A DNA stretch of 39,448 nucleotides from an uncultured bacterium (lineage in GTDB: Bacteria; Cyanobacteriota; Vampirovibrionia; Gastranaerophilales; Gastranaerophilaceae): NCBI GenBank assembly GCA_902774905.1, contig CACYKF010000013.1, positions 1 through 39,448 on the forward strand, read 5' to 3'. Numbering within the stretch: position 1 is the stretch's first letter; the number at the start of each line of letters is the position of its first letter. The notes under the pieces were generated by a model. It saw only the letters and a list, made by a program, of their open reading frames with translations, was not told where the DNA came from and searched no databases. Positions 1 to 39,448 of the stretch are shown in pieces. Made by a program: the position numbers and the translations under genes.

Positions 1-18
1 GACCTTTACGCAGTGAGC

Positions 19-201
19 AATCATTGTTTGCGACACGACAACAAGGCGGGATTTGTTTGAACGATAGTGAGTTATCCCGCCTGTATGTGGAGCAAGTACC
101 AATGATTAGCGAACGGAGTTCAGGTCGGGGAGTTTCTTTGCGCCCCGTTTCTTTGCGGTCAAAGAAATGGGGCAAGGTAGTTTTGATGAACAAAAACTAC
201 C
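19..201 (-). repeat. Structured interspersed repeat, copy 1
   Basis: Non-coding repeat related to copies at 31614-31880 and 39363-39448, here in reverse orientation. It is built of nested stems: AATCATTG (19-26) with CAATGATT (100-107) enclosing AGGCGGGAT (44-52) with ATCCCGCCT (74-82); then GCCCC-TTTCTTT (142-154) with AAAGAAA-GGGGC (161-173); then GGTAGTTTT (176-184) with AAAACTACC (193-201). Small open frames cross it but show no family resemblance. It lies directly upstream of tatD and provides a spurious upstream ATG in the tatD frame. Function unknown. Confidence 0.75.
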
Positions 202-253
202 GATAATATGTTTTATGTATTTTGAAAAATATTTTAATGATATGATATATTAT

Positions 254-1030
254 ATGAATAAGTTTCAAATAATCAACACTCATTCCCATATAAATATGCT
301 CAAAGAGCGCACTATAACTGAAGCGTTGCAAAATTGTGACGATGAAAATATTACAATAATTGTTCCGTCCTATGATAATAAAAGCATCTTTGAAGTAGAT
401 GAACTTGTAAAAAAATATCCGCAAATATACGGTTATGTAGGAGTTTTCCCTGAAGAAGTCAAATGCTTTTCCGATAAAACTCTCTCCGATATGGAAAACA
501 TAATAAAAAACAATGACAGAATAATAGGTATAGGCGAAATCGGACTTGATTATTATTGGGATAAGAGTTTTATTGACCTGCAAAAAGAAGTTTTTATAAA
601 GCAAATTGATTTTGCAAACCAAATGAATTTACCTCTAAATATTCATTGCAGAGAAGCATATTTTGACACCCTGAACATTTTAAAAGAATATAATAAAAAC
701 TCTAAAGTCATTATGCACTGCTATTCAGGCAGTCTTGACTTTGCAAAAGAATGTATAAAACTTGGAATGTATATTTCAATAGGCGGAGTTGTAACCTTTA
801 AAAATGCTGTTAAAGTAAAAGAAGTAGCACAAAACATTCCGCTTAAAAATCTCTTACTTGAAACCGATGACCCGTATCTGACACCTGTTCCATACAGGGG
901 AAAAGAAAACCAACCATCCTATGTAAAATATGTAGCGCAGGAAATCGCATCTTTGCGAGGGATAACTTTTGAAGAAGTTGCGAACTCAACAACAAAAAAT
1001 GCAAAAGAAATATTTCCGCAAATCAATTAA
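254..1030 (+). CDS. tatD: TatD family metal-dependent hydrolase (putative deoxyribonuclease)
   Basis: A 258-residue TatD-type TIM-barrel hydrolase, a family of divalent-metal-dependent DNases acting in the cytoplasm. All expected metal and catalytic residues are visible: HxH at H10 and H12 (THSH), E95 in GIGEIGLDYY, H131 in NIHCREA, H155 in MHCYSGS and D205 in LLETDDPYL. The length fits the family. The open frame extends upstream to 167, but those 29 codons lie partly in the repeat and resemble nothing; family members begin just before the HxH motif, so the ATG at 254 is chosen. No Shine-Dalgarno is visible; a TATGAT box at 241-246 sits 7 nt before the start, compatible with a leaderless mRNA. 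Its 3' end overlaps the convergent small secreted gene by 8 bp. Confidence 0.93.
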   Translation: MNKFQIINTHSHINMLKERTITEALQNCDDENITIIVPSYDNKSIFEVDELVKKYPQIYGYVGVFPEEVKCFSDKTLSDMENIIKNNDRIIGIGEIGLDYYWDKSFIDLQKEVFIKQIDFANQMNLPLNIHCREAYFDTLNILKEYNKNSKVIMHCYSGSLDFAKECIKLGMYISIGGVVTFKNAVKVKEVAQNIPLKNLLLETDDPYLTPVPYRGKENQPSYVKYVAQEIASLRGITFEEVANSTTKNAKEIFPQIN

Positions 1031-1433
1031 TCGTTTCTAATTTTGTGTTCAGATTTAGTTCAATATATTTAAAAATATTTAAAACAACTCCGGGTTGAAA
1101 ATAGTAATTATCATCTGTCGGGGTAATTTTTAACATTCCCTGATTAGTATTAACATTAGAAATTGAAGCCAAAAACTGTTTTCCTACTGCTGTGAATAGT
1201 ACATAACCGTTTCTGGATTGAATTTCATCAATTTTGAATCTGTTTGCATTAACAGATGCTACTGTCAAATATAAAAGATGAACATTATCAGTATTAAAAA
1301 CTTTTATGCAGTCCTGATATTTAACATTCTGCGAAGTAGTCAATGCACTCAAATCAACGATTTCTTCTGCACTTACAGTCAAAGGACAAAAGAACATAAA
1401 TATTGCAAGTATTAAAACTATGATTCTTTCCAT
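1023..1433 (-). CDS. Small secreted protein of unknown function
   Basis: A 136-residue protein that I do not recognise. It starts with a clear signal peptide: a positively charged start (MER), a hydrophobic core over about residues 4-20, and a probable cleavage after VSA at residue 22, so it is likely exported to the periplasm or beyond. The mature part is about 114 residues with alternating polar and hydrophobic stretches suggestive of beta structure, and only one cysteine. The ATG lies inside the last codons of polA (16-bp overlap), with an AGGTGA Shine-Dalgarno also inside polA, so translation is probably coupled to polA. The 3' end overlaps tatD on the other strand. Function unknown; gene call fairly sure because of the signal peptide and Shine-Dalgarno. 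Confidence 0.75.
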   Translation of the reverse strand: MERIIVLILAIFMFFCPLTVSAEEIVDLSALTTSQNVKYQDCIKVFNTDNVHLLYLTVASVNANRFKIDEIQSRNGYVLFTAVGKQFLASISNVNTNQGMLKITPTDDNYYFQPGVVLNIFKYIELNLNTKLETIN

Positions 1434-4258
1434 GAGTCACCTGTATTTATATCAATAAGCAAAGGAACTTTTAACGGCTGATTCAATCCCATTGATTCAA
1501 GTACGAGTTTTTTTACCGTCTCAAGTTCAGATTTTTCAACTTCAATTACAAGTTCATCATGCACCTGCAAAATCAGTTGAGATTTTAAATTATTATCCTT
1601 TAATTTTTTATTAAAATCAATCATTGCAAGTTTTATTAAATCTGAAGCCGAGCCTTGCATAGGATGATTTATTGCTGCACGCTTTGCAAACTCTCTTATC
1701 ATCCCGTTTGGGCTGTTTATTTCGTTTGCAAGATAGCGTTTGCGCCCGAATATTGTTTCGACATACTCCTGCTTTTGCACAAGTTCAACCATTGATTGCA
1801 TATAAATTTGTATTTTGGGATAAGTTTCAAAATATTTATCAATAAAACTTTGGGCTTCATCAGCACTGATTTTTAATGCTTTTGCTAACCCGTATTTGCT
1901 TTGTCCGTAAACAATGCCAAAATTGACCGCTTTTGATTTATAGCGCATTTCTTTTGTTACCTGTTCAACTGGGACATCAAAAACCTTTGAAGCAGTAAGT
2001 GTATGAACATCAATACCTGAGTTAAACGCCCTGATAAGGTTATCATCGCCCGATACATGCGCCAACAACCTTAATTCAATCTGCGAATAATCAGCTGACA
2101 TTATCAGATAATTTTTTCTGTCTTTTGGCACAAATGCCTGTCTGATTTTGTTACCTTCCGGCGTTCTTACGGGAATATTCTGCAAATTAGGATTTGATGA
2201 TGACAGTCTGCCTGTTGTCGTGACCGTTTGATTAAAAGTAGTATGAATACGATTATCTTTTGCATCAATTAAAGCAGGCAAAGCCTCTGTATAAGTCGAT
2301 TTAAGTTTGGCTAATTTTCGGTATTCGAGAATTAACTTTGCAATTTCATGTTCCTGCGCCAAAGCATTTAAAACCTCCGCACTTGTAGAATTTTTTGCTT
2401 TCCCTCTTTTTTTTGATGTTTTTAATTCAAGTTTATCAAATAAAATTTCCCCAACCTGTTTTGGAGAATTGATATTAAACGGTTCTCCTGCAAGTTCATA
2501 TATTCTACCCTCAATGGTTGTGATTTGAGAATCAAGTTCAATTGTCAATTGTCTTAAATATTCTCTGTCAACGCTTACCCCTGCTTTTTCCATATCAGAC
2601 AAAACATAACTCAACGGAATTTCAATATCATTTAAAATTTTAAGTTCTTTTTCATCAAGATTTTGAAACCAAAATTTTGTAAGATTAAAAAGACTTGTGG
2701 TGCAATCTGATGTATGATTTTTGACATTTTCTATATCATAATCACAGAATTTTGCTTTTTTGGTATCCGTTACCATTGTTGTCAAAATATGATTAATTCT
2801 TTCCATACATTGAATATCAAATTCATTTGAAGCACTTGAATCTTTAATATAACTTGCAAGCATTGTATCAAAAACAACACCGTTTATTTGCCCAAATATA
2901 TTTAGTTCTTTTTTGGTATCGTGAACGATTTTTTTAATATTTTCACTTTCAAAAATCGGTTTTAAATCTGCAAGAACTTTATTTTCAGGCAACTGTGTAT
3001 CAATATTATGCGCAAGCGGAATATAATAACAGATCGTCTTACCCTCGTTACCAGATATTTTTAAACAACTGTCATATTTGAAATCAGAATTTACCCCGAA
3101 AGAAATTCCGTACAATTTGTAATTTATCGGATTTACTATATCCGCATAAGAACGAAGAGAAACAACAGACTGACTTTTTAAGACATCAATCATATCATCA
3201 AAATCCTGACTGTCTGTTATTAATTTACATTCATAATTAAGTTCGACTTTATTGACTTCAGTTGTAACTGCCTGCGCAAAAAGACCTAACTGCCCGTTTG
3301 TGTTGACATTTTGAGTCACGGGACTCTGCTCAATACCGGATGAAACGACTTTTGCATTTTTATTAAATGTTTTAAGAATTGACTCAATATTTTTTAAAAA
3401 ACTATAAAACTGCATACTTCTTAAAAACTCTGTTACAGTAGCAATATCAGGAAGTTCAATATTAGTTTTGTCAAAATCAAAATCTACATCAACATCACGG
3501 ACAATTGTTGCAAGATATTTACTCAATTTAGCATCCTCAACGCCGTTTTTAATCTTTTCACGGACAGAATTTCCCTGAATTTCATCAGCATGAGCCAAGA
3601 CATTATCAACGGTTCCAAATTGTTCAAGCAGTTTTACCGCTGTTTTTTCACCAATACCTTTAATTCCGGGAATATTATCAGATGTATCCCCTCTTAATGC
3701 CTTATAATCAATTACCTGATTAGGGTAAACACCAAGTTTTTCATATATTGTGTTCCAATTATATTCTTTCAATTCCCCTTTTGTTGGGATAATAACCTTA
3801 ACATAGCCATCCTTATCAACAAGTTGGAAAGAATCCTGATCCCCAGTCAAAATCAAAACTTTATGCCCCAATTCGCATGCACGCTTTGAAATAGTACCTA
3901 TAACATCATCTGCTTCAAAACCCGCCTTTGTATAAATAGGAATTGAAAATGAACGCAGACCTTCATAAATTAAGCCCATCTGTATCTGCATTTCATCAGG
4001 CATAGCAACTCTGTTTGCTTTGTATTCTTCATAAGTTTCAGTTCTGAAAGTTTGATGTGAAACATCGAAAGCAACCCCAATTGCATCAGCATTCAAATCT
4101 TTATTTTTTAATAAATCAAAAATCGCCTTAAAAAAACCGTAAACAGCCCAGGTGGGAGTACCTGTGCTTGTTTTCATACCTGTTCGTTCTAAAGCATAAT
4201 ATTCACGAAACGCCAAAGCATGACCATCTATTAAAATTAAGGTTTTTGATTCACCCAT
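1418..4258 (-). CDS. polA: DNA polymerase I
   Basis: A 946-residue family A DNA polymerase for Okazaki-fragment maturation and repair. The N-terminal 5'-3' exonuclease/flap domain (about residues 1-290) has the acidic motifs EADDVIGT, LTGDQDSFQL and the helix-hairpin region RGDTSDNIPGIKGIGEKTA. The C-terminal polymerase domain has motif A (SADYSQIELRLLAH), the O-helix (KSKAVNFGIVYGQS) and motif C (QVHDELVIEV). The middle 3'-5' exonuclease domain is degenerate: where proofreading enzymes have DTE, this has RSY, and the other acidic positions also appear replaced. The start at 4258 is chosen because GGGAG lies 8 nt upstream; the open frame reaches 4336, but that extension crosses the clpX terminator. 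It is followed by the overlapping small secreted gene. Confidence 0.97.
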   Translation of the reverse strand: MGESKTLILIDGHALAFREYYALERTGMKTSTGTPTWAVYGFFKAIFDLLKNKDLNADAIGVAFDVSHQTFRTETYEEYKANRVAMPDEMQIQMGLIYEGLRSFSIPIYTKAGFEADDVIGTISKRACELGHKVLILTGDQDSFQLVDKDGYVKVIIPTKGELKEYNWNTIYEKLGVYPNQVIDYKALRGDTSDNIPGIKGIGEKTAVKLLEQFGTVDNVLAHADEIQGNSVREKIKNGVEDAKLSKYLATIVRDVDVDFDFDKTNIELPDIATVTEFLRSMQFYSFLKNIESILKTFNKNAKVVSSGIEQSPVTQNVNTNGQLGLFAQAVTTEVNKVELNYECKLITDSQDFDDMIDVLKSQSVVSLRSYADIVNPINYKLYGISFGVNSDFKYDSCLKISGNEGKTICYYIPLAHNIDTQLPENKVLADLKPIFESENIKKIVHDTKKELNIFGQINGVVFDTMLASYIKDSSASNEFDIQCMERINHILTTMVTDTKKAKFCDYDIENVKNHTSDCTTSLFNLTKFWFQNLDEKELKILNDIEIPLSYVLSDMEKAGVSVDREYLRQLTIELDSQITTIEGRIYELAGEPFNINSPKQVGEILFDKLELKTSKKRGKAKNSTSAEVLNALAQEHEIAKLILEYRKLAKLKSTYTEALPALIDAKDNRIHTTFNQTVTTTGRLSSSNPNLQNIPVRTPEGNKIRQAFVPKDRKNYLIMSADYSQIELRLLAHVSGDDNLIRAFNSGIDVHTLTASKVFDVPVEQVTKEMRYKSKAVNFGIVYGQSKYGLAKALKISADEAQSFIDKYFETYPKIQIYMQSMVELVQKQEYVETIFGRKRYLANEINSPNGMIREFAKRAAINHPMQGSASDLIKLAMIDFNKKLKDNNLKSQLILQVHDELVIEVEKSELETVKKLVLESMGLNQPLKVPLLIDINTGDSWKES

Positions 4259-4279
4259 AAAACACTCCCTTCGACAAAT

Positions 4280-4285
4280 ATTATA
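4280..4285 (-). promoter_or_regulatory. Candidate polA -10 box
   Basis: A perfect TATAAT on the minus strand about 21 bp upstream of the polA start, in the only gap between the clpX terminator and polA. The best -35-like hexamer (TTGCAA, 4306-4311) is 20 bp away, longer than ideal, so this is only a candidate. Confidence 0.4.
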
Positions 4286-4312
4286 TTGCCATAAAAAAAG
4301 ACCTGTTGCAAT

Positions 4313-4343
4313 AAAAAAGGTGCGATTTTGTCGCACCTTTTTA
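4313..4343 (-). terminator. Intrinsic terminator downstream of clpX
   Basis: AAGGTGCGA and TCGCACCTT form a perfect stem with a 5-nt loop, flanked by A-tracts and T-tracts on both sides, so it can act on the minus strand after clpX. It separates clpX from polA. Confidence 0.85.
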
Positions 4344-4360
4344 TATAAATTTACTATATT

Positions 4361-5656
4361 TTATGCTATACTTTCATCTTTTTTTGTCGGAAGTTTGACA
4401 ACTTCGGCATTTTTTCTGTTTTCGACCATTTCCTTTGTTACAACAAATTTTTTGATATTTTCTTTTGTCGGAACATCATACATAACATCAAGCATAATTT
4501 CTTCAACAATAGATCTTAATGCTCTTGCGCCTGTTTTACGCTTAATTGCTTCTTTTGCAATCATATCAACCGCTTCAGGTTCAAATTCAAGTTCTACACC
4601 ATCCATTTCCAAAAGTGCCTGATATTGTTTTAAAATAGCATCTTTAGGCTCCGTCAAAATCATTTTTAATGTTTTTTCATTCAACTGGTCTAACACAGCA
4701 TAAACAGGAATACGACCGATAAATTCAGGAATTAAACCGAATTTTAACAAATCTTCAGGCTGTAATTTTTTTAGCAATTTTAGTGCATTAGCATCTTTTT
4801 CTGCCTGAGATAATGATGCCGTACCGAATCCGACTGAATTACCTTCGCCTGCTCTTGCATCAACAATTTTTTCAAGTCCGACAAATGCTCCGCCACAGAT
4901 AAACAGGATATTTTTTGTATTTATTTCTATAAATTCCTGATGCGGATGTTTTCTGCCACCCTGCGGTGGTACATGAGCAACAGTACCTTCTATCATTTTT
5001 AATAGAGCCTGCTGAACACCTTCGCCTGAAACATCTCTTGTGATAGAAGTGCTTTCAGACTTTCTTGAAATTTTGTCAATTTCATCTATATAAATAATAC
5101 CGCGTTCTGCTTTTGATGAATCAAAATCCGCATTTTGATATAATCTTAACAAAATGTTTTCAACATCATCCCCTACATAACCGGCTTCAGTTAATGTTGT
5201 AGCATCTGCAACCGCAAACGGAACATCAAGCATTTTTGCCAAAGTCTGCGCGAGTAATGTTTTACCCGAACCCGTAGGACCTACAAGCAAAATGTTAGAT
5301 TTTTGAATTTCTATATCATTTTTTTCTTCGCCGATATTATGTTTCAATCTTTTGTAATGATTGTAAACAGATACTGCAAGCACTTTTTTGGCATCATCCT
5401 GACCAACAATATATTGATCTAAATATGCTTTTATTTCGTGAGGTTTTGGAATAGATTTTTCATCCTTATCAGATTTTGTACCCTCAATTTCTTTTTCTTT
5501 ATTATCTAAAAATTCATCATCTAAAATCTCATTACAAAGTTCAACACATTCATCACAAATATAAACTTCAGGACCGGCAATTAATTTTTTTACCTGATCT
5601 TGTGTTTTACCGCAAAATGAGCATTTTAGAATTTTATCATCTTCATGTTTTGGCAT
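4361..5656 (-). CDS. clpX: ATP-dependent Clp protease ATP-binding subunit ClpX
   Basis: A 431-residue AAA+ unfoldase that feeds substrates into ClpP. The N-terminal zinc-binding domain has two CxxC pairs ([12 protein letters not shown], residues 12-40). Walker A is GPTGSGKT, Walker B is [10 protein letters not shown], the pore loop is GYVG, and the second pore loop is VGF in place of the common IGF. The C-terminal [15 protein letters not shown] segment is typical of the family. AAGGGG precedes the start by about 7 nt. It lies 17 bp after clpP in the usual tig-clpP-clpX order and ends at a strong terminator. Confidence 0.98.
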
Positions 5657-5673
5657 TTATAAGCCCCTTTTAA

Positions 5674-6264
5674 CTATTTAATTTCGTCTCTTGAAATAAC
5701 TTTATCTATCATACCGTATTCTAATGCTTCCTGCGGAGTCATGATGTAATCACGATCGGTATCTTTTTCAATTTTTTTAATTGATTGACCGGTATTAGAA
5801 GCGAGAATTTCGTTTAATGATTTTTTAATTCTTATAATTTCCGCAGCCTGAATTTCAATATCGGTTGCCTGACCTTGAGCACCGCCTAAAGGTTGATGTA
5901 TCAATACTCTTGAGTGAGGAAGGGCAAGTCTTTTACCTTTAGCACCGGATGACAACAAGAATGCACCCATTGAAGCAGCCTGACCTAAACAAATTGTAGA
6001 AACATCTGCTCTGATATGCTGCATTGTATCGTAAATTGCAAAACCTGCAGTAACACTTCCACCCGGAGAATTTATATATAACATAATATCTTTTTCAGGA
6101 TTTTCGCTGTCTAATAACAATAACTGTGCGACAACAAGGTTTGCAACCATATCATCAATTTGTGTTCCTAAAAATATAATTCTTTCTCTCAATAATCTTG
6201 AAAAAATATCAAAAGAGCGTTCGCCTCTGCTTGACTGCTCTATTACTACAGGTACAAAACTCAT
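5674..6264 (-). CDS. clpP: ATP-dependent Clp protease proteolytic subunit ClpP
   Basis: A 196-residue serine peptidase, which assembles as tetradecameric rings with ClpX. The catalytic triad is S98 (GQAASMGA), H123 (LIHQPLGG) and D172 (DRDY), the numbering seen in typical ClpP. The start at [10 protein letters not shown] follows GGGA about 7 nt upstream. clpX follows after 17 bp. A terminator lies between tig and clpP, so clpP and clpX may also be expressed from their own promoter (a TATAAT-like box is present at 6295-6300). Confidence 0.98.
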
Positions 6265-6294
6265 ATTATTTCCCTTTCTTATACTACGAAACTT

Positions 6295-6300
6295 ATTATA
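6295..6300 (-). promoter_or_regulatory. Candidate clpP -10 box
   Basis: Perfect TATAAT on the minus strand, 30 bp before the clpP start and just after the tig terminator. The -35 position would fall within the terminator stem and has no good match, so confidence is low. Confidence 0.3.
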
Positions 6301-6304
6301 TATT

Positions 6305-6334
6305 AAAAAAGCGGAGCGGTCGCTCCGCTTTTTG
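6305..6334 (-). terminator. Intrinsic terminator downstream of tig
   Basis: AAAAAGCGGAGC (6306-6317) pairs perfectly with GCTCCGCTTTTT (6322-6333) around a GGTC-type tetraloop, with flanking T-tract on the minus strand. It lies between tig and clpP and may only partly separate them. Confidence 0.85.
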
Positions 6335-6345
6335 TATGATTTTTA

Positions 6346-7731
6346 TTAAGCCTCAGTTTTTTCTTCTTCTTTTTCTGCTTTTTTAGAAGATTTTTTCTTT
6401 GCTTTTGTTTCTTTTTCTTCTTTAGCAGGTTCAACTTCTACATATTCAAATTTATTATTATCAATTAAGAAGTCTCTTACTTTATCATTGATAACCTGTT
6501 GAGATAAAGAATTTACGAATGTAGGATTTTGACCAAACTGTTTAACTAACTGTTCAGGAGTAGTACCATAAGCCATGCTCAATTGAGTTAATCTGCTTGT
6601 CAAATCTTCCTGACCTACTGTAAGATTTTCTTCTTTTGAAATCTTATCTACAATCAACGAATTTTTAATTCTGATTTTTGCATCTTCTGAAAGAGTTTGA
6701 GCAAATTTTGTTTCACCGCCCTGTGCTTCAACAAACTGAGCCCAATTACCGCCTTGATTTGCAATTCTTTGCTGATAATCATTAGCAATTGCTCTTACTT
6801 CTCTGTCAATCATGCTTTGAGGAATATCAATTGAAGTTGAATCAACAATTGATTTGAATGCAGCATTTTCAGCGCTCAATCTTTTTGCATTTTCTCTTTG
6901 TGTATCAATGAATGACTGGATATCAGATTTTAATTCATCAACAGTTGAGAATCTTGTAGCCTTTTTAACAAGTTCATCATTAAGTTCAGGAAGAACTCTC
7001 TGTTTTATTTCATTCAATTTAATATCAAATTTTGCATCTTGCCCCTGTAATTTTTTATCATGATATTCTTCAGGGAATTTAACATCGATTGTAAATTCTT
7101 CTTTAAGATTGTGACCAACCAACTGTTCTGCAAAGCCCGGAATAAAGTTCGAATGAGCCAAATCAAGCGCATAACCTTTTGCACTTCCGCCTTGAATTTT
7201 TTCACCGTTGCAAGTACCGTCAAAATCAAATACAACTATGTCAGTATCTTTTGATGGTCTGTCAAGAACCAATTCCAATGATGAATTTTGAGTTAAGAAG
7301 TTATTAATAGCATTATCTAATGCACCTTTATCTTCCGGTGCAATCTCTGCTTTCAATTCCATCCCCTTATAAGTGCCGATTGTAAATTCAGGTCTTGTTT
7401 CAACTTGAATTGTAACCTGCAAATCTTGTCCCGGTTCATAATTGTATGAGGTCAAAGCAGGTTGAGTAACAGTATCTAACTTGTTTTCACTGATAGCCTG
7501 TGAGATATATCTCGGTAAAAGCATATCCAATGCTTCCTGCTGGATTCTGTCAACACCGACATGTCTTTCAACAACGGATTTTGGGGCTTTACCTTTTCTG
7601 AATCCGTTTATGTTTACATATTGAGAAATTCTGTTTGCTGCTAAATTGTAAGCTGAATCTGCTTCATTGGCAGGAATAGTCATATTCAATATAACTATAT
7701 TGTCTTTTTCTTTTGTTAAAGTTGTTTGCAT
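6346..7731 (-). CDS. tig: Trigger factor (ribosome-associated chaperone, peptidyl-prolyl isomerase)
   Basis: A 461-residue trigger factor that binds near the ribosomal exit tunnel and protects nascent chains. The ribosome-docking signature GFRKGKAP is at residues 43-50. A central FKBP-like isomerase domain (about 150-240) includes the FDGTCNGEKIQGG and FIPGFAEQLVGH segments. The C-terminal chaperone arms are helical, and the protein ends in a lysine/glutamate-rich tail of about 30 residues. The start follows AAGGGGAG. It leads the tig-clpP-clpX cluster. Confidence 0.96.
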   Translation of the reverse strand: MQTTLTKEKDNIVILNMTIPANEADSAYNLAANRISQYVNINGFRKGKAPKSVVERHVGVDRIQQEALDMLLPRYISQAISENKLDTVTQPALTSYNYEPGQDLQVTIQVETRPEFTIGTYKGMELKAEIAPEDKGALDNAINNFLTQNSSLELVLDRPSKDTDIVVFDFDGTCNGEKIQGGSAKGYALDLAHSNFIPGFAEQLVGHNLKEEFTIDVKFPEEYHDKKLQGQDAKFDIKLNEIKQRVLPELNDELVKKATRFSTVDELKSDIQSFIDTQRENAKRLSAENAAFKSIVDSTSIDIPQSMIDREVRAIANDYQQRIANQGGNWAQFVEAQGGETKFAQTLSEDAKIRIKNSLIVDKISKEENLTVGQEDLTSRLTQLSMAYGTTPEQLVKQFGQNPTFVNSLSQQVINDKVRDFLIDNNKFEYVEVEPAKEEKETKAKKKSSKKAEKEEEKTEA

Positions 7732-7771
7732 AATATTTACTCCCCTTATTAACTAAACATTCAATAATAAA

Positions 7772-7799
7772 ATTTTACACGAAATATCCATAAAATCAA
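7772..7799 (-). promoter_or_regulatory. Candidate sigma-70-type promoter of tig
   Basis: Minus strand TTGATT (7794-7799), 16-bp spacer, TAAAAT (7772-7777), about 40 bp before the tig start. Reasonable match to the TTGACA/TATAAT consensus. Confidence 0.45.
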
Positions 7800-7827
7800 G
7801 TTACTTCACAATTTTTTAATATTTCGC

Positions 7828-7857
7828 TTGCAAGAAAAAATACTTTGTGCTTAAATA
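7828..7857 (+). promoter_or_regulatory. Candidate rpsP promoter
   Basis: TTGCAA (7828-7833), 18-bp spacer, TAAATA (7852-7857). This would give rpsP a leader of about 100 nt. Confidence 0.3.
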
Positions 7858-7898
7858 TAGCCATAGCCGAAGTAATTTTCCTCTATATTTTGGCTTAG

Positions 7899-7927
7899 GC
7901 AATTGCAGGAAGCGGCGCCTTAATTGC
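7899..7927 (+). promoter_or_regulatory. Candidate hairpin in the rpsP leader
   Basis: GCAATT (7899-7904) pairs with AATTGC (7922-7927), with an inner AGG/CCT pairing around a GC-rich loop. It lies about 35 nt before the rpsP start. It could be an autoregulatory leader, but the stem is short. Confidence 0.3.
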
Positions 7928-7961
7928 TGAAGATGTAAAATTAAAAAGAAGGAAAAAAAGA

Positions 7962-8354
7962 ATGTTAAAAATCAGATTAAAAAGATTAGGTGCTAAAAAG
8001 CAACCGTCATACAGAATTATTGTTATCAATTCAACTACAAAAAGAGAAGGTCGTCCTATTCAGGAATTAGGTTATTACAACCCTAAGACTAAAGAAATGA
8101 AGTTTGATAAAGCAAGTGCTTTGGAATGGATATCTAAAGGCGCTCAGGCAACTGAAAGAGTTCAGTACTTAATCAAACATTGCAACGAAGACGGCACTTT
8201 AAACTATGTAAAAAAAGAAACAGTTAAACTTTCTAAAAAAGCATTAGCAAAAAAACAGGCTGAAGAAGAAGCAAAGGCTGCAGCAGAAGCAGAGGCAAAA
8301 GCAGCAGCGGAAGCAGAAGCACCTGCAACAGAAGAAGCACCTGCTGAAGCATAG
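7962..8354 (+). CDS. rpsP: Small ribosomal subunit protein bS16
   Basis: A 130-residue S16 protein. Residues 1-80 match the family core (MLKIRLKRLGAKKQPSYRII, EELGYYNP-like and ALEWISKGAQ segments). The last 45-50 residues are a low-complexity Lys/Ala/Glu tail with two AKAAAEAE units, which is longer than the common S16 of about 80-90 residues. GAAGGA precedes the start. It is flanked by its own candidate promoter and terminator. In many bacteria rpsP is followed by rimM, trmD and rplS; here it stands alone and rplS is about 31 kb away. Confidence 0.97.
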   Translation: MLKIRLKRLGAKKQPSYRIIVINSTTKREGRPIQELGYYNPKTKEMKFDKASALEWISKGAQATERVQYLIKHCNEDGTLNYVKKETVKLSKKALAKKQAEEEAKAAAEAEAKAAAEAEAPATEEAPAEA

Positions 8355-8370
8355 TTTCAAATATTATAAA

Positions 8371-8404
8371 AAAAGGGGTTCTCAAAATGAGAACTCTTTT
8401 TTTT
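8371..8404 (+). terminator. Terminator between rpsP and the convergent helicase gene
   Basis: GTTCTCA (8378-8384) and TGAGAAC (8388-8394) form a perfect stem with a 3-nt loop, followed by CTTTTTTTT on the plus strand and preceded by an A-tract that becomes U-rich on the minus strand. It probably serves both convergent genes. Confidence 0.85.
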
Positions 8405-11150
8405 ATTGCCATTTTGAAAGTCGTTTTGATTTTGGGCGGTTCATATTTGAAAAGGCATCTTTTCTTGCACTCAACAATGTTATTCTTCCTTGAGTGTTTC
8501 TTGTGTAAATTATTTCACATTCTCCGATATATTTTTCCCATAAGGATTTAAAAACATTTACATCATTTTTGTTGTTTGATAATATTGCAGGAATTGAAAA
8601 ATAATCTGTTTGTTTTTGCCCTAAAAGATTTCCATGCCTTACAAACAGATACCTCGGGTTTTCAACAGGGTCAAGAAACTCTCTCATACATTTTATAAAC
8701 AAATTATTTTCTTCGGTCGGAAGATTTGCACAGGATACATAAACCCCTTCTTCATCCTGAGTAACTTCAAGTCCGACAATTTTTAATGACGATTTTATAT
8801 ACCCCTGATAAGAAAGAGATTCAAGCATAACGATTCCAATTTGCTTCATCACCCCTGCAACTGAACCGGTTTTGAGATATTTTAAACCTATATTCCCGAA
8901 TATAAACATAAATACTACAATTATTATCCCAACAACATAAAGTCCATAAATATGTCGCATGGGAACAGAACAAATTATTGATACCATCAGCCAAAATATA
9001 GAATTTAAGATTTGTTTGTAACCGTTATAAGTCAGAGTTCTTAGGTTGAATTTTTCTGTTTCAACCCCTGTTCTTAATTTCATCTTTGAATTATTATATC
9101 CTAAATTCAGGGCATCATTCCACCACTGTTTTGTTTGTTCACGGTTTTTAGCAAATTCAAGAGTTCTGCGGTTCATTTCATTAAAGGCTTTCTCGCCTTT
9201 TTCTGTAATAAGTTTTTGAACTTCTTTTGAGGTAAACAATCGTTCTAAACCGCTGCGAATTTCATGCCTGCCGTAATATGAAGGAGCCTCAAAGCCTTCA
9301 AAGCGTTTTGTCAATTGCTTGTAATCATAAAATAAAGAATTTACTTCATCTTTTTGGTCAAAGTCTGTTGTTATAGGAGTAAACAAAATCTCGGAAAAAG
9401 ATTTTTCAGACGGAATTCCGATAGTTGCAAGGTGCCAAATATTAGAAATTTTATCCGGATTATTTTTATCAATTCTAATTGCTCTGCCACGCATTTGATT
9501 TGACAGCATATAAGAACTTACAGTGCTTGATAAAATCAAAGAATTTATACTCGGAGCATCCCAGCCTTCACCCAATAGTGCCTGCGTGCCGACTAAAATC
9601 GTTATATGACCTTTATTAAACATCTCCGTAATAAGACTTACTATGACATTTTTTGCACTTTCTTTCGGAGTTATCTTTATGTAATTTTCATCCTCACTAT
9701 ATCCAGAAATCGCTACACTTGAAAGAGCAATATTATTATCATTTAGCAAAGCATTAAAATCATTTTGTTTATCTTTAGGTAATAAAATAAGCGAACCGCA
9801 AAGAACACCAAGACTCATTTGCTCCTGCGAAAATTTATTTTTCAGAATTCTCCAGATAGGAATAACTCCTAAATGAGTATTATCCGTATCTTTATCTTTT
9901 ATGTAATCCGCAAGAATTACCATTCGCAAATCTTTGCCTAATGCTTCTGTTTCAATTTGTACTATTTCAACTATCGAATCCATTTTTCCGGTACTCGACG
10001 CAACCTGACGCTGAATTTTTATACTTTCATTTAGTACAATTTTTTTGTTATTAATAAGTCCTGCTCTTTTTGCCTGCGCGAGATAATCTTCAATTTTATC
10101 TTCCAAACCTTTAAATTCCGGGGTATGAGTAATCAAAAATCCGTTTAGAAATCTCTTTGCCTGAGTTAAATCAAACTTGGGTATATCTCTTTCTTTTGCA
10201 TTAAACAATGCCGGAAATTCTTTTGAGATTTTAAAGCCGAGACTATGTAACAATGAAGCAACAGAAACATAAAACTCCGGGGCTTCAAGAATTTTTTCAA
10301 CTTCATCATTTGTATTTATTAAAAAACTCATTCTATTTAAATATTTTATGAGTTCTGTATCTTTTGTAATTTTTTCCACAAACTGTCTTACTGCAAGTTC
10401 GTGTTTTTTTATCATCTCTTTTTCACTGTCTTTGAGTTTTGAAAAATATATAAAATCCTGATGCGGACAAAGATCATTGTTTTGAACAAGTTCAGGAATA
10501 GAGATTACTTCATCAATTTCTCCGCAAAGTTCTTCGTATCTGTTCCACTCATTCAAATCTGCATCGTAAGGCGGAGTTGCCGTAAGCGCAAGTGTTTGTT
10601 CAGGTTCAAGATTATCATTAAGATAAGTCAGTGCTTTCCACCATTCTTTTCGTAAATGGTGCGCCTCATCAAAACATAACAAAGAAACTTTTGCATTTTT
10701 TAAAATATTTATTACTTCATCAGCCTTTTTATCATTAAACCTTCTTGACGAGGTTATAGAATCTGCATCTATCTCGCCTTCGTCTTCTTCATAAGTCTGA
10801 GGGGCATCATCGTCATTTTTCCCGCAAAATGCGGCAAGTAAAGCCTGATAAGTTGTTACTGTGATAAATTTCGGTTCTCTTATATTAGTTGAAACAATTT
10901 CATAATCTTTTTCATCAAGAAATGCACAACAAATTCGGTCTTTCCACTGATTTTTAATTGTATTTGTCGGAGCAAGGATAAGTGTCGGGCGATTTATTCT
11001 TGATATAACTTCTATCCCTAATGTCGTTTTTCCTGCTCCCGGCGCAGCAACAACATGAAGTTTTTTATCTCTTAAATGAAAAGATAAATTATCTAAAATT
11101 CTTTTTTGATAATCTCTCCAACGACCCTTAAATTTTAAAATACTTTCCAA
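8403..11150 (-). CDS. Superfamily 2 DEAD/DEAH helicase with two C-terminal membrane segments
   Basis: A 915-residue SF2 nucleic-acid-dependent ATPase of unknown role. Motifs are in order: Walker A AAPGAGKTT (35-43), DEAHH (161-165), TATPP (190-194), motif V GTQALLGEGWD (521-531) and motif VI QMRGRAIR (552-559). About 325 residues separate the two RecA-like halves, so there is a large insertion. Two hydrophobic segments (about 713-729 and 734-754) look like a transmembrane hairpin, followed by about 160 soluble residues, which is unusual for a helicase. The start is TTG at 11150, supported by AGGGG 7 nt upstream, and the Shine-Dalgarno overlaps the stop of the response regulator 9 bp away, so translation is coupled. 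It could be a defence or stress protein; this is not established. Confidence 0.85.
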   Translation of the reverse strand: MESILKFKGRWRDYQKRILDNLSFHLRDKKLHVVAAPGAGKTTLGIEVISRINRPTLILAPTNTIKNQWKDRICCAFLDEKDYEIVSTNIREPKFITVTTYQALLAAFCGKNDDDAPQTYEEDEGEIDADSITSSRRFNDKKADEVINILKNAKVSLLCFDEAHHLRKEWWKALTYLNDNLEPEQTLALTATPPYDADLNEWNRYEELCGEIDEVISIPELVQNNDLCPHQDFIYFSKLKDSEKEMIKKHELAVRQFVEKITKDTELIKYLNRMSFLINTNDEVEKILEAPEFYVSVASLLHSLGFKISKEFPALFNAKERDIPKFDLTQAKRFLNGFLITHTPEFKGLEDKIEDYLAQAKRAGLINNKKIVLNESIKIQRQVASSTGKMDSIVEIVQIETEALGKDLRMVILADYIKDKDTDNTHLGVIPIWRILKNKFSQEQMSLGVLCGSLILLPKDKQNDFNALLNDNNIALSSVAISGYSEDENYIKITPKESAKNVIVSLITEMFNKGHITILVGTQALLGEGWDAPSINSLILSSTVSSYMLSNQMRGRAIRIDKNNPDKISNIWHLATIGIPSEKSFSEILFTPITTDFDQKDEVNSLFYDYKQLTKRFEGFEAPSYYGRHEIRSGLERLFTSKEVQKLITEKGEKAFNEMNRRTLEFAKNREQTKQWWNDALNLGYNNSKMKLRTGVETEKFNLRTLTYNGYKQILNSIFWLMVSIICSVPMRHIYGLYVVGIIIVVFMFIFGNIGLKYLKTGSVAGVMKQIGIVMLESLSYQGYIKSSLKIVGLEVTQDEEGVYVSCANLPTEENNLFIKCMREFLDPVENPRYLFVRHGNLLGQKQTDYFSIPAILSNNKNDVNVFKSLWEKYIGECEIIYTRNTQGRITLLSARKDAFSNMNRPKSKRLSKWQ

Positions 11151-11159
11151 TATTTTCCC

Positions 11160-11858
11160 CTAAATATTCAATTTATAACCACCGCCATAAATTGTTTCAA
11201 TATATTTTTTACCGTCAGAAATTTTATCAATTTTACTGCGTAAATGCCTTATATGAACTCTTATTGTTTCTATATCATCATCAGGCGAATATCCCCATAT
11301 CTCTTTTAAAAGTTTGGCAGAAGATACCATATTGCCATGATTTTGAAATAGTAGATTAAATATATCAAATTCAATCGGAGTGAGTTTTGCCTGCTTATTA
11401 CCAATTCTTACACTATATTGCTCAGGCAATAATGTAATTTCACCGATAGACTGCAAATCTCTTACCGACGCAGATTTTGGTATTTGATTTGTACGTTTTA
11501 ATAATGCCCTTACTCGAACAAGAAGTTCTTCAATTTCAAAAGGTTTTACAAGATAATCATCAACCCCTATATTAAAACCGTTTACCTTGTCATTAAGTTG
11601 AGATAATGCTGTCAGCATAATTATAGGAATATTTTTTGTTTCATCATTTTCTCTTATTCTTTTTGCAACGGTAAACCCGTCAACTTCCGGCATCATAACA
11701 TCAAGCACAACAAGCGAGGGCAATTCCTGTTTTGCAAGAGCAAAACCTTTAATCCCGTCAAACGCCTGAACAACCTGATAACCTGCAAGTTCAAGATTTA
11801 CTTTTATAAGTTCATTTATTGATATATCATCATCAACTACAAGAATTTTATTATTCAT
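11160..11858 (-). CDS. OmpR/PhoB-family response regulator
   Basis: A 232-residue two-domain response regulator. The receiver has the acidic triad DDD (9-11), phospho-acceptor D53 (VVLDVMMPEVDGF), T82 and K104 (YLVKPF). The C-terminal winged-helix DNA-binding domain (about 135-232) has LTPIEFDIFNLL, the recognition helix TIRVHIRHLRSKID and the wing YGGGYKLNI. No histidine kinase lies in the window, so it is an orphan here. It starts 3 bp after the TSCPD gene and is followed by the helicase after 9 bp, so all three are likely one transcript. The target genes and signal are unknown. Confidence 0.95.
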   Translation of the reverse strand: MNNKILVVDDDISINELIKVNLELAGYQVVQAFDGIKGFALAKQELPSLVVLDVMMPEVDGFTVAKRIRENDETKNIPIIMLTALSQLNDKVNGFNIGVDDYLVKPFEIEELLVRVRALLKRTNQIPKSASVRDLQSIGEITLLPEQYSVRIGNKQAKLTPIEFDIFNLLFQNHGNMVSSAKLLKEIWGYSPDDDIETIRVHIRHLRSKIDKISDGKKYIETIYGGGYKLNI

Positions 11859-11861
11859 AAT

Positions 11862-12140
11862 TTATTTTGCCTGTGCCAATTTTTTCTGCTTATATTCCAA
11901 AAGGCATGTTGCAAGTTGATCCGGACAACTTGTAGATTTTGCTCCGCATGGAATACCGCCCAATCTTTCAATTACATCATCTATTGTCATACCTTTAATC
12001 AGTTCTCTGATTCCTGATAAATTTCCGTTACAACCTCCAAAGAATGCCGCATCAACAATTTTATTATCCTCGAGTGCGACCTGCATCATTTGACAACAAA
12101 CACCATGAGGTTGGTATTGCAAGATTTCCTGTTTGCTCAT
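11862..12140 (-). CDS. TSCPD-domain protein
   Basis: A 92-residue stand-alone TSCPD protein. The name motif TSCPD is at residues 70-74. Six cysteines (15, 16, 37, 65, 72, 79), with VCCQM, GGCNGN and GIPCGAKS around them, suggest metal binding or redox chemistry. Similar domains occur at the C-terminus of some class II ribonucleotide reductases, but no reductase gene is nearby, so a role in nucleotide reduction is only a possibility. AAAGAGGA precedes the start by about 8 nt. It is the first gene of the operon with the response regulator and helicase, and is divergent from the giant gene. Confidence 0.88.
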   Translation of the reverse strand: MSKQEILQYQPHGVCCQMMQVALEDNKIVDAAFFGGCNGNLSGIRELIKGMTIDDVIERLGGIPCGAKSTSCPDQLATCLLEYKQKKLAQAK

Positions 12141-12273
12141 TATTTAATCCTCTTTAATCCAATCTTATTTTAGTACATTATCACATCTTTTTCAATTTTA
12201 AATATTTGTTAAGATTTTTTTAATAATCGAAAATCAAATAGCAAAAAATTTATTTAGAGTTTTTAATACGCGC

Positions 12274-15200
12274 ATGAGAATAAACAGAGTAAATAACTGC
12301 ACCGCATTTACAGGTGTCAGACAGGATAGAAATACAGTAGAACAATTAAAAAAAGATAACCCTTATGATTTGAATCTGCCTAATCAGCGCAGAATTTCAA
12401 ATGCTATTGAAGAATTATCAAAAGTTCCGGGAGAAGATAACATAAACTTTTTGCTTGATGTATCGCAAAATCTTCGCTACGGGACAAACATTGATTTGGG
12501 TAAAAGACCATACAACGACTGGAGAGAAAAGTTAAACAAAGCAGCACAGAAATCTTTAAAATTATCAGATAAATCAGTTCAGGAAAAATTATCTAAAAAA
12601 CTTGAACAGGCTATTAAAACCCCGAGAAGTATTTCACCTGAAGAACGAGAAATTATAGCAAACAGAGAGATTTTGTTCTCAAAAATAAATCCTGAAGAAC
12701 TTGCAAATATTTCTAATTCTAATACTCATAATCTAAGAAAGAACCTTAATTATTTTGTCATATCATCTGAAATCCCGACGGCTCAAAAACTCTATATACT
12801 AAAAAGACTTAATTATATGATGAGTGACGATTACCACATCAATCCTCAACTTCAGGATAAAAAGACAATGGTTTTGGCGGAAATATTAAATGACATTGTA
12901 GTAGATACCCCGGAATCAAAAATACCTAATATTAAGGCCATTAATCAAAAACAACATGGTATGTGTGTTGCAATATCGATTTGTCGTAAGGCTCTTGCTT
13001 ATGAAGATAAAGCCAATTATGTCGATATGATTTTGACAGAACTTGATGATAAACCATACATGATGGTTTATGACAGGGCAAATTTAGGCAAACATCAAAA
13101 AGTTCCAATACCAAAAGCCGATATAGATTACGATTACGCAATAAAAAAAGGTTACAGAATTGTAGATACTTCTGTTATGAACTGGATGAATGCGGCTGAT
13201 ACTGTTGGAGCGTTTAATGATGTTGTTGGAGCATATTCCACATTCGACAAAGCAAATTTCGGAACATTTGCAGACACTCATATTCATAAAGATATTGATG
13301 ATCAAAGCGAAAAATATCAGGATTATTACAGAAGTTGCAAAAAATCTAAAGATGCACTTACGACCTGCAAAAAAACAATTGAAAAACAAAAATACTATGC
13401 AACTATTCAAAATGCATCAGAAAAAGAAAGAATTAATACATCAGCAAAAGATACTCAACTTTTACATTCCATAATTAAACAAATATCACCTGAACTTAAA
13501 CAGGAAGAAGTGAGAAAAATTTCAAATGAATTGCGTTCGCTTACATTAGATTACTCTGATGAAATAAATAAATTAGACTCAAAACTAAAACAATATTCAT
13601 TTATTACTAATGAAGAAAAAGATGCAAAAAAACAAAAAATTGAAGAATTTTTAAATAATATTCTTGATGGAAACACAAACCACAAGATTTTAAAAGAAAA
13701 ATCAGGAGAAATAGCAGATATTATTGAAGAAATCAGGAGTTTAAATAAGAGTCACAGTTTGAATCCTGTCCAAAAATATCTTGAGAATAAAGCATTATTT
13801 GAAGCCGCAGCAGCATACAGGACTCAACAATCATTTGCTTTTGATATACCTGAATATCTGACGAATTCGATGGTTCAATTTAATATCCCAGATAACGAAT
13901 CATATATTATTGAAAATCTGAATACTTTAAGTAAAAAGATTCGCTCAGGCAAAATCAATCCTGAACTTAAAGAGATTTTATCCGAAAGATTTGAAAAAGA
14001 AATAGAAGAAAAATCGCAGGAATTATCCGCGCCAAAAGATGAATTACTTGCAACCGTACTTGACGATTATGCAAATACAGTCAAACTATTGACTACAACT
14101 TTTATGGATGACATTTATCATTCTCTTTTACTTGGAGACAGAAAACAAACACTTGTAACACAACTTGGTGCTATAAGAAATGAAATTTCAGAGACAAAGG
14201 ACAAAAGTGTTATTGAAAAAGTTTCAAGTGATTTAAAAATTAAACCAAGCAAACAAGCAATCATTGATACACTTGATAAATATATTGAAACACTATCTGA
14301 TGAAAATTGTACCGATGAACAATATGTTGAAATTTTGAATAAATCCGGTCATAAATCACATCTTTGGGATTTGAAAGAGGCATTTGACAATACATTGGAT
14401 CTGTTATTTAGAAATCCTAATCCGTCATATATTGCAGGTTTTAATATTATTAACGGTGCACCAATGGATTCTGACATCGAAACGACACAAGATTTATACA
14501 AAGTTCTTGCGACAAGTTTTAATAATATGTCAATGATTATAAAAACACTCCAAGATACACTTCAGGTGACACTTCCTGACGGAAGGATGCTAAATACGGC
14601 AGACCCGAAATTTGCCGCAATGAAAAAACTTGAAACAATTGAAGGAATGGCTACAGAAGAAGAACTTACATCTTTGAGTAACAAGTTTGACGAATTTGTC
14701 AAAAACAGATATTCACAAGACGGAACAAAAGTTAAATTCAAAGATTTGCCAAAATCAATAACGGAATTTACACCAAAAGAAAAAGCCGCACTTGAAAAAT
14801 ACAGAAGAAATATTAATCCTTGGTATGCGGAATCTGTAAGAAATCTGAACGATATTTATATTCAAATGAAAGAACCATTGGAAGAACTTAACAGAGAAAT
14901 CGGGGTTCAGAAAGGTGAATACTGGACAAGAGAAAATGAAAGCGGTTTGTTTGAAAATCAGGCATTAAAGATTTTTGAACACATGACAGACCGTCCGTAT
15001 TATGAAGAAACCAATATACGCTCAGGTTTAGATAAAATTAAACGCTCACCATATTCAGCAACATCTATGACCTCAGTCAAAGATAACGAACCTGCTATGC
15101 ACGCTCAATATGTTGTTGATGTAAAACCGACAGTATTAACATTTGAAGATACGACAAAAGTTAAAGATATAATTTTCCACGATAACAGTTGGGGTGCATC

Positions 15201-18200
15201 AGAACACGAAAATGTATGGGTTGACAAACTCGGAATGTTAAGAACAGATTATTCAAGTTCTTATGGCGGTCAGGAAGGATATATCACAAACGAAAAATTC
15301 CAAAACGGGAAACTCGAAGATAATCTTGTAAATAAAAAAGGCAAATTTGTTCCTGAAAAAATACCGAACAAAAAATACAACAAACTTGTAAATGAAGATA
15401 GAGAAGAATATACCTTCCCAATGATTCGCGCGCTTATGATGCATGGTGTTTCACCGAAAGCAATGTCAACCGTAAAAGCAATTAAGCAAAATCTTTTATT
15501 ACCATCTTCAGAATACATTGATGATTTAAGCGAATTTGCATCAGAAATGAGTCAGGACGAAATTAAATCTGCTATAAAAAGAATTCAAACCGCAGGGGAA
15601 TCTTCAAGAAAAACTTATACTATTTTATTAAAAAGAATTAATGGGGATGAAATTTTTGATAAAGGAATAGATAGCGAAGAAAAATATTATAATCTTTCAC
15701 CAAACGACAAACTCAGACTTATGGCAGAAAAGGTTGCCATTATAAAATCTTATGACCAAATTCCGGATATAAATACATATAATATTGAAGTAAAATCACA
15801 AAAAGAACTTGATAAACTGCATAAAAAACTACGCATAGAAGCAAGAAATAATTTTGATTATATTATGGGTAAAAATCCTGATATTCTCAAATATGCTACA
15901 GAAAGCACAAGAAAAGAAACATACGCTTTACTGAAAGAATTTGCAAAAAATAACAATGTAAATCTCAGTTACAAAGCAATGACAAAAATTGTAAATTCAA
16001 TGAAACGAATCAAAAAGAACAATTATGACGGTAGTATTTCGCAAGGTACAGACCTTATGATTGCAAATTTTGAAAAATATTTAAAATTAAAAACTAACGC
16101 ATCGGACGAAAAAGTTAAAGAAATATCTGCTAAGGTCAAATCTTTAATAGAAAAGAATTTAACAATAACAGAAAATGATGTAAAAACACAATTTACAACA
16201 GGACGAAACGAAAAAATTGCCGGCTGGATAGATAGAGAATTTGCGCCGAGAACAGACAAAGAGTTTGCTCAAATTCTGAACAATTTGCGCCGTATGACAA
16301 ATGAAGATTTTAAGAAAAACTACGATTCCAAAATATCCGATTCAGATATGGGGATTGACTCAATAAACGGATACGATGTCATTAAAGCAATACGCTCCGG
16401 CAATGATTCTATAAAAAATTCGTTTATAAATACCGTATTTTCAGAAGGTTATTACCAAGATATTGAAGAAAGCAAAACAAGAGCATATTATGACCTTAAA
16501 AAACTTTCAAGAAACCTGAGCGGAGGGACATATATAGGCGGCAAGCGTTCATTTGACGATTTATATTCCGATTTTTATTACAACTTCCAGGGATTAACAA
16601 TTAAAAAAGAATTTGACAAATACAAAGATGAAGCCTTCAAAAAATATTTTGCATTCCCTGCATATCCGCTTGTTGAAATTTCAACTGAGGAAGACCTTGA
16701 AAATTCGCTAAATACATTTAACGAGAAATTAAATAATTATATGGACTTTATCTATGCGTACAAAAATCAACAAGCATCATTAGAACTTGTATATGAACTA
16801 AAGCACTACGCAGATTCAAAACTCACACATATAGGAGATATGACTCCGAAGCAGTATACAAAAATCACCAGAGATTTAAGCAGACTAATGGCGCTTAATT
16901 CAAGTGATGAAACACTTCAAGACAAAAAAGAAGAAGCAAGACTATTATTTGCTTCAGGAACAAAAGACATTAAAGCGTACAAAGACTACATAAATTCTTT
17001 ATACGATTTATTTAAAATATACGAAAGAACCGCAGACGGCAAAACAATGAAGGAAGCCGAGCAGGTAACTTTGAAAAATATTGATATCTACAAAAAGACT
17101 TATGTAATGAGCATGTTTGAACCGAAATATCAAGGCAAAGCGCTTGAACTTTTAAACAAATGGATTTCGGCAAAATCTAAAGCCGTATGGGTAAAAGACC
17201 ACTTTAACCCGACAGTAAACGAAGAAAGCAGTGATGAAGCAAAAGCCATAGCAGAAACATATACTAAAAATGTAGAAAATGCAGATGAAATATTTGAAAA
17301 ATTTAAAGATTTATTTATGAAACACAGACTTCTTGCAAGTCCTGACAGGTACATGAATGAATATTTACTGCTTTGTGCTAAAGATGCAAAACATCCTGAC
17401 AGAAAATATGATAATAATAGCGACGAAGGCAAACAAGCAATAAAAGATATGCGTGAAACCTTTAAAACAAACCTCAAATCTCTATTATACAAAGCGGATA
17501 TGATGGAACTTCAATATACATTGATGGATTGTGCTAAAAAAGGTAATCTCAACGCAGTCAGAGATGCATTCAGAAATTCTACCCTTGAATTAACTGATGG
17601 TTCTGTTGTAACAATGGATTCGGAAGAAGGATTGAATTTAATTATTTCGCCTATGCTTCAGGAAGAAAATCTTGATACGGCAGCATTATTCTTAAACCAA
17701 CTCGGATTGTCAGAAAAAGTAGCAAAAATGATTTCTGACAAAACATCACTTGATATTGCGTATAAGAATTTTAACAGAATACAAACTATAATAAAAAGTT
17801 CTGATTCACAAGCAAAATTTGCAAGAGCAGAGGTAAGAAAACTCGGAAATATAGACAATAATCCAAATTATGAACAAATTATACTTGACCTCAAACAAAG
17901 ACTAATGGAAAAAGCCAAAAGAACAAGTTTCAGTACGGGAGCATCAATATTTGAAGCAGCATTAGACGATGCACTCAAAGAAATAAAGGCTCAACCCGAT
18001 CAATCAAAAACATTGCTTTTGGGCACAAATATTGATTTGGCAATTGCAGGATTGAGAGAAGTCGTTAAGGCTAACATAAATTATCTTAATAGTCCTCTTA
18101 TGGTAATACAAAAACGCTATGATCTGATTAAAAAATTACTTCTTCCGGACAATTCCCCGGTTGCCGAAGATGCCGGAAAATACATAGAAGAATTGCAAGA

Positions 18201-18264
18201 ACTTTTAGAATACGAACATAGCGTACAAAAGTCATACCCGAATATCGGAATAACATCCGAATAA
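12274..18264 (+). CDS. Giant protein (1996 residues) with papain-like (C1) cysteine peptidase motifs
   Basis: I do not recognise the whole protein. Residues 224-231 read NQKQHGMC, matching the papain oxyanion Gln and catalytic Cys spacing (Gln six residues before Cys: Q225, C231). Residues 942-944 (MHA) resemble the catalytic His context (H943), and NSWG at 971-974 matches the catalytic Asn motif (N971). So a C1-type active site appears to be present, but Cys and His are 712 residues apart, against 134 in papain and about 300 in bleomycin hydrolase. The intervening region and the approximately 1000-residue C-terminal part are Lys/Glu-rich and helical, without membrane segments. No signal peptide is visible. 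The N-terminus (MRINRVNNCTAFTG) carries a short tag shared with other proteins here. No Shine-Dalgarno is clear. The gene stands alone, divergent from the TSCPD operon. Peptidase activity is inferred, not shown. Confidence 0.85.
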   Translation: MRINRVNNCTAFTGVRQDRNTVEQLKKDNPYDLNLPNQRRISNAIEELSKVPGEDNINFLLDVSQNLRYGTNIDLGKRPYNDWREKLNKAAQKSLKLSDKSVQEKLSKKLEQAIKTPRSISPEEREIIANREILFSKINPEELANISNSNTHNLRKNLNYFVISSEIPTAQKLYILKRLNYMMSDDYHINPQLQDKKTMVLAEILNDIVVDTPESKIPNIKAINQKQHGMCVAISICRKALAYEDKANYVDMILTELDDKPYMMVYDRANLGKHQKVPIPKADIDYDYAIKKGYRIVDTSVMNWMNAADTVGAFNDVVGAYSTFDKANFGTFADTHIHKDIDDQSEKYQDYYRSCKKSKDALTTCKKTIEKQKYYATIQNASEKERINTSAKDTQLLHSIIKQISPELKQEEVRKISNELRSLTLDYSDEINKLDSKLKQYSFITNEEKDAKKQKIEEFLNNILDGNTNHKILKEKSGEIADIIEEIRSLNKSHSLNPVQKYLENKALFEAAAAYRTQQSFAFDIPEYLTNSMVQFNIPDNESYIIENLNTLSKKIRSGKINPELKEILSERFEKEIEEKSQELSAPKDELLATVLDDYANTVKLLTTTFMDDIYHSLLLGDRKQTLVTQLGAIRNEISETKDKSVIEKVSSDLKIKPSKQAIIDTLDKYIETLSDENCTDEQYVEILNKSGHKSHLWDLKEAFDNTLDLLFRNPNPSYIAGFNIINGAPMDSDIETTQDLYKVLATSFNNMSMIIKTLQDTLQVTLPDGRMLNTADPKFAAMKKLETIEGMATEEELTSLSNKFDEFVKNRYSQDGTKVKFKDLPKSITEFTPKEKAALEKYRRNINPWYAESVRNLNDIYIQMKEPLEELNREIGVQKGEYWTRENESGLFENQALKIFEHMTDRPYYEETNIRSGLDKIKRSPYSATSMTSVKDNEPAMHAQYVVDVKPTVLTFEDTTKVKDIIFHDNSWGASEHENVWVDKLGMLRTDYSSSYGGQEGYITNEKFQNGKLEDNLVNKKGKFVPEKIPNKKYNKLVNEDREEYTFPMIRALMMHGVSPKAMSTVKAIKQNLLLPSSEYIDDLSEFASEMSQDEIKSAIKRIQTAGESSRKTYTILLKRINGDEIFDKGIDSEEKYYNLSPNDKLRLMAEKVAIIKSYDQIPDINTYNIEVKSQKELDKLHKKLRIEARNNFDYIMGKNPDILKYATESTRKETYALLKEFAKNNNVNLSYKAMTKIVNSMKRIKKNNYDGSISQGTDLMIANFEKYLKLKTNASDEKVKEISAKVKSLIEKNLTITENDVKTQFTTGRNEKIAGWIDREFAPRTDKEFAQILNNLRRMTNEDFKKNYDSKISDSDMGIDSINGYDVIKAIRSGNDSIKNSFINTVFSEGYYQDIEESKTRAYYDLKKLSRNLSGGTYIGGKRSFDDLYSDFYYNFQGLTIKKEFDKYKDEAFKKYFAFPAYPLVEISTEEDLENSLNTFNEKLNNYMDFIYAYKNQQASLELVYELKHYADSKLTHIGDMTPKQYTKITRDLSRLMALNSSDETLQDKKEEARLLFASGTKDIKAYKDYINSLYDLFKIYERTADGKTMKEAEQVTLKNIDIYKKTYVMSMFEPKYQGKALELLNKWISAKSKAVWVKDHFNPTVNEESSDEAKAIAETYTKNVENADEIFEKFKDLFMKHRLLASPDRYMNEYLLLCAKDAKHPDRKYDNNSDEGKQAIKDMRETFKTNLKSLLYKADMMELQYTLMDCAKKGNLNAVRDAFRNSTLELTDGSVVTMDSEEGLNLIISPMLQEENLDTAALFLNQLGLSEKVAKMISDKTSLDIAYKNFNRIQTIIKSSDSQAKFARAEVRKLGNIDNNPNYEQIILDLKQRLMEKAKRTSFSTGASIFEAALDDALKEIKAQPDQSKTLLLGTNIDLAIAGLREVVKANINYLNSPLMVIQKRYDLIKKLLLPDNSPVAEDAGKYIEELQELLEYEHSVQKSYPNIGITSE

Positions 18265-18375
18265 AACTTTTATATGTGGTTTTCAAAAAGGCACATTAAA
18301 AACTAATAAAGTCATTTTAGAACTCAAAATCATTCAAAATAACAAAAACAACAAGAAGATACCGCAAACAGTTTA

Positions 18376-19593
18376 TTATTTGTATAAATTAAGTAGCGCA
18401 GCAAGAAGAGTCTTTTTTATCCTCTTTTGCAATGTCGAGGTAGACTTTTTAGGCATAAATTTTATAAGGATTCCCAATATAAAGAACTCTAATGTCGAAA
18501 AAATTAATCCGTGATATTTTAAATCTTGATATGGATGCGTTATATCCTCAGGTAAAGAATATTTATCAACACCTTTCGATTTGTTGTAAATAGTATAAAT
18601 CAAATCCGGTGATTTTGCGGTATACAATGCTCTAAGGATATCAGATTCAGAATATTCTAAAAGTTTCAGGAGTTTAATAAACGGGAAAGGTTCATTTTCT
18701 ATTAAAGAATTCGGATTATCATATCCTGTAAATTCAGAACACCTTTTTATCAAGTCATTCCGCATTGTGAGGTGATTTTTCGGGTTTTGCGGCGGGTTAT
18801 CAAAATCAAACTTTTTTAATTTTTCAATATAATTTTCATCATCAATATTAATAGAATTGAAGAAATCTTCATAGCCTGCGTATCTTGATTTGTCTGCAAC
18901 AACATTTTTATTATTACTAAAAAGTCTTAAAACCGGTGTTTCCATCGCTAATGACGGCATTATTACATGTAATCTCGGAGAAACAACAAGGGATGCATCA
19001 TGATATGCTCTTAAAACAAGTTTAGCCAATTCCATTCTTTTTAAAGAACTACAAGATGATAATATTCTCCTCGACATAGTGTATACAGGTCTACTTGTTA
19101 ATTTTTTAATTTCTTCAACAATATCCTCTTGAACATCAACACACAAGATATAGTCTTGGCGTGGAATTTCATAATTCCTCTGTAATGTAATTGTCAAGCA
19201 GCCGGAAAAATATGCAGGAATATCAATTTTTTTTAGCCATTTGTATGTGTCCATATCTCTGCAGCCGACAGGCCCATGCTTTATTAGGTATTCTCTTTTT
19301 TTTCCATTTTTGAACACATCACGAATTGGAGGTCTAAAGTACATGGCAATAAGCAGTGGTTCAATATGCTTATCTTTTGGAGGAAATCGATTTATGTGCC
19401 ACATCCACCACGCATTCATAATCAGTTTGGTTCTTTTTCCGCTTTTAGGAACAAACTTTTTAAGATTTTCACGTTTTGGATATTCGTCAACATGCGGCAT
19501 AAATCTCATCGCCGCAACACTTTGTATTTCGTCACCGATATTAACAGAATTATATCCAAGAATCCCGTAAGAAAAATCTTCTTCAGTGTTCAT
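18376..19593 (-). CDS. Polysaccharide pyruvyl transferase family protein
   Basis: A 405-residue protein of the polysaccharide pyruvyl transferase family (CsaB/WcaK-like), which adds ketal-linked pyruvate to surface glycans. Supporting segments are the N-terminal nucleotide-binding-like YNSVNIGDEIQSVAA, the central GPVGCRDMDTYKWLKK and AYFSGCLTITL, and the C-terminal SPRLHVIMPSLAMETPVL with the family RLH. A hydrophobic stretch near residues 355-380 may touch the membrane. No other glycan genes lie nearby, so the substrate is unknown. No strong Shine-Dalgarno is visible. It lies downstream of ftsZ but behind that gene's terminator, so it is probably transcribed separately. Confidence 0.85.
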   Translation of the reverse strand: MNTEEDFSYGILGYNSVNIGDEIQSVAAMRFMPHVDEYPKRENLKKFVPKSGKRTKLIMNAWWMWHINRFPPKDKHIEPLLIAMYFRPPIRDVFKNGKKREYLIKHGPVGCRDMDTYKWLKKIDIPAYFSGCLTITLQRNYEIPRQDYILCVDVQEDIVEEIKKLTSRPVYTMSRRILSSCSSLKRMELAKLVLRAYHDASLVVSPRLHVIMPSLAMETPVLRLFSNNKNVVADKSRYAGYEDFFNSINIDDENYIEKLKKFDFDNPPQNPKNHLTMRNDLIKRCSEFTGYDNPNSLIENEPFPFIKLLKLLEYSESDILRALYTAKSPDLIYTIYNKSKGVDKYSLPEDITHPYQDLKYHGLIFSTLEFFILGILIKFMPKKSTSTLQKRIKKTLLAALLNLYK

Positions 19594-19660
19594 ATTAACC
19601 CACAGCTACTCTTAATAACTATAACATAAAGAGTAACATAAAAATGAAAAATTTGATATA

Positions 19661-19697
19661 AAAAGAGAGCCGAATTTTGCTATCGGCTCTCTTTTTT
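19661..19697 (-). terminator. Intrinsic terminator downstream of ftsZ
   Basis: AAAAGAGAGCCGA (19661-19673) pairs with TCGGCTCTCTTTT (19683-19695) as a perfect 13-bp stem with a 9-nt loop and U-tract on the minus strand. Confidence 0.9.
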
Positions 19698-19710
19698 ATT
19701 ATGTATTTTA

Positions 19711-20820
19711 TTAGTCATTCTTTTTTAGAAAATCTGGGACATCAGGAAAATCTCCACCCAAAGAAGGAGAAGATGATGAAGGCGATGTTGGAGATATTGA
19801 ACTTGAACGACCGAAATATTCAGCCGCAGATATTTGTCTTGCGGATTTTTCTGCAAAGCCGGTCGCAATAACTGTTATCTGAATTTCATTTTGCAAAGAT
19901 TCATTTATTGCAGTACCCAAAATTACATCCGCATCATCCTTAACAACATTATTAATAACGCTTTGAGCATCATTGATTTCATATAAAGACATATTTGAAC
20001 TACCGGTGATGTTGACAATAATTCCGCTTGCCCCATCAATAGAAGATTCTAACAATTGAGAATTGATAGCCATTTCAGCAGCCTTTATTGCTCTACCGTC
20101 ACCCTGTGCTCTACCGATACCCATTAATGCAGTACCGGAATTTTTTACAACTTTTCTGACATCAGCAAAGTCAATATTGATAGTCCCCGGAATTGTAATA
20201 ATATCAGATAACCCCTGAATACCTCTGAATAAAACTTCATCTGTAACACAGAAGGCATCTCTTACACCAATTTCGTGTTTTACAACCTGCAATAATTTGT
20301 CATTCGGAACAACCAAAATAGCATCTACATACTTTTTAAGTTTTTCAATACCGTCTTCAGCCTGCTGCATTCTCTTTTTACCTTCCCAAAAGAAAGGTTT
20401 AGTAACAAAAGCGATTGTCAAAATACCCAAATCCTGAGCAATTTGAGCAACAACAGGAGCCGCTCCGGTACCTGTTCCGCCGCCCATACCGGCAGTTATG
20501 AATAACATATCCGTATTATCCAAAGCCTTTGTAATTTGTTCTTTTACTTCCAAAGCTGCTCTTTCACCGACTGCAGGATCAGCACCGCAACCAAGACCGT
20601 TTGTTGTTTCAACGCCAAGTTGTAACTTATTTGGAACATTACTGCAACTTAATGCTTGCAAATCAGTATTCATCAGCCATAATTCAACATCAGCAAGTTT
20701 AGCCTGCAACATTCTGTTTACAGCATTTCCGCCGCCTCCGCCGACACCTACGACTTTTATCCTTGTCGGATTTATAACCGATCTGTTGCTGTTTTCGTAA
20801 TTAGATATAATATTTTCCAT
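19711..20820 (-). CDS. ftsZ: Cell division protein FtsZ
   Basis: A 369-residue tubulin-like GTPase that polymerises into the division ring. The N-terminal GVGGGGGNAVNRM and the tubulin signature GGGTGTG (113-119) bind GTP, and the T7 loop NIDFADVRKVV activates the neighbouring subunit. A serine/proline-rich linker leads to the C-terminal peptide DVPDFLKK, which in other bacteria binds FtsA/SepF-type partners. AGGAGG lies 7 nt before the start. The Shine-Dalgarno is part of an 11-bp inverted repeat with an upstream arm (see the regulatory feature). A SprA-type gene lies upstream and a terminator downstream. No ftsA or ftsQ neighbour is present. Confidence 0.98.
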   Translation of the reverse strand: MENIISNYENSNRSVINPTRIKVVGVGGGGGNAVNRMLQAKLADVELWLMNTDLQALSCSNVPNKLQLGVETTNGLGCGADPAVGERAALEVKEQITKALDNTDMLFITAGMGGGTGTGAAPVVAQIAQDLGILTIAFVTKPFFWEGKKRMQQAEDGIEKLKKYVDAILVVPNDKLLQVVKHEIGVRDAFCVTDEVLFRGIQGLSDIITIPGTINIDFADVRKVVKNSGTALMGIGRAQGDGRAIKAAEMAINSQLLESSIDGASGIIVNITGSSNMSLYEINDAQSVINNVVKDDADVILGTAINESLQNEIQITVIATGFAEKSARQISAAEYFGRSSSISPTSPSSSSPSLGGDFPDVPDFLKKND

Positions 20821-20826
20821 TTTGCC

Positions 20827-20925
20827 TCCTGCAATTTATAATAATATATGATACATTATATAATAAAAAAATTTTTTTACACATTTGTTGATATTTTGTA
20901 ATAATATATCTTCAAAATTGCAGGA
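20827..20925 (-). promoter_or_regulatory. Inverted repeat that could mask the ftsZ Shine-Dalgarno, with an internal promoter box
   Basis: AAATTGCAGGA at 20915-20925 is the exact reverse complement of TCCTGCAATTT at 20827-20837, which on the minus strand overlaps the ftsZ AGGAGG. A TATAAT box (20855-20860) lies between the arms. Transcripts from upstream could fold and hide the ribosome binding site, while transcripts from the internal box would lack the upstream arm. Confidence 0.4.
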
Positions 20926-20935
20926 AATCAAAATA

Positions 20936-21295
20936 TTAAGCAGTCAAATCTAATTTTTTACCTGTTTTCTCGTTTTTAACAGCCTGCGCTCTCATTTTAA
21001 TACTTTGAGCACTTTGCGCAACCTTATAATCTTGACCTGAAGGATCAGATGGGGCAAGAGCGGCTCTTATCACGATATTAGCGTGGTCTATCGTTTTTTG
21101 AGGATTGTTTTTGTCTAAAACCGGCATAGCAATAGGAACATGTCCTGATACGGGAATCCCGTTTGCATCCCGTTCAATAGATATTGCACCTGCAAATTGT
21201 CCGCCTGCAGATTTGTGCGCCAACTCATGATTATAAATATGATTATAATTTTTAGTTATCAACTCCTGTTTAGTCAAACCATTATACAAAATCAT
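20936..21295 (-). CDS. Small SprA-related putative metalloprotease
   Basis: A 119-residue protein resembling the SprA-related/CJM1_0395 family of putative metalloproteases. HELAH at residues 23-27 is an HExxH zinc motif, followed by the family-typical AGGQFAGAISIERDANG, VSGHVPIAMPVL and AALAPSDPSGQD segments. Family members are usually longer; this is close to the bare core. The ATG at 21295 is chosen because GAGG lies 8 nt upstream; an upstream in-frame GTG at 21304 overlaps that Shine-Dalgarno. It lies between tsf and ftsZ on the same strand. No signal peptide is visible. Substrate unknown. Confidence 0.8.
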   Translation of the reverse strand: MILYNGLTKQELITKNYNHIYNHELAHKSAGGQFAGAISIERDANGIPVSGHVPIAMPVLDKNNPQKTIDHANIVIRAALAPSDPSGQDYKVAQSAQSIKMRAQAVKNEKTGKKLDLTA

Positions 21296-21359
21296 ACACA
21301 ACACCTCTGCTACTTTTGTAACATAAAATTATAATTTTGTCAAGTGTACCAACATAAAA

Positions 21360-21405
21360 CAGAGGTTTGCAACTCTGAATTAACTTCAATATATGCAAAC
21401 CTCTG
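21360..21405 (-). terminator. Terminator of the rpsB-tsf unit, with possible alternative pairing
   Basis: CAGAGGTTTGCA (21360-21371) and TGCAAACCTCTG (21394-21405) form a perfect 12-bp stem around a 22-nt loop, followed by TTTT on the minus strand. The arm sequence GCAGAGGT (minus strand, 21399-21406) recurs exactly at the Shine-Dalgarno of the downstream SprA-type gene (21303-21310), allowing the 3' arm to pair with either. Confidence 0.6.
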
Positions 21406-21436
21406 CTTAAAATTTACTGATTTATTATATTAATTA

Positions 21437-22297
21437 TTAACCTAATTGGCTCATTACTTCTTCAGCAAAATTATCCTGGCGTTTTTCAAGACCTTCACCA
21501 AGTTCATATCTTGTGAAAGCAAGAACTTTCATTTTGCCTTCAATAAGTTGAGCAACAGTTTGATTAGGATCTTTAACAAATCCCTGATCTAAAAGGCATC
21601 TTTCAGCCATCAACTTATTGATACGACCTTCAACGATTTTGCCTCTGATTGCTTCAGGTTTTTTAAGCAAATCTTCTTTACCCATTTCAATTCTTGTTTC
21701 TTCATCAATAACAGATTGCGGAATCTGATCTCTCGAAACAAATTGAGGTGCACAAGAAGCAATATGCAAGCATAGGTCATTTGCTAATTCTTCGTTTTTA
21801 ACATCAGTGTGCAATAAAACACCGATTTTTCCGTTGTGAATATATGTAGCAACATTGCCTTCGTATCTTACAAATCTTCTTACGGTAATTTTTTCTCCGA
21901 TTGATGCAATTTTTTCTTTTAAAGCATCAGCAATAACTTTACCGCATTGCTTGCAAGTCATACCCAACAATGCATCAACATCAGCAGGTTTTTGTTCTTC
22001 AACATTTTGAGCGAGTCCTGAAGCCAAAGCCTTAAATTCATCATTTTTAGCAACAAAGTCTGTTTCGCAGTTTACTTCAATCATTGCACCGCCGTTTGCA
22101 TCTACAAAAGATTCTACACGACCTTCAGCAGCGATTCTGCCCATTTTCTTATCGGCAGAAGCAATACCTTTTTGGCGTAAAATTTCAGATGCTTTTTCCA
22201 TATCACCATCCGCTTCAACAAGTGCTTTCTTGGCATCCATCATACCTGCACCGGTTTTATCACGAAGTTCTTTTACCATTTGTGCTGTAACTGTCAT
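21437..22297 (-). CDS. tsf: Elongation factor Ts
   Basis: A 286-residue guanine nucleotide exchange factor for EF-Tu. The N-terminal UBA-like domain shows VKELRDKTGAGMMDAKKAL, and the TDFVAKN motif that contacts EF-Tu is present (CETDFVAKNDEF). Length is close to the usual 280-290. GGAG lies just upstream of the start. It follows rpsB on the same strand with 114 bp between them that contain a large hairpin, a common place for attenuation in this conserved gene pair. A SprA-type gene follows. Confidence 0.98.
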   Translation of the reverse strand: MTVTAQMVKELRDKTGAGMMDAKKALVEADGDMEKASEILRQKGIASADKKMGRIAAEGRVESFVDANGGAMIEVNCETDFVAKNDEFKALASGLAQNVEEQKPADVDALLGMTCKQCGKVIADALKEKIASIGEKITVRRFVRYEGNVATYIHNGKIGVLLHTDVKNEELANDLCLHIASCAPQFVSRDQIPQSVIDEETRIEMGKEDLLKKPEAIRGKIVEGRINKLMAERCLLDQGFVKDPNQTVAQLIEGKMKVLAFTRYELGEGLEKRQDNFAEEVMSQLG

Positions 22298-22349
22298 TTT
22301 ATATCTCTCCTATTTTGATAGTACTACTTATTAAAAGATTCTAATTTCC

Positions 22350-22407
22350 AAGGATATTAAGGCACTAAATATACTCTGAGTATCATAGTGCCTTAGTGCC
22401 TTAGTAT
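22350..22407 (-). promoter_or_regulatory. Hairpin between rpsB and tsf
   Basis: AAGGCACTA (22359-22367) pairs with TAGTGCCTT (22386-22394), with an inner ATACTC/GAGTAT stem. The arm unit TAGTGCCTTAG is partly duplicated (22386-22404), giving alternative registers. No U-tract follows on the minus strand, so it is more likely an attenuator or processing site than a terminator. Confidence 0.5.
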
Positions 22408-22411
22408 CTTA

Positions 22412-23185
22412 TTATTCTTCTATTTTTGCTTCTTCTGCGGTAACACCGGCATCTTCAGCAGAAATCTTTTTTATTTTCTTAGTTTCGTTTGCTTTATTTT
22501 CTCTTAGTTGTTTACCTTCCAAAACGGCATCAGCAAGTTTTGAAGTAATCAACTGAATAGAACGAATTGCATCATCGTTACCCGGAATAATTTTGTCAAT
22601 TCCGTCAGGATTAGCATTAGTATCTGCCAAGCAAATAACAGGAATACCAAGTTTGTTTGCTTCTTTAATGGCAATATCTTCTTTTTCCTGATCGATAACA
22701 AAGATAAGTTCAGGTAAACCTCTCATTTCTTTGATACCACCAAGAGTTTTAGAAAGTTTTGCAACTTGTCTGTTAATTTGAGCAACTTCTTTTTTAGGAA
22801 GTTTGTCAGTATAACCGTTTGCTATAAATTCTTCTAATTCTTTTAATTTGTTTACTCGACCTCTGATAGTTTCAAAGTTGGTAAGCATACCGCCTAACCA
22901 GCGTCTGTTAATATAGTATGCACCGGATCTTTTTGCTTCTGCTTCTACAACCTCAGCTGCCTGTTTTTTAGTACCTACAAAAAGAATATTTCTTCCTTTT
23001 GCGGCACAATCTCTGACTAATTCGTATGCTTCATCAAGCAATACTGTTGTTTTTCTTAAATCAATAACATAAATCCCGTTTCTTGCACCATAGATATACG
23101 GTTTCATTTTAGGATTCCATCTTTGTGTTTGGTGTCCGAAATGTACACCTGATTCCAAAAGTTCAATCATTGAAGCGGTTGGCAT
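22412..23185 (-). CDS. rpsB: Small ribosomal subunit protein uS2
   Basis: A 257-residue S2 protein of the 30S subunit. Typical segments are [31 protein letters not shown], the [14 protein letters not shown] block and [19 protein letters not shown] short charged C-terminal tail follows the core. AAGGAG lies about 8 nt upstream. The gene heads the rpsB-tsf operon and is preceded by a structured leader and a good promoter. Confidence 0.98.
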
Positions 23186-23211
23186 CTTTTTTCTCCTTTT
23201 TGTTTAAATGT

Positions 23212-23294
23212 ATTGTACTACGGGAAACACTGCTCCATCGGGTAAAAAATCCGACTAGGGCAAAACCTATCAAGCCAGTGTAACCAATTACAAT
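23212..23294 (-). ncRNA. Structured rpsB leader (predicted three-way junction)
   Basis: On the minus strand an outer stem ATTGTA/TACAAT (23294-23289 with 23217-23212), a GG/CC pair, and ACACTG/CAGTGT (23281-23276 with 23232-23227) enclose two hairpins, TAGG-TTTTGC-CCTA and TCGG-loop-CCGA. It ends about 27 nt before the rpsB start and begins near the predicted transcription start. It resembles a ribosomal-protein autoregulatory leader; S2 binding is an inference. Confidence 0.55.
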
Positions 23295-23296
23295 AT

Positions 23297-23326
23297 ACTA
23301 TAAACATAATATTATGCAAATGTTAA
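23297..23326 (-). promoter_or_regulatory. Promoter of rpsB-tsf
   Basis: Minus strand TTAACA (23321-23326), 18-bp spacer, TATAGT (23297-23302). Each hexamer has five of six consensus bases. The predicted start lies at about 23290, the beginning of the structured leader. Confidence 0.6.
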
Positions 23327-23357
23327 GTTAAAGAATATTAACCTTATTCATGAAATG

Positions 23358-23387
23358 TTGCAAAAAAAGTTTTTTTGAGTTTTAATA
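23358..23387 (+). promoter_or_regulatory. Candidate rpsT promoter
   Basis: TTGCAA (23358-23363), 18-bp spacer, TTAATA (23382-23387). The start would be just before the two leader hairpins of rpsT. Confidence 0.35.
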
Positions 23388-23392
23388 TTTTT

Positions 23393-23434
23393 ACTCACAT
23401 CCTCAAATGAGTAGTTGCGGAGTCATTAACCGCA
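23393..23434 (+). promoter_or_regulatory. Two hairpins in the rpsT leader
   Basis: ACTCA (23393-23397) pairs with TGAGT (23408-23412), and TGCGG (23416-23420) pairs with CCGCA (23430-23434). They end 10 nt before the AAAGGAAAG Shine-Dalgarno region. Possible S20 autoregulatory leader. Confidence 0.4.
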
Positions 23435-23453
23435 CAATTTGAAAGGAAAGAAA

Positions 23454-23720
23454 ATGGCAAATATTAAATCTGCTAAAAAAAGAGTATTAGTCGCTGAAAA
23501 AAACAGACTTAGAAATGTAGCATGGAAATCTTCTATCAAAACCGCAGTAAAAAAAGTTTTAGAACTTGCTAACGGTGAAGATAAAGATGCTTTAAACAAT
23601 GCATTGTCTAAAGTTTACCAACTATGCGATAAGGCTGTTGTAAAAGGTATTTTACACAAAAATACCGCTGCAAGAAAAAAATCAAGACTTGCTCTTGCTA
23701 TCAAAAAACTTGCTAAATAA
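23454..23720 (+). CDS. rpsT: Small ribosomal subunit protein bS20
   Basis: An 88-residue S20 protein, which binds 16S rRNA. The start MANIKSAKKRVLVAEKNRLRN and the end HKNTAARKKSRLALAIKKL are typical. The ATG at 23454 is chosen because AAAGGAAAG precedes it by a few bases and the family begins MANIKSA; an in-frame ATG at 23439 would add only MKGKK encoded by the Shine-Dalgarno region. It is divergent from rpsB and has its own leader and terminator. Confidence 0.97.
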   Translation: MANIKSAKKRVLVAEKNRLRNVAWKSSIKTAVKKVLELANGEDKDALNNALSKVYQLCDKAVVKGILHKNTAARKKSRLALAIKKLAK

Positions 23721-23746
23721 TAGTTTTAGACAAGAAAATATGTGAG

Positions 23747-23780
23747 AAACGGGAAAGAAATAAATCTTTCCCGTTTTATT
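23747..23780 (+). terminator. Intrinsic terminator of rpsT
   Basis: AAACGGGAAAGA (23747-23758) pairs with TCTTTCCCGTTT (23765-23776), perfect 12-bp stem with a 6-nt loop, followed by TATTTTG. Confidence 0.9.
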
Positions 23781-24117
23781 TTGCTCAAAATCTGATTATT
23801 AAAAATTTTGATAAAATTTTATATAACAATATAGGCTTAAATACCATTATACAATGGGTTTTAGAAATAAAAAATAGAAAATTTTTATCAAAAATTTTCA
23901 ATAATTATATTAAAATTAGCCAATATTTATTTAGAAATGTGATTTTATATAAAAAAATACATCAAAATAACGATATTTTAAAAAATTTTTATTATAAAAT
24001 AAAATAAAGTTTAGAAATGTTAAGGATTAAAACCCAATAATATATAGTATTTTGAACTTGTATAAAAATCACATATTGATTTATTTTTTAAAAGGTGTAA
24101 TATAAAATTATAAAAAA
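23781..24117 (+). other. Very AT-rich gene-free stretch
   Basis: About 340 bp without a supported gene. It is markedly more AT-rich than its surroundings, with A/T runs and two copies of TTTAGAAATGT (near 23930 and 24010). No clear hairpin or RNA gene was seen. It precedes a winged-helix gene and may hold its promoter or protein-binding sites. Confidence 0.5.
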
Positions 24118-24130
24118 GGAGGCACAAAAC

Positions 24131-24361
24131 ATGTTTACATCATCTAAAAAAGAAGCAAAAGAAATGCAACAACAAATTATTGAATCAGCCGGTAAAATTT
24201 ACAATTATTTATCAAGCAAAGGTGAAGTTACTATCAATAAATTGAGAAAAGATATGGATTTGGATGACAATTTCACTTATATGGGCTTAGGCTGGTTATC
24301 AAGAGAAGATAAAATTACTTATACTCAAAAACCAAAATCAGTTACAGTTCAGTTAAGTTAA
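24131..24361 (+). CDS. Small winged-helix protein (DUF2582-like)
   Basis: A 76-residue protein resembling the DUF2582 winged helix-turn-helix family. The pattern AGKIYNYLSSKGEVTINKLRK followed by MGLGWLSREDKI and a short beta wing ending in VTVQLS is typical. Stand-alone members are presumed DNA-binding, but targets are unknown. An excellent AGGAGG lies 8 nt upstream of the ATG. It is single, with an AT-rich upstream region and a strong terminator shared with the convergent small membrane protein gene. Confidence 0.85.
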   Translation: MFTSSKKEAKEMQQQIIESAGKIYNYLSSKGEVTINKLRKDMDLDDNFTYMGLGWLSREDKITYTQKPKSVTVQLS

Positions 24362-24381
24362 TTTTATTAAAACTTTTATAA

Positions 24382-24416
24382 AAAATACCCTGTAAATAAT
24401 TTTACAGGGTATTTTA
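24382..24416. terminator. Bidirectional terminator
   Basis: AAAATACCCTGTAAA pairs perfectly with TTTACAGGGTATTTT (24401-24415) around a short TAAT-type loop, with A-tract and T-tract on the two sides. It lies between convergent genes and overlaps the last codons of the minus-strand gene. Confidence 0.88.
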
Positions 24417-24629
24417 TTTTTTATGATTAAAATATTCAATAATTCCGACATGAGCAAGGGTTGATAAAGCCGTTAAAAAGGCTAAAATTTTATGCGATTT
24501 TATCTTGTGTCTGCAAGCCTGAACTACACAAGCACTGCCCAATGCCAAAGCACTGTATCCGCTTATTTTTACATAATTGTATTTGTAATTATTTTTAGTT
24601 TGAACATTATTAACAGGCTGAATACTCAC
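24414..24629 (-). CDS. Small membrane protein with lineage-type N-terminus
   Basis: A 71-residue protein of unknown function. Two hydrophobic segments (about residues 22-40 and 48-66) separated by a basic loop (CRHKIKSHK) suggest a membrane hairpin. The N-terminus MSIQPVNN fits the same M-[RKS]-[IV]-x-x-[VI]-[NQ]-N pattern as two other proteins here, though it lacks the following aromatic-Lys/Thr-Gly/Ala part. The start codon is GTG at 24629, supported by AAAGGA upstream. It ends inside the bidirectional terminator. Confidence 0.65.
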   Translation of the reverse strand: MSIQPVNNVQTKNNYKYNYVKISGYSALALGSACVVQACRHKIKSHKILAFLTALSTLAHVGIIEYFNHKK

Positions 24630-24720
24630 AAAAATTATCCTTTACATTTTTAAAATATAATAGCAAAAAAAAATTTTTTATGTTTTAAAAACAAAGTAAT
24701 ATTTACAAACAGGGGTTAAA

Positions 24721-25200
24721 ATGTTTACTATATTTTTTAAACCGGAGAATTACAAACAAATAGATAAGTACCTTTCGCGTTCTGCACAACCAACTTTAAA
24801 AGAATTAAAATGGTTAAAAAAACAGGGCGTAACAGATGTTGTTAATTTAAGAACAATGGAAGTTCCTGATATAGATTACAACGAAGCAGAAGCAGTAAAA
24901 AAACTTGGGATGAAATATCACAATATTCCATCCGTATCAATGTATCCCCAAAAAGAAAATGTCGGAAAGTTTTTAGATATTGTTGAGGGCGCAAAACAAA
25001 ACGGCGGAAAGGTTCATGTTCATTGCAAACAAGGAGCAGACCGCACAGGAATGTTTTCTTATATTTACGAAAGACTAAATAATATCGGGACAATTAAAGA
25101 GAATTTACAGGAACTTATAGATCACCATTGGCATAAAAATAAATACCCGTATCTGAACGAGTGGGCAGAAACTTTCGTCGAAATGTTTAAGAAAAAATAA
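24721..25200 (+). CDS. Dual-specificity/tyrosine phosphatase-like protein
   Basis: A 159-residue protein of the cysteine-dependent phosphatase superfamily. The P-loop HCKQGADRTG (101-110) has nucleophile C102 and R108, fitting HCxxGxxR[ST]. The N-terminal half has YLSRSAQP and the VVNLRTMEVPD segment typical of small DSP-like phosphatases. The usual general-acid Asp about 30 residues before the Cys is not obvious there (residues 69-78 read IPSVSMYPQK), so the acid may be elsewhere. AGGGG precedes the start. Its stop directly abuts the stop of the convergent plsY. Substrate unknown; phosphoprotein or phosphoinositide-like substrates are equally possible. Confidence 0.88.
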   Translation: MFTIFFKPENYKQIDKYLSRSAQPTLKELKWLKKQGVTDVVNLRTMEVPDIDYNEAEAVKKLGMKYHNIPSVSMYPQKENVGKFLDIVEGAKQNGGKVHVHCKQGADRTGMFSYIYERLNNIGTIKENLQELIDHHWHKNKYPYLNEWAETFVEMFKKK

Positions 25201-25812
25201 CTACCTTACTTTATTTTCGTTTCCTGCAATAAGTCTTTTAATATTTTCCCTATGCAAATAAATAACATAAACTGCCGCAACCAAAGAATAAATTATATAA
25301 GCAGGTGGAGAATTTAAAAACCACATAATAACAGGCGCAAGCGCAAGTGCAACTATAGAACCTAAGGAAACATATTTTGATACCCATGTTGTTATTGCCC
25401 AAATTACAGCAATAATAAGTCCCGCCTGCCAATTTAACGCAAGCAAAGTACCAACACCTGATGCAACAGATTTTCCACCGGTAAAACCTAAAAATACAGA
25501 TTTACTGTGACCGATTATTGCAAAAATGGCTGCCAAAACAGGAAGTAAACCTATATTTGCAAAAGATTTTGTTAAAAAATATGCGAGAACTACAGGCAAA
25601 GCACCTTTAAAAGCATCTAAAAGCAGCACAATGAAAAACCATTTTTTGCCCATTACTCTTTTTACATTAGTAGCCCCTGTCGAGCCTGAACCGATATTTC
25701 TGATATCTTGTCCGGTAAAAAGTTTTACGACAATATATCCTGTCGGAATTGAGCCGATAACATAAGCACCAAGCACTACAAAAATTATTTCCAAAATCAT
25801 TTTTATATCCAT
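25201..25812 (-). CDS. plsY: Acyl-phosphate:glycerol-3-phosphate acyltransferase PlsY
   Basis: A 203-residue integral membrane enzyme that transfers an acyl group from acyl-phosphate to glycerol-3-phosphate, the first step of phospholipid synthesis. The conserved loops are visible: GSIPTGYIV, the IGSGSTGATNVKRV phosphate-binding segment, DAFKGALPV and GHSKSVFLGFTGGKSVASG. About five transmembrane segments are apparent. GGGAGAG precedes the ATG. The gene abuts the phosphatase gene tail to tail and lies 28 bp downstream of holB. Confidence 0.97.
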   Translation of the reverse strand: MDIKMILEIIFVVLGAYVIGSIPTGYIVVKLFTGQDIRNIGSGSTGATNVKRVMGKKWFFIVLLLDAFKGALPVVLAYFLTKSFANIGLLPVLAAIFAIIGHSKSVFLGFTGGKSVASGVGTLLALNWQAGLIIAVIWAITTWVSKYVSLGSIVALALAPVIMWFLNSPPAYIIYSLVAAVYVIYLHRENIKRLIAGNENKVR

Positions 25813-25840
25813 TTTTCTCTCCCTGCTTATCTTTGTAATT

Positions 25841-26749
25841 TTACACCAAAATCATTTTAAATGCCAAATTTTCACAAATCGTAGCATCATTCATTGGCGG
25901 AGTTAATGTTGCCTGACGCTTTGCCGTTTCAACATGTTCCAAATCCATCAATAATCTTTGGAATAAAATCTTATTTCCAAAATTATTTTTCATCAGCATA
26001 AACATATAATTTTCCATTTGTTCAAAAATTTCAACAGCACCGTCATTTTCAACAAGATTTAAAAGATTATTTTCAAAATCCAAAACATTATTGCGTTCGA
26101 TATTCCAATAATTATTGAGCAAATTTTCTACAAGTTCATAGTTTTGCTCCGAAATAATTTTTGACGGAACAAAAAATGACTGCGCCCTTGAAACAACGGT
26201 TGAAATAACATCACTTTTATCATTTGTTAAAAATATAAATGTCGTATTTTGAGGAGGTTCTTCAAAAGTTTTTAATAACGCATTTGAAGTAACTTCCGGA
26301 AAATTTATTTTATTTAGCGGTAACAAATTTCCGTCTTCATCTCTGTCACAGAAAATATAAACCCTGTGATAATCACTTGTAACCGCAAGTTCAGAGATAA
26401 TTCCTCTTGCCTGCGCTACATTAATATTTTTCTTTCCGCCTGAAGAACCTTCCTCATCTGAAATATTTTCAGAAGCCTCTTTATAATCAAGTCTTGTATA
26501 AATTTTTACGGCAGGATGAGTTTGTTCCCTAATCCACCTGCAATTTAAACACTCACAATCGTCACTACCCGATTCTTTACAATTTAAAAGTCTTGCAATT
26601 TCAAGTGCAAGTTCGCATTGAGTTTGTATATCCGCCCCCCAAAACAAAATACAGTGAGAAATATTTTTGTTTTCGTCCTCAATTCCTGACTTGAAATAAT
26701 CAACAAGTTGCGGGAGTTTTTGAATTATATTTTTATCGTAATATTGCAT
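25841..26749 (-). CDS. holB: DNA polymerase III subunit delta prime
   Basis: A 302-residue clamp-loader subunit. A cysteine cluster CKESGSDDCECLNC resembles the zinc module of delta prime/gamma subunits, with slightly altered spacing. The usual Walker A is absent (WGADIQTQCELA), as expected for a non-ATP-binding delta prime. The segment NALLKTFEEPPQNTTFIFLTND with the following SRAQSF matches the clamp-loader core (SRC-like motif here SRA). It overlaps the end of holA by 17 bp, so the two clamp-loader subunits are translationally coupled. Confidence 0.9.
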   Translation of the reverse strand: MQYYDKNIIQKLPQLVDYFKSGIEDENKNISHCILFWGADIQTQCELALEIARLLNCKESGSDDCECLNCRWIREQTHPAVKIYTRLDYKEASENISDEEGSSGGKKNINVAQARGIISELAVTSDYHRVYIFCDRDEDGNLLPLNKINFPEVTSNALLKTFEEPPQNTTFIFLTNDKSDVISTVVSRAQSFFVPSKIISEQNYELVENLLNNYWNIERNNVLDFENNLLNLVENDGAVEIFEQMENYMFMLMKNNFGNKILFQRLLMDLEHVETAKRQATLTPPMNDATICENLAFKMILV

Positions 26750-27719
26750 ATTCTATCTCCCTTTCAGGCGCAAGATTTGATTGTCCTGACTTGATTTTGT
26801 ATTCAGCCTGAGTTAAATTTTCTTTTAAATTTACCAAATTTTTTAGCGGCACTTGTTTTAGTTTTTGGAGTTCAAGTTTGACTCTGTACGGATGCATATT
26901 TATTAATTTTGCAAGTTCATCTTGAGAATATCTGCTTCCGTTTGCTTTAATAAATATTTTCTCCCTCAGACTTGAATGTAATATTGCAAGAATAGAGAGC
27001 GGATAACGGGTTGAAATAAGTTTGTTATATTGCTCTAATGCCTTTGATTTAGCCCCGACAACAACACTATCAATAAATGCGAACAAATCTTCATTACTTA
27101 TGCAAATTTCTTTTACCATCTCTTTTGTTGCAGGTTTATCTTTTGAAAAAACTTTCAGTTTTTCAAGTTCGGAATCTAACATTCTCAAATTTGAACCGAC
27201 CTGCAAAAGCAGCAAACTGACTGCGTCAGGATTAATTTTTAATTCGTGTTTTTTAGCCTGATTTTTAATCCACGATTCGAGTTCTGCAGTTTTATATGCA
27301 GGAATCTGATTAAACTCCTGTGAATTATATTTTGAAAGAAGTTTAAAAATTTTTTTGCGTTTATCAATTGAAGTCTTTTTCTTTGAATCCGGAACAACAT
27401 AGGCTCTAAACACGATATCTAAATTTTCATTTACCATTTCAAGTGCTTTTTCGATTTGTTTAATCTGACCGTCATCAAAACCGCCTTCGCAATCTGTGTC
27501 TTTTTTCTTTGACTTGAAATAATTTATACAGTCAATAACAATAAGCATTTTGCCAAACATCATGGGTTGAGAGGATATTGCAACCATTAAATCCGGAAAT
27601 TTCGGATTGTCAAATTCCTTATAACTCATTTCAAGAAAATTTTTATCAAGTTTTGATTTCAGTTTCTTGATTTCGGTAGAAATATTAAATTCCTCATCCC
27701 CATAGTAAAAATAAATCAT
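26733..27719 (-). CDS. holA: DNA polymerase III subunit delta
   Basis: A 328-residue clamp-loader delta subunit, which opens the sliding clamp. Recognisable parts are the N-terminal MIYFYYGDEEFNI, the central ELESWIKNQAKKHELKINPDAV region, LLLLQVGSNLRMLDSELEKL and the C-terminal HPYRVKLELQKLKQ segment. No Walker motif, as is usual. No Shine-Dalgarno is visible; TAAAAT at 27726-27731 sits 6 nt before the ATG, compatible with a leaderless mRNA. It precedes and overlaps holB. Confidence 0.9.
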   Translation of the reverse strand: MIYFYYGDEEFNISTEIKKLKSKLDKNFLEMSYKEFDNPKFPDLMVAISSQPMMFGKMLIVIDCINYFKSKKKDTDCEGGFDDGQIKQIEKALEMVNENLDIVFRAYVVPDSKKKTSIDKRKKIFKLLSKYNSQEFNQIPAYKTAELESWIKNQAKKHELKINPDAVSLLLLQVGSNLRMLDSELEKLKVFSKDKPATKEMVKEICISNEDLFAFIDSVVVGAKSKALEQYNKLISTRYPLSILAILHSSLREKIFIKANGSRYSQDELAKLINMHPYRVKLELQKLKQVPLKNLVNLKENLTQAEYKIKSGQSNLAPEREIEYAILR

Positions 27720-27840
27720 GGTTAAATTTTATCATAATTACCAAACGATAAAAATTAAGTGTAAATTTTTATTAAAATATGCGCAAATTAATATTTTACC
27801 TGATTTAGAAACTTCATAATCAATTACGAAAGGAAAAATT

Positions 27841-28137
27841 ATGAACGGTATTAAATTAGGTTTTAGTATGGTAGATTTGGCAAAATCTTGGGGAAGAGGA
27901 ATCGGCAGCGTGAGATTAAAAGACGGTTCAAGCGTTAAAATTTTGGGCGACCCCAATGATAAAGCCGTAGATTTTTTCAGAATAAAAAACGGCAGACTTA
28001 TAGCATCTAAAGGATACAGAGGTGAAAACGCAATGTATCAGGCGGCAAATGATGTCGGATATATAGAAGAAAAACTTGCTCTTGACCCTAAAGATGTAGA
28101 TAAGGCATGGGATGCTTGTTTTGATGTAGTAGTATAA
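27841..28137 (+). CDS. Small protein of unknown function
   Basis: A 98-residue protein I do not recognise. The first half is glycine-rich and probably beta (WGRGIGSVRLKDGSSVKILG), the second half charged and helical, ending in DACFDVVV. No signal peptide or membrane segment. AAAGGA precedes the ATG by about 6 nt, which supports translation. It is transcribed away from holA-holB and faces the aldolase gene. Confidence 0.65.
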   Translation: MNGIKLGFSMVDLAKSWGRGIGSVRLKDGSSVKILGDPNDKAVDFFRIKNGRLIASKGYRGENAMYQAANDVGYIEEKLALDPKDVDKAWDACFDVVV

Positions 28138-28248
28138 GAGCATCAATAGCCATACATTATTCTACATTTTTATTTATAAATATTTTTAAATCATTAAAAA
28201 ATGCATCTCGCTTTTTCATTTCATAAATTATTTATATTTGAAGATTAA

Positions 28249-28282
28249 AAAAGACCGATATTTACAAAATATCGGTCTTTTA
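28249..28282 (-). terminator. Intrinsic terminator of the aldolase gene
   Basis: AAAGACCGATATTT (28250-28263) pairs perfectly with AAATATCGGTCTTT (28267-28280) with a 3-nt loop and T-tract on both sides, so it may serve the convergent small gene as well. Confidence 0.88.
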
Positions 28283-28305
28283 TTAATTTATATATGATAC
28301 ATAAA

Positions 28306-29265
28306 TTAGTCTTGAGCGTGTCCTGCAGTACCCAAAACATCACGCATTTTGTGCATAACCATTTCTTTAACTGCAGTTCTGCCAGGTCCCATATATTCTC
28401 TCGGGTCAAATTTTTCAGGATGTTCAATAAAGAACTCTCTGATTGTTGAAGTCATTGCAAGTCTCAAGTCTGTATCAATATTGATTTTTGCAACACCGTG
28501 TTTTGAAGCATAGTTAAGCATTTCTTCAGGAACACCCTGAGCATCAGGCAAGTTACCGCCAAATTTGTTGCATTTTTCAACAAATTCTTTAGGAACTGAT
28601 GAAGAACCGTGCAATACAATAGGATAATCGCCAAAACCTGCTTCTTTCAAAGCATCTTTGATTTCTTTCAATCTTTCAAAATCTAATTTTGCTTCGCCTT
28701 TGAATTTGTAAGCACCGTGAGAAGTACCGATAGCAATAGCCAAAGAATCACAACCTGTTTGTTTTACAAATTCAACTGCTTCTTTAACATTTGTATATTT
28801 AGCATCTTTATCAGATACATTAACATCATCTTCGACACCAGCAAGTTTGCCAAGTTCTGCTTCAACTGAAACTCCTCTTTCATGAGCATAATCAACAACT
28901 TGTTTTGTTACTCTGACATTTTCTTCAAACGGGAATCTTGAACCATCAATCATAACAGATGAGAAACCGCCATCAATACATGCTTTACAAATTTCAAAAT
29001 CTGCACCGTGGTCTAAGTGCAAAGCAATAGGAACTGTTGTTGTTGCAAGTGCTGCTTCAACCAATTTGATAAGATATGTTTGATTAGCATATTTTCTTGC
29101 ACCCGCAGATACCTGCAAAATGATAGGTGATTGAGTTTCTTCTGCTGCTTCTGCAATACCTTGTAAAATTTCCATGTTGTTAACATTGTAAGCACCAATA
29201 GCATAGCCGCCTGCAAGTGCCTTTTTGAACATTTCATTTGTTCCGACTAATTTTCTTTCAGCCAT
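28306..29265 (-). CDS. fba: Class II fructose-bisphosphate aldolase
   Basis: A 319-residue zinc-dependent aldolase that splits fructose 1,6-bisphosphate into dihydroxyacetone phosphate and glyceraldehyde 3-phosphate. Conserved parts are ALHLDHG (D85 catalytic, H86 zinc ligand), VEAELGKLAG with its glutamate, IGTSHGAYKF, IVLHGSSSVP with zinc histidines, and KINIDTDLRL. AAGGAGA precedes the ATG. The upstream region contains a REP-like GC-rich element. Confidence 0.97.
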   Translation of the reverse strand: MAERKLVGTNEMFKKALAGGYAIGAYNVNNMEILQGIAEAAEETQSPIILQVSAGARKYANQTYLIKLVEAALATTTVPIALHLDHGADFEICKACIDGGFSSVMIDGSRFPFEENVRVTKQVVDYAHERGVSVEAELGKLAGVEDDVNVSDKDAKYTNVKEAVEFVKQTGCDSLAIAIGTSHGAYKFKGEAKLDFERLKEIKDALKEAGFGDYPIVLHGSSSVPKEFVEKCNKFGGNLPDAQGVPEEMLNYASKHGVAKINIDTDLRLAMTSTIREFFIEHPEKFDPREYMGPGRTAVKEMVMHKMRDVLGTAGHAQD

Positions 29266-29292
29266 TTTGACTTTCTCCTTCTTTTTCTTTAT

Positions 29293-29330
29293 GCCCCTCG
29301 CCCTCCGGGAGAGGGGGTAGGGGTGAGGGC
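29293..29330 (-). repeat. GC-rich REP-like palindromic element
   Basis: A 38-bp block of almost only C and G runs in an otherwise AT-rich intergenic region. Read on the minus strand it is CCCTCACCCC, TACCCC, CTCTCCC, GGAGGG, CGAGGGG, i.e. the layout of the widespread bacterial CCCTCACCCC/GGGAGAGGGG REP type. It lies between the aldolase and a small lineage-type gene. Confidence 0.7.
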
Positions 29331-29452
29331 AATCCTCACTTATACACTATTAACATTCATAATTTATAACAAACAAAACTTTTATTCAAGATTTTATAAA
29401 AAATAGCAAAAAATTTTATTATGTGTTTTAAAACAAAAAAAGGAGTTTATAC

Positions 29453-29983
29453 ATGAAAGTTTCAAACATTCAAAACAACAATCTATATTGTGCTAACAGT
29501 GTCTCTTTTAAAGCCGCAACAAATTTTGACAGAATTTTACCTGCAAACAAAGGCATAATATCAAAAAAATCGGTAAAATTGATTAACGAATTAAATTCTT
29601 GCATAGATAAAGAATGGAAAGATATTAAACAAGGGAAAAAGATAGCGGAAAAACCGATTTTCCAAATTTTAGACGGAAAGAAACATGTTACATTTGAACC
29701 GGTTTATGCCCAAAAATATCCTGCTTTGCTAATAGATATTAATGACGGCAAATACAATGAAAGAATCTTAATGAACAGGGATAACCCTAACAATTTCAGA
29801 TATGAAAAGATGATTGAAACAGACCACGGAAGCGCAACTTTAAAAACTTACAGTTCAATAAACGGCGGAAATAGCGAAATTGACAAATTTGTAAATAATA
29901 TTGTAGAAAATAATCTTGAAAAAATACTTTCAAACAAAATGTGGGACAGAATTTTAAACCGAATTGAAGAAGGTATTGATTAA
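29453..29983 (+). CDS. Lineage-type protein with NSVSFKA N-terminal tag
   Basis: A 176-residue protein of unknown function. The first residues MKVSNIQN fit the shared N-terminal pattern, and NSVSFKA follows at about residues 15-21. The rest is soluble, with beta-rich (KPIFQILDGKKHVTFEPVY) and helical parts and no catalytic motif I can name. AGGAG lies 7 nt before the ATG. The 3' end overlaps convergent hydF by 4 bp. No signal peptide or membrane segment is visible. Confidence 0.75.
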   Translation: MKVSNIQNNNLYCANSVSFKAATNFDRILPANKGIISKKSVKLINELNSCIDKEWKDIKQGKKIAEKPIFQILDGKKHVTFEPVYAQKYPALLIDINDGKYNERILMNRDNPNNFRYEKMIETDHGSATLKTYSSINGGNSEIDKFVNNIVENNLEKILSNKMWDRILNRIEEGID

Positions 29984-31182
29984 TATTTGGACTCAAATAT
30001 TTTTACAGCCCTATCTAAAATTCCTAAGCAATATGAAATTGCTATGCCGTAATTTGTAATCGGTACGCCCGCTTTGTTTGCAATCAAAATTCTTGATAGA
30101 ACTTCTCTGCGATTTGTCATGCAGGCACCACAATGAACTATGAGTTTGTAATCGGAAACATCAGGAAAATCATGTCCTGAAAAATGTTCTATTATCAAAT
30201 TCTTGCCGGTCTTTTTTCTTAAAAGATTTGGAATTTTTACTTTGCCAATATCATCTTCTATTGCATGATGAGTACAACTTTCCAAAATCAAAACTTTATC
30301 GCCGTCTTTTAAGGTATCAATTGCTTCTGCGCCATGAATAAACGCACTTAAATCCCCTTTTAGCCTTGCAAAAAGAATTGAAAATGAAGTCAGCGCAATA
30401 TTTTCAGGTACAATTTCATTCACTTTTTTAAAAGCCTGTGAATCAGTGATAACAAGCGACGGAGGAGTTTTCAAGTTATCAAGCGCATTTTTTAATTCGG
30501 TATCTCTTACAGCAAGAGTAACACAACCGCTGTCCAATAAATCTCTTAATGTCTGAACCTGAGGTAATATAATCCTGCCCTTTGGTGCTTCTTTATCAAT
30601 CGGGATTACCATTACTACGGTAGAACCTTCCGCTGTAATATCTCCGACAATTTTTGGTGTATTTATGAAATCATCAGGTAAAAGTTCAATCAATAATGAT
30701 TTAAATTTATAAACAATTTCCCTATCATCTTTTGCAGAAGTTATTAAAATATTTTTAGTGTAATTCTTTATTACATTTAATTTTTCATCCGATATTTTTT
30801 CAACATCAGACTTATTTATAACCACAATAAAAGGAATTTTTAAATCCACGAATTTTTCAATAAGAGAAATATCAAAATCATCTATCCCTTTATAATCGCA
30901 GACCAAAACGGCAACATCCGTTCTGTTTAAAATTTTTAATGTTTTTTCAAGTCTTTGTTCGCCTAATTCTGTATTGTCATCTATACCTGCACTATCAAGA
31001 AAATTTACAGGACCGACAGGCAAAAGTTCCATTGATTTTTCGACTACATCAGTTGTTGTACCCGCAATATCAGATACAATTGAAACATCCTGTCCTGTTA
31101 TTCTGTTTAACAGAGAGGATTTACCGACATTAGTTTTACCAAAAATACCTATATGAAGCCTGTTTGATTTTAATGAATTCAT
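29980..31182 (-). CDS. hydF: [FeFe] hydrogenase maturation GTPase HydF
   Basis: A 400-residue scaffold GTPase on which the 2Fe subcluster of [FeFe] hydrogenase is assembled. The GTPase domain has G1 GKTNVGKS (15-22), G2/G3 IAGTTTD and LDSAG, and G4 NKSD. The iron-sulfur ligands fit CxH...HCxxC: C303-x-H305 and H350-C351-x-x-C354. HydE, HydG and the hydrogenase are not in the window. Its presence implies H2 metabolism and an anaerobic lifestyle. No clear Shine-Dalgarno is seen. It lies downstream of rpsO behind a terminator. Confidence 0.95.
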   Translation of the reverse strand: MNSLKSNRLHIGIFGKTNVGKSSLLNRITGQDVSIVSDIAGTTTDVVEKSMELLPVGPVNFLDSAGIDDNTELGEQRLEKTLKILNRTDVAVLVCDYKGIDDFDISLIEKFVDLKIPFIVVINKSDVEKISDEKLNVIKNYTKNILITSAKDDREIVYKFKSLLIELLPDDFINTPKIVGDITAEGSTVVMVIPIDKEAPKGRIILPQVQTLRDLLDSGCVTLAVRDTELKNALDNLKTPPSLVITDSQAFKKVNEIVPENIALTSFSILFARLKGDLSAFIHGAEAIDTLKDGDKVLILESCTHHAIEDDIGKVKIPNLLRKKTGKNLIIEHFSGHDFPDVSDYKLIVHCGACMTNRREVLSRILIANKAGVPITNYGIAISYCLGILDRAVKIFESKY

Positions 31183-31198
31183 AACACAATTTTTGCAT

Positions 31199-31232
31199 AA
31201 AAAAACCGACTTGTAAAAGCCGGTCTTTTTTT
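31199..31232 (-). terminator. Intrinsic terminator of rpsO
   Basis: ACCGaCTT and AAGcCGGT form a stem with one mismatch and a 4-nt loop, with A-tract and T-tract on both sides; the minus-strand T-run lies just before hydF. Confidence 0.8.
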
Positions 31233-31236
31233 GAGA

Positions 31237-31506
31237 TTAACCTCTGATTTTTAACTTTTTAATCAAATCTCTGTATTCGTCAAGATTTTTAGATTTTACA
31301 TAAGAAAGAAGTTTCTTTCTTTTACCTACCATCATCAAAAGACCTCTTTTAGTAGCAAAATCTTTTTTGTTTGATTTAAGGTGTTCGGTAAGTTGAGCAA
31401 TTTTTGCAGTCATCATAGCAATTTGAACTGCTGAATTACCTGTATCTTTTTCATTTTTACCGAATTTCTTAGCGAATTCTTGTTTGTTTTCTAAGTTAAT
31501 TGACAT
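31237..31506 (-). CDS. rpsO: Small ribosomal subunit protein uS15
   Basis: An 89-residue S15 protein, an early 16S rRNA binder. The core HLKSNKKDFATKRGLLMMVGKRKKLLSYVK and the end YRDLIKKLKIRG are typical. AAGGAAA precedes the ATG. An imperfect hairpin lies immediately upstream in the leader; S15 represses its own mRNA in many bacteria by diverse leader structures. Confidence 0.97.
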   Translation of the reverse strand: MSINLENKQEFAKKFGKNEKDTGNSAVQIAMMTAKIAQLTEHLKSNKKDFATKRGLLMMVGKRKKLLSYVKSKNLDEYRDLIKKLKIRG

Positions 31507-31521
31507 TGTGTTTTTCCTTTT

Positions 31522-31557
31522 CTTGTTGAGTGATTATTGGCGTAAGCACTCTACAAG
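31522..31557 (-). promoter_or_regulatory. Hairpin in the rpsO leader
   Basis: CTTGTTGAGTG (31522-31532) pairs with CACTCTACAAG (31547-31557), 10 of 11 positions, around a 14-nt loop. It lies just upstream of the Shine-Dalgarno. Possible S15 autoregulatory site. Confidence 0.5.
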
Positions 31558-31613
31558 AGGATGATAATACGCTAAAATTTAAAAATCAAGTGATTTTATA
31601 AAAATATATAAAC

Positions 31614-31880
31614 AATATTATTGGTAGTTTTTGTTTTGTATAAACTACCTTGCCCCATTTCTTTGACCGCAAAAAAACTGGGCACAAAGCGGATTGCGAG
31701 CCAAAGCCGAAGCCATTTTGCTTGTGGTAAAATCCACAAAAAGCAAAATGCGCAGAGCTGTCGATGGCGAGCAACCAAGCAGAAACTCCCCGACCTAAAC
31801 TTCGTAAAGGTCGTTATTCAAGCGCACGGCGTAGTTTTAGCCGTGCTAAGAGATTTTTGCCGATAGGCAAAAACACATAT
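31614..31880 (+). repeat. Structured interspersed repeat, copy 2
   Basis: Shares modules with copies 1 and 3: the GGTAGTTT/AAACTACC hairpin (31623-31630 with 31642-31649), a CCCC-TTTCTTT-gaccgc-AAA block, AAAGCGGATTGCGA (shared with copy 3), and AAACTCCCCGACCT near 31785-31798 (shared with copy 1). It also has a large hairpin CATTTTGCTT-GTGG with CCAC-AAGCAAAATG (31714-31750), GCACGGC/GCCGTGC (31824-31846) and TTTTTGCC/GGCAAAAA (31854-31873). Not coding as far as can be seen. Confidence 0.7.
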
Positions 31881-32070
31881 TACTGCGTTAGCAGTCTTAT
31901 GCCGCCGTCAGGCGGTATTGTAATCAGCGAGTTTTTCTTCTTGGTTGTTCGCCTTAAATGTGACTTCGTGCCCTGCTTGTCTTGCTCCCGCAAGCCAACT
32001 CCGGCACTCTGCTCACAATCCGCTTTTGGTTCGTTTTTTCTTTTTGCTTCAAGACAAAAAGAAAAAATGA
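31881..32070 (+). repeat. Hairpin-rich non-coding stretch before uvrB
   Basis: Continues from repeat copy 2 with compact palindromes: ACTGC/GCAGT with a 4-nt loop, CCGCC/GGCGG with a 4-nt loop, CTTGC/GCAAG (31981-31994) and a 13-bp T-rich stem TTTTTTC-TTTTTG with CAAAAAG-AAAAAA (32034-32067). No supported gene. The last could terminate transcription. Confidence 0.55.
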
Positions 32071-32108
32071 ACATAATTAGAATATCTTAGCGAGATATTC
32101 GGATAATA

Positions 32109-32136
32109 TTGTCTATGTAAATATTTATACTAAAAT
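32109..32136 (+). promoter_or_regulatory. Candidate uvrB promoter
   Basis: TTGTCT (32109-32114), 16-bp spacer, TAAAAT (32131-32136). The predicted start falls at about the ATG (32143), giving a leaderless or nearly leaderless mRNA. Confidence 0.45.
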
Positions 32137-32142
32137 TAAGTT

Positions 32143-34128
32143 ATGGAGCACAAATTATTTAAACTTGTTTCAAAATACAAACCCTCTGGAGATCAACCGC
32201 AAGCAATAGAAAAACTTGTAAAAGGATTGGAAAACGGTGACGATACACAAACTCTGCTTGGGATTACAGGTTCCGGAAAAACATTTACCATTGCAAATGT
32301 CATTGAAAGAGTTCAAAGACCTACCCTTATTATTGCACACAACAAAACCCTTGCAGCACAATTATATAACGAATTTAAAGAACTTTTTCCAAATAATGCG
32401 GTTGAATACTTTATCAGTTATTACGATTATTATCAACCAGAAGCGTACATTCCTCGAACAGACACATACATAGAAAAATCTTCAAGTATAAATGAAGAAA
32501 TTGACCGACTTCGACACAATACCACTCGTAGCCTTTATGAACGGGATGATGTTATTGTAGTATCATCTGTCAGTTGCATTTACGGCTTAGGAGTACCTGA
32601 AAATTACTTTAAAGGCACAATTACTCTGCATAAAGGCGACGATATAGACAGAGATGCACTATTGAAATATCTTGTGGAAATTCGTTACGAAAGAAATGAT
32701 GTCGAACTCAAATACTCAACCTTCAGAGTCAGGGGCGATATTGTTGAAATTATGCCTCCGTATGAAAAGGTCATTACAAGACTTTATTTCTTTGGAGATG
32801 AACTTGAAAAAATCGTTAAAATTGACCAAATTTCAGGCGAAATCATTGACATGCCAAACGAAATTGTTATATATCCTGCGGTTCACTATATAACTGACGA
32901 TGAAAATCAGGAAGAAACATTAAAAATGATAAGGCAGGAACTTTCTGACAGACTCGTGGAGTTAAATGACCAAAACAAACTTGTAGAAGCACAAAGACTT
33001 GAACAACGAGTTAAATACGATATTGAAATGATAAAGGAAATGGGTTATTGCACAGGAATAGAAAATTATTCAAGAATATTAGAACGCAGAGCCCCGGGGA
33101 CTGCCCCTGCAACATTATTAGATTATTTTCCGGATAATTTTTTAACAATTGTTGATGAATCACACCAAACACTCCCGCAAATAAACGGTATGAGCCATGG
33201 TGATGCCTCAAGAAAACAGGTTCTTGTTGATTACGGTTTCAGACTGCCTTGTGCAAAAGACAACAGACCACTTAAAAATGAAGAGTTTTACGCAAAAGTC
33301 GGACAAAAAATTTACATTTCTGCGACTCCGGCTGAATTTGAAAGACAAACATCATCACAAATTGTAGAACAAATCATACGACCTACAGGACTTTTAGACC
33401 CAAAAATTTCAGTAAGACCTATTGATAGTCAAATCCCTGATTTAAAATCCGAAATAAAAAAACGAGCAGATAAAGATGAAAGGATTTTAATTACAACACT
33501 TACAAAACGAATGGCAGAAGACTTAACAGATTTCTTCTTACAAGAAGGAATAAGAGTTCGCTATCTGCACAGCGAAGTAAAATCTATTGAAAGAGTTGAA
33601 ATTTTGAGAGATTTCAGGCTTGGAGAATTTGATGTTCTTATTGGGGTAAATCTTTTAAGAGAAGGTTTAGATATCCCGGAAGTATCGCTTGTTGCAATTA
33701 TGGATGCGGATAAAGAAGGATTTTTGCGTTCAGAAACAAGTTTAATTCAGACAATCGGCCGTGCCGCAAGAAACGCCTGCGGAGAAGTCATTATGTACGC
33801 AGACAGAATGACCGATTCGATGAAAAACGCAATCAAAGAAACCGAACGCAGAAGAAAAATTCAAATTGAATATAACAAAAAATATGGCATAATCCCACAG
33901 ACAATCAAAAAACCGATTGAAAATAACCTGTTATCACTCATCGCAAGTTATCGCAATTTTGAAGATGTTGTAGCAGAAGAAATGGTTGAACATAATATCG
34001 AGAAAAAAGATTTGCCAAAACTCATTTCAAAACTTGAAAAAGACATGCATAAAGCCGCAAAAATACTTGATTTTGAACGCGCTGCAGAAATTCGTGACCA
34101 ACTGAAAAAACTCCGTGATATAAAATAA
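32143..34128 (+). CDS. uvrB: UvrABC excision nuclease subunit B
   Basis: A 661-residue damage-verifying helicase-like subunit of nucleotide excision repair. Walker A GITGSGKT is at 40-47. The beta-hairpin region that clamps DNA, YYDYYQPEAYIPRTDTYIEK, is intact, as are GINLLREGLD-type motif V (GVNLLREGLD) and QTIGRAARN motif VI. The C-terminal UVR segment (LEKDMHKAAKILDFERAAEIRDQLKKL) binds UvrC. No Shine-Dalgarno is evident. uvrA and uvrC are not in the window. It is convergent with the membrane protein gene, with 4 bp between stops. Confidence 0.98.
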   Translation: MEHKLFKLVSKYKPSGDQPQAIEKLVKGLENGDDTQTLLGITGSGKTFTIANVIERVQRPTLIIAHNKTLAAQLYNEFKELFPNNAVEYFISYYDYYQPEAYIPRTDTYIEKSSSINEEIDRLRHNTTRSLYERDDVIVVSSVSCIYGLGVPENYFKGTITLHKGDDIDRDALLKYLVEIRYERNDVELKYSTFRVRGDIVEIMPPYEKVITRLYFFGDELEKIVKIDQISGEIIDMPNEIVIYPAVHYITDDENQEETLKMIRQELSDRLVELNDQNKLVEAQRLEQRVKYDIEMIKEMGYCTGIENYSRILERRAPGTAPATLLDYFPDNFLTIVDESHQTLPQINGMSHGDASRKQVLVDYGFRLPCAKDNRPLKNEEFYAKVGQKIYISATPAEFERQTSSQIVEQIIRPTGLLDPKISVRPIDSQIPDLKSEIKKRADKDERILITTLTKRMAEDLTDFFLQEGIRVRYLHSEVKSIERVEILRDFRLGEFDVLIGVNLLREGLDIPEVSLVAIMDADKEGFLRSETSLIQTIGRAARNACGEVIMYADRMTDSMKNAIKETERRRKIQIEYNKKYGIIPQTIKKPIENNLLSLIASYRNFEDVVAEEMVEHNIEKKDLPKLISKLEKDMHKAAKILDFERAAEIRDQLKKLRDIK

Positions 34129-34132
34129 AATC

Positions 34133-34894
34133 TTATTTTTTTCTATTGTTCATATTCATTCCGGAGCCTTTCATGTAATAGTTGTCCTGATATTCACTAT
34201 CTTTGCCCTTTATCAATTCATAAGAAGCCTGAGCAAAATAACTTGACAGAGCGGAAAGATTCAAAACCCCAACACATGAACAGTAAAATACAAATAAAAT
34301 ACTATTTAATGGCAGTTTGAATACAAAAAATAAATACCAAACCGCACCAATAAAAATCCCGTTTGCAATCAATAGTTGAGGAATTAAAAATAACAAATTT
34401 ATACAAACATCTATAGAAGATTCTGATATTACCTTAATATTATAACCATCAAAAACATTTAAAGTTTTAGAAAATGCCAAATAAGAAGTAAATATCACGG
34501 AAAAAACAATCAACCAAACTATACAATTAAAAATCAATATAAAATTCGGAATATCAAACGGGAATTTGACAAATGTTACAATGCAATAACCAATAAACAT
34601 CATTAAACAAAAAATCGGGAGTATTGCGATAAGCAGTTTTATAGCAATTGATATAAGTGAAATAATATTAAAAGTAAGAATTTCGCGTTTATTTGAACGA
34701 ATATTAAATATCCCGTTACTCATCAAGGTCGCAAGAAGTATTGCGGTAGGAATTGCAAAAAAACAGCCTGCAACAAAATCTTTAGCCAAAAATAAATTAG
34801 CACAAAGTGAAATCGGAATGGCATAAACAATAATCTTCACTACTGCCATACTTTCGCCAAACGCATCGTTAAATGCATCGGTTAATGAAGCCAT
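34133..34894 (-). CDS. Polytopic membrane protein of unknown function
   Basis: A 253-residue protein with about six hydrophobic segments covering most of residues 18-225 and a polar C-terminal tail. I recognise no family. GGAGG lies just upstream of the ATG. It starts 21 bp after pilT on the same strand and is probably the third gene of that operon, so an envelope or pilus-linked role is possible but unproven. Confidence 0.8.
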   Translation of the reverse strand: MASLTDAFNDAFGESMAVVKIIVYAIPISLCANLFLAKDFVAGCFFAIPTAILLATLMSNGIFNIRSNKREILTFNIISLISIAIKLLIAILPIFCLMMFIGYCIVTFVKFPFDIPNFILIFNCIVWLIVFSVIFTSYLAFSKTLNVFDGYNIKVISESSIDVCINLLFLIPQLLIANGIFIGAVWYLFFVFKLPLNSILFVFYCSCVGVLNLSALSSYFAQASYELIKGKDSEYQDNYYMKGSGMNMNNRKK

Positions 34895-34915
34895 TAGTCC
34901 TCCTTTTGTTGTGTA

Positions 34916-35983
34916 CTATCGTTTTAATAGTCTTTGCAATTCTGCAGGTTTTGAAGATTTTGCCATTGCGTTTTCAACCGTAACAAGACCGGAGTTTACA
35001 AGATTAGCAAGAGCCGCTTCAAGAGTTTGCATGCCACTTTCGGAACTTGTTTGAATAGTTGAATAAATTTGAGCCGCTTTTGATTCTCTGATTAAGTTTG
35101 CAATAGCAGGAGTAACTATCATTATTTCCTGAGCCATTACACGACCTTTGGAAGTTCCGTCAGGCAACTGTTTGGGTAAAAGTGTCTGAGCAAAAACCGC
35201 CACAAGAGAGTTTGCAAGTTGAACACGAATTTGCTGTTGTTGTCCCTGAGGGAAAACATCAATAATACGGTCAATAGTTTGAGATGCAGAAGAAGTGTGC
35301 AAAGTTCCAAAGACCAAGTGACCTGTTTCAGCTGCAGTTAGAGCCAAAGCAATAGTCTCATGGTCACGCATTTCACCTACCAGGATAATATCAGGGTCTT
35401 CACGAAGAGCAGATTTTAGAGCATTAGCAAACGAGCGGGTATCCATACCTAATTCACGCTGGTGAATGACACTCATTTTGGACTTATGCACAAATTCGAT
35501 AGGGTCTTCGATAGTTAATATGTGTTCTGCTCTTGTTCTGTTGATATAATCAATCATTGCTGCAAGTGTGGTAGATTTACCTGAACCTGTCGGCCCGGTA
35601 ACAAGAACAAGACCTCTCGGTTTTTGGGCAACCTCTGTGACTATAGGAGGCATATTCATATTTTCCAATGTCGGGGCCTCAGATGTAATTGTACGAAAAG
35701 CAGCAGCATAAGAACCTTTATCCTTATAGAAGTTTACACGGAAACGCCCCATGCCTTTGATACCGTAAGAAAAGTCAAGTTCCCAATCTTGCTCAAGACG
35801 GCGCCTTTGATCATTTGACATCATTGGAAACAACAACTGCTCAACTTGTTCTGATGTCAATGGCGGATAATCCATTCTGACTAAATTTCCATCAACACGC
35901 TTTACAGGAGGCAATCCGCTTGAAATATGCAAATCGGAACCTCTGCTTTCAACTAATTCTTTTAGCAAATCTTCTATAATCAT
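34916..35983 (-). CDS. pilT: Twitching motility ATPase PilT
   Basis: A 355-residue hexameric secretion ATPase that retracts type IV pili. Walker A GPTGSGKS is at 130-137. The Asp box (EDPIEFVH), Walker B (DIILVGEMRD) and His box (GHLVFGTLHTSSASQTIDRI) are present. The C-terminal AIANLIRE closely matches the AIRNLIRE signature of retraction-type PilT. AGAGGT precedes the ATG. An 83-residue gene lies 15 bp upstream and a membrane protein gene downstream. No pilin or PilB gene lies in the window. Confidence 0.96.
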   Translation of the reverse strand: MIIEDLLKELVESRGSDLHISSGLPPVKRVDGNLVRMDYPPLTSEQVEQLLFPMMSNDQRRRLEQDWELDFSYGIKGMGRFRVNFYKDKGSYAAAFRTITSEAPTLENMNMPPIVTEVAQKPRGLVLVTGPTGSGKSTTLAAMIDYINRTRAEHILTIEDPIEFVHKSKMSVIHQRELGMDTRSFANALKSALREDPDIILVGEMRDHETIALALTAAETGHLVFGTLHTSSASQTIDRIIDVFPQGQQQQIRVQLANSLVAVFAQTLLPKQLPDGTSKGRVMAQEIMIVTPAIANLIRESKAAQIYSTIQTSSESGMQTLEAALANLVNSGLVTVENAMAKSSKPAELQRLLKR

Positions 35984-35998
35984 TATGAAACCTCTATA

Positions 35999-36250
35999 CT
36001 ATTCAGTGTAATTTAACAATGCATCATTTTCTTTGTCTGCTGTTTCAAGCATTACATAAGACATATAAGCACCCAAAGCGATTGCTTTTGGGTCTAAATC
36101 AGTTTTATTCGCTGCTTCTATAATCGCAGAATTTATTTCAGGATTTTCATCCTTGATATAATGAATCATTTTTTTACGCCATTGGGGCATATCTACAAAT
36201 ATTTCATCAAAAATACTTTGCGAAATTTCTTCAGTTATTACAGGCAACAT
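35999..36250 (-). CDS. Small protein of unknown function upstream of pilT
   Basis: An 83-residue acidic, mainly helical protein with no recognised motif. AAAGGA lies about 8 nt upstream of the ATG. It ends 15 bp before pilT, so it is likely the first gene of the pilT transcript. No signal peptide or membrane segment. Role unknown; a pilus-related accessory function is only suggested by position. Confidence 0.7.
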   Translation of the reverse strand: MLPVITEEISQSIFDEIFVDMPQWRKKMIHYIKDENPEINSAIIEAANKTDLDPKAIALGAYMSYVMLETADKENDALLNYTE

Positions 36251-36341
36251 ATAAAAATCCTTTGTTATAAATCCAACCTATCTTATTATACACTATTAAG
36301 CCCGTAAAGTCCATATTTAAGCAAAAATCATTTATTTAAAG

Positions 36342-36347
36342 TATAAT
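36342..36347 (+). promoter_or_regulatory. Candidate recF -10 box
   Basis: Perfect TATAAT ending 7 nt before the recF ATG. A transcription start at the usual distance would fall on or next to the ATG. No Shine-Dalgarno is present. The -35 region has no good match. Confidence 0.45.
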
Positions 36348-36354
36348 AATATTT

Positions 36355-37467
36355 ATGAAACTGGATAATCTTGTACTGACAAATTACAGAAATTGTCAAA
36401 ACATAAAATTAGATTTTGAAAAGAATAAAACATTAATTATAGGGAAAAATGCGCAAGGGAAAACAAATATACTTGAAAGCATTTACTTTCTCTCAACCCT
36501 AAAAAGTCCGAGGACTTCAAATAATACGGATTTGATAAAATTTGGTGCAAACTCTTTTACAACAGAAGCACAACTTATAAAACATGACACAAATATTGAT
36601 ATGTATTACCGTTTCGGACAGGATAAAAAACGGGAACTGAAATTAAACGGAGTAAAATCAACTATAAAGGATTTTAAAAGTACCCTGAAATGCGTCCTTT
36701 TTTCAACATCAGACCTGCTTTTATTAAGAGGGGCACCTCAAGACAGACGAGATTGGCTTGACAGAGCAATTGCCCAAATTTATCCGGCTTATGATGACAG
36801 ACTTTCTAAATATGAAAAAATCCGGATTCAGAAAAATAATTACTTCAAAGAATGTGCCAAAACAGGAAATTATGACAACGCTCTGCTTGATGTACTGAAC
36901 GAACAACTTTCTGTTACAGGCAGTAATATTATATTTATCAGAAAAAAATACTTAAAAGAAATTGAAAAAATCGCAAAAGAAAAGCACAAAACTATAAGCG
37001 AAACAGAAGAACTTACTATAAATTATGACTGTTCATTTATAGATGAAGATTCTATTGAAGACATAAATGATATTCAAACCGTATTCAAAGCATCTTTAGA
37101 AGAACGAAAAAATGAAGAAATTCGCCGATGTCAGGCTTGTGTCGGTCCACACAGGGATGACCTTAATTTTTCGATAAACGGACTTGACGGAACAAAATTT
37201 GCCTCCCAAGGTCAACAAAGAACAATAGTTCTTGCACTCAAACTCTCTGAACTTGATATAATAACAGACAAAACAGGAGATGAACCGGTCTTGCTTTTAG
37301 ATGATGTACTCGCAGAACTTGACGATTTAAGACAAAATTATCTTCTAAAATCAATATCAGACACAACACAAACAATAATAACATCTGTAGATACCATTCT
37401 TTTTGAAGATGAATTTTTAAAAGATGTTCAGATTTATAAAATTGAAAACGGGGAAATTATAAAATAA
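36355..37467 (+). CDS. recF: DNA replication and repair protein RecF
   Basis: A 370-residue SMC-like ATPase that acts with RecO and RecR to load RecA at gaps. Walker A is IGKNAQGKTN (G30-T37), the ABC signature is SQGQQRT, and Walker B is PVLLLDDVLAELD. The lid region VGPHRDDL is present. The start is at the N-terminal MKLDNLVLTNYRN, normal for the family. In many bacteria recF sits with dnaA and dnaN; here neither is adjacent. It is divergent from the pilT operon. Confidence 0.97.
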   Translation: MKLDNLVLTNYRNCQNIKLDFEKNKTLIIGKNAQGKTNILESIYFLSTLKSPRTSNNTDLIKFGANSFTTEAQLIKHDTNIDMYYRFGQDKKRELKLNGVKSTIKDFKSTLKCVLFSTSDLLLLRGAPQDRRDWLDRAIAQIYPAYDDRLSKYEKIRIQKNNYFKECAKTGNYDNALLDVLNEQLSVTGSNIIFIRKKYLKEIEKIAKEKHKTISETEELTINYDCSFIDEDSIEDINDIQTVFKASLEERKNEEIRRCQACVGPHRDDLNFSINGLDGTKFASQGQQRTIVLALKLSELDIITDKTGDEPVLLLDDVLAELDDLRQNYLLKSISDTTQTIITSVDTILFEDEFLKDVQIYKIENGEIIK

Positions 37468-37553
37468 ACAAAGCCTTAGAAAAATTATGAGTGTCGGATT
37501 TCAAGCAGGAATAACATAAGTTTCACTCAACCTACACTTTATCTAATATACAA

Positions 37554-37810
37554 GTTGGGCTTTCAGCCCAACCAATTACTATGTTGGGGTAGAAACCCCA
37601 ACTTACTTATTGGGGTAAAAACCCCAACTTACATATTTAAAAGGCGGAGTTGATACCTCCGCCTTACATTTTATTTTGTGTCAGGCAATTGCCTGACCTA
37701 CACACTGAAACATGTCATTGCGAACGAAGTACTCTGCCGAGAAAAACAATTAAGTATTGTTTTTCGAAAGGACAATCCAGCCGTTTTAATTTGGTGCAAA
37801 TAATTGCACC
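37554..37810 (-). repeat. Cluster of REP-like hairpins with a GTAR foot
   Basis: Six short perfect hairpins in one gap: GTTGGGCT/AGCCCAAC (37554-37572), GTTGGGGT/ACCCCAAC (37583-37602), TTGGGGT/ACCCCAA (37610-37627), AAGGCGGAG/CTCCGCCTT (37641-37665), GTCAGGCAATTGCCTGAC (37680-37697) and GGTGCAA/TTGCACC (37793-37810). On the minus strand nearly every one is preceded directly by GTAG or GTAA. That foot tetranucleotide plus hairpin is the pattern recognised by REP-associated tyrosine transposases (RAYT). No transposase gene is in the window. Confidence 0.65.
37713..37780 (+). repeat. ATTGCGA-type interspersed palindromic repeat
   Basis: TGTCATTGCGAACGAAG at the left and GACAATCCAG at the right resemble the ends of the widespread bacterial ATTGCGA...GCAATCC palindrome. 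The middle holds a hairpin GAAAAACAAT (37741-37750) with ATTGTTTTTC (37756-37765). It lies inside the GTAR hairpin cluster. Confidence 0.55.
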
Positions 37811-37872
37811 CTACTCACTACCTACATGTTTGTAAAAACAAAATGGTTAAAATTATTGCCCCGCCCCACCAC

Positions 37873-37900
37873 ATCATATCATATCATATCATATCATATC
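37873..37900 (+). repeat. 5-bp microsatellite
   Basis: Five perfect tandem ATATC units preceded by a partial ATC. It lies in the gap between convergent recF and ylqF, outside coding sequence and about 70 bp beyond the ylqF stop. Confidence 0.9.
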
Positions 37901-37968
37901 GCAGATTATAACAGAGTTTGAGCAATTTTAAATTCAACTTTACATTTCGTAATATACACAAATACTTA

Positions 37969-38835
37969 TTAATTAGCCTGTGTATTTGAAAGACTATCCA
38001 AAATAAACTTTCCGATTTTGCCTTCTCTAAAGTCTTTTAAAACATAACCTGCAGTGCGCTCTATATCAGGCTCCTGATTTTTTATGAGCCATTTGCGGTT
38101 CAATGCAATATTTTCAAGCGTTAATTCCTCTTCTCCAAGCCCGTAATATTCCTTGAAAACTTCCGCTTGTTTATCATTTAGCACATTTAAAAGTTCTTTG
38201 GCAACAAAATCATTTGAATACGCATTATCGCCGACGGAATTCACAAAAGCAAGTTTTATGGCACGGTCCTGATCTTCCTGCTTCATAGGAATTATCCCCG
38301 GAGTATCTAATAATTCAAGTTGCGGGTTAATTCTGACCCACTGCTGTTGTCTTGTTACACCAGCCTTTGCGCCTGTTTTTGTTTTGGAGGAGCGGGTCAA
38401 TTTATTTATAATACTTGATTTACCGACATTAGGAAGTCCGACAACCATAATTCTTGCAGGTCTGCGCAAAAGACCTTTTGCCATAATCGCAGCTATACGA
38501 GGTTCAGATAATTTTACAGCCTCTTTTACAATAATATTGAGGTCTTTATTTGATTTTGCACTTGTCGGAATGACAGAGGTTTCAGTTTCTTTCTTTAAAA
38601 TTTCTATATATTTATCAAGTTCATTTTTATCCACCAAATCGGATTTATTGACAAGCAAAAAACGGGGCTTCTGGTTAAGAAGTCCCGTAATATTGTCATA
38701 TCTGCTTGATAAAGGTATTCTCGCATCAATCACTTCTATTACGGCATCCACAAGCGAAAGTTGTTCTTTTAGTTTTCTTTCGGCTTTGGCTATATGCCCC
38801 GGATACCAGTGAATATGTGTTTTATTTTTTTTCAA
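37969..38835 (-). CDS. ylqF: Ribosome biogenesis GTPase YlqF/RbgA
   Basis: A 288-residue circularly permuted GTPase needed for large-subunit assembly. The motif order is permuted as expected: G4 NKSD (63-66), G5 SAKS (92-95), then G1 GLPNVGKS (133-140) and G3 DTPG (177-180). The N-terminal HWYPGHIAKAERKLKE is typical. It overlaps the end of rplS by 14 bp, so the ribosomal protein and the assembly factor are translationally coupled. The 3' side faces a repeat-rich gap. Confidence 0.96.
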   Translation of the reverse strand: MKKNKTHIHWYPGHIAKAERKLKEQLSLVDAVIEVIDARIPLSSRYDNITGLLNQKPRFLLVNKSDLVDKNELDKYIEILKKETETSVIPTSAKSNKDLNIIVKEAVKLSEPRIAAIMAKGLLRRPARIMVVGLPNVGKSSIINKLTRSSKTKTGAKAGVTRQQQWVRINPQLELLDTPGIIPMKQEDQDRAIKLAFVNSVGDNAYSNDFVAKELLNVLNDKQAEVFKEYYGLGEEELTLENIALNRKWLIKNQEPDIERTAGYVLKDFREGKIGKFILDSLSNTQAN

Positions 38836-39178
38836 TTTTTTCCTTAATACGAGTTGCCTTACCTGAACGTTCTCTCAAGTAGTAAAGTTTAGAGCGTTTA
38901 ACATCACCGCGTCTTAATACATCAATCTTGTCAATACGCGGAGAATTGATTAAGAATACACGCTCTACACCAACACCTTGGAATACTTTTCTTACAGTAA
39001 TTGTCTTGTTAAGACCGGCACCGTGAATTTTAATAATAGTACCTTCAAAAGCCTGAATTCTTTCTTTGTTACCTTCAACGATTTTTACAAATACTTTTAC
39101 TGTATCACCTGCGTTGAAAGTAGGTAAAGAATCTTTTAAATATCCTTTTTCTAATTCGTCGATAACAGGGTTAATCAT
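38822..39178 (-). CDS. rplS: Large ribosomal subunit protein bL19
   Basis: A 118-residue L19 protein at the 30S-50S interface. The core FNAGDTVKVFVKIVEGNKER, FEGTIIKIHGAG and FLINSPRIDKIDVLRRGDVKRSKLYYLRERSGK match the family. AAGGAAA lies about 6 nt upstream of the ATG. The gene heads an operon with ylqF and has a strong leader hairpin. Confidence 0.97.
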   Translation of the reverse strand: MINPVIDELEKGYLKDSLPTFNAGDTVKVFVKIVEGNKERIQAFEGTIIKIHGAGLNKTITVRKVFQGVGVERVFLINSPRIDKIDVLRRGDVKRSKLYYLRERSGKATRIKEKIEKK

Positions 39179-39224
39179 TTTTGTTTTCCTTTATATTTTA
39201 ATATTGCTACTTACAATTCCTTAA

Positions 39225-39264
39225 TTCGTGTTAAAAGATTTTTTCCACATAAAAATCACACGAA
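39225..39264 (-). promoter_or_regulatory. Extended hairpin in the rplS leader
   Basis: TTCGTGT (39225-39231) pairs with ACACGAA (39258-39264), and an inner GATTTTT (39237-39243) pairs with AAAAATC (39251-39257), leaving a 5-nt bulge on one side. Probable leader RNA structure, perhaps an L19 autoregulatory site. Confidence 0.5.
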
Positions 39265-39284
39265 CGCACGCTTGTATGTTTGAT

Positions 39285-39311
39285 AGTATAATAAACATTT
39301 TTTATTTGCAA
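39285..39311 (-). promoter_or_regulatory. Candidate rplS promoter
   Basis: Minus strand TTGCAA (39306-39311), 15-bp spacer (short), TATACT (39285-39290). The start would be just before the leader hairpin. Confidence 0.4.
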
Positions 39312-39362
39312 GCGGATAAATGTAGTTTAAAGATTTGTTAAATTCAATAAATACATAATCTA

Positions 39363-39448
39363 TATTATCGGTAGTTTTTGTTTCATCAAAACTACCATGA
39401 CCGCTTTCTTTGGGCGGTCAAAGAAAGCGGTCAGAAAGCGGATTGCGA
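39363..39448 (+). repeat. Structured interspersed repeat, copy 3 (cut by window end)
   Basis: GGTAGTTTT (39370-39378) pairs with AAAACTACC (39388-39396), followed by a perfect 13-bp stem GACCGCTTTCTTT (39399-39411) with AAAGAAAGCGGTC (39420-39432) around GGGCGGTC, then AAAGCGGATTGCGA shared with copy 2. The element continues beyond the window. Confidence 0.75.

Follow-up and report, generated by a model that had tools for sequence, protein, structure and literature searches.

A predicted giant papain-clan cysteine peptidase with a large insertion between its catalytic lobes in Gastranaerophilales

Cysteine peptidases of the papain clan (CA) carry their active-site residues in the order Gln-Cys-His-Asn, with the Gln six residues before the Cys. 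The closest described systems to the gene reported here are the papain family (C1A), bleomycin hydrolase and PepC (C1B, PF03051) and the calpains (C2, PF00648). C1B enzymes are cytosolic and have helical material inserted into the papain fold, and bleomycin hydrolase ends near the cleft. In animal calpains, the Glu six residues after the catalytic Asn presumably has a calcium-binding role. The window analysed here, 39,448 nucleotides from an uncultured member of the Gastranaerophilaceae (assembly of 1.99 Mb in 51 contigs), contains a gene in which a sequence-only reading had noticed a papain-type active site split by several hundred residues. The gene and its four main regions were placed in the window as follows.

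12274..18264, plus strand: whole gene, predicted giant papain-clan (CA) cysteine peptidase; single open frame from ATG to TAA, 1996 aa.
12721..13278, plus strand: N-terminal lobe, residues 150-335, with Q225 and C231 at a helix start (low entropy; dN/dS 0.03-0.05; alignment).
13279..14898, plus strand: inserted block, residues 336-875, largely helical, differing between relatives in length and sequence (high entropy; dN/dS 0.14-0.19; AF2 helices; Cys-His spacing 467-765).
14899..15363, plus strand: C-terminal lobe, residues 876-1030, with H943, N971-S-W-G, E977, W982 and GGxxGY(I) (low entropy; dN/dS 0.03-0.05; alignment).
15364..18261, plus strand: C-terminal region, residues 1031-1996, largely missing from relatives of 1370-1390 aa (no family matches).

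The gene was intact, with one uninterrupted 1996-aa frame, and stood alone in the window, in agreement with its earlier description as isolated and divergent from a regulator operon. The divergent genes upstream, 133 bp away, encode a TSCPD-domain protein (92 aa), an OmpR-type response regulator and a ResIII-type helicase, and a polysaccharide pyruvyl transferase gene lies downstream in convergent orientation. Within the genus, the position beside the TSCPD gene was kept, often with ftsZ as well; in other genera the neighbours had changed. A short SprA-related open reading frame (PF12118) with the motif HELAHKSAGG was observed at 20936-21304 of the window (minus strand), where it adjoins ftsZ, and it was retained there in several members of the genus. 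A small dual-specificity phosphatase-like protein, with PTP-NADK as its top Pfam match, was encoded at 24721-25200 of the window (plus strand). Inspection of the N-terminus of the giant protein revealed no signal peptide, as the sequence-only reading had held. With a highest 19-residue Kyte-Doolittle mean of 1.2, the protein is not expected to contain a transmembrane helix. Because a Sec signal is absent, the protein would act in the cytoplasm or exit by a route unrecognised here.

The gene has relatives in 27 of the 52 sampled genera of the order (135 of 383 genomes) and, in a search of its own family, in 99 of 288 genomes. Sampling 292 genomes across the phylum gave 35 matches, all within the same order and none outside it. 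The gene was present once in its own genome and was usually single across genomes. Viral contigs, phages and plasmids yielded no relatives, indicating that the gene is neither phage- nor plasmid-borne. The eight close loci came mostly from rumen metagenome assemblies. PsaA/PsaB were detected in 39 of 98 sampled genomes of the phylum and in none from the gene's own family or class, which places it in a non-photosynthetic branch of the Cyanobacteriota. Together with the genome size and the source, this absence of photosynthesis is consistent with Gastranaerophilales (class Vampirovibrionia, 'Melainabacteria'). One relative (locus L038, 1735-7675) was broken into two frames near residue 990, by pseudogene formation or assembly error. 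No description of the family was found in a literature search.

When the papain-type motifs were re-read from the frame, their positions and spacings were exactly as claimed: N224-QKQHGM-C231, M942-H943-A944 and N971-S-W-G974, with a distance of 712 from Cys to His and of 28 from His to Asn. The residues predicted to form or adjoin the active site are listed below.

12946..12948, plus strand: Q225, predicted oxyanion-hole Gln at Cys minus 6 (129/129 relatives).
12964..12966, plus strand: C231, predicted nucleophile and sole invariant Cys (129/129 relatives).
15100..15102, plus strand: H943, predicted catalytic base and sole invariant His (129/129 relatives).
15184..15195, plus strand: N971-S-W-G974, predicted catalytic Asn motif (N, W and G 129/129; S or T at 972).
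15202..15204, plus strand: E977, at Asn plus 6, a calpain-like position (129/129; spacing as in calpain NPWGxxE).

Conservation was scored on 64 aligned sequences at first and later on 129 distinct core sequences. In all 129, residues Q225, C231, H943, D970, N971, W973, G974 and E977 were unchanged; position 972 was always S or T (66 and 63 sequences, respectively), and position 944 was A in 123. Only 26 of the 881 core columns were invariant, and more than 97% varied. C231 was the sole invariant residue among the five Cys of the query core, and H943 among its 16 His. The catalytic site was retained in the most distant members, which belong to other families of the order and share 22-29% identity with the query. 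Conservation of the four catalytic residues in homologues had been set beforehand as a refutation test; the quartet proved real, in the correct order and with the Gln six residues before the Cys, in every one of the 129 relatives down to about 22% identity. Chance resemblance of the motifs was rejected on this conservation. Because the four residues are unchanged in all 129 relatives compared, the product is very probably a working protease.

Alignment entropy was low at about residues 150-325 and 876-1025 and high in between; there, some 540 fast-evolving residues form a block that separates two constrained lobes. Pairwise dN/dS within the genus was 0.08-0.11 for the whole gene, 0.03-0.05 for each lobe and 0.14-0.19 for the block. 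AF2 modelled the block as helical, and several of its segments reached a local pLDDT of 75-87. The idea that a helical insertion fills the gap between Cys and His was thus borne out by a separate, faster-evolving and mostly helical block. About 105 residues after the Cys and about 67 before the His were conserved in length. If the block were removed, Cys and His would thus be about 172 apart, compared with 146-152 in bacterial C1A proteins. Across relatives the spacing ranged from 467 to 765: it was 478-479 in the 1370-1390-aa forms, and two other families had 467 and 490. All catalytic residues were retained where the block is naturally more than 200 residues shorter. The arrangement had been called a new architecture. 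This held for the size of the insertion, which is extreme and, to our knowledge and from a search that was not exhaustive, the largest known to split the lobes of a papain-type enzyme; it did not hold for the kind, as the helical insertion of bleomycin hydrolase is a precedent.

Searches of Pfam, NCBIfam, PHROGs and PADLOC returned nothing meaningful. The use of profiles brought no Pfam or NCBIfam match either, and the Pfam gathering thresholds for PF00112 (C1A), PF03051 and PF00648 were not reached. Comparison with the PDB gave only chance colicin matches when the single protein was used, and coiled-coil, calmodulin and other unrelated matches when profiles A1-A3 were used. Slices of the giant family's alignment were run in hhalign against a profile of 26 bacterial C1A sequences from the phylum. 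Scores were 24.6 for the slice around the Cys and 17.3 for that around His and Asn, and both exceeded every one of 52 decoys, which were slices of other regions or reversed slices (mean 10.7, sd 2.1, maximum 15.9). When all 881 columns of the core were aligned, the two half-sites came out as the top two local alignments, in the correct register and order with genuine C1A peptidases. These matches were short (14 and 30 columns) and weak, with single-comparison P-values of 0.003 and 0.05, and the C1A sequences had partly been picked by the same motifs, so homology is supported but unproven. Against bleomycin hydrolase, seven residues around NSWG aligned and nothing else, at about decoy level; against a small calpain profile the score was 18.3, barely separated from decoys of up to 15.2.

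The AF2 model of residues 1-1110 had a mean pLDDT of 49, with most of the catalytic core below 45, and the C-terminal lobe alone reached 35. Both runs used an alignment of nine near-identical rows, a depth too shallow for a confident model of the core. In a mean-field covariation analysis of the 129 sequences, the 200 strongest couplings included 45 pairs between the C-terminal and N-terminal lobes (48.4 expected) and 20 between the C-terminal lobe and the block (41.9 expected), a weak signal.

The protein probably represents a new family of active clan CA peptidases with an unusual architecture. Judging from its sequence, we consider it likely that the gene encodes an active papain-clan cysteine peptidase whose lobes fold together across the block. 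The two lobes would form a papain-like core, with its catalytic geometry predicted from the motifs. C231, placed where a helix begins, would attack the peptide carbonyl as the nucleophile, Q225 in the oxyanion hole would stabilise the oxyanion, and H943 would serve as the base, with N971 orienting it to complete the triad. The block sits at the crossover between the left and right lobes of papain, so that, together with the C-terminal 960 residues, it may build a large helical superstructure above the cleft for selecting, gating or binding substrates. Such an enzyme would probably serve processing or regulation with high specificity, and not general degradation.

Other readings of the same residues were weighed against this one. 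Clan CA folds serve acyl transfer as well as hydrolysis, and the distance of the giant family from every known peptidase family makes its substrate chemistry unreadable from homology, so a papain-fold transferase, deamidase or transglutaminase-like enzyme with the same Cys-His-Asn machinery was considered. We regard it as very unlikely, because the Gln at Cys minus 6, N-[ST]-W-G and GxxGY together are the signature of C1 and C2 peptidases and are present in genuine C1A proteins. A peptidase that cuts itself and so sheds the block or its C-terminal half once matured would suit a very large multi-region protein and the natural loss of most of the C-terminal half in the 1370-1390-aa relatives. 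This is improbable, however, as the C-terminal half was still fused in nearly all family members and an unsystematic look noticed no conserved motif resembling a cleavage site. The suggestion of an inactive scaffold fared worst. Full-length homology to peptidases was undetectable, as would be expected if the protein were a pseudo-enzyme or helical scaffold whose motif arose by chance or survives as a relic; but the total conservation of the catalytic residues, together with W973 and G974, in a core that otherwise varies almost throughout makes this highly improbable.

A peptidase acting outside the cell was weighed on the evidence of the N-terminus, which carries one further feature.

12274..12333, plus strand: N-terminal element, residues 1-20, reading M[KR]I..(I/V)N...F(T/K)G and then the RxDRN signature of the family (R16 invariant, F12 and D18 nearly so).

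Some ten other proteins of this genome (739 kb sampled), otherwise unrelated and mostly unannotated, carry similar elements. A regular expression for the element matched 16 of 635 proteins, compared with 6.5 +/- 2.3 after shuffling; the expression had been tuned on the target, and several matches look spurious. The form M[KRN][IV]..(I/V)N...F(x)G was seen in this genome at 12274-12333 and 29453-29980 of the window and in loci L112 (5284), L114 (14901), L118 (3829), L116 (15286), L154 (4438), L111 (10521) and L152 (6553), and also on a small downstream gene of L127, L296 and L297. In one branch of the family (L129, L132, L280-L292, L294, L295), a gene for a 90-95-aa signal-peptide protein lay 39-85 bp downstream on the same strand and was kept in most loci; it usually adjoined a two-partner secretion pair, TpsB (ShlB/POTRA) and TpsA. 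The shared element is possibly a sorting signal of the clade. A Sec-independent secreted effector that uses M[KR]I..IN...FxG for sorting would be consistent with these shared elements, with the host-associated clade and patchy distribution, and with the relaxed scaffold. We nevertheless consider an effector unlikely, given the tuned expression with its spurious-looking matches, the lack of a consistently adjacent secretion locus (two-partner secretion genes adjoin in one branch only) and the stable housekeeping neighbourhood of the gene within its genus. The N-terminal element and the adjacent secretion genes are insufficient for an effector call. It is likewise doubtful, and somewhat less probable than an effector, that a new clan CA family with a 300-600-residue helical domain clamping or gating substrates would also carry a Sec-independent N-terminal signal common to uncharacterised Gastranaerophilales proteins.

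An active papain-clan peptidase would add a peptidase family to host-associated, non-photosynthetic relatives of cyanobacteria in which gene functions are mostly unknown. The family is widespread in the order, usually single-copy and fast-evolving outside the catalytic lobes. Pfam and NCBIfam do not see it, so it carries no annotation at present. Two matters become testable: the assembly of a papain core whose halves lie more than 500 residues apart, and the role of such a protease in gut bacteria.

The sequence-only reading had found agreement with family C1, which stood for the order of the residues and their local spacing; the surroundings of the Asn fit calpain equally well, with E977 invariant at Asn plus 6, where bacterial C1A proteins have W. 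The likeness to C1A (bacterial members L203-L205 and L214) comprises Q-x5-C with a small residue after the Cys, HA[M/V], N-S-W-G and GxxGY, and the signature of the giant family (Q-6-C, HA, N-[ST]-W-G and G-x-x-G-[YF]) is that of the bacterial C1A proteins compared. By contrast, the Cys-His distance was 146-152 in the bacterial C1A set and 467-765 in the giant family, so that the giant protein lies outside the C1A range of about 130-155. The His-Asn distance was 18 in C1A and 20-33 in the giant family, WG at Asn plus 6 and plus 7 in C1A was replaced by the invariant Glu, and C1A proteins were about 240-480 aa long, compared with about 1370-2170 aa.

NSWG and GxxGY are common to the giant protein and C1B, whereas the giant protein runs about 1000 residues beyond its core. 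No PF03051 protein was found in its own genome or in the sampled genomes of the same family. With calpains, the giant family shares a GHA-type His motif and N-x-W-G-x-x-E; NPWGxxE is present in calpain-9, -3 and -8, with the Glu at the same spacing as E977. W at Asn plus 11 and D at Asn plus 13 presumably match animal calpains as well, which we take as a lead. The Cys motif differs, being NQKQHGMCVA in the query and NQxxHGMCAA in the family consensus, compared with QGxxGDCW in calpains, and no EF-hand match was found in the giant protein. Other large calpain-like proteins with a Cys motif of the QGxxGDCW type were observed in genomes of the same family (L177-L189), mostly below or near the Pfam cut-off of PF00648; at least one, in L177, had an EF-hand-like N-terminus by eye. 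On these sequence comparisons, the giant protein most likely belongs to clan CA, yet lies outside C1A, C1B and C2 as these families are defined by their profiles.
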